Shown piece by piece: positions 1 through 64,000 of a stretch of DNA of 64,000 nt. The stretch is from NCBI RefSeq assembly GCF_006539525.1, contig NZ_BJNE01000006.1, positions 62,001 through 126,000 on the forward strand. The letters run 5' to 3'. The notes under the pieces are model-generated. The model had not been told where the DNA came from and made no database searches. It saw only the letters and a program-made list of their open reading frames with translations. The position numbers and the translations under genes were made by a program. Positions within the stretch are counted from its first letter, which is position 1, and every line of letters begins with the position of its first letter. This stretch comes from Glutamicibacter nicotianae. Lineage in GTDB: Bacteria > Actinomycetota > Actinomycetes > Actinomycetales > Micrococcaceae.

Positions 1-122
1 CAATGAAAATGTCGACCCCGGCATTGTCCTCGTGATGTTTCGTCTTGTGCCCAACGCGGAAGCAACAATGCCCAGCGAATGATCCGCGGTCTTCTAGACT
101 CGAAGGTGTAACGGCGACGGTG

Positions 123-824
123 ATGGGAAAATTGGTGGTTCGAGGCTTTGGCGCTAGAGCGCACTTGGGCGCTGCTATGTGCGCAGCAGTACTCCTGATG
201 AGCGGGTGCAGCTCACCAGAAGCCGAAGTCGGCGCATCGCCGGTAGCCCAGGTTCGCCTCGATGGCGCACAGCTGGAGAACCTGCTCGAGGAATTCGCCC
301 AAGAAGAAAAGAATTCCGAGGTCATCAGCGACAAGCAACTTCGTGAGAACATTCCGCAAGCCCAGGAATGGATCGAGAACGTCAAAGTGAATCCAAGCAA
401 ATGCGGGGTCACTTTTGCTGAGCCAGTGGCCGATCAATTGAGGAACGCCACGATGGGCGCCATTGAATTCGAGGACAGCTACCTCACGGTCGCAATCTAC
501 AAGGATTCTGAATTCTTGCAGGCCCAATGGGATGCCAAAACGGCGGCCAACGCTGATTGCGCGCGGTACACCGTCAAGCGGGGCGACGAGACTCGTGCCT
601 ATCATCTTGCCAAGCAGCCCATAGATTCTTCAGCAGGATTATCCGATGGGTATGTGATCACCAGCAGTGATGGGTCGTCGACCCAGCAGCAGCTGATCAT
701 TCGCACTGCCAGCTCGAATGTCCTTCTCGGCCTACAGCGCTCCACATCAGCGGGGAACACCGCGAATGAAGTTGAAGAAGCGTCAGAGATCCTTCAAAAG
801 CTCATGGGCCAGCTGACCCAGTAG
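123..824 (+). CDS. Lipoprotein of a three-gene tandem paralogous family (copy 1)
   Basis: Predicted secreted lipoprotein of 233 residues. A basic N-terminus, a hydrophobic stretch and a lipobox LMSGC place the lipidated cysteine at about residue 29, so it should be anchored on the outer face of the membrane. The reading frame extends upstream to a TTG at 45, but the ATG at 123 (or GTG at 120) gives a normal signal peptide and is preferred. The mature part is acidic and Gln/Glu-rich. It shares with the next two genes a xxPxxC motif (KVNPSKC) about 85-95 residues after the lipobox and a second cysteine (ADCARY) further on. It is the most diverged of the three. No enzymatic motif is seen and its function is unknown. 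Confidence 0.75.
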   Translation: MGKLVVRGFGARAHLGAAMCAAVLLMSGCSSPEAEVGASPVAQVRLDGAQLENLLEEFAQEEKNSEVISDKQLRENIPQAQEWIENVKVNPSKCGVTFAEPVADQLRNATMGAIEFEDSYLTVAIYKDSEFLQAQWDAKTAANADCARYTVKRGDETRAYHLAKQPIDSSAGLSDGYVITSSDGSSTQQQLIIRTASSNVLLGLQRSTSAGNTANEVEEASEILQKLMGQLTQ

Positions 825-876
825 TTTATTTTTACGACGTCGTCGGCTCTTCGGCGGCAACAACGGAAAGCAGTAT

Positions 877-1623
877 ATGACTAAGCGTTTAACCCTTTGG
901 GCCCTGCCATTGGCGGTGAGCATGATGCTGGCCGGCTGTTCTTCAAATTCAGCTAGTGAACCTGCGCAATCGGCTGCTTCAACGACCTCCGTAGACAGCC
1001 AGAAAGAGGCTGCCTCGGATGGCGCGCTCACTGCCGAGCAGGTGAAATCCGTCGCTTCCAAGCTTATGGAAGGCGACAACGCAGTCCAGGTGGTCGGCAA
1101 CGAGCAAATGCAGCAGCAACTGGAAATTGCCAAGAATGCGAAGGCTCCCAGCGGCATCAAGCCGGAGAAATGCGCCGAGTTGAATGCCAAGTATTCAGTC
1201 ACCGACTTGACAGCATCCGTATCCGCAACGGCAACCAGCTCCTCGGAATCCGTCGGCAAGGTCGTGCAGGTCTTCTCCTTGACAGACGATGCCACCCGCA
1301 ACAACGTTTCACAGGCGCTGACCCTGGATGATCTAGAGGGATGCGAAAACGTCACCGTTGAGACCGGTGGCGAAAAAATCGAAACTGAACGCCAGATCCT
1401 GCCCTTGGACGTCAAAGCTGACCAGTCGTTGACCATGTCGACTCAAATGGACGCAGGTGCAGGACAGCTATTGACCTCGGTCGTGGTGCAGGCGCTGCGG
1501 GACGGCAATTTCGTCCTGGTTACCTTGCAGACAGGTTCGCAGCAAGCAGCTGAGCTGGCCGCGCAAGCGGTGGAATTGACGGATCGTGCGTTCGCCGAAA
1601 TCGACGCGGTTCGAAAGCAATAG
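877..1623 (+). CDS. Lipoprotein of the tandem family (copy 2)
   Basis: Predicted lipoprotein of 248 residues with signal peptide and lipobox LAGC (Cys about 21). The ATG at 877 follows a GGAAAG ribosome-binding site. After a Ser/Ala/Gln-rich linker the ectodomain carries an LTAEQ motif, then IKPEKCAEL (cysteine 1) and DLEGCENV (cysteine 2). Copy 3 has the same landmarks in the same order (LTAEQ, IEPAQCAEF, DLQGCEDF), so the two are clear paralogues and the cysteines may form a disulphide. It lies 52 bp after copy 1 and probably shares its transcript, while copy 3 has its own promoter. The fold resembles sensor-domain lipoproteins of actinobacteria in size and cysteine pattern, but I do not assign a function. 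Confidence 0.8.
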   Translation: MTKRLTLWALPLAVSMMLAGCSSNSASEPAQSAASTTSVDSQKEAASDGALTAEQVKSVASKLMEGDNAVQVVGNEQMQQQLEIAKNAKAPSGIKPEKCAELNAKYSVTDLTASVSATATSSSESVGKVVQVFSLTDDATRNNVSQALTLDDLEGCENVTVETGGEKIETERQILPLDVKADQSLTMSTQMDAGAGQLLTSVVVQALRDGNFVLVTLQTGSQQAAELAAQAVELTDRAFAEIDAVRKQ

Positions 1624-1746
1624 TCGTATGTGCTCGGTGCCCCGACTCGCCAATACCAGGCGGTGCTGCGCGTAGGAGCGGGATGCCCGTGGCGGTAGCG
1701 ACGCGGATAGTTTGCCGAGAAGCAATGCATCTTCCGAGTCACATTG

Positions 1747-1788
1747 AAGCCCCTGGCAGTTGAAGTGCGATTCGACTGCCAGGGGCTT
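1747..1788 (+). terminator. Terminator-like hairpin after lipoprotein copy 2
   Basis: A 14-bp perfect stem (1747-1760 with 1775-1788) carries a loop that can itself extend the pairing by about three more base pairs. The T-run downstream is weak (CTTGTCC). It lies about 120 bp after the stop of copy 2. Confidence 0.6.
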
Positions 1789-1911
1789 GTCCATGTGTGG
1801 CACCTGCGGATTTCTCTTTGACTGATGCTTTCCTGGCAGTGGGTGGCGCTTGACCAGCTCTTGACGATTCAAGTGAACAGCTTGCCCAAGTCCATTCGCT
1901 GCAACACTCTC

Positions 1912-1940
1912 TTGTTGTCTTTTTATTTCCAACATATTGT
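1912..1940 (+). promoter_or_regulatory. Putative sigma-A promoter of lipoprotein copy 3
   Basis: TTGTTG (1912-1917) and TATTGT (1935-1940) are separated by 17 bp, a housekeeping-type promoter about 45 bp before the start codon at 1986. Prediction from sequence pattern only. Confidence 0.45.
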
Positions 1941-1985
1941 GAAATGCTGGGGGTGGCTTATCATCACCATAGTGAGGAAATCACC

Positions 1986-2726
1986 ATGAAAAAGCGTTCA
2001 CTCTGGGTGCTGCCCGTAGCAGTTGCCCTGGCACTGACCGGTTGCAGCTCGAATTCGGGAACCGAAGGAGCTGCAGGCTCTTCGGAGGCCCCTCAGGAAC
2101 AGGAAAGCACGGCAGTCCCGGCGCTGACCGCCGAGCAAGCCGCTGCGGTCGCCAAAACTCTCGGTGGAGACGAACCGAATGTGCAGGTTCTGGATAGCGC
2201 TGCGCTGAGCGCCTCGGTTGAAAGCGCAAAGGGACTGATCGATCAGATGGAGATCGAACCAGCGCAGTGCGCGGAATTCGTTGCGCAGCAGGGAACCCAG
2301 GACCTGGACGGCGTCAACATGGCTGCAGCGATTGTCGTCGGCGAGGCCGGTGAGAGCAGCAGCTATTCGGTCGCTGGCTACGAGGATGCTGCCAAGCTGG
2401 AAGCAATCAACAAGATGGCAGATGCCAAGGACTTGCAGGGTTGCGAGGACTTCTCGATGAAGGTAGCAGGCCAGGAAGTTTCGGCTTCTGCCAAGATCCT
2501 GGATGCTGAGTCTGACGCAGACAAGACTATCGCTACCCACACCGCCATGACCATGAACGGTGCTGAAGTGCCGGGTGGTTCGTACCAGATTCAGGGCGTA
2601 GTTGGCGACAACGTCGTTGCCGTCTCCCACACCCAAACCACCGAACAAAGTGAAGACGAGGCTGTGAAGACTCTCGTTGATGAACTGAACAAGGCGGTTG
2701 CAGAGGTCAAAGCGGCGGCCAAGTAA
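1986..2726 (+). CDS. Lipoprotein of the tandem family (copy 3)
   Basis: Predicted lipoprotein of 246 residues. The start is set at the ATG at 1986, which has a GAGGAAA site just upstream and begins MKKRSLWVLPVAVALALTGC with the lipobox cysteine at residue 20; an in-frame upstream start at 1944 would spoil the signal peptide. It parallels copy 2 throughout: a low-complexity Ser/Glu linker, LTAEQAAAVAKTL, IEPAQCAEF, then LQGCEDF, and a C-terminal helix rich in Ala/Glu/Lys. It has its own promoter and terminator and is therefore a separate transcription unit. Function unknown. The strict conservation of two ectodomain cysteines suggests a folded domain rather than a spacer. Confidence 0.8.
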   Translation: MKKRSLWVLPVAVALALTGCSSNSGTEGAAGSSEAPQEQESTAVPALTAEQAAAVAKTLGGDEPNVQVLDSAALSASVESAKGLIDQMEIEPAQCAEFVAQQGTQDLDGVNMAAAIVVGEAGESSSYSVAGYEDAAKLEAINKMADAKDLQGCEDFSMKVAGQEVSASAKILDAESDADKTIATHTAMTMNGAEVPGGSYQIQGVVGDNVVAVSHTQTTEQSEDEAVKTLVDELNKAVAEVKAAAK

Positions 2727-3199
2727 GCTCGCTTCCGGTGGCGAATGCCCCTCTGGTTCCTGGACCAGAGGGGCTTCGCGCATTTGCATGGAAAATACTT
2801 CCAAAGTGAGGCAGCAGCTGCCGATGGATGGAGTGGTCTCAGACGAAGGTTCGGTTAAGAACCTGCTGATGAACCGTGTCCATGGCCAGTGGAGCGGCGC
2901 AATGTGCGGACACGCTCCGAGCAAGAATCAGTGAGAAACGCGCACCGAGGCGGTGTCTCGTTTAAAGTCACCTCCTCAATAAGCAAGAACCCTGCAACGC
3001 CCAGCAGTGGCCCAGAAGCGGGAGCAAGCTACTGAAAACGCAACACGGTTCCGCTCGACCCCTTGAATTTATTGGGAAGTCGCCGAAAGCTGTAGCATTG
3101 ATTAAGGCCAATTTTCTGGCCAAAACCCATTTGATTTTGCATAGCTAGTCGGCATCCGGAAATATCTCTGAAGTCGACGGACGGAAAAGGACACCCCGA
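2727..3199. other. Intergenic region upstream of proS
   Basis: About 470 bases. The first part holds the terminator of the lipoprotein gene (2747-2774). The rest contains only short, unconvincing reading frames and a small GGCCA/TGGCC hairpin near 3105-3121. I looked for a T-box leader before proS (specifier hairpin plus the TGGN T-box sequence) and did not find one. Confidence 0.5.
2747..2774 (+). terminator. Terminator hairpin after lipoprotein copy 3
   Basis: An 11-bp perfect GC-rich stem (2747-2757 with 2764-2774) has a 6-nt loop and lies 20 bp after the stop codon. There is only a short TT tail, as is common in high-GC actinobacteria. Confidence 0.65.
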
Positions 3200-4987
3200 G
3201 TGGTTTTGAAGCTTTCCACTACCTTCTTGCGCACCTTGCGTGAAGATCCGGTTGACGCCGAAGTCGCCAGCCACAAGTTGTTGGTACGCGCCGGTTACAT
3301 CCGTCGTGCGGCCCCGGGAATCTACACCTGGTTGCCGTTGGGTTTGAAGGTCCTTGCGCGTGTTGAAGCTATCGTTCGCGAGGAAATGAACGCTATCGGC
3401 GGCCAGGAAGTCCACTTCCCAGCGCTGTTGCCACGCGAGCCTTACGAGCAGACCGGCCGCTGGACCGAATACGGCGAAGGCCTGTTCCGCCTGAAGGACC
3501 GCAAAGATGCGGATTACCTCCTGGCTCCGACCCATGAGGAAATGTTCACCCTGCTGGTGAAGGACCTGTACAACTCGTACAAGGATCTGCCGGTCTACCT
3601 GTACCAGATCCAGAACAAGTACCGCGACGAAGCACGTCCGCGCGCGGGCCTGCTGCGCGGCCGCGAATTCATCATGAAGGATTCCTACTCCTTCAACATC
3701 GATGACGAGGGCCTGGACGAGGCCTACATGGCGCACCGCGCCGCCTACCTGAAGATTTTCGAGCGCCTGGGACTGGAAGTTGTCCCGGTCTTCGCGCAGG
3801 CAGGCGCCATGGGTGGCTCCAAATCCGAGGAGTTCCTGCATCCAACGGCTATCGGCGAGGACACCTTCGTGCGTTCGGCAGGCGGCTATGCTGCGAACGT
3901 CGAGGCTGTGACCACCGTGGTGCCAGAATCCATCGATTACACCAACGCACCTGCGTTCGAGGTCGTCGATACCCCGGACACCCCGACCATCGAAACCCTG
4001 GTGGCCGCGGCCAACGAGCTGCGCCCACGCGAGGCCGGTGCCTGGGAAGCCAAGGATACCCTGAAGAACGTTGTCCTGGCCGTGACCGACCCTGAAGGCA
4101 ACCGCCAGCTGGTAGTCATCGGTGTTCCAGGCGACCGCCAGGTGGACCTGAAGCGCGTCGAAGCTACCGTAGGTGCCCCGCTGGGCATCATCGGCGAGGT
4201 CCAGGTTGAAGCCGCTAACGGCGAAGACCTGGCCAAGCACCCAGAATTGGTTGCTGGCTACATCGGCCCGGGCAACGGCCTGGACAAGGCTGTTCTGGGT
4301 ACCGAGGGAACCAGCGGCATCACCTACCTGGTTGATCCCCGTGTCGTATCCGGCACCTCGTGGATCACCGGCGCAAACGAAAAGGGCAAGCACGTCTTCG
4401 GCCTGGTGGCCGAGCGCGACTTCGGCTTTGACGGCACCATCGAGTCGGTCAACGTGCTCGAAGGAGATCCGGCACCGGATGGCTCCGGCCCGCTGCGCAC
4501 CGAACGCGGCATCGAAATGGGACACATCTTCCAGCTCGGCCGCAAGTACGCCGAAGCACTGGATCTGCGGGTCCTGGATCAGAACGGCAAGCTGACCGTC
4601 GTCACCATGGGTTCCTACGGCATTGGCGTCACCCGTGCGGTAGCCGCGCTCGCCGAGGCGTACCACGACGAAAACGGCCTGGCATGGCCAAAGCAGGTTG
4701 CCCCAGCCGACATCCACATGGTTGTCACCGGCAAGGGCCCAGAGCTGCTGGAAGCCGCCGAGAAGCTGGCCGCCGAATTCGAAGCGGCCGGCCTGGAGGT
4801 CATCCTGGACGACCGTCCAAAGGTTTCCGCTGGCGTGAAGTTCTCCGATGCGGAACTGATCGGCATCCCAACCATTGTCGTGGTGGGCCGTGGCCTCGCA
4901 GAGGGCGTAGTCGAGGTCAAGGACCGTACCTCAGGCGAACGCCGCGACGTCAAGGTCGAGGACGTCGTTGCGGAGCTGTCTGCCTAA
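3200..4987 (+). CDS. proS: Prolyl-tRNA synthetase (bacterial type)
   Basis: Cytoplasmic class II aminoacyl-tRNA synthetase that charges tRNA-Pro with proline using ATP. At 595 residues it has the full length of the bacterial form. The class II catalytic core shows the THEE sequence near residue 112, motif 2 as RDEARPRAG near 140 and motif 3 as GIGVTRA near 475. Between motifs 2 and 3 lies the long insertion (about residues 225-400) that acts as the editing domain for mischarged alanine in this family. The C-terminal region is the anticodon-binding domain. The GTG at 3200 follows a GGAAAAGGA site. It stands alone between the lipoproteins and a permease. Confidence 0.97.
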
Positions 4988-5025
4988 GAGCGCGGCAGCC
5001 GAAAACTGAATAGGGGAGTAGCGCG

Positions 5026-5838
5026 GTGCAAGAGATCTTGGAATTGCTGTCCGTCAACGGTGAACCCGTCTCCTTCTGGCCCCTGGTTTTGCTGCTTCTG
5101 GCAGCCTTGGGCGCTGGATGGATCGACGCGGTGGTTGGCGGCGGCGGCCTGATCCAATTGCCCGCGCTGCTTCTTTTCCCCGGCGTCACTCCGGTGCAGG
5201 CGCTGGCCACGAATAAGCTCGGCTCGATCTTCGGGACTGCAACCAGCGCGGTGACCTACTACCGGCGCACCAGCCCGGATTTGAGAACTGCGATTCCGAT
5301 GGCATTGACCGCGATGCTCGGGGCGTTCGGCGGAGCCGCGCTGGCAACAATACTTCCAGCCGAAGCGATTCAGCCCATCATCATCGCAGCACTCATTGCG
5401 GTGCTGCTCTTCACGATCCTCAAGCCCAAAGCGGGGGAGCTGTCGCGCCTGCGCTACACCGGGCATGGGCACTATCTGCGCGCCATCCTGATCGGGCTGC
5501 TGATCGGCGGCTACGACGGGATGATCGGGCCAGGCACTGGATCGTTCTTGATCATCGCCATGGTGACGGTGCTTGGCTACAACTTCCTGCAGTCCTCCGC
5601 CAAGGCGAAGATCGTGAACCTGTGCACCAATCTGGGTGCGTTGCTGCTCTTCGTCCCGACGGGGCACGTCTTGGTAGCCTTGGGCCTGGCCATGGGCTTG
5701 ATGAATATGCTCGGCGGCTACCTCGGCGCGCGCATGGCCATCTCAAAGGGCAGCGCCTTCATACGCATCGTCTTCGTGATCGTCGTTTCGGCACTGATCA
5801 TCAAGCTCGGTTCGGACCTGATCCTGGCCGGCAACTGA
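5026..5838 (+). CDS. TauE/SafE family membrane permease
   Basis: Integral membrane protein of 270 residues with about eight hydrophobic segments and the family signature in the first repeat, GWIDAVVGGGGLIQLPALLL, echoed in the second repeat by GGYDGMIGPGTGSFLI. TauE/SafE proteins are linked to export of sulfite, sulfoacetate and related sulfur or organic anions; the substrate here cannot be read from sequence. The GTG start at 5026 has a GGGAG site. It lies 38 bp after proS on the same strand and could be co-transcribed. No sulfur-metabolism genes are adjacent, so the transporter role stays generic. Confidence 0.85.
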   Translation: MQEILELLSVNGEPVSFWPLVLLLLAALGAGWIDAVVGGGGLIQLPALLLFPGVTPVQALATNKLGSIFGTATSAVTYYRRTSPDLRTAIPMALTAMLGAFGGAALATILPAEAIQPIIIAALIAVLLFTILKPKAGELSRLRYTGHGHYLRAILIGLLIGGYDGMIGPGTGSFLIIAMVTVLGYNFLQSSAKAKIVNLCTNLGALLLFVPTGHVLVALGLAMGLMNMLGGYLGARMAISKGSAFIRIVFVIVVSALIIKLGSDLILAGN

Positions 5839-5843
5839 AAGGT

Positions 5844-6290
5844 CTAGCGGCTTCCGGCCGCTGATGAGCTAATTGGCGGGTAACCGGCATGATGCTGGAC
5901 CTGTTGCGGTTCGATGGCATGAACCATGGAACTGGTCGGCATTTGCGCGATCCTGAAGGTCAGGAAGCTAGAGCCTAATGCGGCTTTGTAGAGTTGGGCA
6001 ATTGTCGTGCGGGGTTCCAGCGGATCCACGGTCTTCAACGCGGTGGAACCGATTGATACGTACAAGAACCACAAATCGTTGTTCTCGGGGTCGAGGGTAG
6101 CGACCAGCACCGGAGGCTGATGCGCGGCTACGAGCGACATGACGTCGTTGACAGATTCTCCGGATTGAGCAATGACAATGGGCATGCCCTGAATCCAACC
6201 ATGTGCGCTGAGCTGCGCACGACCTTGCCGTGAACTGATCACTTCGCTGACCAGTTCAGCTATCGTCGAACGCATGTATCGACCTGACAT
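5844..6290 (-). CDS. Hypothetical protein, 148 residues
   Basis: Not recognised. A strong ribosome-binding site (GGAGG) precedes the ATG at 6290, which supports expression. The sequence is soluble-looking with no signal peptide or membrane helix. It starts with a helical region (MRSTIAELVSEVISSRQG), has a middle region rich in hydrophobic strands (PPVLVATLDPENNDLWFLYV), and ends in a polar tail rich in His, Gln and Ser. It converges on the permease gene with a 5-bp gap. Its upstream region is an unusually AT-rich gap of about 450 bp. Confidence 0.65.
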   Translation of the reverse strand: MSGRYMRSTIAELVSEVISSRQGRAQLSAHGWIQGMPIVIAQSGESVNDVMSLVAAHQPPVLVATLDPENNDLWFLYVSIGSTALKTVDPLEPRTTIAQLYKAALGSSFLTFRIAQMPTSSMVHAIEPQQVQHHAGYPPISSSAAGSR

Positions 6291-6736
6291 TTCAATACCT
6301 CCAATTGACGACCTAGCTGCAAGTGGTTAGTTCCCCAATAAGCGGAAGAAAGCGGAAAGTTTCACTCCGTTTTAGCGGAGCTGAATGCCGAATCTTAAGC
6401 ACTTGTAATTCACCATAGACCCTTTGGCAGTGAATATCGAGAGCAGTTGAGTAGGAATGAAATTCATGTAGTTACAGCTCCATTCGATGGTGGGGAGAAT
6501 AGGGAAGACTGGTAACTGAAATTACGGTCGATAACGAAAACCAGTATCGGGTATGCCAGTTTCAACGAGGGGCAAGGTTAAAAACCACTGATCGCTGAAA
6601 CATTGCCTGCTTCATCTCGACAGAAACGCCTGTTCCAACGCTGGTCATAATTCGCCGTGGAGAATCAAGGTTGTAATTATTTCGTGATAAATCAACGACG
6701 TGGGAAATATGCCAGAAAAATCTGCAGGAACTCAAG
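6291..6736. other. AT-rich intergenic region
   Basis: About 446 bases, visibly richer in A and T than the flanking genes. It separates two minus-strand genes. A minus-strand frame of 71 codons (6562-6777) exists but overlaps the neighbouring gene and has no convincing start context, so it is not called. It presumably holds the promoter of the gene starting at 6290. Confidence 0.5.
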
Positions 6737-7810
6737 CTATTTCTTGGACTCGACAGTTTCCAAGAGACGGTAGTCACTACTTGATCCGTGCAGTTCGCGG
6801 AGAGCTTGGAATGCTAGGGCGGAAATTTCCAATCCAGCGGCGCCATCGGTATTTCCCGCTGCTACGACCAGCGCTTCAGCAAAATCTTCTTCGGCTGCTG
6901 CGGAGAGCGTGGTTAGTTCTTCCAGTCCGCCTTCGGGCAATGCATAGGCGGGCTCGCGCAGGTCTGCACACCGGTCGTCAACGACGTCGCGCAGGCCGCG
7001 AAGCTGATTTCCCAATTCACTGCGCCGATCTTCAATGGCATCCTCGGCTGACTCAGCGCCACGAGCAGCCGTGAGCTGAAGAAGGAAATCCAGCGCGTAG
7101 CCGCGGTCCAGTGCACGGGCGACGGCCGTTGGCTCGATGTCCTGCGCTCCGGTGATTTCCATAGCCGGGTCCAGCAGATCTGCATGCGGCAGGCAGGCTA
7201 CCAGCTGGTCATTCTGCTTTTCCTCGCCCGCGACTTTGCTCAGCGGCAGGGCCAAGCCGTGGTCGCGCTCGTCACCTGATGATGCAACTGCACGGCGGGC
7301 ATCCAGATTGATCTGGAAGGCAATCTCGGCCAGTTTCGAATCCCTGGGAAGCGACGGCTCCTCGAATGCAGGCATCTGTGCCGAGGCATTGGCGACATTC
7401 GTGGCAAGGGCAACCAGTGCGTCGGGGGAGTAGCGTTGCGGCAACGCCGCAGGTTCTTGGTCATGGAAGCGCAATTCGCCGAGCAGCGCTGAACCCTGCG
7501 ACAAGGAAGTTGCCAGTGCGGACAGCTGCGACGCGTTTTCCTCGGGTGCCAGTTTGGCCAAAGCCTGGGCCTGGGATGCCAGATCCGCGAGCTTTGCTCC
7601 CTGTTCCCACATCGTGCGTTGATCGGCGCTGGCCTCGCTGACTTGTTCGGGCAGTCCGTGCTCGACCAGGGCACCATGAAAGAGCGTGCTGCCTATTCCC
7701 CACGTCACTGCCACGGCAACTGCGCCAGCCAAGGTAGGAGCAATCCAGCCCGGAGCACGGCGTGCTTGCCTGTCGGAGCGAGGGGAGGAAGTAGGCGTTT
7801 TTTCAGTCAT
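6737..7810 (-). CDS. Membrane-anchored protein with DUF4439-like (ferritin-like fold) C-terminal region
   Basis: A 357-residue protein with a short basic cytoplasmic N-terminus, one membrane helix at about residues 22-46, and a large helical outer domain. The C-terminal half (about 215-345) follows the pattern of DUF4439 helical-bundle proteins: ARALDRGYALDFLLQLTAARG, then an RR-containing helix, then EPAYALPEG and a final acidic helix. The carboxylate residues that bind iron in true ferritins are not obvious, so a structural rather than ferroxidase role is likely. It is divergent from rimP across a 175-bp gap; I recall a DUF4439-type gene beside rimP in Arthrobacter relatives, which could be checked. 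Function unknown. Confidence 0.65.
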   Translation of the reverse strand: MTEKTPTSSPRSDRQARRAPGWIAPTLAGAVAVAVTWGIGSTLFHGALVEHGLPEQVSEASADQRTMWEQGAKLADLASQAQALAKLAPEENASQLSALATSLSQGSALLGELRFHDQEPAALPQRYSPDALVALATNVANASAQMPAFEEPSLPRDSKLAEIAFQINLDARRAVASSGDERDHGLALPLSKVAGEEKQNDQLVACLPHADLLDPAMEITGAQDIEPTAVARALDRGYALDFLLQLTAARGAESAEDAIEDRRSELGNQLRGLRDVVDDRCADLREPAYALPEGGLEELTTLSAAAEEDFAEALVVAAGNTDGAAGLEISALAFQALRELHGSSSDYRLLETVESKK

Positions 7811-7985
7811 AGCGTTTCGATCATGCCATGATCAACACAGGCAATGAGGGCATTGGCGGTGCCGCGCGCCACGATGAATGGAGAATGGGCGTGAGTTCCT
7901 TCACCTGTGCCCGTTTGGATGTTCTCAATGAGCGGAACGCAATATAGGCTTAAAGGACAACATCGAATAGCGTGGGAGGATATCC

Positions 7986-8552
7986 ATGACCGGAATGCCG
8001 GCCGATACCGAACAGGAAGCGCAGCGTCTGACTGCATTGCTCTCCAAAGACGTAGAATCCCACGGGCTTCTCTTAGAAGAAGTCACCTTGCGTCCCTCCG
8101 GCAAGCAAATGATCCTGCAGATCATCGTCGACAAAGCTGACGGGCATGAAACGCTGGATCTCGATGAACTTGGCGAAGTCACCACCACCATCTCCAATGC
8201 CCTGGACAAGGACGCCGTCTATGCGAATGCGGCTCCATACGAACTCGAAGTCAGTTCCCCTGGACTCTCCCGACCGTTGACTGCCCAGCGCCACTGGATC
8301 CGCGCCATCAACCGCATGGTCAAGCTTTCACTGGCGGACGGCACGAAGCTCCGCGGACGCCTGCTAGAGGTCAACGAAAATGACGTGCTGGTTGCCGAGC
8401 ACCGCGAGCCGGCCAAGAAGGGCATGAAGGTCAAGGTGCTCGAACCTGCGACCCATGCATTTGAAAATATCCGCAAAGCAGTTGTCGATCCAGAACTGAA
8501 CTTCGACGACGCGCTCTTGGACACTGTTGATACTGAAGATTTGGAGGGCTAA
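7986..8552 (+). CDS. rimP: Ribosome maturation factor RimP
   Basis: Cytoplasmic factor for maturation of the 30S ribosomal subunit. The 188-residue protein shows the RimP N-domain ([21 protein letters not shown], about residues 29-50), the diagnostic [14 protein letters not shown] segment (about 87-100) and an SH3-like C-terminal domain with [18 protein letters not shown]. The ATG at 7986 follows a GGGAGGA site. A TATAGG element at 7943-7948 may be the promoter -10 box. It starts the rimP-nusA-ylxR-infB-rbfA cluster, the standard order in bacteria, and nusA follows after 2 bp. Confidence 0.97.
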
Positions 8553-8554
8553 GC

Positions 8555-9538
8555 GTGGATATTGATATGAATGCGCTGCGCATCCTGGAAAAAGACCGCG
8601 ACATCCCGATGGATGTCTTGATTCCAACCATCGAGTCGGCCCTGCTGCTGGCCTACAACAAGACCGAAGGCGCCATGCCTGGCGCTCGCGCGCATATTGA
8701 GCGCAGCAACGGCCATGTGGCGATCCTGGTGGAAGACCGCGATAACGCTGGCGTGCTGCTGGGCGAATTCGACGATACTCCTCACGGCTTCGGCCGCATT
8801 GCCGCTTCGACCGCACGCCAGGTGATCATGCAGCGCCTGCGGGAAGCAGAAGATGCGCAGGTCGTCGGCGAGTACGCGGCCCGTGTCGGCACCTTGATCT
8901 CCGGCGTCATCCAGCAGGGCTACTCCTCGCACATGGTGCAGGTCAAGCTCGGCGACCTGGAAGCGCTGCTGCCACCGGTCGAGCAGTCGCCAGGCGAGAA
9001 GTACCAGCACGGCAACCGCCTGCGCGCCTACGTTGTCTCGGCCGAGCGCGGCAACAAGGGCCCGGCCATTACCCTGTCGCGCTCCCACCCGAACCTGGTT
9101 CGCCGGCTGTTCGAAATGGAAGTTCCGGAAATCGCTGACGGCACCGTCGCGGTCGAGGCGCTGGCCCGCGAAGCTGGCCACCGCACCAAGATCGCCGTGC
9201 GTGCAACTAAGGCCGGCGTCAACGCCAAGGGTGCCTGCATTGGCGAAATGGGAACCCGCGTGCGCGCTGTGATGAACGAGCTGAACGACGAAAAGATCGA
9301 CATCGTCGATTACAACGAGGATCCAGCAAAATTCATCGCAGCGGCTCTGTCCCCGTCGAAAGTCATCTCGGTGGAGATCCTGGACGAAAGTGAACGCCGT
9401 GCCCGCGTGGTTGTCCCCGACTCCCAGCTCTCGCTGGCGATCGGCAAGGAAGGGCAGAATGCCCGCCTCGCAGCCAAGCTGACCGGTTGGCGCATCGACA
9501 TCCTGGCCGCATCGGGCGGCAAGGAACCGCAGCTGTAA
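8555..9538 (+). CDS. nusA: Transcription termination/antitermination factor NusA
   Basis: RNA polymerase-associated factor that modulates pausing, termination and antitermination. The 327-residue protein has the N-terminal RNAP-binding domain (about 1-125), an S1 domain beginning near GTLISGVI, and two KH domains containing the NusA signatures [14 protein letters not shown] and [14 protein letters not shown]. It ends soon after the second KH domain, so it is the short form without the acidic repeats of gamma-proteobacteria, as is normal for actinobacteria. It starts with GTG at 8555, 2 bp after rimP, and is probably translationally coupled; GGAGGG near 8543 serves as binding site. Confidence 0.97.
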
Positions 9539-9677
9539 GCAGCTGCCGAAGAATTCCAGTTCAGCGTGCTGGACGCCTGGTTGCGTGTGAGCCGCATCTC
9601 ATGCGCGCTATGGCGTCCAAACGCGCTAGACTAGTAGATGGCTCGTAATAACTTGGGAAGGTGGCGACGGCGCTCGC

Positions 9678-9998
9678 ATGAAGCTGCATCAGCAACGCAC
9701 GTGCATTGGCTGTCGAACCGTAACCAATAAGAACGAGCTGCTCCGTTGGGTCCTCAAAGACGGTGCACCGCTGCGTGCGGTGAATCTGGATCTGCAAGGT
9801 TCCGCTTTCGGGCGGGGCGCTTGGACCCACGGGACCGAAAAGTGTGTGCAGCAAGCAGTGCAGCGCCGAGCGTTCGCGCGGACCTTCAGATCCGCGGTAG
9901 ACGATTCGCAGGTACTGCAGGAATTCACTGCATACGAAGATCAGTTGGCAGCAAGCCAGCTATCTGGCAAACATGATGAAAGCGGGTCAGAAATCTGA
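9678..9998 (+). CDS. ylxR: YlxR family RNA-binding protein
   Basis: Small basic protein of 106 residues of the YlxR (DUF448) family. The hallmark RTCIGCR lies at residues 7-13, and FGRGAWTH matches the GRGA motif in the middle of the domain. The family lies between nusA and infB in Gram-positive bacteria; Bacillus YlxR (RnpM) binds RNA and affects RNase P activity, and this protein probably acts on RNA too. The ATG at 9678 begins directly with the conserved domain. The residues after about 85 are a polar tail. Confidence 0.9.
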   Translation: MKLHQQRTCIGCRTVTNKNELLRWVLKDGAPLRAVNLDLQGSAFGRGAWTHGTEKCVQQAVQRRAFARTFRSAVDDSQVLQEFTAYEDQLAASQLSGKHDESGSEI

Positions 9999-10174
9999 TG
10001 GCAACCCGATGAGTCGGCAATGCTGAGCGCACAACGATGAATTATCAGTTCTGCGTGATCCACCGTGCGACGGAAGAATTTCACGAATTACACAGCTGAT
10101 CTGCCAGACCGCTGATCCAAAGATTTATCTTTTGATACCGGGGTTTGAGCAGATCACATCGACACAGGAGAGAT

Positions 10175-13072
10175 GTGGCTAAACCCCGCGTTCACGAGCT
10201 CGCCAAAGAGCTCGGAATCACTTCAAAAGAAGCACTAACCAAGTTGCAGGACATGGGCGAATTCGTTCGTTCCGCTTCCTCGACCGTTGAACCACCCGTA
10301 GCGCGCAAGCTGCGCGACGCATTCCCGGGTTCGAACGGTGCCGCCAAGCCAGCAGCAGCTGCGAAGCCAGCCGCCGCCAAGCCAGCGACCCCTGGAGCTC
10401 CAAAGCCGGCAGCTACCCCAGGTGCCTCGGCGCCGAAGCCAGGCGCCAAGCCAGCTCCGGCTCCTGCTGCACCAGCAGCACCTGCCGCTCCAACCGCGAA
10501 GGCAACCCCTGGCGCTCCATTGCCGGGTGCAGCCCCAGCACCGAAGCCAGGCGCCAAGCCGGCTCCAAAGCCAGGCGCTCCGCGCCCAGGCAACAACCCG
10601 TTCTCGTCCCAGCAGGGAATGCGCGGCGCTGAGTCCGGCGAACGCCGTGGCGGCGGCAGCCGCGAAGGCGGTCGTGCCCCACGTCCAGGCGCCCCACGTC
10701 CGGGCGGTCCACGTCCAGGCAACAACCCGTTCTCCTCGCAGCAGGGCATGCGCGGCGAAGGTGGCCAGGGCGGTCCTCGTCCGCCACGTGACGGCCAGCG
10801 CGGTCCACGTCCAGCTGGTGCTGGCGGTCCACGCCCGGCCCGCGACGGCCAGGGCGGCCCACGTCCGCCACGCGATGGCCAGCGCGGTCCACGTCCAGCC
10901 GGCGCAGGCGGCCCACGCCCAGCAGGCCAGGGCGCTCCACGCCCAGCTGGTGCAGGCGGTCCACGCCCAGGCGCCGGCACCACTGCAACTCCGCGCATGA
11001 TGCCTAACCGCACCGATCGTCCAGCCCCAGCAGGCGGCGGACGTCCGGGTGCAGGTGCCGGCGGACGCGGTCGCCCAGGTGGCGGCGGTGGCGGCACCGG
11101 TGGCGGCTTCCGCCCAGGCGCACCACGCGGACGCGGTGGCGTTGGCGGCGCTTTCGGCAAGGGAGGCGCCGGTCGCGGCAAGCAGCGCAAGTCCAAGCGC
11201 GCAAAGCGCCAGGAATTGGAGCAGATGAGTGCTCCGTCATTGGGCGGCGTGAATGTTCCGCGCGGCACCGGTGACACCGAGATCCGTCTGCGCCGCGGCG
11301 CGTCGATCACCGATTTCGCTGACAAGATTGGCGCCAACCCGGCCGCGCTGGTGACCGTGCTGTTCCACCTCGGTGAAATGGCTACCGCAACCCAGTCGCT
11401 GGATGAGGCGACCTTCGAGGTGCTCGGTGAAGAGCTGGGCTACAAGGTGCTTGTCGTCTCCCCAGAGGACGAGGACAAGGAGCTGCTCGAAGGCTTCGGA
11501 CTGGACCTGGAAGCCGAACTTGAGGCTGAAGGCGAAGACGTGCTCGAAGAGCGCGCCCCGGTCATCACCATCATGGGCCACGTCGACCACGGTAAGACCC
11601 GACTGCTGGATGCCATCCGCCAGTCGAACGTCATCGAGGGCGAGCACGGCGGCATCACCCAGCACATCGGTGCATACCAGATCAACCATGAGCACGAGGG
11701 CCGCCAGCGCGCGATGACCTTCATCGATACCCCGGGCCACGAGGCGTTCACCGCCATGCGTGCCCGCGGTGCCGAGGTCACCGACGTTGCAGTGCTGGTT
11801 GTCGCAGCGGACGACGGCGTCATGCCGCAGACCGTGGAAGCGCTGAACCACGCACAGGCTGCCGGCGTGCCGATCATCGTCGCAGTGAACAAGGTCGATA
11901 AGGAAGGCGCCAACCCTGACAAGGTCATGGGCCAGCTGACCGAGTACGGCCTGGTACCCGAGGAATACGGTGGCGACACCATGTTCGTGAAGGTTTCTGC
12001 ACTGCAGAAGCAGGGTATCGAAGAGCTGCTGGACGCTGTCCTGCTGACCTCCGATGTCTTGGAGCTGAAGGCGAACCCGGACAAGTCCGCTCGCGGCGTG
12101 GCTATCGAAGCGAACCTGGACAAGGGCCGCGGTTCGGTTGTCACCGTCCTGGTCCAGTCCGGTACCCTCTGCGTTGGCGACACCATGGTGGTGGGCACCG
12201 CCCACGGCCGTGTGCGTGCAATGTTCAACGAGAACGGCGAGAACCTCGACGTGGCACTGCCATCGCGTCCGGTACAGGTCCTGGGCATGTCCTCGGTTCC
12301 GCGTGCTGGCGACGGCTTCCTGATCACCGAAGACGAGCGCACCGCCCGCCAGATCGCTGACAAGCGCGAAACCGCAGAGCGCAATGCGTTGCTGGCCAAG
12401 CGCCGCAAGCGCATCACCTTGGAAGACTTCGACAAGGCTGTTGCCGATGGCAAGATCGATACCCTGAACCTGATCCTCAAGGGTGACGCTTCCGGTGCTG
12501 TCGAGGCACTGGAAGACTCGCTGATGAAGATCGAGGTCGGCGACGACGTGCAGCTGCGCGTCATCCACCGCGGTGTCGGTGCGATCACCCAGAACGACGT
12601 CAACCTGGCAACCGTGGACAACGCCATCATCATTGGCTTCAACGTCCGCCCAGCCGAGCGCGTGGCAGAACTGGCCGACAAGGAAGGCGTCGACATGCGC
12701 TTCTACTCGGTCATCTACTCCGCAATCGACGACATCGAAGCTGCGCTCAAGGGCATGCTCAAGCCGGAATACGAAGAAGTGGCCCTCGGTACCGCCGAGA
12801 TCCGCCAGGTCTTCCGCTCCTCGAAGTTCGGCAACATTGCCGGTTCGATCATCCGCTCGGGCACTATCAAGCGCAATTCCAAGGCCCGCCTGGTACGCGA
12901 TGGCAACGTCGTGGGCGACAACCTGTCGATCGATTCGCTGCGCCGCGAGAAGGACGATGTCACCGAGGTCCGCGAGGGCTTCGAATGCGGTATCGGCCTG
13001 GGGTCGTTCAACGACATCAAGGAAGGCGACATCATCGAGACCTTCGAGATGCGCGAAAAGCCACGCGACTAA
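10175..13072 (+). CDS. infB: Translation initiation factor IF-2
   Basis: GTPase that brings initiator tRNA to the 30S subunit. The start is placed at the GTG at 10175, just after AGGAG, so the protein begins [14 protein letters not shown] (965 residues); an in-frame upstream TTG at 10145 would add an unconserved peptide. An IF2 N-domain is followed by a very long low-complexity segment (about residues 55-345) of Ala/Pro/Lys and then Gly/Arg/Pro repeats. The GTPase core shows GHVDHGKT (about 468), DTPGH (about 518) and NKVD (about 572), then domains II-IV with the tRNA-binding C-terminus. It is the largest gene of the cluster. A hairpin terminator separates it from rbfA. Confidence 0.97.
10330..11230 (+). 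repeat. Low-complexity repeat region inside infB
   Basis: The DNA encodes first an Ala/Pro/Lys-rich tract and then Gly/Arg/Pro-rich repeats. The 16-residue unit [16 protein letters not shown] occurs twice (near 10578-10628 and 10708-10755), and variants of [16 protein letters not shown] occur three to four times. At DNA level this gives near-identical GGTCCACGTCC-type tracts. It is expected to be an intrinsically disordered, positively charged linker. Confidence 0.85.
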
Positions 13073-13107
13073 TTGCCGACAGGCAATTAGCAGTGTGACT
13101 CACTGAT

Positions 13108-13149
13108 TCGTGGGCGTTTGACCGATAAGCTTTGGTCAAGCGCCCACGA
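13108..13149 (+). terminator. Hairpin terminator between infB and rbfA
   Basis: A 16-bp stem (13108-13123 with 13134-13149) contains one G-T wobble, a 10-nt loop and is followed by GTTTTG. It lies 35 bp after infB and only 24 bp before the rbfA start codon, so it would reduce rather than abolish readthrough into rbfA. Confidence 0.75.
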
Positions 13150-13173
13150 GTTTTGAACCATTAGGAGAAAACC

Positions 13174-13608
13174 ATGGCTGATTCAGCCCGCGCCGCACGC
13201 CTGGCTAAGCGCGTCCAGGTCCTCATGGCCCAGTCGCTGCGCACCGTCATCAAGGACGAGCGCATCGACAACGTCACCGTGACCGACGCGCGCGTCACCA
13301 ACGACCTGCAGCACGCTACGGTGTACTACACCGTCTTTGGCGATGACGAGATGAAGAAGGACATCGCCGCCCTGCTGGAAAAGCGTGGCGGCGCCCTGCG
13401 CAAGGAATTGGGCCGGAACCTGACCATCCGCCTGACCCCGACGCTGGCCTTTGTTGCCGACGAGATCCCCGAGGGCGCCTCGCATCTGGAGGAACTGCTG
13501 GCCAAGGCCCGCGAGAAGGATGCTGAGGTAGCGGCCCTGCGCGAAGGCAAGGACTTCGCCGGAGACCAGGACCCGTACAAGAAGGACGAGGACGGCGACG
13601 AAGCCTAA
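13174..13608 (+). CDS. rbfA: 30S ribosome-binding factor RbfA
   Basis: Cold-shock-associated factor that binds the free 30S subunit and helps mature the 16S rRNA 5' end. The 144-residue protein has the KH-like RbfA core: ARAARLAKRVQVLMAQSL at the N-terminus, NVTVTDARVTNDLQHATVYYTV in the centre, and LTPTLAFVADE, the conserved segment before the final helix. The last 35 residues form an acidic Asp/Glu/Lys tail typical of actinobacterial forms. The ATG at 13174 follows TTAGGAGAAA. It is the last gene of the cluster and is followed by a strong terminator; truB, often next, lies 6.4 kb further on. Confidence 0.96.
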   Translation: MADSARAARLAKRVQVLMAQSLRTVIKDERIDNVTVTDARVTNDLQHATVYYTVFGDDEMKKDIAALLEKRGGALRKELGRNLTIRLTPTLAFVADEIPEGASHLEELLAKAREKDAEVAALREGKDFAGDQDPYKKDEDGDEA

Positions 13609-13639
13609 GCTTCGAAGCGCCAACCGGCACCGTCTGCCC

Positions 13640-13677
13640 ATTCCCCGGACCTCGCGTGATCGCCAGGTCCGGGGAAT
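13640..13677 (+). terminator. Terminator after rbfA
   Basis: A 13-bp perfect GC-rich stem (13640-13652 with 13665-13677) has a 12-nt loop and a following TTTCTTG. It sits between the convergent rbfA and MarR genes and could serve both strands. Confidence 0.85.
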
Positions 13678-13695
13678 TTCTTGCATTGAATTGGC

Positions 13696-14139
13696 CTAAC
13701 CGAGCTGGCGTTCCGGGGATTCAGCATGGCGGTCAACGAGTTCCCGCAAAGTTCCTAGATGCTGCTTGAGTTCTTTGAAAGCTGCCGGGCTCAGAAGATC
13801 CTGCCAACGCCGTTCAATCCTCGCTTCGATATCGCGCGCCGCCAGTTGCGCTTTCCGACCGTACTCCGTGAGGACAACCAGTTGGGCGCGGGCATCTCGT
13901 GGGTCATGCTGACGTGCAACCAAGCCGATCTCTTCCAGTTGCCTGAGCAGATAAGCGGCACTTTGCTTTGCGATACCGGCAGCGTTGGCTAACTCCGTTA
14001 ATCTGCTGCCCTGTTCCCCGATTCGCGCTGCAAGCCTTCCCTGGGCAATGGTGAAATTAAACCCGGCATCGTGCAGCGCCGTGACGATTTCTTCTTCGAA
14101 AGCGCGCTGGGCGATGAAGAGCAGGGTTCCGATGGACAT
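13696..14139 (-). CDS. MarR family transcriptional regulator
   Basis: Winged-helix DNA-binding protein of 147 residues, expected to act as a dimer. The recognition region reads LTELANAAGIAKQSAAYLLRQLEEIGLVARQ (about 45-76 of this form) and is followed by the wing containing DPRDARAQ, the DxR motif typical of MarR. The start is set at the ATG at 14139, which has GAAGG about 10 bp upstream; an in-frame ATG at 14163 lies only 3 bp from an operator-like dyad and leaves no room for a binding site. It is divergent from an MDMPI-type gene, and two matching dyads fill the gap, so it very likely represses both genes. The ligand is unknown. Confidence 0.9.
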   Translation of the reverse strand: MSIGTLLFIAQRAFEEEIVTALHDAGFNFTIAQGRLAARIGEQGSRLTELANAAGIAKQSAAYLLRQLEEIGLVARQHDPRDARAQLVVLTEYGRKAQLAARDIEARIERRWQDLLSPAAFKELKQHLGTLRELVDRHAESPERQLG

Positions 14140-14165
14140 TTCTTCTCGACCTTCTATTGACATGT

Positions 14166-14184
14166 TAGTCAGAATATCTCACTA
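14166..14184. promoter_or_regulatory. Putative MarR operator 1
   Basis: A 19-bp dyad matching TAGTNAGANNNTCTNACTA, with half-sites TAGTCAGA and (reverse complement) TAGTGAGA. It lies next to the MarR gene start. A second copy begins 21 bp later, two helical turns away. Confidence 0.75.
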
Positions 14185-14186
14185 TT

Positions 14187-14205
14187 TAGTCAGAGTCTCT
14201 TACTA
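14187..14205. promoter_or_regulatory. Putative MarR operator 2
   Basis: A 19-bp dyad matching TAGTNAGANNNTCTNACTA, with half-sites TAGTCAGA and (reverse complement) TAGTAAGA. It ends 3 bp before the GGAGG site of the divergent gene, so bound protein would block its transcription start region. Confidence 0.75.
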
Positions 14206-14221
14206 CTTGGAGGTGTGACAG

Positions 14222-14881
14222 ATGTTGGCCGAGGAAATGTGGGATGTCATCATCGAGCAGCGCTTGGAACTCTTCAAGATTTTGCAAGCACTGAGCCCGG
14301 AACAATGGGCGGCGCCTTCGTTGTGCCAAGGATGGAGCGTCCAGGACGTGGCGGCGCACGTCATCAGCGCACCGCAACTAAACGCATCCTCCATGATGAA
14401 GCTGATGCCTTCTATGCTCAGGCACGGTTATAACGGGACGGTCCTGCGCGATGGGCAAATGCGGGGGAGAGCAGGCGCGTTTGCAATTCTTGAGCAGTAC
14501 GAACGGTTCGCAACAATCAAACGAGGCCCATCGATGGTCAACGTGAAAGAAACCTTGACTGATACCTTGGTGCACTTCCAGGACCTTGTGCGACCCTTGG
14601 GAATCCGGCACATGATGCCGCCAGAAGCAGCGGTCGAAGTTGCTCAACGTCTGGGGCGGACGGGTTTGATGCTGGGCAGTCTCGACGTGATCCGTTCGGT
14701 GAAAATGATTGCCCGTGACGCCAGCTTCGAATCGGGGAAAGGGGAGCCGGTATTCGGGCCCATCGACGAGCTGGTAATGCTCAGGGCAGGGCGAACGCCA
14801 CGCTGGGAAGCGCTTACGGGAGATGGCATCTCCATTGTCCGGGAGCTGCGGGAAAAGAAGGAAGCAAGGACGGATCCATAG
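14222..14881 (+). CDS. Maleylpyruvate isomerase (MDMPI)/DinB-like family protein
   Basis: Soluble four-helix-bundle protein of 219 residues. The N-terminus matches the MDMPI family: a helix, then EQWAAPSLCQGWSVQDVAAHV (about 24-44), where the final histidine corresponds to the first metal ligand of the fold. The C-terminus has GPIDELVMLRAGR, a conserved closing motif. Some members are mycothiol-dependent isomerases or transferases; others have no known substrate. The ATG at 14222 follows a GGAGG site. Divergence from a MarR gene with shared operators suggests induction by a small aromatic or electrophilic compound; that role is inference. Confidence 0.85.
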   Translation: MLAEEMWDVIIEQRLELFKILQALSPEQWAAPSLCQGWSVQDVAAHVISAPQLNASSMMKLMPSMLRHGYNGTVLRDGQMRGRAGAFAILEQYERFATIKRGPSMVNVKETLTDTLVHFQDLVRPLGIRHMMPPEAAVEVAQRLGRTGLMLGSLDVIRSVKMIARDASFESGKGEPVFGPIDELVMLRAGRTPRWEALTGDGISIVRELREKKEARTDP

Positions 14882-15391
14882 CAGCCTAGCTGCAATGCCG
14901 TGAACTAGTGTCGCTGTCATGGCGTCTCCATGGGCACCGTCACGCGGTTTCGCTCGGGGCGGCGGCACCGCCTAGGACGCGGACAGCAGTCTGGAAATTT
15001 GAGACGGCTTGCGGGAGCTCTTTTTATTCTTGCCGAACTCCTACCGGGAATGCGAGCAATCAAGCGCACAGGCGCACAGGACTTCCTACGTGCCGTCCTC
15101 TGGAACCGCAATTACCGCCGGACAGCTCGACGAATGCAGGCCCGTATCTTGGAGCGCCGAACGAGCGGATCGCAGTCCGCTTTGGTCACCTGCGCACGAA
15201 GATGCCTTTACCGAGCGCGTCCCGGGACGATCTGTTTGACGCGGTCTCGGAATGGACGCGCTCTGGACGCTCGCAGGCTGATACGCGCAGAACTCGCGCC
15301 CTGCCGTGTGGCATTGGGGCCAGTAGACCCGGGGCGAGCTTGTGGGATAGCGTAGCCTTCACCAGCAGATGACAAAACAGAGGCCCGGATA
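14882..15391. other. Gene-poor region of about 510 bp
   Basis: Several overlapping frames of 60-155 codons exist on the plus strand, but none has a ribosome-binding site or a familiar protein pattern, and Arg/Ser/Ala-rich translations suggest they are chance frames in GC-rich DNA. A degraded gene cannot be excluded. No RNA gene or repeat was recognised. Confidence 0.4.
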
Positions 15392-15838
15392 ATGCCAGTA
15401 TTCACCACAGTGCTCAGCGCCACCGGCGGTAATAACGTTGGAATTGTCGTTCCGGACGATGTCGTAGCCGGTTTCGGCCGTGGCAAGCGGGTTCCGGTCG
15501 TGGTCACCGTCGACGGGGGATATAGCTACCGGAACACCATTTCATCGATGCGTGGCCAGTTCCTGATTTCCTTCAACGCTGAAACCCGCGCTGCCACGGG
15601 CAAGGGCGCCGGCGATGAGATCAATGTGGAACTCGAAGTGGATGATGAGCCGCGGACCGTCGAAATCCCTGAACCGCTGGCCGTGCTGCTCTCCGCCGAG
15701 CCCGAACTCCTTGAGGCATGGAACAAGCTCTCCTACAGCAAGCAGCGAGGCCATGTGGAGCCCATCGTGGCTGCCCGCGGCGAGGACACCAGGGCGCGCC
15801 GGGTCGAAAAAGTCATCAAGGCGCTGCGCGCCGACTAG
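15392..15838 (+). CDS. DUF1905 / YdeI-like (OmdA-type) protein
   Basis: Soluble protein of 148 residues. Residues 1-95 resemble the DUF1905 beta-barrel domain: a start FTTVLSATGGNNVGIVVPDDV, then GYSYRNTISSMRGQFLISF, then GDEINVELEVDDEPR. Residues 105-148 resemble the YdeI/OmpD-associated C-terminal helix pair: WNKLSYSKQRGHVEPI followed by ARRVEKVIKALR. Proteins of this architecture are widespread but have no firm function. The ATG at 15392 opens directly on the domain. It is convergent with the oxidoreductase gene downstream and ends 19 bp from it. Confidence 0.85.
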   Translation: MPVFTTVLSATGGNNVGIVVPDDVVAGFGRGKRVPVVVTVDGGYSYRNTISSMRGQFLISFNAETRAATGKGAGDEINVELEVDDEPRTVEIPEPLAVLLSAEPELLEAWNKLSYSKQRGHVEPIVAARGEDTRARRVEKVIKALRAD

Positions 15839-15856
15839 GGTGCTGGTGGCTGGGGG

Positions 15857-17422
15857 TCACTGCACGGTGAACTGCAGGCGCTGCCAACCACTGGCGCCAT
15901 CGGGCACCGGGTTGGCTTTTTCGCTGGTCTGCAGCTTGCCCTGCGCATCATAGGCGCGCACCGACGCCGCATGCATGCCCGGTGCCGCGTCCTTCCAGAC
16001 GAAGCGCCACTGCCGCCAGGTATCCAGCGACGCTTCGGCGGCCAGCTGCGCATCCTCCCAGGGGCCGTCATCGATCTGCACCTGCACGCGTGAAATGCCC
16101 CGGGTCTGCGCCCAAGCAGTTCCGCCCAAGACAACTTCCCCTGCAGGGACCTCGGCGAAGGGCCGAGGCGTGTTGATCCGGGACGACATCTTGATGGGGC
16201 CGCGTTCGGACCAACCGCGAGTAGTCCAATAGGCGGCCTTGTCCTGGAAACGCGTCACTTCCAAATCGATCACCCACTTGGTGGCCGAGACGTAGCCGTA
16301 GAGACCGGGAACCACCATGCGCACGGGGAATCCATGCTCGAAGGGCAACGGCTCGCCGTTCATGCCCACGGCCAGCAAGGCCATCCGGTCATCGGTCAGG
16401 GCTTGCAGCGGGGTGGAAGCGCTGAAGCCGTCGTGAGAAGTCGAAAGCACCATATCGGCGCCGGCTTGGGGAACCGCGCGCTCCAGCACCTTGCGCAGCG
16501 GGTAGCCCAGCCACTTCGCGTTGCCTACCAGATCTCCTCCGACAGGATTCGATACGCAGGTCAGGGTCAGATACGTTTCCACGAGTTCCTCGCCCAGCAG
16601 CTCGTCGAAGCCGATGGTGAATTCATTCTCCACCATGCCGTGCACGCGCAAGGACCACTGGTTGGGGTCGATCTGCGGCACCGACAGCGCGGTGTCGATG
16701 CGGTAGAAATCCTGGTTGGGAGTAACGAAGCGGGGCATATTCGCCTCCTCTATTTGCACTCCTTCGGGCAGGGCCTTGGCCTTCGTCCGGGCCGCTGGCA
16801 GGCGCAGGGCGTTGCGGGCGGCGACAGCCATATTGCGTGTAGCGGAGACGGAGGTGGACACCGCGGTGGCCAGTGCCGCGGCCGCCAAGGACAGGACCGC
16901 GCCGCGCAAGAACATTCTGCGGCTTGGGCCGGCAGCTGCCGTGCCCTGGCCGGGTTCGGGGACGGTGGCTGTAGCCAGCCGGGCCAGCCAATGAAGAGCT
17001 CCGATTCCGACGACTGCGCCCAGCACCGTAGGGACAACATCCAGCAGGCTGGTGGACGCGCGGGCGGCCACAGCGCTGGCAAGCACCAGCGCCAAAGCAA
17101 TGATGGCGGTGCAGGCCAACGCGAAACTCCGCTTGGCCAGCAGGCCGATCAGGGCAGAGAGCACCGCTGCCGCCACGCCGATGGAAATGAACAGCGCCAG
17201 CTTGTCATTGGTCCCGAAGGTGGCGATGGCGAAGTCCTTGAGCCATGGAGGCGTCAAGTCGATGATGGCAGACCCCAGTGCGAAAAACGGCGAGGAAGCA
17301 CTATTGAAAAATGCCGAGGCCAACTGGGCGACGGAAAACATGAGCGCTGCCGAACATATTCCGGCTACCGCGTGGAAAATGTAAACCCTGCTACCGCGCT
17401 TGTTCTTGAAGCCCACTGCCAC
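15857..17422 (-). CDS. Membrane-anchored molybdopterin-dependent oxidoreductase (sulfite oxidase family)
   Basis: A 521-residue fusion. Residues 1-150 form four to five membrane helices. A twin-arginine-like SRRMFLRGA lies at about 167-175, followed by another hydrophobic stretch. The sulfite oxidase-type molybdopterin domain (about 215-400) has the Mo-ligand cysteine C289 in LTLTCVSNPVGGDLVG. A dimerisation domain closes the protein (FRFV/W-rich beta strands, about 405-521). The active domain is probably outside the cell; the natural substrate is not known from sequence. Relatives include YedY/MsrP, which reduces methionine sulfoxide. A SigK-type promoter-like sequence lies upstream, linking it to the adjacent sigma factor. 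Confidence 0.88.
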   Translation of the reverse strand: MAVGFKNKRGSRVYIFHAVAGICSAALMFSVAQLASAFFNSASSPFFALGSAIIDLTPPWLKDFAIATFGTNDKLALFISIGVAAAVLSALIGLLAKRSFALACTAIIALALVLASAVAARASTSLLDVVPTVLGAVVGIGALHWLARLATATVPEPGQGTAAAGPSRRMFLRGAVLSLAAAALATAVSTSVSATRNMAVAARNALRLPAARTKAKALPEGVQIEEANMPRFVTPNQDFYRIDTALSVPQIDPNQWSLRVHGMVENEFTIGFDELLGEELVETYLTLTCVSNPVGGDLVGNAKWLGYPLRKVLERAVPQAGADMVLSTSHDGFSASTPLQALTDDRMALLAVGMNGEPLPFEHGFPVRMVVPGLYGYVSATKWVIDLEVTRFQDKAAYWTTRGWSERGPIKMSSRINTPRPFAEVPAGEVVLGGTAWAQTRGISRVQVQIDDGPWEDAQLAAEASLDTWRQWRFVWKDAAPGMHAASVRAYDAQGKLQTSEKANPVPDGASGWQRLQFTVQ

Positions 17423-17485
17423 TCACCTCATGCGTTTCGTTCCATGTTCCCCTCCCTAATGCGGGGAAACAACCACTCACAGTGT

Positions 17486-17515
17486 TTTCGGAACGGGACG
17501 CACAGCAGATTGGAA
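17486..17515 (-). promoter_or_regulatory. Putative SigK promoter of the molybdopterin oxidoreductase
   Basis: Read on the minus strand: TTCCAATC, a 16-bp spacer, then CCGAAA, about 65 bp before the start codon at 17422. The same pattern, with the same spacing, precedes the fasciclin gene. It resembles the SigK-type CCATCC / CGAAT pattern known from mycobacteria. Confidence 0.7.
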
Positions 17516-17539
17516 CCGGCTACAAGATCTTCTGCGATC

Positions 17540-18364
17540 TCATAGCGACTGCAGCATGATGGGATCCGTCGTCGGGGCGGGGGAGCCGGTGGCCGGCTCG
17601 ACGGTGATCCCGAAATGAGTGATCCCCTGCATCGGATCGGAAACCATGATCATGCCGTTGGCATCGCTGCCCGTGAGCATTCCTGCCGGGACTGCGCCGT
17701 CGGCGGAAATCAGCCACAGCTCGTACCCTTTGTCGCTGGACAGCTCCGGCATGCCCGAGGTGGAAACCGCCATCAGTCCTTCGGCCGCGGAATAGGACAG
17801 CGTGATCGTTGCCCCGTCATCCAAGGTCTGCGTCTTGGACTTGGCATCGGGAGCCCCCAGGATCCGGGCGAGCTCTTCCTGATGTTCGGCCATGGCTGCC
17901 ATTTTGCTTTCCAGCTCGCGCTGCTCGGAATTCTGCTGGATGGCCAAGCCGCCCAACGCCGCCGCTGCCAGCAGCAGGACGCCGGCGGCCAAGGCGAAGA
18001 AGCGCTGGGTGCCGCGCGGTGCCCCGGGCTGCGGCGCCGGGGGCGTTGCCGGGGCATCGGATTCACGTTCCGCACCAGCCGTGGAGCCACTGGCGGGGGA
18101 GCTGCCCGAGGCAGGCTCCTGGTCCTGGACGGGCGGCAGCTGCTCGGTGGCGCGGATAGCTGCCATGACATCGTTCTTGAGCCGTGCTGGGGGAGCAACC
18201 GGCTGCGCTGCCAAGCCGAGCAGTCCAGCAGTTTCCTGCAAGGCATCCAGCTCGTGGCGGGCCTGGGCGGCATCTGAGTCCTGGTGCGCGAGCTTGCCGC
18301 GGTCCTCGTCTCCCAGAGCTTCCAGGGCGAAGCTGTCGGTCCGCTCGTTCTCATGCTTTTCCAT
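17540..18364 (-). CDS. rskA: Anti-sigma-K factor RskA-type
   Basis: Single-pass membrane anti-sigma factor of 274 residues. The cytoplasmic N-terminus (1-75) binds the sigma factor, with SFALEALGDEDRGKLAHQ at the start as in RskA proteins. A Pro/Ser/Ala-rich linker leads to one membrane helix (about 121-143), and the outer domain (about 185-270) shows the RskA signature GYELWLISADGAVPAGML and HFGITVEPATGSPAPT. The start codon overlaps the sigK stop as TAATG, so the pair is translationally coupled. Regulated proteolysis of RskA releases SigK in mycobacteria; the same is inferred here. Confidence 0.92.
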   Translation of the reverse strand: MEKHENERTDSFALEALGDEDRGKLAHQDSDAAQARHELDALQETAGLLGLAAQPVAPPARLKNDVMAAIRATEQLPPVQDQEPASGSSPASGSTAGAERESDAPATPPAPQPGAPRGTQRFFALAAGVLLLAAAALGGLAIQQNSEQRELESKMAAMAEHQEELARILGAPDAKSKTQTLDDGATITLSYSAAEGLMAVSTSGMPELSSDKGYELWLISADGAVPAGMLTGSDANGMIMVSDPMQGITHFGITVEPATGSPAPTTDPIMLQSL

Positions 18365-18945
18365 TACGCCACTCCCATCAGTTCTCGAAGCTTGCCCATG
18401 CCATCGCGTATTCGCGTTTTAGCGGTTCCCACCGGTACTTTCAGCAGCTCAGCGACTTCCAGGTGGGTGTATCCGCCGAAGTAGGCCAGCTGTATGGCTT
18501 CGCGTTGCGGTGCGCTGAGCTGTTGCAGTGCCCGGGCAACGCGTACGGTCTCGTCGTGCAAGATGGCGTTCTCTTCCACGTCTTCGTAGCTGTCCTGGAA
18601 TTCCTTGATTCCAATGCGCAGATCCCGGGCTTGGCTCGCTTGGCTGGAGCGCACCCGGTCCACGGCTCGGCGGTGGGCTATGGTCAGCAGCCAGGATGCA
18701 GCGGTTCCGCGGGACGGATCGAAGCGCTTGGCCTGCTGCCACGCTTCGACGAATACTTCCTGGGTGACCTCTTCGCTCTGCGCCTGGTCGCGAAGCACCC
18801 GCAGCACGAGGCCGAAGACCCGCGATGCCATGGCATCATAGAGCGATTCGAAGGCAGATTCGGCCCCCAGCGCGACCTGTCGCAACAAGTCGTCTGGCGT
18901 TTGCACGGAATCGTCTTCCATGGCGTCGAGTCTATTGGAACTCAT
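18364..18945 (-). CDS. sigK: ECF sigma factor SigK
   Basis: Alternative RNA polymerase sigma factor of 193 residues, SigK type, judged from size, sequence and the rskA partner. Region 2 shows LVLRVLRDQAQSEEVTQEVF and region 4 shows GGYTHLEVAELLKVPVGTAKTRI, the helix-turn-helix that reads the -35 element. The start is set at the ATG at 18945, with AGGA 6 bp upstream; the longer frame up to 19074 begins in the hairpin region and adds an unrelated stretch. Co-directed neighbours are the fasciclin gene upstream and rskA plus the molybdopterin gene downstream. I did not find the SigK-like promoter pattern before sigK itself. Confidence 0.93.
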   Translation of the reverse strand: MSSNRLDAMEDDSVQTPDDLLRQVALGAESAFESLYDAMASRVFGLVLRVLRDQAQSEEVTQEVFVEAWQQAKRFDPSRGTAASWLLTIAHRRAVDRVRSSQASQARDLRIGIKEFQDSYEDVEENAILHDETVRVARALQQLSAPQREAIQLAYFGGYTHLEVAELLKVPVGTAKTRIRDGMGKLRELMGVA

Positions 18946-19014
18946 GAATCCTAGAGTCTCATGCATTTGTGCCTCAGCGGCGCTCTGCGGTGGCGTGGCG
19001 TTCGGGAAATAGCT

Positions 19015-19043
19015 GTGCTGCGGGAACCACGTTCCCGCAGCAC
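19015..19043 (-). terminator. Strong hairpin between the fasciclin gene and sigK
   Basis: A perfect 13-bp GC-rich stem (19015-19027 with 19031-19043) closes a 3-nt loop. A second imperfect hairpin (19051-19062 with 19071-19082) precedes it. Together they probably end the fasciclin transcript before sigK. No clear T-run follows. Confidence 0.6.
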
Positions 19044-19115
19044 CGGCGAAGGTGGTGCATGGAAGGTATTCCACGCACCACCTCCATGCCGGCGGACCTG
19101 CTGTTTCCGGGGGTG

Positions 19116-19778
19116 CTACTTCTTGGCCGGCGGCATCAGGACGGTGTCCACCAGGTACACGGTCGCGTTGGCGGTTTGCACGCCGCCGCAGATGACCGAG
19201 GCCCCGTTGACTTCCAGATCATCACCGCTGCCGGTGACTTCAAGATCCTCGCCCTGGACCGTTTTGTGGGTTCCGGGAAGATCAGCCGGTGCGATCTGGC
19301 CGGAAACCACATGGTAGGTCAGCACGCTGGTCAGGGTGTCGGCGTCCTTGGCCACTGCTGCCAAGTCATCCTTCGGAATCTCGGCGAAGGCGTCATCCAC
19401 CGGTGCGAAGACGGTGAATTCGCCGCCGTTTAGCGTATCGACCAGGTCAACGTCCGGGTTCAGCTCGCCGGAGACTGCCGAGGTCAGCGTGGTCAGCAGC
19501 GGGTTGTTCGAGGCGGCGACGGCTACTGGATCCTGGGCCATGCCTTCTACCGAGCCATCACCGGTCGGGACTGCTTCTGCGTAGGCTGCGCAGCCTGGGC
19601 CAACGAGATTTCCGGCTGGATCCATGGCCGACTCGCTGGCCATGGGAGAGCTGCTTTCCGAAGCGGAAGCGGTGGGCGATTCCATGGTTTCCGAACCTGT
19701 CGAGCAGGCGCTCAGTCCCATGGCGGCGACTGCGATGAGCCCGAAGACTCCAGCGGCTTTGCTGTATGTGCGCTTCAT
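19116..19778 (-). CDS. Fasciclin-domain (FAS1) lipoprotein
   Basis: Exported lipoprotein of 220 residues with a lipobox ending MGLSAC (Cys 25), a Ser/Glu-rich linker, and one FAS1 domain from about 75 to 217. FAS1 motifs are visible: [22 protein letters not shown], then [12 protein letters not shown] and the final [13 protein letters not shown]. In mycobacteria the SigK-controlled proteins MPT70 and MPT83 are FAS1 proteins, MPT83 being a lipoprotein, so this is a probable counterpart. The ATG at 19778 has AAGGAG. A SigK-type promoter-like element lies about 75 bp upstream. FAS1 domains act in cell-surface adhesion; the ligand here is unknown. Confidence 0.93.
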
Positions 19779-19853
19779 GATTTTCTCCTTGCTTCGCCGC
19801 GACTATTGTCGTCGGTTCCTTACCTGTCCGTGCGGAGCAGGCTGTCATGGAGC

Positions 19854-19883
19854 ATTCGGTGCCGGATGCCTGGCGGATTGGAA
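19854..19883 (-). promoter_or_regulatory. Putative SigK promoter of the fasciclin lipoprotein
   Basis: Read on the minus strand: TTCCAATC, a 16-bp spacer, then CCGAAT. It is identical in layout to the element before the molybdopterin gene (17486-17515) although the spacer and flanks differ, which argues for functional constraint. Confidence 0.72.
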
Positions 19884-20022
19884 TCCCGTCAAAATAATTT
19901 TCAGTCCCTCTGTGACGCGGCGTCCGGGTGGGTCTGCAGCCACGCTATCGGAGGGGGATTGGTCCGCACGTGGGATCTGCCACGCTTGGAACCCGCGGCA
20001 GGCTTATTCTCTGCACAGCCCA

Positions 20023-20028
20023 TATACT
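20023..20028 (+). promoter_or_regulatory. Putative -10 element giving leaderless truB mRNA
   Basis: TATACT lies 7 bp before the GTG start of truB, so transcription would begin at or next to the start codon. The -35 region is weak. Confidence 0.45.
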
Positions 20029-20035
20029 GGAAGGC

Positions 20036-20959
20036 GTGAGTAAAGCCGGGCAGAACACGCAAGAGCAGGCATCAGGCCTCGTATTAGTCGACAAAGACCA
20101 GGGTATGACCTCCCATGACGTGGTGGGCCGCATCCGCCGACTCGCTGGGACCAGGAAAGTCGGCCATGCCGGCACCCTGGACCCGATGGCCACCGGCGTG
20201 CTGGTGGTCGGCGTGAACAAGGCAACCCGCTTGCTGACTTACATCGTGGGCCACGACAAGACCTACACCGCCACCATCCGCCTGGGGCAGAACACCGTCA
20301 CCGACGATGCCGAAGGCGAGATCATTTCCGAACGCATCGCAGCAGCTGTCAGCGACGAGGACATCGAACGCGAGGTGGCCCGGCTGCGCGGCGACATCCA
20401 GCAGATCCCGAGCTCGGTCTCGGCCATCAAGGTCGATGGCAAGCGTTCCTACGCCCGCGTGCGCGCCGGCGAACAGGTGGAGCTCAAGGCCCGTCCGGTG
20501 ACCATTTCGCGTTTCGAGATCCACGAGGTGCGCCGCGAAAACGGCGGCAAGATCCTCGACGTGGACGTCACCGTCTCCTGCTCATCCGGAACCTACATCC
20601 GTGCGCTGGCCCGCGATCTGGGCGAAGCATTGAACGTGGGCGGGCATCTCACCGCGCTGCGCCGTACCGAGGTGGGCCCGTACAAGATCGAGCTCACCCG
20701 CACCTTGGAGCAGTTGGCCCAGGAATTCGAGATCCTCCCCATTGAAAAGGCCGCCGCGGCGCTGTTCCCCAACCGCACGGTCAGCGTCGACGAAGCAGTC
20801 GAGCTGTCGTTCGGCCGCACCATCCCCGCCTCGCACTTGAGCATGGACATCGCCGAAGGCCAGACCGTTGCCGCGTTCGCGCCCAACGGCGTGCTCGTCG
20901 CGTTGCTGGAAGACAAAGGCGACAAGGCCCGTACCGCCTTGGTCTTCACCGCCAAGTAA
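20036..20959 (+). CDS. truB: tRNA pseudouridine(55) synthase TruB
   Basis: Makes pseudouridine at position 55 in the T-loop of tRNAs. The 307-residue protein has the N-terminal motif LVLVDKDQGMTSHDVV, the catalytic motif GHAGTLDPMATGVL with the nucleophile at about D49, the KTYTATIRLG strand, and SGTYIRALARDLG. The GTG at 20036 is the only start that keeps the first conserved motif with no unrelated extension; the frame runs upstream to 19928. GGAAGG lies 1 bp before it, too close for normal use, while TATACT lies 7 bp before it, so leaderless translation is plausible. The gene heads the truB-to-ribF stretch. Confidence 0.94.
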   Translation: MSKAGQNTQEQASGLVLVDKDQGMTSHDVVGRIRRLAGTRKVGHAGTLDPMATGVLVVGVNKATRLLTYIVGHDKTYTATIRLGQNTVTDDAEGEIISERIAAAVSDEDIEREVARLRGDIQQIPSSVSAIKVDGKRSYARVRAGEQVELKARPVTISRFEIHEVRRENGGKILDVDVTVSCSSGTYIRALARDLGEALNVGGHLTALRRTEVGPYKIELTRTLEQLAQEFEILPIEKAAAALFPNRTVSVDEAVELSFGRTIPASHLSMDIAEGQTVAAFAPNGVLVALLEDKGDKARTALVFTAK

Positions 20960-20976
20960 TCCCGAAAGGACCTGGC

Positions 20977-21339
20977 TTGATTGCCCTGAATGGATTCTTC
21001 ATCGCCGGCGCGGTGGTCTGTGCGCTGGCGTTTCTGGTGGCAGTGATTGCAACAGCAATCCGCAAGCACCCGGATGACTGGGCGCTGATCGGCGCGGTGG
21101 CCACCGAGCTGTTCCTGATTGCCTACGGCATTGCGGCGGTGATCCGCCAGGCTGGCGGCAATGCGGTGCAGGGGGACCCGGTGGAATTCTGGGGCTACTT
21201 CATTACGGCGCTGATCATGCCGCCGATCGCGTTCTTCTGGGCCATCAGCGAGAAGAGCCGCTGGTCCAACGCCGTGCTGGCCGCGTCAGCCGCGGTCACT
21301 TTCGTTATGGTGTTCCGCATGGAACAGATCTGGCAGTAG
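20977..21339 (+). CDS. Small membrane protein, four helices
   Basis: Not assigned to a characterised function. The 120-residue protein has four predicted membrane helices: about 5-27, 35-57, 70-90 and 95-113. A short cytoplasmic KHPDDW loop follows the first helix. The TTG start at 20977 follows GAAAGGA. It lies 17 bp after truB and 9 bp before another small membrane protein. The pair between truB and ribF appears to be a conserved-style insertion typical of Arthrobacter relatives, but I cannot confirm that here. Confidence 0.75.
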   Translation: MIALNGFFIAGAVVCALAFLVAVIATAIRKHPDDWALIGAVATELFLIAYGIAAVIRQAGGNAVQGDPVEFWGYFITALIMPPIAFFWAISEKSRWSNAVLAASAAVTFVMVFRMEQIWQ

Positions 21340-21348
21340 GAGTACCCC

Positions 21349-21816
21349 ATGGGTGAAAAGCAGCGCAACTCGCGCATCATGCAGGCCGCCGAGGCGCGCA
21401 GCGCCAACAAGGCCCCCAAGCCGAGCCGGTCCACCGGCCTGGGCCGCGTGATCATTGCCGTCTACGGCATCCTCGCTCTTGCGGCGACGGTCCGCGCGGT
21501 CTACCAGATCATGAGCAAATTCGACGAGGCTCCGATCGCGTACAGCCTGTCGCTGGTTTCCGGCCTGATCTACATCCTGGCCACGTTCTCGCTGTCCTCG
21601 GCCAAGCGTGGCGCCTGGCTGGTCTCGCTGTATGCGGTAGCCATTGAATTGGTGGGCGTGATCGTCGTGGGAATCCTGTCGCTGACCCACCCCGAAGAAT
21701 TCGCGCATCCATCGGTGTGGAGCGGTTTTGGCGAAGGGTACGGATACGTTCCGCTGGTTCTGCCGCTCATCGGCTTGTGGTGGCTGTACCGTAACCGTAA
21801 TGAGCGTCACGTCTAA
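21349..21816 (+). CDS. Small membrane protein with basic N-terminus
   Basis: A 155-residue protein with a 30-residue hydrophilic, basic N-terminal tail (MGEKQRNSRIMQAAEARSAN) and four predicted membrane helices between about 32 and 148. The C-terminus is a short positively charged tail RNRNERHV. The ATG at 21349 has AGGAG. It follows the previous membrane gene by 9 bp, so the two are likely co-expressed and may interact. No functional motif was recognised. Confidence 0.75.
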   Translation: MGEKQRNSRIMQAAEARSANKAPKPSRSTGLGRVIIAVYGILALAATVRAVYQIMSKFDEAPIAYSLSLVSGLIYILATFSLSSAKRGAWLVSLYAVAIELVGVIVVGILSLTHPEEFAHPSVWSGFGEGYGYVPLVLPLIGLWWLYRNRNERHV

Positions 21817-21880
21817 AGACGTGCAAGAATTACCTCGGTGGGTTTTCCATCCACCGCAGCAGAATTTCTGAAGGAGCAAA

Positions 21881-22834
21881 GTGCACTATTGGAAGGGCTT
21901 GGATGCCGTCCCCGCGGATATGGCGCCCACTGTCGTGACCATTGGCAACTTTGACGGTGTCCACCTGGGCCACTGCGAAGTGCTGGATGCAGCTGTCACA
22001 CAGGCCAAAGCGCGCTCTGCACAATCGGTGGCAATCACTTTCGACCCGCACCCGGCGCTGGTGCACCGTCCCGAGAGTGCTCCTGAATTGATCATGGGCA
22101 TCGCCGACCGCATCGACACCCTGGCTAGCGTTGGCCTGGACGCCACGCTGATGATCCACTACACCCTGGAATTTGCGGATCAAAGCGCTGAAGAGTTCGT
22201 CCGTTCCATCATCGTGGAGAAGCTGAACGCCGTAGCCGTCGTTGTCGGGCACGATGTGCGGTTCGGCCGCGGCAATTCCGGAGACTTCGGCTACATGCAG
22301 GAGCTGGGAGCCAAATACGGTTTCGAGGTCATCGGCGTTGAAGACGTGGGGGATAAGCGGCGCTTGTCTTCGACCTGGGTGCGCGAGGAACTGGCGGCTG
22401 GCAACGTTGAGGCCGCCGCCGCGATCCTCGGCCGGCCGCATCGCATGCGCGGCGAAGTAGTGCATGGCCACGCGCGCGGACGCGAGCTGGGATTCCCCAC
22501 CGCAAATCTGGATCCCGAAGCCACCGGCATCATCCCTGCCGATGGCGTGTATGCCGGCTGGGTCATCGACGAGGCCGAGGTGCGTTGGCCGGCGGCAATT
22601 TCCGTTGGCTCGAACCCGACCTTCGATGGTGTCTCCCGCGTGGTCGAGGCGCATGTGATCGACCGTCCCGAAGAAGGGGTGGAAGATTTCGACCTGTATG
22701 GCCAGCAGATTGTCGTCGAGTTCATTTCCCATCTGCGTCCGATGGTCGCCTACCGCGGCATCGAAGCCTTGATTGAGCAGATGACCGAGGATGTCGACCA
22801 GGCCCGTGCGGTACTGGCTGCCGAACGCCACTAG
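21881..22834 (+). CDS. ribF: Bifunctional riboflavin kinase / FAD synthetase
   Basis: Converts riboflavin to FMN and then FAD. The 317-residue protein joins an N-terminal adenylyltransferase domain, with the HxGH signature in GNFDGVHLGHCEVL (about 24-37) and RLSSTWVREEL near 163, to a C-terminal kinase domain with GRELGFPTANL and NPTFDG. Length and domain order are normal for bacterial RibF. The GTG at 21881 follows GAAGGAG. It sits between truB and rpsO, the usual actinobacterial neighbourhood. I see no FMN riboswitch upstream. Confidence 0.96.
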   Translation: MHYWKGLDAVPADMAPTVVTIGNFDGVHLGHCEVLDAAVTQAKARSAQSVAITFDPHPALVHRPESAPELIMGIADRIDTLASVGLDATLMIHYTLEFADQSAEEFVRSIIVEKLNAVAVVVGHDVRFGRGNSGDFGYMQELGAKYGFEVIGVEDVGDKRRLSSTWVREELAAGNVEAAAAILGRPHRMRGEVVHGHARGRELGFPTANLDPEATGIIPADGVYAGWVIDEAEVRWPAAISVGSNPTFDGVSRVVEAHVIDRPEEGVEDFDLYGQQIVVEFISHLRPMVAYRGIEALIEQMTEDVDQARAVLAAERH

Positions 22835-22839
22835 GAATC

Positions 22840-23625
22840 ATGGCTGAAATACCTTCGTTGCCGCAACGCGCCTTCGTTGTGGGAGCACAGCGTCGCGAAG
22901 AATTGGCATCGGCGTTCCAGTCGGATGCCGAAAGCTATGACAAGATCCGTCCTTCCTATCCCCAGGAAGCGCTGGATTTCACGTTGCAGCACCGACCGGC
23001 AACTGCGGTGGATATCGGTTGCGGTTCGGGGATCTTCACCGAGCAACTGGTTTCTGCAGGCTTGGAAGTCACAGCCGTAGATCCGTCCGCGGACATGCTC
23101 TCGGTTCTGTCCAAGCGCTTGCCGCAGATCGAGGTGGTCTGCGCCACGGGCGAAGCCACCGGCTTGGACGCTGGCAGTGCCGACCTGGTGACCTACGCGC
23201 AGGCATGGCATTGGGTTGACCACCCGCAAGCCAGTGCCGAAGCGGCGCGCTTGCTCCATGACGGCGGTTGGCTGACGTTGCTGTGGAACCAGCTGGATGT
23301 CACCGTTCCCTGGGTGCACCGCTTGGCACGGATCATGCATGCAGGCGACGTGCACCGGCCCGAGCTGGAGCCGCCGTTGGGACCGCAGTTCCAGAAGCCG
23401 GAGCATGGCATCTGGCATTGGTCCATGGAGCTGGATTTCGATGAGATTATCGAGCTGACCAAATCACGCAGCTACTACCGCAAGTCCTCGGACACCACGC
23501 GGGCCAAGGTCGAAGCGAACCTGGCATGGTACTGGCATGAGCATTTGGGGCATGAGCCAGATAAGAAGGTGCAGGTGCCGTATCTCACCCATGCTTGGAG
23601 GTCCCGCCGGCGTCCCCGTCGGTGA
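22840..23625 (+). CDS. Class I SAM-dependent methyltransferase
   Basis: Soluble methyltransferase of 261 residues. The SAM-binding core begins at AVDIGCGSGIFTEQLV (motif I, about 56-71) and continues with VTAVDPSADML (motif II) and a YAQAWHWVDHPQA segment typical of the UbiE/Methyltransf_11-like 'Tmt' group. The acceptor substrate is unknown. It starts 6 bp after ribF and is probably in the same operon. The C-terminus is basic and unusual (SRRRPRR). The rpsO promoter region follows. Confidence 0.88.
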   Translation: MAEIPSLPQRAFVVGAQRREELASAFQSDAESYDKIRPSYPQEALDFTLQHRPATAVDIGCGSGIFTEQLVSAGLEVTAVDPSADMLSVLSKRLPQIEVVCATGEATGLDAGSADLVTYAQAWHWVDHPQASAEAARLLHDGGWLTLLWNQLDVTVPWVHRLARIMHAGDVHRPELEPPLGPQFQKPEHGIWHWSMELDFDEIIELTKSRSYYRKSSDTTRAKVEANLAWYWHEHLGHEPDKKVQVPYLTHAWRSRRRPRR

Positions 23626-23732
23626 TATGATTGACGATGGTTCTCGCTGCAGTCCGCGGTTGCGAGTTTCCCCTGTGAATGCCTCGGCGTTCGCACTGAC
23701 TTATGAACGCGGTCCAACTCTAGGAGTTTGTT

Positions 23733-24002
23733 ATGGCATTGGATGCCACTATCAAGAACGAAATCATCAAGGCTTACGCTACCCACGAGGGTGACACCGG
23801 TTCGCCTGAGGTTCAGATTGCCGTCATGTCCCGCCGTATTTCGGACCTGACCGAGCACCTGAAGATGCACAAGCATGACCACCACACCCGCCGTGGCCTG
23901 ATGGCTCTGGTTGGTCGTCGTCGTCGTATGCTCGGCTACCTGAAGAACACCGACATCGAGCGTTACCGTTCGCTGATCGAGCGTTTGGGCCTGCGCAAGT
24001 AG
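23733..24002 (+). CDS. rpsO: 30S ribosomal protein S15
   Basis: Small-subunit protein that binds 16S rRNA early in assembly. The 89-residue sequence is full length: [16 protein letters not shown] and [15 protein letters not shown] are the conserved rRNA-binding helices, with the closing [11 protein letters not shown]. The ATG at 23733 follows TAGGAG (spacing 7). It is followed by a strong terminator. In most bacteria, pnp follows directly; here pnp is about 30 kb away. Codon use is strongly biased, as expected for a ribosomal protein. Confidence 0.98.
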
Positions 24003-24022
24003 TCCTTGGCTTCAGAGCAAGA

Positions 24023-24056
24023 AAATCCCCGCCTCCGTCTCAGGAGGCGGGGATTT
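24023..24056 (+). terminator. Rho-independent terminator of rpsO
   Basis: A 14-bp perfect stem (24023-24036 with 24043-24056), GTCTCA loop and T-run TTTTTCTT. Confidence 0.93.
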
Positions 24057-24141
24057 TTCTTGTCCGGCAGGGGAAGATCCGCTTAGCCGCGGTTGGGCGC
24101 GAGCGCTGTCCGCGCTGCTCCAAGCGGCGTCGCGTCACCGC

Positions 24142-24879
24142 TTATTCTGACTTGGCCTCAGTTTCTGCTTCGGCTGCCGCGGCCTCTTCGGCCTTTTCCT
24201 GATGGATCACCTCGGCCAGGAGCTTTTCCATTTCCTTGGCGACACCTGCAGCGGACGCCGGGTTCTGCCCGGTCACCAGTCGTTCGGAGACTTGTACATT
24301 TTCTTCGAAGTTATCGGCGGCGATATGCGTAGCGCCTTGCTCGGTGAGCTTGTCTGCGAGGAAGAACGGAATGATCTTGTCCTTGCCGACGGCCACCTCT
24401 TCGTCGTTGGTGAACGCTGCAACGGTCTTGCCGCTCAGGAGCTTCAGGCCATGATGCAACTCGACATCCAGTAGTCCAGCTGGTCCGTGGCAGACGGCGC
24501 CGACGACGCCACCCTTGTTGTAGATGTCGCTGACCACCTTCTGCAGGCCAGCATTGCCTGCGAAGTCCCACATGGTGCCGTGGCCACCCACGAGATACAC
24601 CGCGTCGTACTGCGCAGGATCCACCACCTCGACACGTGCGGTGTTGTACAAGCCGGCACGGGTTGTCTCGTCTTGGGTGAACTGCACCTGGATCGGGTCA
24701 TCCTGGTCCACCGTGTCGCGCGGGGGCTGTCCGCCCTTGATGGACGCAAAATCGACGAAGTGCCCGGAATCCCGGAACACCTTCCATGGGTGCGCGGCCT
24801 CGGCGACGTTGTAACCGGTAGGCTCCTTGTCCTCGCCGATTTCGGAAACGCTGGTCAGGACCATGAGGATTTTCTTCAA
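24142..24879 (-). CDS. DJ-1/PfpI family protein (class I glutamine amidotransferase-like)
   Basis: Soluble protein of 245 residues in the DJ-1/PfpI superfamily, Hsp31-like branch. The nucleophile elbow AVCHGPAG puts the catalytic cysteine at about C130, followed by the paired histidine H131. The N-terminal EPTGYNVAEAAHPW segment matches the Hsp31/ThiJ type that includes glyoxalase III and chaperones. The start is the TTG at 24879, with AAAGGAG 7 bp upstream; the longer frame to 24975 begins with an unrelated peptide. The last 20 residues are an Ala/Glu-rich acidic tail. A detoxification role for reactive carbonyls is possible but unproven. Confidence 0.88.
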   Translation of the reverse strand: MKKILMVLTSVSEIGEDKEPTGYNVAEAAHPWKVFRDSGHFVDFASIKGGQPPRDTVDQDDPIQVQFTQDETTRAGLYNTARVEVVDPAQYDAVYLVGGHGTMWDFAGNAGLQKVVSDIYNKGGVVGAVCHGPAGLLDVELHHGLKLLSGKTVAAFTNDEEVAVGKDKIIPFFLADKLTEQGATHIAADNFEENVQVSERLVTGQNPASAAGVAKEMEKLLAEVIHQEKAEEAAAAEAETEAKSE

Positions 24880-25182
24880 GGTGTGCTCCTTTCGCATTCG
24901 TCCTTCCACCCTTGTACAACCGGCAGACTGTCGCAAGGGGGACGCACAAGTTGCCAGCATGTTGTGCGGAACCATGCACCAAGATGTGAGCTAACGGAAC
25001 CTTCCCTGGCCTGCAATTCCATGTGACGTTGGCGTGCAATGACAACGAATCCTGCGCGCAAAGCCAACATCCCAGGTGCGGACTTTGCCAGAATGAATGC
25101 ACCCGCCGGGCGGCCGCCCGCCTTGCTTCCAGAAGGTTGCACAGGCCATCCGCCACGGGTCCCTGTCGAAAGGAATGCATTC

Positions 25183-26853
25183 GTGAACACAGTCCCTGAC
25201 GTGATTATTTTCAACGGCACCATTCATACGCTGGATCCGCGAGACAGCATCGCCACAGCGATGGCGGTCAGTGAAGGAAAAATCGTCGCGCTTGGCGATG
25301 ATGCCCTGGAGCTGCGCGGGGAAGAAACGGAGATGATCGATTTGGGCGGCGCCGCGATCATGCCCGGGCTGATGGATGTGCACAACCATCACATGCTTGC
25401 CGGGCAGATGGACCTGTTCGAGCTCAACGTGGCGCCGACGCTCACCCTCGATGAGTTCCTGGAAGCCGTAGCGGCATGGTCGCAGAAGCTGGACGCGGAC
25501 CAGTGGGTTATCGGCGGCAGCTGGGGCTCGAGCCTGTTCAGCGAGCTCAACACACCCCAGGCGCTGGAGCGGCTGGATGAGGCCACCGGTGGACGGCCGG
25601 CCTTGTTCAAGGACGATGCAAAGCACAACCGGTGGGCGAACAGCCGCGCAATGGAATTTGCTGGCATCACCGATGCGACCGTTGACCCCGACGGCGGGAA
25701 AATCATGCGGGATGCCGAAGGGCGTGCCACCGGTGTGCTGCTTGAAGCCGCCGGAGTCATTGTCGAGCAGGCACGCGAGAGCTTGAGCCCGACACCGACC
25801 TCGCAAGTGGCCGAAGCCGCTGGACGAGGCATGGAAATACTGCATTCCTACGGCATCACCGGATTCCAGGATGCCGCCGCCTCCTTGCAGCTAATGCAGG
25901 CATTGAAAGAATTGGACGATGCGGGGAACCTGCACGCCTGGGTGGTCACCAGCATGCAGGCCAACGACTTCATTTTCGGAACCCATCCGCTGGGCGAGGG
26001 GATCATTGCGCAGCGTGAGCCAACCAGGTCCGCCCACCACCGTCCGGATTTCATCAAGATCTTCCTCGACGGCGTCCCTCCGGCCGGTACCGGAGCCTTC
26101 ATCGAACCGTATCTGGAGGGCGTGGGTTTCCCGGAATGCCATTGCGGCAGCACGACCATGCCGCCAGAAGAACTCGAAGGCTGGCTGATGAGCACAGCAG
26201 TGCGGGGCATTTCAGCAAAGATCCACTGCACCGGCGATGCCTCGGTGCGACTGGTCCTGGACACTATCCAGAAGGTGCGCGAGGCTGGCTTAAGCGAGCC
26301 GAAGTACCATATCGCCCATGGCCAGTTCATTCACCCGGACGACCTGCCGCGCTTTGCAGAATTGGAAGTCACCGCGGACATCTCGCCGTCATTGTGGTTC
26401 CCGGGGGTGATCGCCGAAGCGATGAAACTGGTCCTTCCCGCCGAACGGGCATCCAGGATGCACCCGAACAAGACCTTGCTGGCCAGCGGGGCGCTGGTTG
26501 CCGGAGGCTCGGACTGGCCGGTGAGCGTCTCTCCGAATGCCTGGGAGGGAATCTACGGGTTGATCACCCGCAAGGATCCTACCGGGGCGTTCCCCGGAAC
26601 CCTCTGGGAAGAGGAAGCGGTGACCTTGGCTGATGCCTTGCGCATCTACACGATCAATTGCGCCAAGGCCATGGGGCTGGAGGAACTGACCGGATCGCTG
26701 GAAGTAGGCAAATCCGCCGACTTCATCATGCTCTCGGCGGACCCGTTCGAAGTGGCCCTCGACCAGTTGCCGCTGATCACTGCGCAGCAAACCTGGTTCA
26801 GCGGGCAGAAAGTCTATGACCGTCTTGAATCCTTGAGCGTGCCGGTGAGCTAG
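25183..26853 (+). CDS. YtcJ-like metal-dependent amidohydrolase
   Basis: Cytoplasmic amidohydrolase of 556 residues. The start is the GTG at 25183, with AAAGGAA about 8 bp upstream, and the protein begins with PDVIIFNGTIHTLDP, the beta-strand of the small domain. Metal-site motifs are DVHNHH, the later HCTGDAS and HIAHGQ, and GSDWPVS near the C-terminus, all as in the YtcJ/'exoenzyme regulatory' subgroup of amidohydrolase_3. Substrates in the subgroup include N-acyl compounds and formamides; none can be named here. It is the only gene of its transcription unit and ends before a very strong terminator. Confidence 0.9.
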   Translation: MNTVPDVIIFNGTIHTLDPRDSIATAMAVSEGKIVALGDDALELRGEETEMIDLGGAAIMPGLMDVHNHHMLAGQMDLFELNVAPTLTLDEFLEAVAAWSQKLDADQWVIGGSWGSSLFSELNTPQALERLDEATGGRPALFKDDAKHNRWANSRAMEFAGITDATVDPDGGKIMRDAEGRATGVLLEAAGVIVEQARESLSPTPTSQVAEAAGRGMEILHSYGITGFQDAAASLQLMQALKELDDAGNLHAWVVTSMQANDFIFGTHPLGEGIIAQREPTRSAHHRPDFIKIFLDGVPPAGTGAFIEPYLEGVGFPECHCGSTTMPPEELEGWLMSTAVRGISAKIHCTGDASVRLVLDTIQKVREAGLSEPKYHIAHGQFIHPDDLPRFAELEVTADISPSLWFPGVIAEAMKLVLPAERASRMHPNKTLLASGALVAGGSDWPVSVSPNAWEGIYGLITRKDPTGAFPGTLWEEEAVTLADALRIYTINCAKAMGLEELTGSLEVGKSADFIMLSADPFEVALDQLPLITAQQTWFSGQKVYDRLESLSVPVS

Positions 26854-27190
26854 ACGCAGGCCCGGTAAGCTGAAAGCCGCTTAGATGCCAAGAGCCCCAG
26901 CCAGTGTCCCTGATCCGTTCCAGATCAGGGACACTGGCTGGGGCTCAAGCCCGTTGCACCGATTGCCCGAAGCGTGGACGGCCAGTTTGCGGCAGATGAG
27001 TTGGCACCCGCACGCCGCCATTCCTGAATCTCCAGCAGTATTGCCGGAATATCTCTCCGCGCTCGTGCCCGAAGCTGCGCAGCTCTCGCTGAAAATTTTG
27101 CAATGCGGAAGATATGTTTCGTTTTGCCGTGAAATGAGGGATAAGCTGGGCTCTAGTTGGAACATCCCATTGAGATGAAAGAGAGTCATC
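26854..27190. other. Intergenic region with a long terminator
   Basis: About 337 bases. It holds the 23-bp hairpin (26892-26946) and then about 245 bp that presumably contain the promoter of the aminotransferase gene. I did not find a convincing -35/-10 pair. Confidence 0.55.
26892..26946 (+). terminator. Long perfect terminator hairpin after the amidohydrolase
   Basis: A 23-bp perfect stem (26892-26914 with 26924-26946) and a 9-nt loop. It is among the longest stems in the window and lacks a long T-run. Confidence 0.8.
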
Positions 27191-28288
27191 ATGAGCAAGA
27201 CTGTTCTTCAGCGCCATCTGTTCGGACCAGGTCCCTGCAACCCGTACCCAGAAGCCACTGCGGCACTCGGCTTGCCGCTGCTGGGACATTTGGATCCGGA
27301 GTTCATCGCACGGATGGACCGCGTTGCCGATGGCTTGCGCACTCTCTGGGGAACCAAGAACTCCCGCACCCTGCCGCTGAGCGCGACGGGATCAGCTGGC
27401 ATGGAAGCCGCGTTCGTGAACACCATTAATCCGGGCGACGTTGCGGTGATCGCCATCAACGGCCTGTTCGGCGAGCGCATGTGCGAAGTTGCATCGCGCG
27501 TTGGCGCAGAAGTGGTCCGCGTTGAGCATGAATACGGAACTCCAATCGACGCCGAACGCGTTGCCGCAGCGCACCCGAACCCAACCGTCATTGCCGGCGT
27601 GCATGCCGAAACCAGTACCGGCGTTGTTTCCAATATTGCCGCGCTCGGAGCAATCAAGGGCGACGCCCTGCTGATCACCGATGCAGTGACTTCCATTGGC
27701 GGCATGCCAGTGCTGGCAGATGAATGGGGCATCGACGTCGGCTATGCAGGCACGCAGAAATGCCTCGGCGTGGCTCCCGGCCTGGCGCCATTCACGATTT
27801 CGGACCGCGCTTTCGAACGCCGGGTCCAGAAGCCGCAGTCCTGGTACCTGGATCTGGGCTTGCTCGGTGGCTACGCCACCGGTCCCACCGGAGGGCAGCG
27901 CACCTACCACCACACCGCGCCGGTCGCGATGGTTGCTTCGCTGGAGGCTGGCATCGACCGGATCATGGCCGAGGGCCTGGAAGCAGTAACTGCTCGCCAC
28001 CAGGAAGCTGGCGGGTTGCTGCAAGCTGGCTTGCAGGAAATGGGCTTGGAGCTCTTTGCCCAGGAGGGGTTCCGCCTGCCGCAGCTGACCACCGTCTACG
28101 TTCCTGAAGGCGTTGACTCTGCGAAGGTCCGCGGCTACCTGCTTGACCGCTTCAATATTGAAATCGGCGGCGGCGTGGGCAAGTACGCGAGCACCGTGTG
28201 GCGCATCGGCATGATGGGCCCCAACGCGAATCCGGGGTCGGTGGCGTTGCTGCTGTCCGCGCTGAAGGAAGCGATCGCCAAGGCCTGA
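27191..28288 (+). CDS. PLP-dependent aminotransferase (alanine-glyoxylate / serine-glyoxylate type)
   Basis: Fold-type I, class V aminotransferase of 365 residues that should exchange an amino group between amino acid and oxo acid. The N-terminus FGPGPCNPYPE, the region HAETSTGVVSNI and the PLP lysine K190 in GTQKCLGVAPGLAP match the alanine-glyoxylate/serine-pyruvate group (also includes purine-catabolic PucG). The C-terminal GGVGKYASTVWRIGMMG is the conserved active-site arginine region. ATG at 27191 with GAAAGAGAG. No purine or glycolate genes lie nearby, so the exact amino donor is open. Confidence 0.92.
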   Translation: MSKTVLQRHLFGPGPCNPYPEATAALGLPLLGHLDPEFIARMDRVADGLRTLWGTKNSRTLPLSATGSAGMEAAFVNTINPGDVAVIAINGLFGERMCEVASRVGAEVVRVEHEYGTPIDAERVAAAHPNPTVIAGVHAETSTGVVSNIAALGAIKGDALLITDAVTSIGGMPVLADEWGIDVGYAGTQKCLGVAPGLAPFTISDRAFERRVQKPQSWYLDLGLLGGYATGPTGGQRTYHHTAPVAMVASLEAGIDRIMAEGLEAVTARHQEAGGLLQAGLQEMGLELFAQEGFRLPQLTTVYVPEGVDSAKVRGYLLDRFNIEIGGGVGKYASTVWRIGMMGPNANPGSVALLLSALKEAIAKA

Positions 28289-28303
28289 TCGCCCACTTTT
28301 GCT

Positions 28304-28345
28304 GTCGAGGGACCCGCCGGGATTTGTCCGGGCGGGTCCCTCGAC
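28304..28345 (+). terminator. Terminator of the aminotransferase gene
   Basis: A 15-bp perfect GC-rich stem (28304-28318 with 28331-28345) is followed by CTTTT. Confidence 0.88.
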
Positions 28346-28411
28346 CTTTTCGCGGATGCTTGCCGCGTCTTCTTCCGTGCTCGCCGTTCTGGATTCGGGC
28401 AGTGGGCAGAT

Positions 28412-29845
28412 ATGCTCAAGACCATGACTGGTGTGATTTCACTGCAACGAATGCTGACCGTGCGAATCGAACTTGTCGGGTCCGACCCGTTGATCTGGCG
28501 CACCATGGACATGGACGACAGCCTCATGCTCGACGAGGCGGGACTGGCCCTGCAGTGCGCGATGGGCTGGGAGCACGCGCACCTGCAGGCCTTCCACAGC
28601 ATCAACCCGCATCTCCGATCGCGCACCGACGAGGCCATCACCTGGTACGAGGAACAGAGCCGGCTGGAGATCGGACTGGGCGAAGCCCAGGAGACCACCA
28701 CCCTGGGCCAGGCGCTCAGGGCGGCGGAAGGTGAACTCTACTTCGAATACGACTTCGGCGACGGCTGGATGCACAAGATCACGGTGGTATCGCAGCACGC
28801 CAAGGCGGCTGGCGACCCGCCCTACCGGGTCGTGGACGGCGAGCTGCGTGCCCCGCTGGAGGATAGCGGCGGAATCCACGGCTGGTACGAGAAGCTGGGC
28901 TTCTTCAACGGCAATCCAGCGCCCGACAGCTGGGAAGACCTCGAGGACGATGAAGCGGAGCAGATCATCGCCTGGATGCACTGGCGCGGTGGGCGCTGGA
29001 ATCCGTTCAATCCCGGAGTCTTCGATGCCGAAGTAGCCGGTCGGCGCTTGGAACTGCTTGCCGCCCAGGGCGCCGGCTTCAATGGCCTGGGCCGTTGGTT
29101 CGAGTCGATGGATCCGGAGTTGCGCCTGGCCATGTCCGTACCTGCCGCCCAAATCGGCCTGGGCTTGCAGCCGGCCGGCGGGCCGCCGCCGTCCTGGTTC
29201 ATTCAGCTGGTGCGGCCCTTCACGGTGCTCGCCGAGCTGTGCAGCGACGGGCTGATTCTCACCAAGGCTGGCTGGATGCCGCCGAAAGTTGTCGGCGATC
29301 TCGTGGAACGTTCAGACCTGGAAGGCATCGACTTCGAAAGCGGGTCCTCCAAGCGCGAAAACAACATGCTGACCGTGGCCAGGATTCGCGAAGCTGCGCA
29401 GCGCATGGGGCATCTGCGCAAGGCCAAGGGAGTGCTCACCACCACCCAGCGTGGGCGCAAGCTCATGGATGATCCAACGGCGATGGCGGAGCACATGGCC
29501 TCGCGCCTGGCACAGTACAAGGGCAATGATGTTCGGGACCGGAACATCGAGTGCGACTCGACGTTCGCCGGGTGGCTCATCCGCGCCGGTAGGTACATCC
29601 CGGATCGCATGCAACGCTACTCGGCGCAGCCGGAGTTCTTCTTGGACAGGTCCGAGATCCTGGAAATTTTCGGCTACTGGGACCCGAACCAGCAACGCCC
29701 GGTCAACGGCGACTCGTGGCTGCCCAGCGTCGAAGAGTGGTACCTGGTCGAACGGCTGCTGGAGTACCGGCTGCACCGGGAAGACAAGAAGGAAGAGCTC
29801 AACCCGCGGCTGGCCGAGCTGTCCCGCTACCTGCTGCAGCACTAG
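28412..29845 (+). CDS. Plasmid pRiA4b ORF-3-like domain protein
   Basis: Soluble protein of 477 residues. The N-terminal 190 residues belong to the pRiA4b ORF-3-like family: the first strand RIELVGSDPLIWRTM, the helix LALQCAMGWEHAHLQAF, and the signature YFEYDFGDGWMHKITV (about 110-125). The family was first seen on a plasmid and in transposon-associated genes but is common in chromosomes; its function is unknown. The C-terminal 270 residues form an extra helical region with no motif I recognise. The ATG at 28412 is used, with alternatives shortly downstream. It is convergent with the S66 peptidase gene. Confidence 0.82.
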   Translation: MLKTMTGVISLQRMLTVRIELVGSDPLIWRTMDMDDSLMLDEAGLALQCAMGWEHAHLQAFHSINPHLRSRTDEAITWYEEQSRLEIGLGEAQETTTLGQALRAAEGELYFEYDFGDGWMHKITVVSQHAKAAGDPPYRVVDGELRAPLEDSGGIHGWYEKLGFFNGNPAPDSWEDLEDDEAEQIIAWMHWRGGRWNPFNPGVFDAEVAGRRLELLAAQGAGFNGLGRWFESMDPELRLAMSVPAAQIGLGLQPAGGPPPSWFIQLVRPFTVLAELCSDGLILTKAGWMPPKVVGDLVERSDLEGIDFESGSSKRENNMLTVARIREAAQRMGHLRKAKGVLTTTQRGRKLMDDPTAMAEHMASRLAQYKGNDVRDRNIECDSTFAGWLIRAGRYIPDRMQRYSAQPEFFLDRSEILEIFGYWDPNQQRPVNGDSWLPSVEEWYLVERLLEYRLHREDKKEELNPRLAELSRYLLQH

Positions 29846-29894
29846 AAGCACGCGGGAGCCTCAGGTGCTCAGCCCGTGCGGCTGGGAATGGCTG

Positions 29895-30911
29895 CTAATC
29901 CAGCTGGTGCGCCTCGTGGGCAAAATCCATGCGGGGCACCTGACCTCGGGCTTCGAGCCGGGCGATGCCGCCGATGGGGATGGTGAACATCGGCGAGGTA
30001 TGCCCGAAGTCGAGGTTGGCGACCACCGGCACGGTGGAGAGCAACGGATGCTTGGCAACGATTTGTTCCAGCAGGTCACGCGAAATGCTGGATTCGAGCT
30101 GGAATCGGCCGATGGCAAGGCCGCGGATTTTCTCGGCTCCAGGAATCTGCAGCAGCGAGGCAAGGCTGCGCGCGAATTCGTGGACGTCCGCGGCGCCGTC
30201 GTCCTCGACGAATAGCACAGCCCCGTCCAGGGACGGCATGAACTCGGTTCCCTGCAGCAGCCTCAGCGTGCCCAGGTGCCCGCCGATCACCATGCCCGTG
30301 GCAGCGCCTTCGTTCAGGATCCATGGTCCGCTGCTTGCGTTGACGCTGCGATTGTCCTGGTCCATGAACCACAGGTCGTCGGTGAATTCAGTGGCGTGCT
30401 CGATGCTCCAGGCATGCTCGTGGGTTGCCGCCCGGAACCACTGGCCGGTCGGCTCGAAGTGATCGCGCATGCCGAAGCTGGACCAGTGCGCGCCGATGTA
30501 GGTCACTAACCCGGTCTTGGCGTGCACGGCGTTGGCCAGCGCGGTGAAATCCGAGTAGCCGCAGAAGACCTTGGGGTTGGCGGCAATGAGCTCCCAGTCG
30601 AGGTAGGGTAGCAGCTCGTTGGAATTGAAGCCGCCAATGACCGAGATGATCCCTGCGACAGATGCATCAGCAAACGCGGCATGCAGATCGGCCACGCGCG
30701 ATGGGATGGATGAGCTGTCGAAATCGTCATTCTCATCCACGTGCTCGCCGAATTCCAGCTTGAGCCCCATGGCATCGAAGCGTTCATTGACCCACTGCGT
30801 ATTGTCGAATTCCATCACGAAGGTGCGGGAACACGAGGGTGCGATGACCCTGACGGCGTCTCCGGCTTGCAATCGGGCAGGGATGACGGTCGGCTTCAGT
30901 GGGCTTGGCAT
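29895..30911 (-). CDS. S66 family peptidase (MccF-like / LD-carboxypeptidase fold)
   Basis: Predicted serine peptidase of 338 residues of family S66, which includes LD-carboxypeptidase and MccF, the enzyme that inactivates microcin C-like compounds. The nucleophile region CGYSDFTALANA puts the serine at about S120. A conserved GGFNSNELLPYLD lies upstream, and FGHTSPMFTIPIGG near 312 supplies the catalytic histidine. There is no signal peptide, so a cytoplasmic MccF-like detoxifying role is favoured over cell-wall LD-carboxypeptidase activity; this is inference. The start is the ATG at 30911. Confidence 0.9.
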   Translation of the reverse strand: MPSPLKPTVIPARLQAGDAVRVIAPSCSRTFVMEFDNTQWVNERFDAMGLKLEFGEHVDENDDFDSSSIPSRVADLHAAFADASVAGIISVIGGFNSNELLPYLDWELIAANPKVFCGYSDFTALANAVHAKTGLVTYIGAHWSSFGMRDHFEPTGQWFRAATHEHAWSIEHATEFTDDLWFMDQDNRSVNASSGPWILNEGAATGMVIGGHLGTLRLLQGTEFMPSLDGAVLFVEDDGAADVHEFARSLASLLQIPGAEKIRGLAIGRFQLESSISRDLLEQIVAKHPLLSTVPVVANLDFGHTSPMFTIPIGGIARLEARGQVPRMDFAHEAHQLD

Positions 30912-31089
30912 TCCACCAGTCTAGGCCCTGGCGTAGCTTTGGAGAATAGCTGCAGTGACTGTTCGGGAATTGTTGGCGAAATTTTTTGCAACAAATGATG
31001 ATATTCCGCTCCAGCTACTGTGCGATTCCTGAGAAATTCGATAGCGTGGGCGTGACAGCACGATTTCTCTAAAGAAAGCAGGAAATACG

Positions 31090-31491
31090 GTGAAGTCCCT
31101 CTTCGACTTGGATTTCAGGCAGTTCATCACGCCATCGATCATCAAGATCGTCTACATCTTGATCATGGTCCTGTTGGCTATCGGCTACCTCGGACTGGTG
31201 ATTACCGGGTTCATGGCTGACGCGATGCTCGGCTTCCTGATGCTCTTGATCGTCGGTCCATTGGTGTCCCTGGTCTACTTGGTTCTGGTCCGTGCAAGCC
31301 TCGAATCCTTGCTGGCGCAGATCCGCACCGCGGAGAACACCACTGAACTGGTTCGACTGGCCGGCGGCATCCCGCCGGCAGACGGCGGCTACCGCCCGCA
31401 CCCGGGAAATCCGCCGGCTCCGCAGCAGCCGCAGGATCCAACTGCCAATGGCGGCAACAACACTCCGCCAGCCAACCCCTACCAGAAGTAG
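31090..31491 (+). CDS. DUF4282 membrane protein
   Basis: Small membrane protein of 133 residues. Its N-terminus SLFDLDFRQFITPSIIKIVY is typical of DUF4282, followed by two hydrophobic helices (about 20-44 and 50-68) and a soluble tail with LVRASLESLLAQIRTAENT. The last 45 residues are a Pro/Gly/Asn-rich, probably unstructured tail. Start GTG at 31090. It lies alone between divergent and convergent neighbours. No function is known for the family. Confidence 0.88.
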   Translation: MKSLFDLDFRQFITPSIIKIVYILIMVLLAIGYLGLVITGFMADAMLGFLMLLIVGPLVSLVYLVLVRASLESLLAQIRTAENTTELVRLAGGIPPADGGYRPHPGNPPAPQQPQDPTANGGNNTPPANPYQK

Positions 31492-31498
31492 GGTTAGA

Positions 31499-31535
31499 GG
31501 CCGATGGCCCGCACCACTGGTGCGGGCCATCGGCC
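31499..31535. terminator. Bidirectional terminator between DUF4282 and usp
   Basis: An 18-bp near-perfect palindrome (31499-31516 with 31518-31535, one central base) lies between the convergent genes. A short T-run follows on the plus strand (GTTTC). Confidence 0.8.
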
Positions 31536-31559
31536 GTTTCGCGCGAAGGAGTGGCAGGA

Positions 31560-31961
31560 TTACCAGTCGCTGGATGCCTTCAGCGAGAGCACCGGGCAGG
31601 AGGCTTGGAGCAGGATCCGTTGCGCGTTGCTCCCCATGAGGAACTTGCCCATGGCCGTGCGCTTGCGCAGACCGATCACGATCAGCTCGGCACGTTGCGC
31701 CTCGGCGATGTGCAGGATCTGGTCTGCCGCATCGGCTCCCTGGGAATGGCGTTCAATCCAGAAATCGATGCCTGCCTCAGCAAGCCGGGCTTCCAGTTCG
31801 TGATACTGCTTCGCATCAATGAGCCTGTCGTCTACCAGCTGGTCGCCTTTGGAGGAGTTCACCACGATCAATCGCGCCTCGTTGCGCCTAGCCTCGATAA
31901 TTGCCCGTTCCAGGGCGGCTTCGCCTTCAGGCGAGGGGATGTACCCCACTACGATTGTCAT
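31560..31961 (-). CDS. Universal stress protein (UspA family)
   Basis: Cytoplasmic single UspA domain of 133 residues. The first strand [20 protein letters not shown] and the ATP-binding loop GLRKRTAMGKFLMGSNAQRIL, followed by CPVLSL, fit the ATP-binding G-(2x)-G-(9x)-G(S/T) pattern in degenerate form. The start overlaps the stop of tctA by 4 bp (ATGA), so it is translated with the transporter. This makes the protein a likely partner or regulator of the citrate-type transporter, or a reporter of its energy state. That role is inference. Confidence 0.92.
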   Translation of the reverse strand: MTIVVGYIPSPEGEAALERAIIEARRNEARLIVVNSSKGDQLVDDRLIDAKQYHELEARLAEAGIDFWIERHSQGADAADQILHIAEAQRAELIVIGLRKRTAMGKFLMGSNAQRILLQASCPVLSLKASSDW

Positions 31962-33565
31962 GATTCATTCCTTCCAGCACCGTGGCTGTGCTCATTGCGG
32001 TGGGCAGGCTCTGCCAGCTCGGTCTGGTCGCCGCCAGCTGCGTTCTCGCCCAGCAGGGCTTCTGCAACGTCCGACCCGGTTCCGCGCTTGCGCCGGATGA
32101 TGGAGATCAGCACCGGCAGCAGGAGCAGGAAGGCGATGAGCACGTAGATGCCCACGGCCAGCGGCTCGCTCCACAGCCCCGAGACCTCGCCGGCACTGAG
32201 CTGGAAGGTCTTGCGCAGCTGTTCCTCGGCCATGGGGCCGATGATGACACCCAGAATCAGCGGAAGCACCGGGAGGCCGAAGCGGCGCAAGGCGAAGCCC
32301 AGCAAGCCGATGATCAGCAGCAGCCAGAGGTCGGCGACCTGCATGTTCACCGAGAAGGCACCGAGCGTAGCGAAGAACAAGATGCCCGCATACAGGTAGG
32401 GGCGCGGGATCTTCAGCAACTTAGCCCATAGCGGTGCCAAAGGCAGGTTGATCAGCAGCAACAGCGTGTTGCCGATGAACAAGCTGGCAATCAGCGCCCA
32501 CACCAAGTCGGGCTCATTCTCGAAGAGCAGCGGACCGGGCTGGATGCCCTTCATGGTCAAGAACGCCAGCATCACCGCAGCGGTGGCATTGGTGGGCAGG
32601 CCCAGGGCAAGCATTGGAGTCAGCGTGCCAGCGGCCGAGGCGTTGTTGGCAGCTTCCGGGCCGGCAACGCCCTCGATGGCGCCGTGGCCGAACTCCTCCG
32701 GATGCTTGGAGAGCTTCTTCTCGGTGACATAGGAGAGGAAGGTCGGAACTTCGGCACCGCCGGCAGGCAGCGCGCCGAAGGGGAACCCGTAGGCGGTGCC
32801 GCGAAGCCAGGGCTTCCACGAACGCTTCCAGTCTTCCTTGCCCATCCACGGGGCACCCACCGGAATGGTGCGTGCAGGGCTGGTGCGCAGGTGCGCGGCA
32901 ATCCACAGCGCCTCGCCAATGGCGAAGATCGCCACGGCGACCACCACGATGTCCATGCCGTCGACCAGTGGCGCGAAGCCGAAGGTCAGGCGGCTCTGCC
33001 CGGAGACCGGGTCCATGCCGACCAGGCCGATGGCCAGGCCCAGGCCCAGGGCGGCGAAACCGCGGATCTTGGAAGAACCCAGCACGGCGGTCACGGTGAC
33101 CAAAGCGAGGACCATGATTGCGAAGTAGCTCGGCGCACCCAGGCTCACGGCGAACTTCACGACGATCGGGGCAACGGTCACCAGCAGCGCGGTGCCGATG
33201 GTGCCGGCAACGAAGGAGCCGATGGCCGCGGTGGCCAACGCTTGGGCGGCCCGGCCCGCCTTGGCCATCTTGTGGCCTTCGATGGCGGTGATGACTGTCG
33301 CGGATTCGCCGGGGGTATTGAGCAGGATCGAGGTGGTTGACCCGCCGTACATCCCGCCGTAGTAGATGCCCGCGAACATGATCAGCGCACTGGAGGTTTC
33401 CATGCCGAAGGTCAGTGGCAGCAGCAAGGCCACGGCCATGGCCGGGCCGATGCCCGGCAGCACGCCGACAGCGGTGCCCAGGAGGACTCCGGCGAAGGCG
33501 AAGAGCAGGTTGATCGGGGTCAGCGCCGAGGCGAAGCCGCCCATCAAGAGGTCAAGAGTTTCCAC
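31958..33565 (-). CDS. tctA: Tripartite tricarboxylate transporter, large membrane subunit TctA
   Basis: Integral membrane protein of 535 residues, the large channel-like subunit of the TTT family, with about 12 membrane helices. The family signatures are [20 protein letters not shown] near residue 27 and [17 protein letters not shown] near 73. It works with TctB (small membrane subunit) and the binding protein TctC to import citrate or related carboxylates using an ion gradient. The GTG start at 33565 directly abuts the tctB stop. The order tctC-tctB-tctA is classical; a universal stress gene is appended after it. Confidence 0.96.
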
Positions 33566-34069
33566 TTACAGCACCCCCGAGAGGATTCCGGCCGGAAGCT
33601 TGATGCCCAGGCCAAGGTAGAAGCCGTAGAAGGAACCGAGAGCCAGTGCGAGGGAAATGACCAGGGTCAAAACCCAGCGTCGGGCGCCCAGGCAGGTCGC
33701 CGCACCGAAGAACATGATGGTTCCCGAGATGACCCAGCCGGCCCAGTTCACGATCAGCAGGTTCAGCACGAAGACGCCGATCAGCGGCAGCAGGACCTTC
33801 CAGTCCGAGGGCTGGCTCAGATCCACGTCTTCGCCTTCTTCGCCCTCGGCGAGGTTTCCGCGCATCACGGTAATGGCCAAGGCAATGGCTGAAAGAACAA
33901 GAATGCCCGAGACGACGTAGGGCAGGGCCTTGGGGCCGACCACGTCTGCCTGGGAGTACGTCACATGCAGCTGCGACGCATCAACAAACACGATGATTCC
34001 GACGAGAAGAAGAAACGCGGCGAACAGGAGTTCGACGCGTTTCTTCTTTGCGGTGCTTACTTCGCTCAC
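33566..34069 (-). CDS. tctB: Tripartite tricarboxylate transporter, small membrane subunit TctB
   Basis: Small membrane subunit of 167 residues with four hydrophobic segments (about 13-31, 43-65, 90-115 and 122-160). Sequence is weakly conserved in this family, so the call rests on size, topology and position between tctC and tctA. The start overlaps the tctC stop by 4 bp. The central loop is acidic (EGEEGEDVDLSQP), probably cytoplasmic. Confidence 0.9.
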   Translation of the reverse strand: MSEVSTAKKKRVELLFAAFLLLVGIIVFVDASQLHVTYSQADVVGPKALPYVVSGILVLSAIALAITVMRGNLAEGEEGEDVDLSQPSDWKVLLPLIGVFVLNLLIVNWAGWVISGTIMFFGAATCLGARRWVLTLVISLALALGSFYGFYLGLGIKLPAGILSGVL

Positions 34070-35079
34070 GCCAGACCCAGGGTCTTCAGGACGTTGGCAA
34101 CGCGCTCGTCCTGCTCGGTGAGGAAGGCCGAGAACTCATCGCCGGTCATGAAGGCATCGCTCCAGCCGTTGGTCTTCAAGGCTTCCTGCCATTCGGCCGA
34201 ATCATGCATATCGGTGATCAGGTTGACCCACTTGGCCTTGTCCTCCTCGGAGATCTCCGGCGGAGCCACCAGGCCGCGCCAGTTGGAGAAGACCAGGTCG
34301 ATGCCCGATTCCTTCAGGGTTGGCGCGTCCACGCCTTCGAGGCGCTCCTCGCCGCTGGTGGCCAGCACGCGCACGGAGCCCTCTTCGATCTGCTGCATGT
34401 ACTCGCCGGCACCGGAGGCCGCGAAGGCCAGCTTGTTGCCCAGGATGGCAGGCAGCAAATCGCCGCCGCCGTCGTAGGATACGAAGTTCACGTCCTTGGG
34501 ATCAATGCCCACGGCTTCAGCCAGCTGCATCGGCAGCAGGTGGTCCGGTCCGCCAGGGGAGGAGCCGCCGCCGACCGAGAGCTTGCTCGGATCCTTCTTC
34601 CAGGCCTTCACCAAGTCATCGATGGTCTTGTATGGCGAATCCTTGGACACCATGATCGCTCCGGGCTCTTCGATGAGCTTGGCAATCGGCGTGGTCTCGG
34701 TCAGCTTGGCGTCGGTTTCGTTGGTGTAGCTGGCACCGACCACGCCCAGGCCCATGAGCATGGCCAGATCGCCGTTGCCCTTCTCGTTGACAATGCGGGC
34801 CAGGCCGACGGTACCGCCGGCACCTGCAAGGTTGAAGACTTCTGGGTTGCTGGCCAGCGACGCGTCATCCATCACCTTGGCAGCAACGCGGGCGGTGGTG
34901 TCGTAGCCGCCGCCTGGGGTGTTCGGCACCATGATGCGAAGGTTCGCGATTGGGCCCTTGGACTCTGCAGCGTCGGTGCTGGAGGTCTCGGAGGTCACGC
35001 CGCAGCCAGTGGCGGTCAGTGCAAGCGCGGCAGCCGCGGCCAGCGCCGTCAGCGCACGGAAGGACTTGAATGGTTTCAT
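34066..35079 (-). CDS. tctC: Tripartite tricarboxylate transporter, substrate-binding lipoprotein TctC
   Basis: Extracellular solute-binding lipoprotein of 337 residues. The lipobox is TATGC (Cys 26), as expected for a Gram-positive binding protein. The TctC (Bug) fold shows IMVPNTPGGGYDTTARVAAKVM, GSPGGPDHLLPMQLA-like segments near the ligand loop, and PTLKESGIDLVFSNWRGL. It captures the carboxylate and hands it to TctAB. It is the first gene of the tctCBA-usp operon and diverges from citA across 230 bp, which should hold the CitB-controlled promoter. Confidence 0.95.
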   Translation of the reverse strand: MKPFKSFRALTALAAAAALALTATGCGVTSETSSTDAAESKGPIANLRIMVPNTPGGGYDTTARVAAKVMDDASLASNPEVFNLAGAGGTVGLARIVNEKGNGDLAMLMGLGVVGASYTNETDAKLTETTPIAKLIEEPGAIMVSKDSPYKTIDDLVKAWKKDPSKLSVGGGSSPGGPDHLLPMQLAEAVGIDPKDVNFVSYDGGGDLLPAILGNKLAFAASGAGEYMQQIEEGSVRVLATSGEERLEGVDAPTLKESGIDLVFSNWRGLVAPPEISEEDKAKWVNLITDMHDSAEWQEALKTNGWSDAFMTGDEFSAFLTEQDERVANVLKTLGLA

Positions 35080-35309
35080 GTTGACTCAGCCTCTTTGCTT
35101 TCATCGGGGTTGCGAGTGATTTCAACCTATGCGCGATGGTGAAGCAAGTCACTCTTGCGTACTCAAAGAAAATACTGTTCATTGTGTAACCAGAAATTGT
35201 GATCTGAACCATTCAAATCTTCGATAAGGTAGCACAGTGCCAGCTGCAAGCCGCCCAGCGGGGGTTTGCCGTGGGCGCAGTGGAATTCTGGAATTTTGGG
35301 GGCGAGGCA

Positions 35310-36920
35310 ATGAAGTCCATGCGTTTATTTCTCGCTCAGCTGTACCCGCGCCGCAGGATGACCCTGGCCGGACAGTACCTGGTCCTGCAACTGCTGATTA
35401 TCGCCGTGGTGCTCGCAGGAGTCATCACGGTCGCGCTGACCCAGGCCACCAATAACTTCGAGAAGATCGAGGGGCGCCGCAGCCTCTCGGCAGCCGAATC
35501 GCTGGCCGCCAACCCGCTGCTGCGCGTTCTGCTTCCGCAAGCGGAGCCGGAAATGGGCTCGGCGTTGCCTGCCATGGGTGAATCGGTACGCAGCACCTCG
35601 GGATTGCAATTCGTGATCATCGCCGATCCCCAGGGCACCGTCATCACCTCCAGCTACCCCGATGAAGTGGGAACCTCGATCCTGCACCCCGAATCCGCTG
35701 TCGCCGAAGGCCGCGGATGGACCGGGGAAATCTGGCGCAATGGCAACCATGTGCTGATTGCCCAGGTACCGGTGCTGGATGACGACGGGAAGATGGTCGG
35801 CATTGTCAGCGCAGGCCAAAGCTATCCCAGTACCGGCGAAATGATCCAGGATATCGCTCCCAGCGCCTTGGCCACCCTGCTCATTTCCCTGGTGCTGGGA
35901 ACCACCGGCTCGGTACTGCTCTCCCGCAGGGTCAAGCACCAGACCCGCGGGATGGAACCGGGCGAAATCGCGGAGCTGTTCGAGCACCGAGAGGCCCTGC
36001 TGCACGGAGTCAAGGAAGGCATCATCTCGGTGTCTCCGGACAGCCGGGTGATGCTGGCCAATGACATCGCCGTCGAGCTGCTGCAACTGCCCGATGACTG
36101 TGTCGGCAAGACCCTGGACGAATTGGAGGTGGCGCCGCAGGTGCGGCACGCGCTGAACACCAGCCAGGAGCAGCCCGACCGCCAATTCCTTGTCGGCGAG
36201 CGGGTCCTGGTGTTCAACCGCATGCCGGTCAAGACCGCCAGGCGGGACCTGGGCTCCGTCACCACCTTCCGCGACAAGACCGAACTGACCCTGCTGGAGC
36301 AGGAACTGGGCGACAGCAAGGCCACGGCCGACATGCTCAGGGCGCAGACCCACGAATTCGCCAACCAGCTGCACGCGATTTCCGGGTTGATCCAGCTCGC
36401 GGAATACGACGAGGTCATCGGCTTCATCGATGGCGTGAGCTTCAGCAGGAGCAAGATCTTCGAGGACGTCTCCGCCTGCATCGCAGAACCCACGATTGCT
36501 GCGCTGCTGATTGCCAAGTCCAGCGTCGCCACCGAACGCGGGGTGCAACTGGCGATGGTGCCGAACTCGGCCTTGGGCCGGTGCGAGGACCAGCTGGCGC
36601 GGGATCTGACCACGGTGATCGGCAATCTCGTCGATAATGCGATGGACGCGGCCATCTCGGCATCCACGCCTCAAATCAAGGTCGGCATCGAGGAAACCAA
36701 CGAGTTGGTCCGCGTCATCGTGAGCGACAATGGAGAAGGGATCGCCGAAGATGCCATCGACGAGATCTTCACCCAGGGTTTCTCCACCAAGGACAGCTCG
36801 GTCTCCGGCGGCCGGGGCTTCGGCCTGGCGATCAGCCGCCTCGTGTGCCGGCGCCGCGGCGGGGAGCTGGCCGCAGCCAGTGGCCACGGTGCCCGGTTTA
36901 CCGCCACGCTCAGGAAGTAG
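35310..36920 (+). CDS. citA: CitA/DcuS-type sensor histidine kinase
   Basis: Membrane sensor kinase of 536 residues. A first helix (about 20-45) precedes an extracellular Cache domain (about 50-185), then a second helix, a cytoplasmic PAS domain (about 220-320), the H-box THEFANQLHAISGLIQL with the phosphorylated histidine at about H348, and the ATPase motifs NLVDNAMDAA, SDNGEGI and GRGFGLAISR. It is divergent from tctCBA; in Corynebacterium glutamicum the CitAB system controls tctCBA, so it probably senses citrate or a similar acid. The start is the ATG at 35310 rather than the frame start at 35271. Confidence 0.93.
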   Translation: MKSMRLFLAQLYPRRRMTLAGQYLVLQLLIIAVVLAGVITVALTQATNNFEKIEGRRSLSAAESLAANPLLRVLLPQAEPEMGSALPAMGESVRSTSGLQFVIIADPQGTVITSSYPDEVGTSILHPESAVAEGRGWTGEIWRNGNHVLIAQVPVLDDDGKMVGIVSAGQSYPSTGEMIQDIAPSALATLLISLVLGTTGSVLLSRRVKHQTRGMEPGEIAELFEHREALLHGVKEGIISVSPDSRVMLANDIAVELLQLPDDCVGKTLDELEVAPQVRHALNTSQEQPDRQFLVGERVLVFNRMPVKTARRDLGSVTTFRDKTELTLLEQELGDSKATADMLRAQTHEFANQLHAISGLIQLAEYDEVIGFIDGVSFSRSKIFEDVSACIAEPTIAALLIAKSSVATERGVQLAMVPNSALGRCEDQLARDLTTVIGNLVDNAMDAAISASTPQIKVGIEETNELVRVIVSDNGEGIAEDAIDEIFTQGFSTKDSSVSGGRGFGLAISRLVCRRRGGELAAASGHGARFTATLRK

Positions 36921-36930
36921 GAAGCAAGAA

Positions 36931-37605
36931 GTGATCAAAGTACTGGTGATCGACGATGACTTCATGGTCGCCAAGGTGCACGCAGGGTTCGTCAACAGCG
37001 AGCCTGGATTTACCGTGGTCGGCGTGGCGCACTCCGCGAGCGACGCGCTCAAGGCCGCCGCCGCGCTATCTCCGGATCTGATCTTGCTCGACATCCACTT
37101 GCCCGACATGAATGGACTGGACCTGTTGCAGCGTTTGCGCGAAGTCCAGCCGGAACTCGACGTCCTGGTGATCAGTGCGGCGCGGGAAATGGAGACCGTG
37201 CGCCGTGCGCTGCGCGGAGGGATTGTCCACTACCTGATGAAGCCCTTCTCGCGCGAGGACCTGCGCGAGCGCCTGGAGCACTACGCCAAGACCTACCAGC
37301 CGCTGGGGCAGGCCACCGACCAGGAACTGCAGCAGGCCGACGTCAACAGGCTCTTCGGCCTCGCCGGACAGCAGCGCCGCCCGCTGCCCAAAGGCTGCAG
37401 CGCCGAAACCATGGAGCTGGTCCAGAACATCGTCAAGGAAGCCGCCGAACCCATCTCGGCCACCGAAACGGCTGAAAAGCTCGGGACCTCCCGGGTGAGC
37501 GCTCGCCGGTATCTGGAATACCTTGCCGAAGAGAACTTGGCGCAGGTGAACCTGCGCTACGGGGGAGTCGGCAGGCCCGAACGCCGCTACTCGTGGAGGA
37601 CATAG
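36931..37605 (+). CDS. citB: CitB/DpiA-type response regulator
   Basis: DNA-binding response regulator of 224 residues, partner of citA. The receiver domain has the phosphorylation site D54 in LILLDIHLPDMNGL. The C-terminal output domain is a helix-turn-helix of the CitB type with ISATETAEKLGTSRVSARRYLEYL and the family tail GRPERRYSW. The start is the GTG at 36931, 10 bp after the citA stop with AGGAAG upstream; longer upstream frames overlap citA and are rejected. It should activate the divergent tctC promoter. Confidence 0.94.
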   Translation: MIKVLVIDDDFMVAKVHAGFVNSEPGFTVVGVAHSASDALKAAAALSPDLILLDIHLPDMNGLDLLQRLREVQPELDVLVISAAREMETVRRALRGGIVHYLMKPFSREDLRERLEHYAKTYQPLGQATDQELQQADVNRLFGLAGQQRRPLPKGCSAETMELVQNIVKEAAEPISATETAEKLGTSRVSARRYLEYLAEENLAQVNLRYGGVGRPERRYSWRT

Positions 37606-37653
37606 GCCCCTGGCGCTTCCCGATGCCTGCAGGCGCCGGAAGCGGGTGCAGGC

Positions 37654-38514
37654 CTAGACGAAAGCTGCCGAAACGCGTTGGCGATGCTCGCTGGCGGCGT
37701 AGGTGCCGAGGATCTTGATTTCCCAGGTGAAGAATTCCAGCTCTTCCAACGCCAGGCGCACGGGCAAGTCTTCGGGATGGCCCTCGATGTCGACCATGAA
37801 GGTGGTGGCGGCGAAGGACGAACCGACCATGTAGCTTTCCAAGCGGGTGATATTCACGCCGTTCGTCGCGAATCCGCCCAATGCCTTGTACAGGGCGCTG
37901 GGCACGTTGCGCGCCTGGAACACCAGGGTGGTAATCACTGAGTCGGGAAGCTGCGAGCGGTGCGGCAGGTCCTGCTTGCGGGCGAGCACCACGAAGCGGG
38001 TCGTATTCGTCTGGTCGTCCTCGACCCCGGAGGCCAGCACATCCAAGCCGTAGAGTTCGGCTGCCATGGGCGGCGCGAGCGACAGCTTGGCAGGATCGTT
38101 CCAGTCGCGCACTTCGCGGGCCGAACCTGCAGTATCACCGGCGATCACCGGGATCAGCCCGTGCTCGCGGATGACCTTGCGGCACTGGCCGAGCGCATGG
38201 ATGTGGCTGTGCACTTCGGTGGCTCCGGCGATGCTGCTGCCCGGCAGCCCGAGCAGGTCGAAGCGGATGCGCAGGTAATGCTCGCCGACAATGTGCAGAT
38301 CCGATTCGGGAAGCAGGACGTGGATATCGGCAACGCGGCCGGCAATGGAGTTCTCTATCGGAATCATTGCCAGTTCGGATTCGCCGTTTTCCACCATGGC
38401 GAATGCGTCCTCGAAGCTGGCGCACGGAACGGCTTCCATCTCGGGGAAACGCTGCATGCAGGCCATATTCGAGTTGGAACCGGCCTCGCCTTGGTAGGAA
38501 ATCTTCTTGCGCAT
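37654..38514 (-). CDS. pheA: Prephenate dehydratase
   Basis: Makes phenylpyruvate from prephenate in phenylalanine synthesis. The 286-residue monofunctional protein has the catalytic dehydratase domain starting ISYQGEAGSNSNMA, with the TTRFVVLARK segment containing the active-site threonine at its end (about 173-182), and a C-terminal ACT domain (NVPSALYKALGGFATNGVNI, then LESYM) for allosteric feedback by phenylalanine. ATG at 38514 keeps the natural N-terminus MRKKISYQG; the frame extends to 38556 without need. It converges on citB and stands alone. Confidence 0.95.
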   Translation of the reverse strand: MRKKISYQGEAGSNSNMACMQRFPEMEAVPCASFEDAFAMVENGESELAMIPIENSIAGRVADIHVLLPESDLHIVGEHYLRIRFDLLGLPGSSIAGATEVHSHIHALGQCRKVIREHGLIPVIAGDTAGSAREVRDWNDPAKLSLAPPMAAELYGLDVLASGVEDDQTNTTRFVVLARKQDLPHRSQLPDSVITTLVFQARNVPSALYKALGGFATNGVNITRLESYMVGSSFAATTFMVDIEGHPEDLPVRLALEELEFFTWEIKILGTYAASEHRQRVSAAFV

Positions 38515-38704
38515 TGAACCAACATATCCCAGCTCTACCGGAGGGCAGAAAAGCAAATACCAAGGTTTCGTGCGCCTTTCGGGAAAGTGCTTCTGGAGTG
38601 CGATGGATGTTGAATCGGCTCCCTGTTGGGCAGTAGCATCATTGGGGTATGATGCGGATCACTAATGAAGCTGTGGGGTCTTCTTCTGTTCTTGGGGGTG
38701 CAAG

Positions 38705-39448
38705 TTGGCAGAACCTACCTTGATTGGTTCGGTGCAAAAGGCGCTTCGCCTGCTTGAAGCTGTGGCGTCCAGCACCATGCCTTTGCCTGCGAAAAAGCTG
38801 GCACGTATGACAGAGCTTCCTTTGCCGACCACTTACCATTTGCTGCGAACTTTGGAGTTCGAGGGGTATCTGTCCAAGGTTGACGGCGGGTATGCGATAG
38901 GCGCCACAGCGCTGACCGTCCAGAACGAGGCCGTGCAAGAATTCCTTCCTCGTATAAGGCCAGTTTTGCGCTCACTTAGTGCCGAGCTGGGCGCGGCCAC
39001 CTATTTGACTACCTACCAAGAAGGCGAAATCCATTTGCTCGCCATGGTCGAAGGGCCTGAAGGTCGCAGTGTGGATCTGTGGGTGGGCGTCCATGAATCG
39101 GGGCATGCCACGGCGTTCGGCAAGGCGATACTTGCCAACTTGAGCGAGGAATTGCGCGATGACTACATCAACAGCCATGACCTGCATGACCTGACACCCA
39201 ACACCATCACCAGCAAGGGCAACCTGGAGCGCAGCCTGGCCGAGGATGTTCCCATCTGGTCGGATAAGGAAGAGTACCTGCTGGGGATCAGCTGCCATGC
39301 CGCCCCGATCTGTTCCAATGGCTTGGTCGGTGCTGTTGCTGTTTCACTACCCTCGCAGCGCACGTTGGCTGCGGAAGAATTGGTGAGCCTGAAGCGCGCC
39401 GCTCGCAGGTTGGGGCTGGCCATGGGGACACCTCTTATCACCATTTGA
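38705..39448 (+). CDS. IclR family transcriptional regulator
   Basis: Regulator of 247 residues with the IclR architecture: a winged helix at the N-terminus (GSVQKALRLLEAVAS and LARMTELPLPTTYHLLRTLE, about 6-52) and an effector domain with GHATAFGKAILANLSEE and ISCHAAPI, ending near GLAMGTPL. The TTG at 38705 follows GGGGGTG. It is 66 bp upstream of, and on the same strand as, the E1alpha/E1beta/lipoyl genes, so it probably controls them in response to a carbon source. The palindrome it reads was not identified. Confidence 0.92.
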   Translation: MAEPTLIGSVQKALRLLEAVASSTMPLPAKKLARMTELPLPTTYHLLRTLEFEGYLSKVDGGYAIGATALTVQNEAVQEFLPRIRPVLRSLSAELGAATYLTTYQEGEIHLLAMVEGPEGRSVDLWVGVHESGHATAFGKAILANLSEELRDDYINSHDLHDLTPNTITSKGNLERSLAEDVPIWSDKEEYLLGISCHAAPICSNGLVGAVAVSLPSQRTLAAEELVSLKRAARRLGLAMGTPLITI

Positions 39449-39514
39449 AATTCCTCCTCTTGTTGAGTGTGTGACGTGGATTACATCATTGAATCCTAGG
39501 CCCAAGGAGGGGAC

Positions 39515-40489
39515 ATGGACTCGAACACTCAACGTGAGCTTTACCAGCAGATGGTAACGATCAGGACATACGAAGAGACGATCTTGCGTGAGTATCACGC
39601 CGATAAAAAGCCGGTCTTCGATATTGGTGCTGGCCTGATTCCCGGCGAGATGCACCTGGCCGCAGGACAGGAACCAGTAGCCGCCGGAGTCTGCGCGCAT
39701 GCCATCGACGGCGACTCCGTCACCGCGACGCACCGTCCGCATCACTTCGCACTGGCCCACGGCGTGGAGATCAATGCGATGACCGCCGAGATCTTCGGCA
39801 GGGTTGACGGGCTAGGCCGCGGTCGAGGCGGACACATGCACCTGTTTGATCCGAAAGCCAAATTCTCCTGTTCCGGAATCATCGGCGAAGGCTTGCCAGT
39901 AGCCGTCGGCCAGGCCCTGGCCATGAAGCGCCGAGGCACCAATAATGTAGCTATCGCGGTAGCCGGCGAAGGCGCCGCCAACCAAGGTGCCTTCCACGAA
40001 TCGCTGAACCTTGCGGCCCTGTGGAAGCTGCCAGTGATCTTCGTGGTGGAAGACAATGACTGGGGAATCTCGGTTCCGCGCTCGCAGTCCACCTCGGTGC
40101 CATCCAACGCGGTGCGAGCAGCCGCCTACGGCATTCCCGGAGTCCGGGTTGAAGACAACGCTGTTGAATCCGTCTACGAAGAAGCCGGCAAGGCATTTGA
40201 ACGGGCACGCAATGGCGGGGGACCGAGCTTGCTGGAAGTGAGCACGCTGCGCCTGTGGGGCCACTTCGAAGGCGATGCCCAGGGATACCGCTCTGATCTG
40301 GAAGGAGTTCCGGGCCGCGACCCGATTCCGACTTACGAGCAGACCTTGCGCGATGCAGGGGTCATTGACGATTCCTTCGTGGAGCAAACCCGCAGCGAAG
40401 CGGTCAAGCGGGTGGAAGCTGCAGTGGAATTCGCCAAATCCAGCCCTGAACCTGACCCATCCACCGCCGGCGACTACGTTTTCGCATAG
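39515..40489 (+). CDS. acoA: TPP-dependent dehydrogenase E1 alpha subunit (acetoin dehydrogenase type)
   Basis: Alpha subunit of a thiamine diphosphate-dependent 2-oxo acid or acetoin dehydrogenase complex, 324 residues. TPP-binding motif: GEGAANQGAFHESLNLAALWKLPVIFVVEDN, with the GDG-type start as GEG and the N-terminal pair NDW. The sequence before it (HRPHHFALAHGVE) and GRGRGGHMHLFDP are typical of AcoA rather than pyruvate dehydrogenase. The ATG at 39515 has AAGGAGG. It is first in a tight operon with the beta subunit and a lipoyl protein. The substrate, acetoin or an oxo acid, cannot be fixed from sequence. Confidence 0.9.
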   Translation: MDSNTQRELYQQMVTIRTYEETILREYHADKKPVFDIGAGLIPGEMHLAAGQEPVAAGVCAHAIDGDSVTATHRPHHFALAHGVEINAMTAEIFGRVDGLGRGRGGHMHLFDPKAKFSCSGIIGEGLPVAVGQALAMKRRGTNNVAIAVAGEGAANQGAFHESLNLAALWKLPVIFVVEDNDWGISVPRSQSTSVPSNAVRAAAYGIPGVRVEDNAVESVYEEAGKAFERARNGGGPSLLEVSTLRLWGHFEGDAQGYRSDLEGVPGRDPIPTYEQTLRDAGVIDDSFVEQTRSEAVKRVEAAVEFAKSSPEPDPSTAGDYVFA

Positions 40490-40506
40490 CGAATAAGGAG
40501 CATGAA

Positions 40507-41532
40507 ATGACTACGGAAGCGACAGGCACTCGCCGCCTGAATACTGCCAAGGCCACCGTTGAGGCGATCGCCCGGGAAATGGAACGCGATGAAAACGTGT
40601 TCGTCATGGGTGAGGATGTGGGACCCTACGGCGGCATCTTCTCCTCGACTACCGGCTTGCTGGAGCGTTTCGGGCCAGAGCGGATCATCGATACGCCCAT
40701 CTCCGAAACAGGCTTCATCGGGGCTGCGATCGGTGCTGCCACCGAGGGCATGCGCCCGATTGTGGAATTGATGTTCGTGGACTTCTTCGGAGTCTGCATG
40801 GACCAGATCTACAACCACATGGCCAAGATCCACTATGAATCCGGCGGCAACGTCAAGGTTCCGCTGGTGCTGACCACCGCAGTGGGCGGCGGATACTCCG
40901 ACGGCGCGCAGCACTCCCAATGCCTGTGGGGCACCTTCGCCCACCTGCCGGGAATGAAGGTCGTGGTGCCCAGCAACCCAGCGGATGCAGCTGGACTGAT
41001 GACCGCGGCGATCCGCGACGACAACCCAGTGGTGTTCATGTATCACAAGGGCATCCAAGGCTTGGCGTGGATGAAGAAGAACCGCCGTTCGATTGGCCCG
41101 GTTCCTGAAGGGGACCACGTCGTGGAGATCGGCAAGGCCGCGGTACCGCGCAGCGGCAAGGATGTCACCATCGTGACGCTTTCGCTTTCGGTGCACCACG
41201 CACTGGACGTGGCCGAGGAGTTGGCCGGTGAGGGCGTTGATGTCGAGGTCATCGACCTGCGCAGCATTGTTCCCATGGATACCCAAGCGATTATCGACTC
41301 CGTAACCAAGACCGGACACCTGGTCATCGTAGACGAGGACTACCAGTCCTTTGGCCTTTCCGGTGAGATCGCTGCCCGGATCGCGGAGCATGATCCAACC
41401 ATCTTGAAGACGCCGGTTGGCCGCGTGGCCAATCCAGATCTTCCAATCCCATACGCTCGGACGCTGGAATACACGGTATTGCCGACGCCGGAGCGAATTA
41501 AGGAAGCGGTATTGAAGCAGGTGGGACGATGA
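40507..41532 (+). CDS. acoB: TPP-dependent dehydrogenase E1 beta subunit (acetoin dehydrogenase type)
   Basis: Beta subunit of the same enzyme, 341 residues. The transketolase-like pyrimidine-binding half has FVMGEDVGPYGGIF and IDTPISETGFIGAAIGAA; the C-terminal transketolase domain shows VEVIDLRSIVPMDTQAI and GHLVIVDEDYQSFG. It forms an alpha2-beta2 heterotetramer with acoA. The ATG at 40507 follows AAGGAG, 17 bp after acoA. Its last bases overlap the start of the lipoyl protein by 4 bp (ATGA), so those two are translationally coupled. Confidence 0.93.
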   Translation: MTTEATGTRRLNTAKATVEAIAREMERDENVFVMGEDVGPYGGIFSSTTGLLERFGPERIIDTPISETGFIGAAIGAATEGMRPIVELMFVDFFGVCMDQIYNHMAKIHYESGGNVKVPLVLTTAVGGGYSDGAQHSQCLWGTFAHLPGMKVVVPSNPADAAGLMTAAIRDDNPVVFMYHKGIQGLAWMKKNRRSIGPVPEGDHVVEIGKAAVPRSGKDVTIVTLSLSVHHALDVAEELAGEGVDVEVIDLRSIVPMDTQAIIDSVTKTGHLVIVDEDYQSFGLSGEIAARIAEHDPTILKTPVGRVANPDLPIPYARTLEYTVLPTPERIKEAVLKQVGR

Positions 41533-41762
41533 GTCAGGTACTATTCCCCATACTTTCCGAGAAAGACCCCGATGCTGAAGGCACCGTTGCCACCTGGTTT
41601 GTGGATAGCGGAGCCACCGTGGCCGAAGGCGAACTGATTGCAGAAGTTGCCGTAGACAAGATTGACATGGAAATCAACGCACCGGCCGCCGGCGTCTTGA
41701 CTCATCTAGTCGAGGAGGGAGCCGTCGTTATCCAGAACTCGGCGATTGCCAACATCGCCTGA
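41529..41762 (+). CDS. Free-standing lipoyl-domain protein
   Basis: A 77-residue protein that is nothing but a lipoyl domain. The modification site is K44 in the hairpin turn VAVDKIDMEI (DK-type, as in lipoyl domains, not the MKM of biotin carriers). It lacks the E1/E3-binding domain and the catalytic acyltransferase core of an E2 subunit, and has no linker. The start overlaps acoB by 4 bp. It should serve as a mobile lipoyl arm for the E1 enzyme, perhaps delivering to a separate E2 or E3 elsewhere. It is followed by a terminator. Confidence 0.88.
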   Translation: MSQVLFPILSEKDPDAEGTVATWFVDSGATVAEGELIAEVAVDKIDMEINAPAAGVLTHLVEEGAVVIQNSAIANIA

Positions 41763-41825
41763 AAAGAACTGCAAGGCTTTTCACCCGTTCCCCCAAAACG
41801 GAGAAACGCCAGCTAAGCAGGAATG

Positions 41826-41859
41826 CAGCCCCGAAGCTTCCCCCAAGGCTTCGGGGCTG
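41826..41859. terminator. Terminator between the acoAB-lipoyl operon and oleD
   Basis: A 12-bp stem (41826-41837 with 41848-41859) with a C-rich loop lies between the convergent lipoyl and oleD genes; it may act on both strands. Confidence 0.8.
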
Positions 41860-41883
41860 TATCGCGCTGGTCGCTAAGCGGTG

Positions 41884-42894
41884 TCAGGATGCGCGGTAAT
41901 GATCCGCCAGCTTCTGCAAGCCTTCATCGATACCCACTTCAGGTTTCCAATCCAACACTTCGTGGGTTTCGCGCTGGTCGAACCAGTGCGCAGTGGACAG
42001 CTGCTCAGCCAGGAAGCGCGTCATTGGCGGTTCATCGTGCACCAGATCGCGCGAGCCTGCGGCCAGCCACAACTTCTCGATCACTGAACCGGCACCGCGG
42101 GCCAGCCAGCCCGGAACGTTGAGCTTCGGGACAGGGGTCCCGCCGGCCTGGCAGATGCCGGCAATCAATTCGCCCACCGGACGGGGTTCGCCATTGGTGA
42201 CCACCAGGGCACGTCCATGGGCGTGGTCCATGCGCTCCAAGCCGCGAACGATGGCAGCCGCCGCGTTGTCGATATAGGTGGTGTCGATCAACGCCGCGCC
42301 ATGGTCCAGCAACGGGAGCCGTCCGGCCTTGGCCCGCGCGATGACCCGCTCCACCAGTTGGGTATCGCCTGGCCCCCACACCACATGCGGGCGGATGGCT
42401 GCCACCCGGAACTCAGGCGAATCGTTGCCCAGGGCCTCCCGCTCGGCGGCCGCCTTGGAACGTGCATAGAATCCGCGCGCCTGCTGCGGATCGGCGTCGC
42501 CGGCACCGGCGCCAGCCAGGGATTTGCCAAAGTGGGCTACGGACGGCGAGGAAACGAAAACGAAATCCTTGACGCCCGATTCTTTGGAGGCTGCCAGCAG
42601 ATTGCTGGTTCCGTCGATATTCGTGGCGACGAAATCCTCCCACTGGCCGGTAAAAGAGACTTTCGCTGCCAGATGGATGACTGCATCCATGGACTTTACG
42701 GCAGCAGCCACGGCATCCAGATCGGTGAGTGAACCGCGCACTTCATCGGTGGCACCGGCTGAAGCACCACGCTGGAAGGTGCGCACGTGGTGGCCGTTGT
42801 CGCGCAGCAGCTGTGCCACGGCGCCTCCGAGCATGCCGCTGGCGCCGGTGACCAGCACGCGGCGAGGGGTCGAAGCAGTGTCTGGAGCACTCAC
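41884..42894 (-). CDS. oleD: 2-alkyl-3-oxoalkanoate reductase OleD
   Basis: NAD(P)H-dependent short-chain reductase of the extended (3beta-HSD-like) family, 336 residues. The nucleotide-binding site is VLVTGASGMLGGAVAQLL (about 13-30), and the catalytic Tyr-Lys is FYARSKAAAE. In long-chain olefin synthesis it reduces the beta-keto acid from OleA to a beta-hydroxy acid. Its identity is supported by the operon with oleA and oleBC. The start overlaps oleBC by 4 bp. It is the last gene of the operon. Confidence 0.92.
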   Translation of the reverse strand: MSAPDTASTPRRVLVTGASGMLGGAVAQLLRDNGHHVRTFQRGASAGATDEVRGSLTDLDAVAAAVKSMDAVIHLAAKVSFTGQWEDFVATNIDGTSNLLAASKESGVKDFVFVSSPSVAHFGKSLAGAGAGDADPQQARGFYARSKAAAEREALGNDSPEFRVAAIRPHVVWGPGDTQLVERVIARAKAGRLPLLDHGAALIDTTYIDNAAAAIVRGLERMDHAHGRALVVTNGEPRPVGELIAGICQAGGTPVPKLNVPGWLARGAGSVIEKLWLAAGSRDLVHDEPPMTRFLAEQLSTAHWFDQRETHEVLDWKPEVGIDEGLQKLADHYRAS

Positions 42895-45479
42895 GGGTTG
42901 CGGATCCTTCCACCGGCGAGCGTAGCGGCGGCCCAGCCGGCTAGCGCGGCACGGTCAATCTTCGAATTATGGCGGATATCCGTCGGCAGGTTGGGCACTA
43001 CCAGCACGGCTGCCACGTCGGTGCCGGTGGCAGCGACCGCGGAGCGCACCTGGCGCGCCAGTTCGCTGCTGGCCGGGCCCGGTTTGCGGGCTGGGGGCAC
43101 GGTTTCCATTACCACCACTGCAGCCTGGGTTCCGTCGGGTCCCACGCCAACCAGCGCGGCACGGCCAGCGCCGGCAACCGACTCGGCAGCGTGCTCGGCC
43201 GCCACCGGGGTGATCGCGCCCTTGGCGGTGCGCAGCACATGGCCCAGGCGGCCCTCGACCCAGAGCCTTCCCTCGTCATCCAGGTGCCCGACATCGCCGG
43301 TGCGATGCCAGCCGGGGATCGAGCTGCTGTGCTGTTCGGTGATCCACAAACGGTCGTAGCGGTCCTTGACGTGCGGCGCACGCACCAGGATCTCGCCTGT
43401 GGCATTCGGGGTGAATTCCGGCTTATCGCCGGCCATACCCAACGCATCAATCGGCGCGATGGCAACCGTGGCCCCGGCGACAGCCGTGCCGACGCACACG
43501 CCATTGCCCTGGCCGGCGGTGCGGATGCCGGGAAGGTCGATATCGGTGACCGGCAAGGCCTCGGTCATGCCATAGGGGGTGTGGACTTCGGCCTGCGGCA
43601 CCAGTTCCTGTACCTTGGCCAGCAATGGTTCGGGAATCGGCGCCCCGGCAGAAAGCATCAGCGAGACGCCTTCCAAGGTTTCGCGCTGGGCCTGGCCCAG
43701 CGCATCCTTGGTGTCCAGGACATTGGCCAACGCGGCGGGGGAGGCGAAGACCGTGGTTGCGTGCACCGCGGCGGCCGCATCGGCCAATGCGGTGGCGGTC
43801 AGGGTCCGCGGGGCGGTCACGTCCATGTCGGGGGTGACCGAGGTGGCTCCCAGGGCAGGACCCAGCAGCGCGAACGGCGCGAAGCCTGCCACCAGCGCGG
43901 AACCGGCCTTCAGATTGTAGGTTTCGCGCAGGGTATCGCGCATGGCTGCCAGCTGGCGGTGCGTGTACACCACGCCCTTGGCCGGGCCGGTGGAGCCGGA
44001 GGTGAACAGCACTGCCGCGTCGGCATCCGGGTCGGCCGGCTCGAAGGCCGAGGATCCGGTGGCTGCCTTGCCGCCGGCTGCATAGAGCTCGGGCAGGGTG
44101 TGGGCAACGCCCAGCAGCTTGCGCTTGGCAGCTGGCAGGTTGTCTGCAGAAATCCTGGTGCCTGGCCAGCCGAAGAGCCGCGCGCCGGTCAGGGCACGCT
44201 CGATGCCGATCAGGAAGCGGGGGCCGGAACCCTTGATGGCGCGTCCCATGCCCTTGGCGCCCAGGCCTGCATCAGCCACCACGATGACCGCGCCCAAGCG
44301 CAGGCAAGCATAGATCAGCGAGGTCAGCTCGATGCCCGGGGGCACCAGCAGGTTCACCCGGTCTCCGGCCTTCACACCGATCTGGCGCAAGCCGGTGGCC
44401 AGGGCGTTCACCCGCTCACCCAGCTCGGCCCAGGACAGCGAGCGCGCAGGGTTGATGTCCACCACAGCTGCCGAATGGTCATTGGTGCGCGAATCGAGTT
44501 CGGCAAGCATCGGACGGTAATCGCCCAGGGATTCGGCCCGCGAGGTGTTCCTGGATTCTTTCTCGCCGGCAAGCCACTGGAAGATCGGGGCGGCGATGTC
44601 GTTGTCCTCGCCCACCAGATGGCTGGAGCCCTCGAAGCGGTGCACCTGGGCGTGCGGCAGGCGGGAGAGCAGATCGCGCAGGTACCGGTCGGAGAAGACC
44701 GGGTCCTTCGGGCCCCAGAGCATCAGGGCCGGCACCTTCAGCGAGCGCACGGCCTGCGAGATCTCGTCCAGGGCAGGGCGGCTCGGGTGCTCGGGGGAGA
44801 AAGGGATATCGGCGACAAAGTTGGCAACTCCATCGCGCTTCGCCGCGCTGGTGTACGGGGCCATGAAGGCCTTGCGGACCTCAGGGGCCAAGGCCGGTTG
44901 CGCCAACGAGTGGGTGACCTGCAAGAAAGCAGGGGAGGTCTTGGTGCCCCAGGAATGCACCGCAGGGTGGGAGGCGAGTTTCAGCGCGGCGGGAAGCTCG
45001 AAGCCTGCCGGGTGGATTGCGGTGTTCGTCAGCACCACGTTTTCCAGCTGCTCCTGATGGGAGACGGCCCAGCCCAGGGAAATGATGCCGCCCCAGTCGT
45101 GGCCCACGGTGGTGACCTTGCCGGCCAGCCCCAGCGCGCCGGTCAGGTCGCCCAGGTCGTTGACCCGGTCGGCCAGGCGGCGGAAGGTGCCGGTCCGCTC
45201 GGAGAAGCCCATGTCCAGCTGGTCGACTGCCACCACGCGCCACGGCAATGAGTGCTCGCTGACGTGGTTCAGCAGGCTGCGCCAGAGGTAGGACCAGGTG
45301 GGGTTGCCATGCACGCACAGCAGGGTGCCGACCGGATCGATGCCACGTTGCTGGAGTTCTTCATGGTTGTCCAGGATGTGCCACCGGTGCGTGCTGCCCG
45401 GGGTGTCAACCTGCGAGGTGGACGGCACTTGAAGATACGTCGAGTAAATTGCATCTACACCGGGGAACAGCTCGGTCAC
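42891..45479 (-). CDS. oleBC: OleBC fusion: beta-lactone decarboxylase and beta-lactone synthetase
   Basis: Two-domain enzyme of 862 residues. Residues 1-300 are an alpha/beta hydrolase of the haloalkane-dehalogenase type with the nucleophile at about D128 in GHDWGGIISLGW: OleB, which removes CO2 from a beta-lactone to give a cis-olefin. Residues about 325-862 are an AMP-binding domain with VLFTSGSTGPAKGVVYTH (about 493-510): OleC, which makes the beta-lactone from the beta-hydroxy acid. The fusion is the Micrococcus-type arrangement; in other bacteria the two are separate genes. It overlaps oleA and oleD by 4 bp each. Confidence 0.93.
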   Translation of the reverse strand: MTELFPGVDAIYSTYLQVPSTSQVDTPGSTHRWHILDNHEELQQRGIDPVGTLLCVHGNPTWSYLWRSLLNHVSEHSLPWRVVAVDQLDMGFSERTGTFRRLADRVNDLGDLTGALGLAGKVTTVGHDWGGIISLGWAVSHQEQLENVVLTNTAIHPAGFELPAALKLASHPAVHSWGTKTSPAFLQVTHSLAQPALAPEVRKAFMAPYTSAAKRDGVANFVADIPFSPEHPSRPALDEISQAVRSLKVPALMLWGPKDPVFSDRYLRDLLSRLPHAQVHRFEGSSHLVGEDNDIAAPIFQWLAGEKESRNTSRAESLGDYRPMLAELDSRTNDHSAAVVDINPARSLSWAELGERVNALATGLRQIGVKAGDRVNLLVPPGIELTSLIYACLRLGAVIVVADAGLGAKGMGRAIKGSGPRFLIGIERALTGARLFGWPGTRISADNLPAAKRKLLGVAHTLPELYAAGGKAATGSSAFEPADPDADAAVLFTSGSTGPAKGVVYTHRQLAAMRDTLRETYNLKAGSALVAGFAPFALLGPALGATSVTPDMDVTAPRTLTATALADAAAAVHATTVFASPAALANVLDTKDALGQAQRETLEGVSLMLSAGAPIPEPLLAKVQELVPQAEVHTPYGMTEALPVTDIDLPGIRTAGQGNGVCVGTAVAGATVAIAPIDALGMAGDKPEFTPNATGEILVRAPHVKDRYDRLWITEQHSSSIPGWHRTGDVGHLDDEGRLWVEGRLGHVLRTAKGAITPVAAEHAAESVAGAGRAALVGVGPDGTQAAVVVMETVPPARKPGPASSELARQVRSAVAATGTDVAAVLVVPNLPTDIRHNSKIDRAALAGWAAATLAGGRIRNP

Positions 45480-46501
45480 CAGGCAATCTCCATCATCGCG
45501 GTGTTCAGGCCGGAACCGACACCCATGCAGAGCACCCGGTCGCCCTTCTTCAGCGAATCAGCTTCCTGGGACAGGGTCATCGGCAGGGAAGCCGGACCGA
45601 CGTTGCCCCACTTGGAGAACGTGATCGGCACGCGGTCCTTGACCAGTCCGACGGCCTTGATGATGGCGTTGGTGTAGGACTTGGACACCTGGTGGGTGAC
45701 GTAGCGGTCCATGGATTTCCAGTTCCAACCCGACTGATGGGCTTCGTTCCAAGCGTTCACCACCAGTTCCAGGCCGTTGTCCAGCAGGCCCTTGGTGTCC
45801 GTGTACATGCCCGAGGGGCCTCCGACGCACAGTTCGTGGTGCTCGGTGCCGGCTCGCGAGACGCCGCCGAGGATGCGGTGCGCATCCGGGTGCGCATCGG
45901 CCGGGCCGATGACCGCAGCCGCGGCACCGGAGCCCAAGGTCAGGGTGGCGAATTCACGCATGTAGTCATCGCGCGTGGAATTCTCGGCGTTCAGGCGCTG
46001 GAAGGTGGTTTCCTGGGTCGGCTTGGAATCTTCGCCGGCAACAATCAGGGCGTACTTGATCTGGCCCGAGTCGATCATGTTCGCCGCCAGGCTCATGCCA
46101 TTGACGAAACCGAGGCAGGCGTTGGCTACGTCGAAGTTCATGGCAGAGGAGGGCAGGCCCAAGCCGTTGTGCACCTTGGAGGCCACCGATGGTTCCAGGT
46201 TGCGGCGGGTCACCGACGTGTTGATGAGCAGTCCGATGCTGCTGGCGTCGACACCAGCGGCATCCAGGGCCTTTTTGCCGGCCATGATCGCGGCATCGTC
46301 AAAGCCGACACCGTCGGACCACCAACGGCGTTCCTTGACACCGGAGACACGTTCCAGAAGCTTCTTGGACAGGCGCAGGCGTTTCAGGCTAGGAGCCAGC
46401 CGCTCATCGAATTCTGCCGAGCTCACCACCTCTGGTGCGAGAACGCTGTTCACTGATAAAAGCGCAACGTTGTGGTGCTTAAAGGTGGCATTGCCGTTCA
46501 A
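45476..46501 (-). CDS. oleA: Head-to-head acyl condensing enzyme OleA
   Basis: Thiolase-fold enzyme of 341 residues that joins two fatty acyl-CoA molecules, the first step of long-chain olefin synthesis. The catalytic cysteine is C129 in FDVANACLGFVNG, followed by VAGEDSKPTQETT, and the C-terminus CMGVGSGLNTAMMEI is the closing thiolase motif. It is similar in size to KAS III proteins, but the operon with oleBC and oleD specifies OleA. The TTG start at 46501 has GAAGG 7 bp upstream. It is the first gene of the operon and is divergent from the YjiH gene across a 394-bp gap. Confidence 0.94.
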   Translation of the reverse strand: MNGNATFKHHNVALLSVNSVLAPEVVSSAEFDERLAPSLKRLRLSKKLLERVSGVKERRWWSDGVGFDDAAIMAGKKALDAAGVDASSIGLLINTSVTRRNLEPSVASKVHNGLGLPSSAMNFDVANACLGFVNGMSLAANMIDSGQIKYALIVAGEDSKPTQETTFQRLNAENSTRDDYMREFATLTLGSGAAAAVIGPADAHPDAHRILGGVSRAGTEHHELCVGGPSGMYTDTKGLLDNGLELVVNAWNEAHQSGWNWKSMDRYVTHQVSKSYTNAIIKAVGLVKDRVPITFSKWGNVGPASLPMTLSQEADSLKKGDRVLCMGVGSGLNTAMMEIAW

Positions 46502-46895
46502 AATGGTGCCTTCGTTTCTGCTGGACTATCTATATGCTGCGTACTGCGTTGAAACGTCTGTGCCGATGGGAAAGTGCCCAGGGCTGCGAATGTATACTCC
46601 CTAGGTTATTCCCTGCATCGCGCCAAGACGTACTTGAGCGCGAGTTTTCAGCCGAAAGCTAGATGCAGGATCTATGCAGACTATATCGATCCTACAGACT
46701 AGTCCTATGAGAATCATGAAAAGTGGGCCGTTCATCCTGTGGGCTTTCTTCCATCCGCACAGCTGATCGAAAGCAAGTCTGAAACCCCGGACATGAAAAG
46801 CGATCCAGCTCACATTCACGGTCGAAGATCGCGTTGTATTGGATATCGCATCGATTCATTTTGACGGCCCTGTCCTCATCGAAAAGCGGTATCCA
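46502..46895. other. Divergent intergenic region between oleA and the YjiH-type gene
   Basis: About 394 bases that must hold promoters for both strands. A 72-codon minus-strand frame (46601-46819) is present but unconvincing. Candidate -10 boxes for oleA, such as TATAGA near 46530, have only weak -35 partners. No repeat or RNA feature was recognised. Confidence 0.5.
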
Positions 46896-48215
46896 ATGAC
46901 AACTTCAAGCGTTGAAACCCAAGGCACGTTTCCAGTCGTTCTGCGATTCGTGGTCTACAGCCTCGTCGGCATCGTGTTCTTCTTCCTGCCCATCACCATC
47001 AACGGCAAGAGCACCATCCCGCTGGATCACCTGATTACCTGGATTCAAACGGCCGCGGCACCGGTGGTTCCGTACATCATCTTGCTGATGCTCGTCTGCG
47101 GAACGGTTCTTCCCTTCGCCACCGGTGGCTGGAAGGCATCAAAGGTCCGGGGCGTCTTCGCGTTCTTGAACATCCTCGGCCTGGTTGTCGGCTGCTCCCT
47201 GCTGTTCGACTTCGCTCCAGCATGGCTCAACGATCCGGACATGGGGCCGTTCCTGCTGGAAAAATTGGTGATTCCCGTAGGCCTGATCGTTCCCGTGGGG
47301 GCCATCTTCCTGGCCTTGCTGGTGGGCTACGGCCTGATGGAATTCCTCGGCGTCTTCTGCCAGCCGATCATGCGCCCGATTTGGCGTACCCCAGGCCGTT
47401 CGGCCGTGGATGCCGTGGCGTCCTTCGTTGGCAGCTACTCGCTGGGATTGCTGATCACCGACCGCATGTACCGCGGTGGGCGCTATACCGGACGCGAAGC
47501 GGCCATGATCGCTACCGGCTTTTCCACGGTGTCAGCCAGCTTCATGGTGATCGTTGCCAAGGCGCTGGATCTGATGGACCACTGGAGCCTGTACTTCTGG
47601 CTGTCGCTGGTCGTCACCTTTGCGGTGACTGCCATTTCGGTGCGCATTCCGCCGCTGAGCCGGGTTCCGGACACCACGTACCTGGGCATGGAACACGACA
47701 AGGAACAGGTGGTCACTGGCAACCGCGCACGCGTGGCCTGGAACGAAGCTCTGGGAGCCTCTCGGCGGGCACCGTCGCTGGCCAAGAACATCGGCGCCAA
47801 CGTGTGGGACGGACTGAAAATGGCGATGGCGATCTTGCCATCCATTCTTTCCGTCGGACTGCTCGGGCTGGTGGTGGCACGCTTCACTCCGGTCTTCGAC
47901 TGGCTGGGCTACCTGTTCGTGCCCTTCGCCTGGATCGTCGGGTTGGAAGATCCGCTACTGGCCGGCAAGGCGTCGGCGACCGGCATCGCCGAAATGTTCC
48001 TGCCAGCGACCCTGGTTGCGGGACATGAATCGATCGAGCTGCGCATGGTGATCGCCATTGTTTGCGTCTCGGCGATCATCTTCTTCTCGGCACTGGTGCC
48101 ATGCGTCCTGGCAACGCAGATTCCGCTGAACATCCCGCAAATGGTTGCCATCTGGTTCGTGCGCGTTGTCCTGACCATCCTCATCGCGACACCGATCGTG
48201 CGCCTGCTCTTGTAG
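46896..48215 (+). CDS. YjiH family / nucleoside-recognition domain membrane protein
   Basis: Integral membrane protein of 439 residues with about ten membrane segments. It matches the YjiH family (nucleoside recognition, 'Gate' domain): the N-terminal RFVVYSLVGIVFFFLPITI, the middle GSYSLGLLITDRMYRGGRYTGREA and a C-terminal GKASATGIAEMFLPATLVAG. Function is unknown; a transport or sporulation-type role has been suggested for Gate proteins. The start is the ATG at 46896, where the hydrophobic region begins 13 residues later; the frame extends to 46839 without a start signal. It faces oleA, so shared regulation is possible. Confidence 0.85.
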   Translation: MTTSSVETQGTFPVVLRFVVYSLVGIVFFFLPITINGKSTIPLDHLITWIQTAAAPVVPYIILLMLVCGTVLPFATGGWKASKVRGVFAFLNILGLVVGCSLLFDFAPAWLNDPDMGPFLLEKLVIPVGLIVPVGAIFLALLVGYGLMEFLGVFCQPIMRPIWRTPGRSAVDAVASFVGSYSLGLLITDRMYRGGRYTGREAAMIATGFSTVSASFMVIVAKALDLMDHWSLYFWLSLVVTFAVTAISVRIPPLSRVPDTTYLGMEHDKEQVVTGNRARVAWNEALGASRRAPSLAKNIGANVWDGLKMAMAILPSILSVGLLGLVVARFTPVFDWLGYLFVPFAWIVGLEDPLLAGKASATGIAEMFLPATLVAGHESIELRMVIAIVCVSAIIFFSALVPCVLATQIPLNIPQMVAIWFVRVVLTILIATPIVRLLL

Positions 48216-48344
48216 GTGGGCTGGGCAGCTTCCGCCCAGGCCTGTTGCTGTCCCAGCTTTGCGAAGCCTGAATGCCGTTGCATCGCACCGGTGATCCGTC
48301 GTTGAATGGTCGGATCGATATGAAGGAAGGTAAGGAAGGCTCCC

Positions 48345-48596
48345 ATGAATCATTTAGACGAATCAGGTGTTCCGATGCAGGGCGATCCGAGTATTCCCGA
48401 CCAGCCTGAGCCTCCTGCGCAGCCGCCGGCTCCCGACGCACCGCCAAGCCCATCCCACCCGGATGCGCCGCCGAGCCCTTCGCACCCGGATGGCCCGATG
48501 GCGCCTCCAGGCCCGCTGGATCCCACGCAACCGCCACCGGGGCACCCCTCAGACCCGACGACCCCGCCATCACCTGGATTCGCCCTGACACCGTGA
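48345..48596 (+). CDS. Small proline-rich protein
   Basis: An 83-residue protein made mostly of Pro, Ser, Asp and Gly with two copies of APPSPSHPD and related units. The strong site AAGGAAGG before the ATG at 48345 and a perfect terminator after it argue that it is a real gene. There is no signal peptide or membrane helix and no cysteine. It is likely intrinsically disordered. Function is unknown. Confidence 0.55.
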   Translation: MNHLDESGVPMQGDPSIPDQPEPPAQPPAPDAPPSPSHPDAPPSPSHPDGPMAPPGPLDPTQPPPGHPSDPTTPPSPGFALTP

Positions 48597-48609
48597 CCCA
48601 AACCAAGAC

Positions 48610-48652
48610 GGCCAATGCCCTGCAGGAACCCGGTTCCTGCAGGGCATTGGCC
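48610..48652 (+). terminator. Perfect terminator after the proline-rich gene
   Basis: A 21-bp perfect stem (48610-48630 with 48632-48652) with one central base is present. The T-run on the plus strand is weak (ATTTG), so it may act mainly as a pause or a bidirectional hairpin. Confidence 0.75.
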
Positions 48653-48767
48653 ATTTGTGGCTGCGGTAATCCGAAACCGCGCGGCCTGCCATGGTGTCGG
48701 TGCGCATCGGTACAGTGAACCTAGGCAGTTCTTCGCTGCCTTGGCGACCACCCATGGAAAGGCACGC

Positions 48768-49742
48768 ATGGCTTATCCAGTAGAAGTGCTAGATCGGATT
48801 CTCGGGGTCATGACCGGCATGGCTGCCGGCGACGCCCTAGGCGCGGGCTATGAATTCAATGCGCCGTTGCCCGATTCCGCGCAAGTGGACATGATCGGCG
48901 GAGGGCTGGGCAACTTTGCACCCGGGGAGTGGACCGACGATACCTCGATGGCGATAGTCGTTGCCCAGGGCCTGCTGGGTTCCAACGGCAAGCTTGATGG
49001 CGCCGCAAGCGATTACATGGTGCGCGAATGGGCCAGATGGGCGGTGAACGCACCGGACGTCGGCAACCAGACCCGTGCCGTCCTCGCCTTCGCCCAGAGC
49101 ACCGCGTCTGCTGACGGGAGAACTGAACCCAACACCGCAGACGCGCTCGCCGGTTCCGAGCAGATCCACAGGCGAACCGGCCGCTCGGGAGGCAACGGCA
49201 GCCTGATGCGCACAGCACCGGTTGCCCTGGCTTATCTGTCCGGAACGCCTGCCGCCGCATTCGACGCAGCGGCGGCCATCAGCAAGCTGACCCATTTCGA
49301 TGACGAAGCCGCTGAAGCGTGCGGTCTGTGGACCGTCGCCATTCAGCACGCGGTGCTCACCGGAGAACTTGATATTCGCATCGGGCTTGAGCTTCTCAAG
49401 CCAGATCGCGCCCATGTGTGGGAACAGCGCATCGGGCAGGCCGAAACCCAACGGCCTCGGGACTTCGGCAACAATGGCTGGGTTGTTGAAGCATTCCAGG
49501 CGGCCTGGAGCGCCATCACCACCGCCGATGCGGTGGACGGGAAAGCCCGCTTGGTTCCGGTGGTGGAAGCTGCCGTTCGCGGAGGCGTGGATACCGACAC
49601 CGTGGCAGCCATCGCCGGATCGCTTATCGGCGCGGCCACTGGCTTGGAAAGCGTCCCGGAGCAGTGGGTGGAGATGGTCCACGGCTGGCCAAGAATGCGG
49701 ATGCAGGAGCTCGTTGATATTTCAAACGATCTTGCAGGCTAA
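48768..49742 (+). CDS. ADP-ribosylglycohydrolase family protein
   Basis: Soluble hydrolase of 324 residues. The fold's metal-binding motifs are present: GMAAGDALGAGYEF at the start, WTDDTSM (about 51-57, first Mg ligands), and the second acidic pair in RGGVDTDTVAAIAGSLIGA near 270. The family removes ADP-ribose from arginine residues, reverses dinitrogenase-reductase modification, or acts on other ADP-ribosyl compounds. The start is the ATG at 48768 with GGAAAGG; the longer frame begins in the terminator hairpin. It stands alone. The natural target is unknown. Confidence 0.92.
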   Translation: MAYPVEVLDRILGVMTGMAAGDALGAGYEFNAPLPDSAQVDMIGGGLGNFAPGEWTDDTSMAIVVAQGLLGSNGKLDGAASDYMVREWARWAVNAPDVGNQTRAVLAFAQSTASADGRTEPNTADALAGSEQIHRRTGRSGGNGSLMRTAPVALAYLSGTPAAAFDAAAAISKLTHFDDEAAEACGLWTVAIQHAVLTGELDIRIGLELLKPDRAHVWEQRIGQAETQRPRDFGNNGWVVEAFQAAWSAITTADAVDGKARLVPVVEAAVRGGVDTDTVAAIAGSLIGAATGLESVPEQWVEMVHGWPRMRMQELVDISNDLAG

Positions 49743-49763
49743 GTTCCCGGACCTGCCGTCCGG

Positions 49764-50075
49764 CTAGTCACGGGAAGTGCGCCTCGCCTCCAGCTTCTGT
49801 GGAGGTACGACGCTGACTTCGTGGCGTACCCCGCGCACGCCAAGACCTGCCAAATCGATCGCGAGAAACCAGGGCCCGGATTTGGGCACCTTGATCCGGT
49901 AGGGTGCCCGGCGTGCCAGCCCACCGTACGATTCGAATTTTTCTCCGTCTTGGAATGCCGCGAAATTCTCTGGATCCATCAATCGGAGATTGGCCGGACC
50001 GCTGAGCGTCACTGCCAAGATAGTTCCCCGTTCAAGGAACTCCCAGGAGTACTCAGCGAAATTGGTTTCCGTCAA
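49764..50075 (-). CDS. DUF1883 domain protein
   Basis: A 103-residue protein consisting almost wholly of a DUF1883 domain: YSWEFLERGTILAVTLSG, then NLRLMDPENFAAFQDGEKF, SYGGLARRAPYRIKVPKSG and PWFLAIDLAG. The start is the TTG at 50075, with GGAGG 7 bp upstream; a longer frame to 50210 adds an unrelated Ser/Gly-rich peptide and is rejected. Domain function is unknown; in other proteins it is found near TIR or other signalling domains. It converges on the ADP-ribosylglycohydrolase gene with 21 bp between stops. Confidence 0.8.
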   Translation of the reverse strand: MTETNFAEYSWEFLERGTILAVTLSGPANLRLMDPENFAAFQDGEKFESYGGLARRAPYRIKVPKSGPWFLAIDLAGLGVRGVRHEVSVVPPQKLEARRTSRD

Positions 50076-50391
50076 TGCCTGCCTCCGGGGTTCGGATGAT
50101 CCGCCGATTAGCAGACCCAGACCTATTAACCCAGAAGATGGACCGTCGCGGCAACGGGAACCAGCTTCTGGGCAAGAGCTGGTGGCCAACACGACTCGGG
50201 GATTAGGCATGGGAGGCTATGCCACCTCATCTGATGCCAGAGATGCCACAGAACCTTCCGGCCATCTCGATTTCAAGTTCCGTCAACCAGCCAAGCGGCG
50301 GATTGTCCGCTACCGGGGATACGCTATTTGCATGGGATAAATTCCCACGCAATTGGGGGCCGTGACGGCCAAGAGTAATAAGGCAAGATTC
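50076..50391. other. Divergent intergenic region
   Basis: About 316 bases between two divergent genes. It presumably carries both promoters, but no clear -35/-10 pair, repeat or RNA was found. Confidence 0.45.
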
Positions 50392-50994
50392 ATGGATATT
50401 TTGACCGGCATTGGCCTTGAACAACTTCGACTGTGGATTTGGATTTTGGTGCTGGCCTTTGCCGTCGCTGTGGGTTTATGGCGCCGGCGCCAACTGGTGG
50501 CTGTCGCGCTTGCCTCGGTGCTCCTGTTCGCTACTCTCAACGCCGGCGCCGGGATCTATATCCTGAAACGGCTGGGTGATCCGCGGTGGACCGCAGGCGA
50601 GCCCCCGGTGAGCGCACCGGAACTATCCGGAACCCCGATCGTGGGCCAGCAACTGGTTCCCCTGGAATCGGCTTTGGAAGCAATCGCCGGGGGAGTGAAC
50701 TCCTTCTGGGAATTCAGGCAGGCCCTGCCGGTGGCTCTCGACTTCTTTACGCGCAGCGGCTGGGCCCTGCTCGTGGCCATTCCATTGATCATTGCCATTA
50801 TGATCCGGACTTTCCGGGCTGCCCGCCGGCGCCGGAAGGAGATGCTGAATCTCCGCGGTACGGTGGTGCAACTGCAGGCCGAAATCGCCGAGATAAAGGC
50901 GATCTTGCCCGCGCCCGCCACAAGAGCCGGTGTCACGGAGCTCGGGAACCAAACGGACAGTCCCCGCACGCGACGCTCGCGCCGCGGCGAATAG
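50392..50994 (+). CDS. Membrane protein with coiled-coil tail
   Basis: Not recognised. The 200-residue protein has an amphipathic start, two membrane helices (about 14-32 and 38-56), a soluble loop of about 60 residues, a third helix (about 118-140) and a cytoplasmic C-terminus. The last part has a heptad-like region (EMLNLRGTVVQLQAEIAEIK) and ends in a basic tail (TRRSRRGE). The ATG at 50392 is used; the frame starts earlier at 50353. It lies upstream of the convergent alcohol dehydrogenase. Confidence 0.7.
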   Translation: MDILTGIGLEQLRLWIWILVLAFAVAVGLWRRRQLVAVALASVLLFATLNAGAGIYILKRLGDPRWTAGEPPVSAPELSGTPIVGQQLVPLESALEAIAGGVNSFWEFRQALPVALDFFTRSGWALLVAIPLIIAIMIRTFRAARRRRKEMLNLRGTVVQLQAEIAEIKAILPAPATRAGVTELGNQTDSPRTRRSRRGE

Positions 50995-51012
50995 CCGCTA
51001 ATCTGGCAGAAA

Positions 51013-51066
51013 GGGAACGGCGCCGGTTCCGCCCTGCAATGCAGAGGCAGCACCGGCGCCGTTCCC
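51013..51066. terminator. Hairpin between convergent genes
   Basis: A 15-bp perfect stem (51013-51027 with 51052-51066) encloses a 24-nt loop that contains its own small CTGC/GCAG hairpin. It lies between the convergent membrane-protein and dehydrogenase genes. Confidence 0.75.
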
Positions 51067-51094
51067 GTGATGCGCGTGCGTTGGGATCGCTAGG

Positions 51095-52138
51095 CTAGGC
51101 CAGCGTCGCGGTATCGATCACGAAGCGGTATCGGACGTCGGACGCCAGCACGCGCTCGTAGGCCTCGTTGATCTGCGTGGCATCGATGACCTCGATTTCT
51201 GCGCCAATTCCATGTTCGGCACAGAAGTCCAGCATTTCCTGGGTTTCCTCGATGCCGCCGATCTGCGAACCGGCGAAGGAACGGCGTCCGCCGATCAAAG
51301 CAAAGGCGTTGACCGGCAATGGTTCAGCCGGCGCGCCAACGTTGACCAAGGTGCCGTTCACGCGCAGCAGTCCGAGGTAGGAGCTGATGTCGATCGAGGC
51401 GCTGACGGTGTTGATGATCAGATCGAAGCTCTTGCGCAGATCCTTGAAGGTGTTCTCGTCGCTGGTGGCCCGGTAATCGCTGGCGCCCAGCTTCAGGCCG
51501 TCCTCCCTCTTCTTCAGCGATTGCGACAGCACGGTGACCTCAGCGCCCATGGCACTGGCGAGCTTGACTGCCATATGGCCCAAGCCGCCGAGTCCCACCA
51601 CGGCAACCTTCTTGCCCGGTCCTGCACCCCAGTGCTTCAGCGGGGAGAAGGTGGTGATGCCGGCGCAGAGCAGGGGTGCGGCGACATCCAAGGAGATGCC
51701 TTCGGGGATGTTCAAGGCGAAGTTCTCGTCAACCACGACGTGCGTTGCATAGCCGCCCTGGGTCATGCTGCCATCACGGTCGAGCGAACCGTAGGTTCCC
51801 ACGCTCTGCTCGCAGAACTGCTGGTCGCCCGCCAGGCAGTTTTCGCATTCCATGCAGGAATTGACTAGGCAGCCCACGCCAACGCGATCGCCCAGCTTGT
51901 GCTTGGTGATTGCTGAGCCGACTTCGGTGACGATGCCAGCTATTTCGTGGCCCGGGACCAGCGGATAGTTCTGGTTTCCCCATTCACCGCGGACCGTGTG
52001 GATATCGGAGTGGCAGATGCCGGAGAACTTGATATCAATCAAGACGTCGTGCGGACCTACAGCACGGCGCTCAATCTGTGTCGGGATGAGTCCTTCAGCC
52101 GCAGAGTGCGCTGCGTATGCGTTGACCATAGTTGCCAT
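51095..52138 (-). CDS. Zinc-dependent alcohol dehydrogenase (YahK/CAD type)
   Basis: Medium-chain dehydrogenase of 347 residues that oxidises alcohols or reduces aldehydes with NAD(P). The catalytic zinc site begins at GICHSDIH (C42), the GHE motif is [12 protein letters not shown], and the structural zinc loop is [16 protein letters not shown]. The dinucleotide-binding motif is [18 protein letters not shown]. It resembles the YahK/cinnamyl alcohol dehydrogenase group, which acts mainly on aldehydes with NADPH; the substrate is unknown. ATG at 52138 with AAGGAAA. It stands alone. Confidence 0.95.
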
Positions 52139-52399
52139 CAGGGTATTTCCTTTGTCTTGCGGGTTGCGACTGGCAATGTTCTGGGCTGCGGCGATCGCCG
52201 CAGTCCATCAGGGCGTGGCCCATGGAGAACAACAATCGGCAGGCTATGAATAATCCCGTTCTGAGTAAATTTCCCACGCCGTTCCGCTGCCTCCATAGGA
52301 ATAATGCTGATCAGTTACTGCCAAACTGGTGTTCAACCCTGCACAAGCTCTTCATCCAGCGCTTCCATAGTGTCGGAGGTCGCCTTTAGAGTCGGTGCC

Positions 52400-53800
52400 A
52401 TGGTGAGAAATTCAAGCGATTTGGCAATCCAGGAAGTTCAATCCCTAACGCAGCTGCGAAAGAGCCTGGCAGACAGTGTTTTGAGAATGCCTCCGGCGCA
52501 TTTTCGAGGTGAAATCGTGGGACGAGTCAGAAAAATGGGATCGAAGAGATGGGCGACGCTGTTTGACGGCGACTGTGCAGTGGAAGTCGAATTCCCTGCG
52601 GCCATGTGCCCATCATGGCTGGGAGATGGCCACCAACTGACGGTGACAGCGAGGCCAAATATCGACTCCTGGCGACGAAATCCAGTGTGGGTTGCCGTTG
52701 GGAACTATGAGAATCACGGTCAACTCGCAGTTCAAGCAACGAGAGACAAAGGCCCTTGGGCGCTGCTCAGGCAAGAAACATCCCGGGAATTCGGCCTCCC
52801 GCTAGAGTCAAGCCAGAACTTGGAGACTATAGAGCCGGGCGGGAAGATCTCCAAGGTGCTAGTGCTGTGTGGCCGGGACAACCAAGTGCTCCTGGACTTT
52901 GTTCGTGGACTGCACCCGAAAGGAGTGAAGAAACGGGTTGCTGTCGAAGTTGCCGAGCTCAGGGTCCAAGGGCCCAGTGCCGTGCGCGAAATCTCGCGTA
53001 AGCTTTCGAGCCTCAAACCGGGCCAGGCCGATGCCGTAATCATATTGCGCGGCGGGGGGTCGTATGCGGACTTCGTCGCCTTCGACGACCGCGAACTGAT
53101 CCAAGCTATTCGCCAATGCGCGCTTCCGGTCATCACCGCACTTGGACACAGTGAGCATGTGCCCTTGGCTGCGCGTGCGGCAACGGCCAGCTTCGATGTG
53201 TCGCAAACGGCCGGGATCGCGATCAGAACGGAAAACAACCGGCGCTGGTTCGCCGGCCAGCCGACCTCCAAACAGCTCAAGACGAAGATAGAACAGCTGG
53301 CCCGGGAACTGTCGGTACAGGGTTCCCGGACTTCGTCGCTGGAGCAGGCGAACGCACGGCTCAGGCAGGAACTTGCCGACACCCGGAATCACGCCGTCCA
53401 ACTACGCGAACGGGGTGATGACCTGCAGCAGCACGCCAGCTTGCAAAACCGGGAAATGCATTCGGATCTGCTGGAGTTGGCCCTGCAGAAAATCCGCCTC
53501 AATTCGCTTTCCCGCGGACTGTGGTGGAGCCTATGGACGGCGCTCACGGCACTGGCAGCCCATGTCGATACGGGCCTCGGCACTGGCCAAACGGTAGCGC
53601 TTTCCATGTTGCCTGCCCTTTGGGCGATCTGGACGTTCACCGGAGGCTATCGGGCTCAAAGGATCATTGACTCATCCGATTGGCGAGGAGCCGTGATGGA
53701 CGTAGATCTATGCTGGCTGCGCCCGCGGATCGCAGGCGCAACGGTGCCGCGTGATCTCTGCTGGTTGCTCAGGCATCGCAACGCATCGCTGCAACAGTGA
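52400..53800 (+). CDS. Exonuclease VII large subunit-like protein with membrane helices
   Basis: A 466-residue protein. Residues about 30-110 look like the OB-fold of XseA (FRGEIVGRVRKMGSKRWATL), and 130-280 contain the XseA core: VLLDFVRGL, LRVQGPSAVREISRKL, RGGGSYADFVAFDDRELIQAI and a GHSEH segment where XseA has GHxxD. A coiled coil (about 310-370) and two hydrophobic helices (about 385-403 and 410-430) follow, absent in ordinary XseA. There is no small-subunit gene (xseB) nearby. The start is the ATG at 52400, with a weak site; the frame begins at 52304. Activity and location are uncertain; a membrane-bound nucleic-acid-binding protein is inferred. Confidence 0.75.
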   Translation: MVRNSSDLAIQEVQSLTQLRKSLADSVLRMPPAHFRGEIVGRVRKMGSKRWATLFDGDCAVEVEFPAAMCPSWLGDGHQLTVTARPNIDSWRRNPVWVAVGNYENHGQLAVQATRDKGPWALLRQETSREFGLPLESSQNLETIEPGGKISKVLVLCGRDNQVLLDFVRGLHPKGVKKRVAVEVAELRVQGPSAVREISRKLSSLKPGQADAVIILRGGGSYADFVAFDDRELIQAIRQCALPVITALGHSEHVPLAARAATASFDVSQTAGIAIRTENNRRWFAGQPTSKQLKTKIEQLARELSVQGSRTSSLEQANARLRQELADTRNHAVQLRERGDDLQQHASLQNREMHSDLLELALQKIRLNSLSRGLWWSLWTALTALAAHVDTGLGTGQTVALSMLPALWAIWTFTGGYRAQRIIDSSDWRGAVMDVDLCWLRPRIAGATVPRDLCWLLRHRNASLQQ

Positions 53801-54093
53801 ATGGCGAACCCACAAGTTGCTGGCATGCGCCCATCGCTCAAGAACTGCGTCTTTTGCCAATTCCCGGTAGGCTAGTACATGGGTCTGCATGTTCTGTGCG
53901 GGCCCCGAATGAAAATAACTCCCAGGACTGACTGACCGTTGGTCCCGACCGCCAGTTTCCCGGTCCTCGGTAGTGACTTTCGCTAGGGCAAATAGCTGCC
54001 CCAGCGCGGGTCTCGATCGAAGACCAGATCTGGGTAGGGCTATACGGTTCGCTCATCCACCATATGGGAGCGATCGAAAGGAGCACCCCCTTA

Positions 54094-56325
54094 ATGGAGG
54101 GTCCAGAAATCCAATTCGCCGAAGCGCTGATCGACAACGGCCGCTACGGTACCCGCACCATTCGCTTCGAAACCGGCCGCCTCGCCAAGCAGGCTGCTGG
54201 CTCGGCAATGGTCTACATCGACGAAGAGACCGCGTTGCTCTCGGCAACTACCGCCGGCAAGCACCCGCGCGAAGGCTTCGACTTCTTCCCGCTGACCGTG
54301 GACGTCGAGGAGCGCATGTACGCTGCCGGCCGCATCCCGGGCAGCTTCTTCCGCCGCGAAGGCCGCCCATCGACCGAAGCCATCCTGGCTTGCCGCCTGA
54401 TGGACCGCCCGCTGCGCCCAGCCTTCGTCAAGGGCCTGCGCAACGAGGTCCAGGTTGTCGTCACCGTCCTGTCCATCGAGCCGGATGAGCTGTACGACGT
54501 TGTGGCAATCAACGCTTCGTCGATGTCCACCCAGCTGTCGGGCCTGCCATTCTCCGGCCCAATCGGTGGCGTTCGCGTTGCACTGGTTGATGACGGAAAC
54601 GGCGCCCAGTGGGTTGCCTTCCCTAAGCACTCCGAGCTGAAGAACGCCGTCTTCAACATGGTTGTTGCCGGCCGCATCGCCGGCGATGACGTTGCCATCA
54701 TGATGGTGGAAGCCGAAGCTACCGACAACGCTTGGGAACTGATCAAGGAACGTGGCGCCCAGGCTCCGACCGAGGAGGTTGTGGCCGAAGGCCTCGAGGC
54801 TGCCAAGCCATTCATCAAGGTCCTGTGCGAGGCCCAGGCCGACCTGGCAGCCCGCGCTGCTAAGGAAACCGTTGAGTTCCCTGTCTTCCGCGACTACGAA
54901 GACGATGCCTTCACCGCTGTCGAGGCTGCCGCTTCGACCCGTCTGGCAGAGATCTACACCATCGCTGACAAGCAGGAGCGCGACAACGCCGCAAGCGACT
55001 ACAAGGACGAGATCCTGGCATCGCTGGCTGGCGAAGGCAACGCTTTCGAAGGCCGCGAGTCCGAGATCTCCAAGGCCTTCGGTGCGGTGACCAAGCACAT
55101 CGTGCGCCAGCGCATCCTGACCGACCAGATCCGCATCGACGGCCGCGGCCTGGCTGACATCCGCCAGCTCTCCGCCGAGGTCGAGGTGCTGCCTCGCGTG
55201 CACGGTTCGGCCATCTTCGAGCGTGGCGAAACCCAGATCATGGGCGTCACCACCCTGAACATGCTCAAGATGGAACAGCAGATCGACTCGCTGTCCCCAG
55301 TGAAGTCCAAGCGCTACATGCACAACTACAACTTCCCGCCATACTCGACCGGCGAAACCGGCCGTGTTGGTTCGCCGAAGCGCCGCGAAATCGGCCATGG
55401 TGCACTGGCAGAGCGCGCGCTGGTTCCAGTGCTGCCAAGCCGCGAGGAATTCCCATACGCCATCCGCCAGGTCTCCGAGGCACTGGGCTCCAACGGCTCG
55501 ACCTCCATGGGCTCGGTCTGCGCCTCGACCCTGTCGCTGCTGAACGCCGGCGTGCCGCTGAAGGCGGCTGTCGCAGGCATCGCCATGGGCCTGGTTTCGG
55601 ACACCGTTGACGGCGAAACCCGTTACGCTGCCCTGACCGATATCCTCGGCGCCGAAGACGCCATGGGCGACATGGACTTCAAGGTCGCAGGCACCTCCGA
55701 GTTCGTGACCGCGATCCAGCTGGATACCAAGCTGGATGGCATTCCGGCTTCGGTGCTGGCCGCCGCGCTGACCCAGGCCCGCGAAGCCCGCCTGCACATC
55801 CTGAACGTGCTGAACCAGGCTATCGACGCTCCGGATGAGCTGAACGTCAACGCCCCGCGCATCATTTCGGTGAAGATCCCAGTGGACAAGATCGGCGAGG
55901 TCATCGGCCCTAAGGGCAAGATGATCAACCAGATCCAGGAAGACACCGGCGCAGACATCTCAATCGAGGATGACGGCACCGTGCTGATCGGCGCAACCAA
56001 CGGCGAATCCGCCGAGGCTGCCCGTTCGGCCATCAACGCCATCGCCAACCCCCAGGTTCCTGAGGTCGGCGAGCGCTACCTGGGCACCGTCGTGAAGCTG
56101 ACCACCTTCGGTGCGTTCGTTTCGCTGACCCCGGGCAAGGACGGCCTGCTGCACATCTCCGAGCTGCGCAAGATCAACGACGGCAAGCGTGTCGAGGACG
56201 TCGAAGACGTTGTCGGCGTTGGCCAGAAGCTGCAGGTGGAGATCACCAAGATCGATGACCGTGGCAAGCTGTCGCTGGCTCCAGTCGTTGAGGAAGAAGC
56301 TGAAGAAGCAGTAGCTGCTGAGTAG
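54094..56325 (+). CDS. pnp: Polyribonucleotide nucleotidyltransferase (PNPase)
   Basis: Phosphorolytic 3'-5' exoribonuclease of 743 residues that also synthesises RNA tails and guanosine nucleotides in actinobacteria. Two RNase PH domains are joined by an alpha-helical linker; the first shows [16 protein letters not shown]-type sequence (residues about 25-42) and [10 protein letters not shown], the second [14 protein letters not shown] and [14 protein letters not shown]. The KH domain has [14 protein letters not shown] and the S1 domain [15 protein letters not shown]. The ATG at 54094 follows AAAGGAG at 11 bp. The frame starts at 54064. It lies far from rpsO. Confidence 0.97.
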
Positions 56326-56340
56326 TCTTTAGATTCCTGC

Positions 56341-56380
56341 AGGAAAACCCCGATTCACTTTGGTGAATCGGGGTTTTCCT
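56341..56380. terminator. Terminator of pnp
   Basis: An 18-bp perfect stem (56341-56358 with 56363-56380), TTTG loop and a TTTTCC tail within the stem. It lies between convergent pnp and the DUF2254 gene. Confidence 0.92.
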
Positions 56381-56423
56381 TCTCTTCAGACCAGCTCGAT
56401 TGGCATGGCTGGCAGGTCAGCAC

Positions 56424-57695
56424 CTACGCGGGTGCCGCATCCTCGCTGATGCCGGTGGCGCTCAGCGCCTCGAAGTGCAGGACTTCGACCTCGCGGCGAT
56501 CTTCCTCCAGCTCCAGTGCGCGCTCGGCCCGGGCGAAGGAATCCTTTGCCTGCGCCTTCAAGGCTGCCGTCCATGGGGCATCGGCGCGCACAATCAGGGC
56601 ACCGAGTTCCTTCTGGATCCGCATCATGACTTCGATGTCCGAAGCGCCATCGCGCGAGGTCGCCCGGAAGGCATCCTGGAGCAGGTCCTGCGGCTCAAGC
56701 GGGCGAAGGTGGACCCGCCCGGCGTCCGGGGAATCCGGAATCCTTGCCTGCATGGCGATGTCCAGTACGCGGTGCGTTGCTTCCAGGACCTCGATGGCGG
56801 TTCCCGGATCATTGATTCCGGGGGAGAGGGACTTGCTGGAGATTTCCGACAGCGCGAGCAGCCCGAGCCGCGGGTCCTGTTCGAAAGTCCGGTGGTTGGC
56901 GATCACGAAGGCCCGCTGGATCGCTTCCTGGCTCTCTTCCGACACCTTGCCGCTCAGGTGCGCAATGGGGTGCCCGGCAAAGATCCTTGAGCCTGGGCGG
57001 CGTTGGACCCAGAGCTGGCAGTTTTCCTGCTCGGCAATGCGCTGCAGAGCTGCCACGTCGACCTTGACCACGAATCCTGGATGGTCGCATTCCAGCGGGA
57101 TGGCAGTCGTAGGCGGATCAACCCACAGCCGTCCGCCGAGCAGCGGCTGCTCGGCGTAGTCCGACATGGCCTGCGAGGCGGCATCGCCGACCCGGTCGAT
57201 GATGTCGGCCATGCGGCCGAAAGTGGTGAGGAACGAGATCCAGCGCAGCAAGGTCACCAGCACCACGGCAATGACCAGGATGGTTCCCAACAGCAGCAGC
57301 GCTTTTTCCGAGCTGGAATAGACATCCAAGGACAACGCGATGATCCCGACGATGGAGAATGCGAAAGCCCCCACGAAGGTAGACAGGGCAGTATGGGAGG
57401 TCCGGTCGGCAATCAGCAGCTGGATGGAGCGGGGAGTACCGATTTGCGTGGCAGTGGAGTATGCCGAGACCATCGTGGTCAGGGAAAACGTCGTGACAGC
57501 CAGCATCGACGTGGCCAGGATCTGCAATAGCGTCGCGGCGGCATCGTTGCCGAGCGCTTCCAGCAGGTTCGCCGGAATGAGATTGCCCAGTGCTGGTGCG
57601 GCGATGGCCAGAAGGATTCCAGCTACGGTGAATACTGTGGCCCGGAACCAGATTCCGCGCAGCGACTGCTTTGCATAGCTCAGTGCTCTTACCAT
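56424..57695 (-). CDS. DUF2254 membrane protein
   Basis: Membrane protein of 423 residues of the DUF2254 family. Four hydrophobic helices lie in the N-terminal 160 residues (about 15-35, 55-80, 100-122, 130-150) with the motif LQILATSMLAVTTFSLTTMVSAYSTAT. The C-terminal part is soluble, with SLSPGINDPGTAIE, the most conserved segment of the family (about 280-293). Its function is unknown. The start is the ATG at 57695 with GGAGG; the frame extends to 57734. It converges on pnp. Confidence 0.9.
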   Translation of the reverse strand: MVRALSYAKQSLRGIWFRATVFTVAGILLAIAAPALGNLIPANLLEALGNDAAATLLQILATSMLAVTTFSLTTMVSAYSTATQIGTPRSIQLLIADRTSHTALSTFVGAFAFSIVGIIALSLDVYSSSEKALLLLGTILVIAVVLVTLLRWISFLTTFGRMADIIDRVGDAASQAMSDYAEQPLLGGRLWVDPPTTAIPLECDHPGFVVKVDVAALQRIAEQENCQLWVQRRPGSRIFAGHPIAHLSGKVSEESQEAIQRAFVIANHRTFEQDPRLGLLALSEISSKSLSPGINDPGTAIEVLEATHRVLDIAMQARIPDSPDAGRVHLRPLEPQDLLQDAFRATSRDGASDIEVMMRIQKELGALIVRADAPWTAALKAQAKDSFARAERALELEEDRREVEVLHFEALSATGISEDAAPA

Positions 57696-57956
57696 GAATC
57701 CTCCTTGTGCCCCCTGTTCGCAGCATGAAGGCATTACTTTCCTAGTCGGCCGCTCAAAGCGGTGACGGCTGAGCTAGACATTTTCTTGAGGTGAGTTTAC
57801 GCCAGGAATTCCCGGGCTCCGAGAACCCGGGCCGACCTGCTCATGCACGGAGCGGCAGAATTCCGCGAGGCGACCCTGTTAAGCAGGACACCCGGCTGGA
57901 AACCAGCCGAGTGTCCAGTGCAGGTTGAATCTGGCTCTGGGGCCAGTGCCTGAATT

Positions 57957-58517
57957 TCAGCTCAGATGCTTGTCGAAGAACTCGCGCAGCTGGACGCTCT
58001 TCTGCTTGGCGATGTCATCCCATTCGTCGATCGACGCCGAGTCGTCCGCGTAATCGGATGGGATCTTGAAGATCTGCAGCGGGACATTGAAGCGCTGGCA
58101 GATGCTGGCGTAGGCGTAGCCTTCCATGTCGACGAGCGAGGCGCCCAAAGACTTGATGTGGATGCGCTGTTCGTCATTGGAAACAAAAACGTCACCTGTA
58201 GCCATGGTGGCCTGGAAATCAGTAAGCAGAATTTCACCCGCGGGATCCACATCCGCCGAAGGCAGCGGGAAATCGTGCTGGATCAGCTTGGTGACCTGGT
58301 AAATGGTGTCCAGGCTCGGGCGATCTTCACCGGCATGACCTACAACGCCGGCGGTGCCCAGTACTACGACGTTCTTGATGTTGCCCTCAGCGAGCACTCC
58401 AGCCAAGGCTACCGATGCGTTGATCTTGCCAACACCGGAAACGAGGTGCTCGACATCTGCAAAGGCTACGGCTTCGTCTGCGTGCGCAAAGACGAGCAAG
58501 GACTTCTGGTCCGACAT
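57957..58517 (-). CDS. Methylthioadenosine/S-adenosylhomocysteine nucleosidase-like protein
   Basis: Nucleosidase of the PNP/UDP family, 186 residues, shorter than the usual 230. It hydrolyses S-adenosylhomocysteine or methylthioadenosine to adenine and a ribosyl product. GVGKINASVALAGVL and VVLGTAGVV are the substrate loops; LVDMEGYAYA supplies the ribose-binding Glu, and IPSDYADDSA the catalytic Asp. The start is the ATG at 58517, preceded by AGAGGGGAA. It is divergent from luxS, which uses the product S-ribosylhomocysteine, so together they form the two-step SAH recycling route. Confidence 0.9.
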   Translation of the reverse strand: MSDQKSLLVFAHADEAVAFADVEHLVSGVGKINASVALAGVLAEGNIKNVVVLGTAGVVGHAGEDRPSLDTIYQVTKLIQHDFPLPSADVDPAGEILLTDFQATMATGDVFVSNDEQRIHIKSLGASLVDMEGYAYASICQRFNVPLQIFKIPSDYADDSASIDEWDDIAKQKSVQLREFFDKHLS

Positions 58518-58571
58518 GAACTTCCCCTCTAAAGAAATCGGCTCGGGGAGTGCTGCCCCGAACGTCCTAAG

Positions 58572-58633
58572 AAGTCTATCGGTTACCTCCTTCACTGAGG
58601 TCTCGATTCGCCAGACGGTGAGCAGATAGACTT
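58572..58633 (+). promoter_or_regulatory. Possible structured leader of luxS
   Basis: A perfect 9-bp pairing (58572-58580 with 58625-58633) closes a 44-nt loop that contains a 5-bp hairpin (58585-58589 with 58597-58601). It ends 5 nt before the luxS ATG and would cover the ribosome-binding region. No match to a riboswitch class known to me. It may be chance or a transcript-end structure. Confidence 0.35.
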
Positions 58634-58638
58634 TGCAT

Positions 58639-59130
58639 ATGAGTGATATTGAACTTGCTGAAGTTGAAAGCTTTGCACTGGACCACACCAAGGTGAAGGC
58701 GCCGTATGTGCGCAAAATCGGGGTGGAACACGGTCCCAAGGGCGATGCCATCACCAACTACGACATCCGTCTAGTCCAGCCAAACCACGGCGAGATTCCA
58801 ACGGCTGGCCTGCACACCATCGAGCACACCATGGCTGGTTTGCTGCGTACCCGCATTGATGGCCTGATCGATTTCTCCCCATTTGGCTGCCGCACCGGCT
58901 TCCATATGATCCTGTGGGGCGAACCAACCCCGGCGGTTGTCGCCGCTGCTATCAAGAGCTCGCTGGAAGACATTGCCGAGAAGGTTACCTGGGAGGATGT
59001 TCCGGGAACCGAAGCCGTGAGCTGCGGCAATTACCGTGACCATTCACTGCACTCGGCTCGCGAATGGGCGAAGGTCGTCTTGGAACAAGGCATCAGCCTT
59101 GACGCGTTCGATCGTTCCAAGATTGCCTAA
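58639..59130 (+). CDS. luxS: S-ribosylhomocysteine lyase LuxS
   Basis: Metalloenzyme of 163 residues that splits S-ribosylhomocysteine to homocysteine and DPD, the precursor of autoinducer-2. The metal ligands are the HTIEH motif (about residues 57-61) and C127-type cysteine in SCGNYRDH; the conserved [12 protein letters not shown] holds the second active-site cysteine. Length is normal. The ATG at 58639 is preferred over the TTG at 58633. It is divergent from the nucleosidase gene, which provides its substrate. Confidence 0.95.
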
Positions 59131-59149
59131 GCAGTAGCTTGTGAACTGG

Positions 59150-59185
59150 AAATCCCGTGTGTTCTGTTGGGGACGCGCGGGATTT
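59150..59185 (+). terminator. Terminator of luxS
   Basis: A 13-bp stem (59150-59162 with 59173-59185) with two G-T pairs and a following TTTC. Lies 20 bp after the stop. Confidence 0.82.
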
Positions 59186-59272
59186 TTTCTTGCTTGGCTG
59201 TTTCCTGGCCTGGCAGAAAGGCAGACGCCAAGCCGTAAATAAGCTGCAGAACCACTGCGAGCAGGCGCTAGC

Positions 59273-59665
59273 ATGAAGACCATGCGCAGAGTTCTTTCCT
59301 TGGCATCAGTACTGGGCGCCATGTCGTTGGCTGTTAGTGGATGCATGAATTTCGATGCGGCAAGGACATCTAGCATCGGTGAGGAATGCCAATCGGCAAT
59401 CCAGCGGCAGAACCAAGCCTGGTCCGATCCCGGAACAGCTGAAGAGCTGATCGGCGAAGCCGAGAAAAAGTCGCTTAGTGCTTGCAAGGACCTCGATGAG
59501 TGGAGCACTGCTGTCTCCTATAATCCCGGATCGATGGGATATCCGGAATTGAGTACAGAAGATGCCGCGAACACCGTTTACCTTGCCTGTGCCTCCAGCG
59601 ACCCAGCGCGGCGGACCCCAGTGTGCGCTGATGCCGCGAAACGCGGATATCTCGATGCGACATGA
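59273..59665 (+). CDS. Small lipoprotein
   Basis: Predicted lipoprotein of 130 residues. A signal peptide MKTMRRVLSLASVLGAMSL leads to the lipobox VSGC (Cys about 24). The mature part is hydrophilic with five cysteines in all beyond the lipid anchor region (for example EECQSA, LSACKD, YLACAS, PVCADA), suggesting disulphides. No known domain. ATG at 59273; no strong binding site. It stands alone, between luxS and the M16 peptidase. Confidence 0.7.
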   Translation: MKTMRRVLSLASVLGAMSLAVSGCMNFDAARTSSIGEECQSAIQRQNQAWSDPGTAEELIGEAEKKSLSACKDLDEWSTAVSYNPGSMGYPELSTEDAANTVYLACASSDPARRTPVCADAAKRGYLDAT

Positions 59666-59841
59666 CCTGCAAATCTGCATGACGGTATTTCGATAGCAGC
59701 GGTTCGATCTCGTAATCTCCCAGAATGTGATGGCTCCATCACCAATGAGCTATTGCCTTCAAATGGCGTTTCTATGGGAGAATGAAAGACAGTGTACTTA
59801 GCTTGAAATCGCTATTCTCGACGAATTAAGGACGTATATTC

Positions 59842-61212
59842 GTGGCCATGATTCCATTGCCGTTGCATTCGGTGGAGACCACGCAGTTTTCTCCGATTGA
59901 CCCGGCGGACCCGACGTTGGTCCACCGCGGCGAAGGCGGCTCTGAAGTCCGGCGCAGCATCCTGCCTGGTGGCGTACGAGTCCTGACGGAAGCGATGCCC
60001 GGACAGCGGTCCACTACTGTGGGATTCTGGGTTCCGGTCGGTTCCCGCGACGAGGAAGCAGGACACTACGGCTCCACCCACTTCCTGGAGCACTTGCTCT
60101 TCAAGGGCACTGCAAAGCGAACTGCCTTGGAAATTGCCCAGTCCTTCGACGCAGTGGGCGGCGAATCGAACGCAGCCACTGCCAAGGAATCGACCTGCTA
60201 TTACGCCCGGGTGCTTGACACGGATCTGCCGATGGCGCTGGAGGTCATCGCTGACATGGTCACCTCAGCGGTGATCGATCCGCAGGAACTGGAGCAGGAA
60301 CGCGGGGTGATCATCGAAGAACTTGCCATGGATGCAGATGACGCGATGGACGTCGCCCACGAGCGCTTCGTTGCCAACGTCCTGGGCGATCACCCGCTGG
60401 GACGGCCTATTGGCGGAACTCCAGAAGAGATCATGGAGATCTCCCGCGAGGCAGTCATGGAGCACTACCGTGCGCACTACCGCCCAAGCGAGCTGATTGT
60501 TACTGCCGCAGGTTCCCTGGAGCACGACAAGCTGTGCGAGCTGGTTCTCAAGGCGCTGGCTGAAGCTGGCTGGGAACTGGACCCGATGGCCGTACCGGAG
60601 CCACGCCGCATGGGCGAGCCAGCGCAGATCACCTCGAAGGCCGGGCTGGAAGTCATCAACCGCCCAGGCGAGCAAGCCAATATCATCATGGGCTGCTCGG
60701 GCATCACCGGCCACGACGACCGGCGCCAGGTGCTCGCGGTGCTGAACGCTGTGCTCGGCGGCGGCATGAGCTCGCGCTTGTTCCAGGAAATCCGAGAGAA
60801 GCGCGGACTGGTGTACTCGACCTATTCCTTCTCCGCCGCCTATACGGATGCCGGATACTTCGGCATGTACGCGGGTTGCGCCCCGGCCAAGGCGGCTCAA
60901 GTTATCGGGTTGCTCGGCGACGAGTTGGATCGCTTGGCCAAGGACGGCATCAGCGAGTCCGAATTGGCGCAGGCCAAGGGCCAGCTATCCGGCGGAACGG
61001 TGCTGGCCTTGGAGGATCCCGGAAGCCGCATGTCCCGTTTGGGCCGGGCAGAAATGATTACCGGCGAATTCCAAGATATCGACGAAGCCCTGTCCCGCGT
61101 CAATGCAGTCACTGCCCAGGACGTGCAGCAACTGGCTCAGGAACTGGCGGCCAAGGATCGTGTGATCACCGTGGTAGGACCGTTTGAGAATGAAGCCGCG
61201 TTAGGCCTCTAG
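59842..61212 (+). CDS. M16 family zinc metallopeptidase (processing-peptidase-like)
   Basis: Cytoplasmic zinc peptidase of 456 residues, single-module M16B form. The inverted zinc motif HFLEH lies in GSTHFLEHLLFKGT (about 74-87) and the glutamate ligand about 75 residues on in QERGVIIEEL. The second, inactive half has the RGLVYSTYSF motif. In actinobacteria this gene follows pnp and precedes dapB. The start is GTG at 59842 with AAGGA; an ATG two codons on is possible. Its substrate is unknown. Confidence 0.94.
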   Translation: MAMIPLPLHSVETTQFSPIDPADPTLVHRGEGGSEVRRSILPGGVRVLTEAMPGQRSTTVGFWVPVGSRDEEAGHYGSTHFLEHLLFKGTAKRTALEIAQSFDAVGGESNAATAKESTCYYARVLDTDLPMALEVIADMVTSAVIDPQELEQERGVIIEELAMDADDAMDVAHERFVANVLGDHPLGRPIGGTPEEIMEISREAVMEHYRAHYRPSELIVTAAGSLEHDKLCELVLKALAEAGWELDPMAVPEPRRMGEPAQITSKAGLEVINRPGEQANIIMGCSGITGHDDRRQVLAVLNAVLGGGMSSRLFQEIREKRGLVYSTYSFSAAYTDAGYFGMYAGCAPAKAAQVIGLLGDELDRLAKDGISESELAQAKGQLSGGTVLALEDPGSRMSRLGRAEMITGEFQDIDEALSRVNAVTAQDVQQLAQELAAKDRVITVVGPFENEAALGL

Positions 61213-61220
61213 AATCCGCT

Positions 61221-61271
61221 GGCAGTGCCCCTTGAATCGAATCTGAGGATCGTGATTCACGGGGCATTGCC
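61221..61271. terminator. Terminator between M16 peptidase and alpha/beta hydrolase
   Basis: An 18-bp stem with two mismatches (61221-61238 with 61254-61271) and a following GTTTTATT lies between convergent genes. Confidence 0.8.
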
Positions 61272-61282
61272 GTTTTATTGGT

Positions 61283-62017
61283 TCAAACCGCGGCTTCTAC
61301 TAGCGCCGCAAGCTCGGGCGCGTGGGAGAAATTGAAACCATGCGCACCATGGCGCATGACAGTAAGCTTGGCTTGCGGTGTTTTGGCGACCAAGCGAAGA
61401 CCGAATTCCGGGGGAGATAGCGGATCCCGGGTGCCGCATACGACATCAACCGGGCAGTGCACCGTGCGGAGCAAATCGATGGTGGAGTAATCCAGCATCT
61501 GGGCGCAGCTCTTGGCCCACCATGGGATGCCGCAACGCAGGTAGTCGACAAGCGCGATCGCCTTCACCGAGTTCAACTCGTGCGGAAAATCCTCGAAGAG
61601 CCGGCGTGCCTGCCTGAAGAGCGTCGCCTCGCGGTCGTTGACCGCGGGAGCTGCAATGATCAGGTGCTTGACCAGGTCCGGCCACGCGCGAGCCAGCTCA
61701 ATGGAAACCTGCGCACCCATGGAATGCCCGAGGACAATTGCGTTCTCCACCTTCAGCTCGCGCAACGCCAGTGCCACTTCGTGTGCAAAACGCGGTACGG
61801 TCACCGGGCGACCATCATCGAGATTCTTGCCATGGCCGGGCAGCTCGGGAACGATCACCCGATGCGTCTGCGACAAGATGTTTGCCAGCGGAGTGAAATA
61901 GCGGCTGGAAGCTCCGAGCCCATGCAGGAGCACCACGTCAGGCCCCTGGCCCGCGACGCGAACCGAGAGCCTGGTTTTCAAGGATTCGGGCAAATGCCCA
62001 AAGTACTCGTGGCGCAC
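61283..62017 (-). CDS. Alpha/beta hydrolase
   Basis: Hydrolase of 244 residues. The oxyanion region is VVLLHGLGASSRYFTPLA, and the nucleophile elbow is LGHSMGAQVSIELA (about 96-109, Ser). The acid and His follow the usual spacing: VVCGTRDPLSP and HGAHGFNFSHAPEL. It is a generic esterase/hydrolase of cofactor-free type; substrate not predictable. The GTG start at 62017 has GAAAGG. It converges on the M16 peptidase gene, and the small lipoprotein gene lies upstream on the same strand. Confidence 0.88.
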   Translation of the reverse strand: MRHEYFGHLPESLKTRLSVRVAGQGPDVVLLHGLGASSRYFTPLANILSQTHRVIVPELPGHGKNLDDGRPVTVPRFAHEVALALRELKVENAIVLGHSMGAQVSIELARAWPDLVKHLIIAAPAVNDREATLFRQARRLFEDFPHELNSVKAIALVDYLRCGIPWWAKSCAQMLDYSTIDLLRTVHCPVDVVCGTRDPLSPPEFGLRLVAKTPQAKLTVMRHGAHGFNFSHAPELAALVEAAV

Positions 62018-62109
62018 GCCAGCCTTTCATCGTGCGAAAAGTGCGCACATACAATCAGTAGGGAAAATCGACACGCTCGCCAGAAATGGCGGGACGAGCA
62101 CCAAGGGAG

Positions 62110-62520
62110 CTAGCCGCCCACCCCGGTCGAATGCTGATTAATGGCGGAACGGAGATCTTCCGGGAAGAGTTCCTTAACGTCTTTTTCGTAGTCGGAACCG
62201 TCACTTGGACGACGCAGTTCTTGCCCGTCGATGCGGAATGGGAAGGCGTCGGCTTGAGCCGCGGCATCCGCGGATTCCTGGCTATCGGGTGCGCAGGTAG
62301 CCCAGCCGTAGGTCGTGGAATCCTCGATTCGGAAAACTTCTACCTGGCATGTCGGTGAATCGATAACTGTTCCCTGCTCTTGGACGATATCGATGATTGA
62401 TGCTCGTTCGCCATCCGACAGGGTGATCGGTTCGCTGCCAGAACCGCAGGAAGTGCATGCAACGGTCGCGGCGAGGATTGCACCGATGCCGAAACCGATA
62501 CGCTTAATTTTCTGACCCAT
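62110..62520 (-). CDS. Putative small lipoprotein
   Basis: A 136-residue protein with a basic N-terminus and a hydrophobic stretch (IGFGIGAILAATVACTSC) ending in cysteines 22 and 25; TVAC is the better lipobox. The mature part carries two further cysteines (SPTCQVEV and GWATCAPD), likely a disulphide. No domain recognised. The ATG at 62520 is preferred over a frame starting at 62667. It is divergent from dapB. Confidence 0.65.
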   Translation of the reverse strand: MGQKIKRIGFGIGAILAATVACTSCGSGSEPITLSDGERASIIDIVQEQGTVIDSPTCQVEVFRIEDSTTYGWATCAPDSQESADAAAQADAFPFRIDGQELRRPSDGSDYEKDVKELFPEDLRSAINQHSTGVGG

Positions 62521-62714
62521 GGCCCTGCTCACTATTTGGGAACTCCTGACACATATTTTTCCCCTATTTGCTGGGCAAAACAAGTTGGACTGGCCGTAGG
62601 GTGCCTCCGCAATAATTTGCCGACTGCTCCCTGCTGAGAAGTCGTTGCAAAACTCGAGAGAGATCACGTCATCGTTGGCAGGACTGGTGCGTTCAGGAGG
62701 ATAGGCTTAAGCCC

Positions 62715-63473
62715 ATGAGTGCACAGATCAAGGTGGCCGTGCTCGGCGCGGCAGGACGAATGGGCTCGGAAGCGGTCAAGGCCGTGACTGAGGCTGCAGA
62801 CATGGAACTGGTTGCAAGCTTGGGGCGAGGCGACGACCTGTCGCAGATCCTCCAAGCCGGAGCAACCCACATCGTTGACCTTTCCGTGCCAGCCTCCACC
62901 GAAGACAATGTGCGTTTCGCCGTTGAGCATGGACTGCATGCGGTCGTCGGCACCACCGGCTGGGATGATGCCCGCCGGGCAAATCTGGAAGCGTTGCTCA
63001 GCGAGCATCCCGAAGCCGGTGTGCTGATTGCGCCCAACTTCGCCCTCGGCTCCGTGTTGGCCAGCGCGTTCGCTGCCACGGCAGCGAAGTACTTCGAATC
63101 CGTCGAAATCATCGAACTGCATCACCCCAATAAGGTGGACGCTCCCAGCGGCACCGCGGTGCGTACCGCTGAACTGATCGCCAAGTCGCGTGAAGCCGCT
63201 GGGGTACCAGCCAGCCCTGATGCTACCGAGACCCAGCTCGACGGTGCCCGCGGTGCAGTTGTCGATGGAATCAACGTCCATTCGGTCCGCTTGCGTGGCT
63301 TGGTAGCCCACCAGGAAGTGCTCTTTGGCGGACCCGGCGAGCAGTTCACGTTGCGCCATGATTCCTTTGACCGTGCCTCGTTCATGCCGGGCGTCCTTCT
63401 GGGCCTGCGCACTGTTGGCTCCCGTCCGGGGTTGACCTATGGGCTCGACGGCTATCTGGAGCTGGGCCAGTGA
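62715..63473 (+). CDS. dapB: 4-hydroxy-tetrahydrodipicolinate reductase
   Basis: Lysine/diaminopimelate pathway enzyme of 252 residues that reduces 4-hydroxy-tetrahydrodipicolinate with NAD(P)H. The dinucleotide motif is VAVLGAAGRMGSEAV and the catalytic signature is ELHHPNKVDAPSGTA (about 134-148). Then FGGPGEQFTLRHDSFDR and FMPGVLLGLR close the C-terminal domain. ATG at 62715. A start overlap with the next gene (GTGA) suggests coupling. The product supplies diaminopimelate for peptidoglycan and lysine. Confidence 0.97.
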   Translation: MSAQIKVAVLGAAGRMGSEAVKAVTEAADMELVASLGRGDDLSQILQAGATHIVDLSVPASTEDNVRFAVEHGLHAVVGTTGWDDARRANLEALLSEHPEAGVLIAPNFALGSVLASAFAATAAKYFESVEIIELHHPNKVDAPSGTAVRTAELIAKSREAAGVPASPDATETQLDGARGAVVDGINVHSVRLRGLVAHQEVLFGGPGEQFTLRHDSFDRASFMPGVLLGLRTVGSRPGLTYGLDGYLELGQ

Positions 63474-63922
63474 AAACCAAACTCTGGGTAGGCGGCATTC
63501 TGCTGCTGTTCGCGCTGTACATTGGCATGACGTTCACCCAGGCCATCCGCCTGCTGAATACCGGGGAACTGGTCGCCCAGATCATGGGCATTGCGATCTT
63601 GGTGATTCCTGCCTTGTGCGTCTGGATACTGATTCGCGAAGTGCTCTTCGGTTTGCGCACCGAGAAGATGGGCAAGGCCCTGGCCGCTTCCGGTGAGCTG
63701 CCAGAAGATCTTCCCCGCATGCCATCGGGACGCTTCATCCGTTCGGCGGCCGACGCAGATTTCCCCATCCATCAGCGGGACGTGGAAGAGAACCCGGAAT
63801 CATGGAAATCCTGGTACCGTCTGGCGCTGGCATACGAAGCCTGTGGCGATAAGCCGCGGGCCCGCAAATCCATGCGTACGGCGATCACCTTTTGGCAAGC
63901 AGATCAGAAGGTCAGCCAGTAG
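63470..63922 (+). CDS. Membrane protein with TPR-like tail
   Basis: A 150-residue protein with two membrane helices (about 6-28 and 35-58), then a basic linker and a C-terminal helical region with ESWKSWYRLALAYEACGDKPRARKSMRTAI pattern residues (about 111-140) resembling one tetratricopeptide repeat (W-LG-Y-A-A-F-type spacing). Start GTG at 63470, overlapping dapB by 4 bp. Function unknown; coupling to dapB suggests a cell-envelope role, which is inference. Confidence 0.82.
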   Translation: MKTKLWVGGILLLFALYIGMTFTQAIRLLNTGELVAQIMGIAILVIPALCVWILIREVLFGLRTEKMGKALAASGELPEDLPRMPSGRFIRSAADADFPIHQRDVEENPESWKSWYRLALAYEACGDKPRARKSMRTAITFWQADQKVSQ

Positions 63923-63946
63923 AAATCACGAATACCAGCATAGTGC

Positions 63947-63980
63947 CGATGGCCCGGGCTCGTACGAGCCCGGGCCATCG
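63947..63980 (+). terminator. Terminator after the dapB operon
   Basis: A 17-bp perfect palindrome (63947-63963 with 63964-63980) whose centre can form a small loop, followed by TTCT. Confidence 0.85.
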
Positions 63981-64000
63981 TTCTAGAACTTCATCTTCGT

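Follow-up and report, generated by a model that had tools for sequence, protein, structure and literature searches.

Mycobacterial SigK promoters combine a CCATCC-like -35 element with a CGAAT-like -10 element, and the SigK targets MPT70 and MPT83 are FAS1 (fasciclin) proteins. The sigma factor and its anti-sigma factor RskA control major antigens of the tuberculosis complex, and both the signal that acts on them and the purpose of the system are stated to be unknown (PMC7509140). The same source, citing Veyrier 2008, describes a mpt83-sigK-rskA cassette, complete with a SigK site, in Mycobacterium tuberculosis, other Actinobacteria and Yersinia (PMC7509140). A second point of comparison comes from Rhodobacter: the RpoE singlet-oxygen regulon of R. 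sphaeroides includes a fasciclin gene and a photolyase, and R. capsulatus has a SigK/RskA-like pair, next to cryB, that is induced by singlet oxygen (PMC7074977).

The sigK-rskA cluster and its flanking sites

The minus strand of the window, i.e., the whole 64,000-nucleotide stretch of Glutamicibacter nicotianae DNA that was analysed, carries in this order the genes for a FAS1 lipoprotein (19778-19116), SigK (18945-18364), RskA (18364-17540) and a membrane-anchored molybdopterin oxidoreductase (MoOx; 17422-15857). The FAS1 lipoprotein encoded upstream of sigK is of the MPT83/MPT70 type (PF02469, E 9e-28; MPT70, 1nyo, as best solved relative, E 2e-62) and displays an LSAC lipobox. The 193 aa ECF sigma factor scores 253.5 bits with the NCBIfam SigK model NF007228 (cut-off 226), finds its best solved relative in M. 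tuberculosis SigK (4nqw, E 1e-45) and is the only SigK-like protein in this genome at E < 1e-40. The adjoining rskA codes for a 274 aa anti-sigma-K factor with one transmembrane segment (PF10099, 90.5 bits, cut-off 29.4; NF052375, 141 bits, cut-off 100). Going by these matches, the sigma factor, the anti-sigma factor and the FAS1 protein are clearly related to SigK, RskA and MPT70/83, respectively, of M. tuberculosis. In M. tuberculosis SigK the cysteine pair C133/C183 has been tied to redox control, and such a pair is found in 94% of ECF18 and 56% of ECF19 factors (PMC7509140), frequencies which imply that it is not required for SigK membership. There is no cysteine in either SigK (193 aa) or RskA (274 aa) of this locus; hence, the signal must come in another way. 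Two strong hairpins without a T run lie between fas1 and sigK (19017-19093, minus strand; fold of 18946-19118, z -4.5), and these are possibly an attenuator of sigK or a processing site.

The MoOx gene encodes a protein with four hydrophobic N-terminal segments, a twin-arginine motif (SRRMFLR), a fifth hydrophobic segment and then a sulfite-oxidase-type molybdopterin domain (PF00174, E 2e-43), whose nearest solved relative is a sulfite:cytochrome c oxidoreductase (E 8e-21). From the hydrophobic segments and the placement of SRRMFLR before the fifth of them, we infer that the catalytic domain is extracytoplasmic. Assignment to MsrP, SorT, SoxC or SorA was rejected at 62.9, 71.3, 89 and 110.6 bits against equivalog cut-offs of 207, 570, 420 and 600, respectively. 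The protein is best described as a putative Tat-exported redox enzyme of the sulfite-oxidase type, which could act in methionine sulfoxide repair or sulfite oxidation.

The sequence-only reading of this DNA had singled out a paired minus-strand pattern, TTCCAATC-N16-CCGAA, as a SigK-type promoter shared by the FAS1 and MoOx genes. A scan of the window recovered both matches with 0 mismatches, at 19855-19883 (site 1) and 17487-17515 (site 2); the starts first given for them, 19854 and 17486, are each one base low. Site 1, the candidate promoter of fas1-sigK-rskA, reads CCAATCC-N15-CCGAAT, with the end of CCGAA 77 bp upstream of the FAS1 ATG (19778), and site 2, the candidate promoter of the MoOx gene, reads CCAATCT-N15-CCGAAA, with that end 65 bp upstream of the MoOx GTG (17422). 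The pattern has just 2 exact matches in the 3.55 Mb genome, where ~0.1 are expected, and is absent from every dinucleotide-preserving shuffle of the window; both matches flank sigK-rskA and lie before the genes for the FAS1 lipoprotein and MoOx. The leading TT was rejected as a part of the motif, since relatives do not keep it, and the core conserved across them is (C)CAATC[C]-N15-CCGAA. Near-matches of the form CCAATC-N14-18-CCGAA (n=15 in the genome) are mostly within open reading frames, and the only one found conserved beyond sites 1 and 2 lies upstream of a gene for a DUF4383 protein.

Conservation and reach of the sites

Both sites are present with equal spacing, as CCAATC-N16-CCGAA, in 13/13 orthologous sigK loci of Glutamicibacter (66-100% identity), and they are also kept in Paeniglutamicibacter and Arthrobacter. 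Across the 13 loci, aligned on the pattern itself, 11 motif columns are invariant, as compared to 4/16 spacer columns at the FAS1 site, 1/16 at the MoOx site and 1/38 upstream columns; the presence of both sites in all 13 means that the aligned set is not a selected subset. Spacers and flanks, earlier described as unrelated between the two sites, also drift between orthologues. Among 26 FAS1 genes from 17 genomes of the genus, 24 have the exact site ~103 bp upstream of the ATG, and the other two show TCGAA in place of CCGAA. Neither sigK nor FAS1 is present in the 18th genome (G003). In genomes with a divergent SigK (34-37%), the FAS1 site becomes TCAATCC. Glutamicibacter sp. JC586 bears a second fas1-rskA-MoOx cassette (L057 4340-5080, and L120) in which sigK has decayed and both sites are intact, as would be expected if SigK acts in trans. 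Elsewhere, five extra FAS1 copies with the site are found off the main sigK locus and without an intact sigK nearby.

The third site in the genome of the window precedes the gene for the DUF4383 membrane protein (PF14325), directly downstream of a photolyase gene. DUF4383 genes of this clade have the site in 9/9 cases within the genus, as against 0/7 for paralogues at 36-44% identity (Fisher p 9e-5). In Arthrobacter mobilis and one further genome (G005) the DUF4383 gene with its site sits between rskA and the MoOx gene. In three congeners (G002, G010 and G012) the cluster takes the form fas1-sigK-rskA-photolyase (phr)-MoOx, with a site ahead of fas1 in all three and ahead of the MoOx gene too in G010 and G012. 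The region upstream of the photolyase gene has no SigK site and instead features its own TTAGCTA-type palindrome; accordingly, the photolyase was rejected as a direct SigK target and is tied to the regulon by neighborhood only. The palindrome, seen just 5′ of the photolyase gene in two gene contexts (nine loci), looks like the operator of a separate regulator.

A search of 197 Micrococcaceae genomes with the GTAC-extended form CAATCC-N15-CCGAAGTAC gave 21 matches, namely 12 before fas1-sigK, six before MoOx, two before DUF4383 and one before a gene for a CHRD-like exported protein whose Pfam score is under the cut-off; the reversed form gave 0 matches in these genomes. Another CHRD-like gene preceded by a site occurs in Arthrobacter wenxiniae, where it is divergent from fas1. 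At the class level, the site with YCCGAAT yielded 51 matches in 33 of 296 genomes, and the reversed form yielded 0; an expectation from base counts, blind to composition, is ~21 matches for this form in the 296 genomes, so the zero should be taken as a guide rather than as a false-positive rate. Inspection of 30 of the 51 matches placed the site before genes for zf-HC2-type anti-sigma factors (5), FAS1 (5), DUF4331 (4; 2 confirmed by Pfam), CHRD-like proteins (2; 1 over the cut-off), UfaD-like amine oxidases (2; both genes divergent from MoOx), and DUF4383, MoOx and SigK itself (1 each, the last in L307, where the site directly precedes the SigK gene). Several of the remaining inspected matches are probably due to chance. 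Three of the four loci with DUF4331-like proteins under the site adjoin SigK-like genes. The five zf-HC2-type anti-sigma genes are from Streptomyces-like genomes, and some of them lie by an ECF factor 31-33% like SigK.

Outside the family, we considered 57 MoOx loci in a phylum-wide sample, with a strict site defined as CCAATCC or CCATCC and a spacer of 14-16. Most of these MoOx relatives are without a site; FAS1 adjoins MoOx in 11/57 loci, and a strict site before either gene is seen in 6/11 of these as opposed to 1/46 of the others (Fisher p 8e-5, with related genomes not independent). This points to an association of site, MoOx and FAS1 that is wider than the family and has a gene arrangement different from that of the Micrococcaceae: MoOx is usually 5′ of FAS1, with SigK and RskA following in two loci (L195 and L225). 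A relaxed search of the five FAS1-adjacent loci without a strict site gave nothing convincing, and three Brevibacterium MoOx relatives lack sigK, FAS1 and a site in their surroundings. In a Streptomyces-like genome, a site precedes genes for a UfaD-like amine oxidase and then DUF1365, divergent from MoOx-FAS1. CCAATC had been suggested as the local -35 form; it occurs here as CCAATCC within CCAATCC-N15-CCGAAT, and CCATCC forms at equal spacing precede MoOx in distant actinobacteria, and such forms were seen in L188, L199 and L066, the mycobacterial sites being compared by consensus description only. The last of these loci is on a contig named Acidobacteriaceae that combines actinobacterial-type CMAS, FAS1, MoOx and SigK with the CCATCC-type site and was probably misbinned. 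Likewise, contamination or mislabelling probably explains a record that bears the name of a firmicute, Sporosarcina beigongshangi, and contains two Arthrobacter-like cassettes.

A probable SigK regulon and its possible signals

Taken together, the conservation of the sites across species, their placement before genes of the same families, the joint absence of sigK and FAS1 from one genome and the family membership of SigK, RskA and the MPT70-like protein make it very probable that both sites are promoters read by the SigK encoded between them, and that its regulon includes MoOx, in agreement with the sequence-only reading. We propose that the single-span RskA would keep SigK at the membrane and that SigK, once released, would initiate transcription at the CCAATC[C]-N15-CCGAA sites. 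Site 1 would drive the FAS1 lipoprotein gene and, by read-through across the two hairpins, which may damp it, sigK-rskA as well, amounting to positive feedback; site 2 would be the MoOx gene's own promoter; and the third site, elsewhere in the genome, would drive the DUF4383 membrane protein gene beside the photolyase. The products of the regulon are all predicted to be envelope proteins.

As to what such a regulon might do, envelope defence against light-driven or other oxidative damage is a tentative reading, to which we would give a little less than an even chance. It is favoured by the photolyase genes in or beside clusters with SigK sites and by several precedents, each of them circumstantial. 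In M. kansasii the FAS1 genes mpk83 and mpk70 are light-induced together with photolyase (PMC9861118), in a soil actinobacterium RskA drops under UV (PMC8965627), and to these may be added the Rhodobacter singlet-oxygen systems. Similarly circumstantial are the UfaD-like and DUF1365 genes under the paired site in the Streptomyces-like genome, whose counterparts in Rhodobacter are responsible for furan fatty acid synthesis (PMC7380195). None of the 18 genomes of Glutamicibacter codes for a DUF1365 protein, so this furan-lipid branch is missing here, and furan fatty acid genes were rejected as members of the local regulon.

The regulon could equally be real and respond to something other than light, with sulfite, thiol or metal stress or general envelope damage freeing SigK. 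This alternative, which likewise falls just short of an even chance, fits the membership of MoOx in the sulfite oxidase fold family, the statement that the SigK signal is unknown (PMC7509140) and the fact that neither FAS1 nor MoOx need relate to light; it sits less well with the photolyase as a repeated neighbour of the cluster, the response of SigK-type FAS1 genes to light in M. kansasii (PMC9861118) and the fact that the singlet-oxygen regulon of R. sphaeroides contains both a fasciclin and a photolyase (PMC7074977).

Light or oxidation defence can be extended to a broader, more speculative scenario, possible but on the whole doubtful, wherein SigK-RskA is an actinobacterial photo-oxidative (singlet-oxygen) response with the MPT83/70-type FAS1 protein, a Tat-exported molybdoenzyme and DUF4383 as its outputs, joined in some lineages by CHRD, DUF4331 and UfaD/DUF1365 proteins. 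The FAS1 lipoprotein might here carry or shield a surface carotenoid: AstaP, a carotenoid-binding algal FAS1 protein inducible by photo-oxidative stress (PMC10147662, PMC7477208), is a weak sequence match of the FAS1 protein of the window. If true, the antigens MPT70 and MPT83 would derive from light or oxidation defence.

The remaining alternatives concern the sites rather than the signal. They might be read by an ECF sigma factor other than SigK whose specificity overlaps with it, SigK being a mere neighbour, given that ECF factors can share promoters and that sites of this kind occur upstream of zf-HC2 anti-sigma genes, near a different ECF factor, in Streptomyces-like genomes. We regard this as improbable in light of the position of the sites on either side of sigK and, in L307, directly before it, the absence of FAS1 together with sigK from G003, the change of the FAS1 site to TCAATCC with the divergent SigK, and the single SigK-like protein at E < 1e-40 in this genome. 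A repeat as short as this, picked after being seen, might also be a chance match, a possibility refuted by the shuffles, genome counts and conservation, or, in place of a promoter, an operator bound by a repressor, and the fixed spacing, near-fixed distance to the start codon, two-part -35/-10 layout, lack of a palindrome, matchless reversed controls and the behaviour of a stricter pattern with a spacer one base longer (4 matches in 18 genomes, all of them elsewhere) make the two together very improbable.

Comparison with known systems

In the available literature, MoOx, DUF4383 and CHRD proteins as SigK targets and the photolyase link are unreported; Veyrier 2008, outside that scope, may list MoOx. 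The compact and well-marked putative regulon of Glutamicibacter and Arthrobacter, which takes in MoOx and has a photolyase beside it, makes the question of the SigK signal directly testable, and the sharp definition of the site means that candidate regulons can be listed across Actinobacteria from sequence alone.

With the sulfite-oxidase-type enzymes MsrP, SorT, SoxC and SorA, MoOx shares the PF00174 molybdopterin domain and an expected export, and it differs in falling far under all equivalog cut-offs and in its extra hydrophobic N-terminal region. The Rhodobacter RpoE-ChrR system (PMC7074977) is similar in being a small ECF regulon with a fasciclin protein and a photolyase, and the R. capsulatus pair resembles SigK-RskA. 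However, R. sphaeroides has the anti-sigma factor ChrR and other lipid genes, whereas the anti-sigma factor here is RskA and the photolyase gene has no SigK site. Closest is the mpt83-sigK-rskA cassette, which has the same clustering of FAS1 lipoprotein, SigK and RskA genes and a FAS1 gene that is likewise preceded by a SigK site. The locus described here differs from it in having CCAATCC as the candidate -35 element, as judged against mycobacterial sites by their description only, and in its cysteine-free SigK and RskA. It is further set apart by the MoOx gene with its own site in the cluster and by the DUF4383 gene elsewhere in the genome.

Follow-up and report, generated by a model that had tools for sequence, protein, structure and literature searches.

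A solo relative of the exonuclease VII large subunit with a predicted membrane hairpin in Glutamicibacter nicotianae and its scattered, often plasmid-borne relatives

Results

An XseA-like gene with an altered active site

The window, that is the whole stretch of 64,000 nt of Glutamicibacter nicotianae DNA analysed here, contains on its forward strand a gene for a 466 aa relative of XseA, the large subunit of exonuclease VII (positions 52400–53800). The reading frame was taken from the ATG at 52400; according to the ORF listing a longer frame from 52304 is possible, and in the comparison with homologues the two nearest ones begin near 52400. From the N- to the C-terminus the protein consists of an OB fold, an XseA core, a long coiled coil, two hydrophobic helices and a short basic tail. 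The relationship to XseA, suggested by the initial annotation, is borne out by the Pfam profile PF02601 (Exonuc_VII_L), which matches residues 153–363 with 89.9 bits against a cut-off of 35.9. This match stops at profile position 222 of 315. The last approximately 90 positions of the profile and the LxRG[YFW] motif are absent according to profile and alignment; both are present in the canonical XseA of the same genome. With the NCBIfam equivalog model for xseA, TIGR00237, the protein reaches 93.1 bits, below the cut-off of 180.

The OB-fold domain (residues ~26–117, 52475–52750) has no Pfam match; its SSB-like, ssDNA-binding type of fold is known from an AlphaFold2 model and from structural matches to SSB proteins (Z about 10 in VIA-align) and to 8txr, the E. 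coli exonuclease VII, which upholds the OB-like start read from the sequence. The nuclease core (residues ~151–290, 52850–53269) has a type II dehydroquinase-like fold, recognised by PF02601 and by matches to 8txr and to dehydroquinases. The RGGGS and GH motifs of XseA are indeed present, and the reading of the motifs in the initial annotation was exact. In an alignment using the residue numbers of an actual E. coli XseA sequence, Asp166 (52895–52897) corresponds to Asp155, Arg217 in the RGGGS motif (53048–53062) to Arg205, and His250 in the GHSEH motif (53144–53158) to His238. All three are kept, whereas His253 of the same motif stands in the place of Asp241.

Structure model and hydrophobic helices

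The AlphaFold2 model, built on a 32-sequence alignment (mean pLDDT 81, pTM 0.59), shows the OB fold, the alpha/beta core, a single helix of residues 290–391, a short turn, a helix of residues 395–424 and a tail of low confidence. Its best match in the PDB is 8txr (Foldseek E 4.6e-17; VIA Z 18.6 across 279 residues), on which OB fold and core could be placed at a sequence identity to 8txr_A of 18%; the rmsd is large, which is taken to reflect differing domain orientations. The core also matches type II dehydroquinases (VIA Z about 9.8), and the exonuclease VII core is reportedly related to dehydroquinase.

The proposed coiled coil appears in the model as the long helix following the core. This stalk (53267–53500) starts at residue 290 and runs unbroken into the first hydrophobic helix (about residues 367–391, 53498–53572), with the second one following at about residues 395–417 (53582–53650). 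Neither of the two reaches the threshold of 1.6 on the Kyte-Doolittle scale with a 19-residue window because they are rich in Trp. On the octanol scale helix 1 scores -7.1 and helix 2 -7.7 kcal/mol; the next best segment in the protein has -0.6, and only 4 of 2000 shuffled sequences had a pair this hydrophobic within 45 residues. In the two Glutamicibacter homologues the same places score -9.6 to -12.1, so that the two helices noticed at first reading are well founded. The canonical proteins tested have no comparable C-terminal segment; their best scores, located elsewhere, are mostly above -1.1, with one of -4.1 near the N-terminus. Basic residues lie on either side of the hairpin, and the basic C-terminal tail (53651–53797), modelled with low confidence, replaces the C-terminal domain of XseA. 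Judged by these flanking residues, both ends of the protein would probably be cytoplasmic.

A second xseA-like gene at a variable site

The window gene lies on contig C6. As stated in the initial annotation, there is no xseB beside it: the only PF02609 match of the genome is found on another contig, C3, where it lies downstream of the canonical xseA. Since this xseAB pair is intact, so is the housekeeping exonuclease VII, and the window gene is a second, different gene. It is flanked by an alcohol dehydrogenase gene on one side and by pnp on the other, with no defence genes adjoining. In two Glutamicibacter relatives (found in the search at 46 and 39% identity) the homologue is likewise located just upstream of pnp; the other upstream genes differ between these loci and the window. 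In genome G012 (L137) the alcohol dehydrogenase gene directly adjoins pnp, and other species have different genes there. The stretch upstream of pnp (52139–54063 in the window) is thus a variable site in Glutamicibacter, with a gene content differing by species. Genes of the window type occur in 3 of 18 Glutamicibacter genomes. The GC3 of the window gene is 0.65 versus 0.80 for pnp.

Relatives on chromosomes and plasmids

A search of 395 Micrococcaceae genomes yielded three close Glutamicibacter copies, above 780 bits, and next a match of 85 bits; the nearest homologue is 45–46% identical. Second XseA-like matches with the same order of parts were found in other Micrococcaceae genomes (L073, L072, L069, L067, L068 and L070) and later at L099. 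A profile of nine members gives these nine at least 470 bits and all canonical XseA below 97, but the nine were themselves part of the profile and the tenth member, L099, reaches only 93 bits. Order- and class-wide profile searches added L099 only. The other matches listed have scores like those of canonical XseA, so that divergent members may be hidden among them. Exact-peptide scans of genome contigs found nothing besides the two Glutamicibacter relatives. In viral contigs no member was found, the phage matches being canonical-type XseA or uncharacterised fragments.

Searches of plasmids were more productive. In Rhodococcus, complete two-helix copies are present on five megaplasmids (88–100% identical to P0002), together with two truncated copies; apart from these two, the frames are open in every copy examined. 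Furthermore, versions with one helix occur on plasmids of four phyla other than that of the window gene: in Paenibacillus polymyxa (pSb31l), Sulfuricystis multivorans, Azospira, Thermus thermophilus (two), Allomeiothermus silvanus and Prevotella. They are annotated as exonuclease VII large subunit with no xseB annotated alongside, and end in a single strongly hydrophobic helix. A relative from Bacteroides ovatus has core and coiled coil and lacks the membrane helix. Like the window protein, the solo plasmid proteins combine the core with a predicted C-terminal anchor and are variable at position 241; they differ from it by having one membrane helix instead of two and by very divergent sequences, and in one Thermus copy the OB fold is shortened or missing. 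The window protein is one member of a widely scattered and often plasmid-borne class of XseA-like proteins with such predicted anchors, which goes beyond what the initial annotation could see.

The plasmid-encoded XseA of haloarchaea (e.g. pNG600, pJ7-1) also has a hydrophobic C-terminal helix after a helical stretch and lacks LxRGY. It differs from the window protein by its one helix, an xseB directly downstream, a full catalytic quartet and a place in the tree with canonical XseA. Four out of four examined (L104 4950–6002, L151 2566–3669, L162 1150–2202 and L163 1153–2205) end in a very hydrophobic helix (octanol -11.6 to -15.4), and each of their genes is followed by xseB. Archaeal exonuclease VII may also be membrane-anchored.

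Catalytic residues, selection and phylogeny

Active-site residues were compared in 21 anchored-type sequences, 13 with two helices including the window protein and eight of the bacterial one-helix type including the Bacteroides protein. Asp155 and His238 are invariant in all 21 and Arg205 is kept in 20, with Thr in L099. At position 241, 11 sequences have D, five N, three H and two E, and the complete quartet is kept in ten. Among the canonical XseA compared, 16 out of 16 have all four residues and 13 out of 16 have LxRG[YFW], the mark of the XseA C-terminal domain, which is absent from all anchored sequences. That three of four catalytic residues are kept despite the divergence argues for a site still in use; the drift at position 241 argues for a different chemistry or a different regulation of it. 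Judged by its sequence, the window protein with His at this position may be active, altered or inactive.

The plasmid homologues are under purifying selection, with dN/dS of 0.11–0.46 among the five Rhodococcus copies. For the chromosomal L067 and L068 the value is 0.29, and 0.60 for the near-identical pair L072/L069. Decay by mutation is not supported by these values.

In a quick ML tree of OB fold plus core, 14 canonical and two haloarchaeal sequences group together (SH-aLRT 98) and the anchored bacterial ones fall outside. The canonical XseA of actinobacteria form a cluster apart from the anchored ones, and six of seven one-helix sequences cluster together. Several branches are long, which makes the deeper branching uncertain, and with it whether the anchored forms arose once. 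Two plasmid-borne xseA-xseB pairs, L148 (2173–4243, Variovorax, adjoining a ThiF gene) and L149 (2202–3651, Acinetobacter), branch off from the other canonical XseA and fall with the anchored sequences.

Neighbouring genes

Conserved neighbours of the window gene are limited to pnp, downstream in the two Glutamicibacter relatives; between lineages the neighbours differ. No conserved partner gene was found for the anchored proteins among the loci compared, and an operon partner was rejected on these grounds. An SRAP/HMCES (SOS response-associated peptidase) gene lies near xseA-like genes at L067 (3328–4083), L072 (3359–4114), L127 (9863–10576) and L149 (4692–5333), that is also on Rhodococcus and Acinetobacter plasmids. 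It is convergent to the member in L067 and L072, both of one genus code, and 2.5 kb distant from one Rhodococcus copy. The Rhodococcus plasmid copies are immediately preceded by an unannotated frame of ~440 aa with a weak HTH match (L103 3072–4388, L127 4549–5868). On the Paenibacillus plasmid the one-helix gene is immediately followed by a gene (L146 3667–4392) for a 241 aa protein containing strongly hydrophobic segments, possibly a partner of the one-helix protein.

Discussion

Exonuclease VII is described as a soluble, XseB-decorated repair nuclease. Its arms reportedly carry XseB, and its catalytic cores are said to sit in the middle of the assembly. The window protein is like E. coli XseA (8txr; PF02601, TIGR00237) in the OB fold followed by a dehydroquinase-like core, in the triad of Asp155, Arg205 and His238 and in the long helix after the core. 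It is unlike it in the His at position 241, the missing xseB, the hydrophobic hairpin, the low identity, the score below the TIGR00237 cut-off and the lack of the second part of PF02601 with LxRGY. Since Asp241, the C-terminal domain, xseB and an equivalog-level score are all wanting, the protein should not be called XseA. It probably works on ssDNA like XseA.

The initial annotation had considered membrane-bound DNA processing or sensing, possibly in defence or DNA uptake. Membrane-bound DNA processing, for which the structural evidence is good, is the best reading of our data; sensing, defence and uptake were not substantiated. The PADLOC defence models gave no match (best E 0.026, covering the coiled coil only) and the neighbours are not conserved. 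In our view the window protein is probably a relative of XseA that acts alone, is anchored to the inner membrane and processes ssDNA at the cytoplasmic face. In such a protein the OB domain would bind ssDNA and the core would act on its phosphodiester backbone via the Asp155/Arg205/His238 triad. The coiled coil would stand where XseA has its XseB-decorated arm and would probably serve in dimerisation, and the two-helix hairpin would hold the protein at the membrane on its cytoplasmic face, with both termini inside. With XseB and the C-terminal domain missing, the enzyme would not be caged like exonuclease VII; confinement to the membrane, in which the arm ends, may substitute for this. Anchoring would limit the enzyme to ssDNA at the membrane, such as conjugating, transforming or phage DNA or intermediates of plasmid replication. 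The accessory spread and the frequent location on plasmids suggest as its substrate ssDNA passing the membrane or arising there.

What counts against an anchored nuclease is that the Kyte-Doolittle scale alone does not recognise the helices in this copy, that no conserved partner gene is indicative of a pathway, and that position 241 is His in the window protein and H, N or E in several lineages, by which catalysis may have been lost or changed. OB fold and core could then bind ssDNA merely to signal or to sequester it. The replacement of this residue in ten of the 21 anchored-type sequences and in several distant lineages, as well as the loss of Arg205 in one, would fit such a catalytically dead binder or sensor. 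However, two invariant and one nearly invariant catalytic residues across very divergent members exceed what binding alone needs, and ten of the 21 sequences have, as mentioned above, the complete quartet; we regard this explanation as rather unlikely. Very improbable is a decaying duplicate of xseA without special role, whose hydrophobic segments would be mere by-products. A patchy second xseA-like gene of lower GC3 than pnp could be seen in this way, but the architecture is conserved down to 34–45% identity, the frames are open in all copies examined but the two truncated Rhodococcus ones, dN/dS in the relatives is well below 1 and the tree places the anchored sequences apart from the clade of canonical XseA from actinobacteria.

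The neighbourhoods give hints at both a barrier function (defence, exclusion) and plasmid upkeep. A defence role of the window protein is possible. The accessory and often plasmid-borne distribution would suit a dedicated anti-phage or plasmid-exclusion effector attacking ssDNA on entry, as would the surroundings of L099, where a Fic protein, a PLD/DEAD helicase and a GIY-YIG nuclease-like ORF (all assigned by eye) are encoded no more than about 9 kb away, and the position of the Paenibacillus copy next to HEPN and TIGR02391 genes. The negative PADLOC result, the lack of conserved neighbours and the setting of the window copy, which has an alcohol dehydrogenase gene and pnp but no defence genes beside it, make a dedicated effector unlikely. 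Handling of ssDNA intermediates of replication or transfer at the membrane in the service of plasmid upkeep, with later capture by some chromosomes, appears equally doubtful. It is in line with the HTH protein preceding the Rhodococcus copies, with a 12.9-kb Thermus plasmid on which the gene is one of six annotated ones and follows a toprim protein and ParA, and with the large plasmids of Azospira and Sulfuricystis; the Micrococcaceae copies, however, share their contigs with chromosomal genes such as pnp, and these contigs have no recognised plasmid backbone.

In the literature searched, no report was found that links exonuclease VII to membrane anchoring and none that describes such a protein. 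The scattered relatives of the same build suggest an undescribed group of enzymes handling ssDNA at the cell membrane. Only tentatively do we extend the anchored-nuclease reading of the window protein to a whole class of solo, tail-anchored, exonuclease VII-like proteins in at least five bacterial phyla, located mainly on plasmids and at variable chromosomal loci, which would use a modified active site (D, N, E or H at 241) to act on ssDNA entering or leaving the cell at its cytoplasmic membrane. Its members simply go by the name of exodeoxyribonuclease VII large subunit, so that such a class would be hidden in annotation. The naturally occurring variants D, N, E and H at position 241 would be a test bed for the chemistry of exonuclease VII. 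If true, a recurring XseB-free, membrane-tethered and often plasmid-borne form would imply that exonuclease VII has been redeployed to sites at which ssDNA passes through or encounters the membrane.
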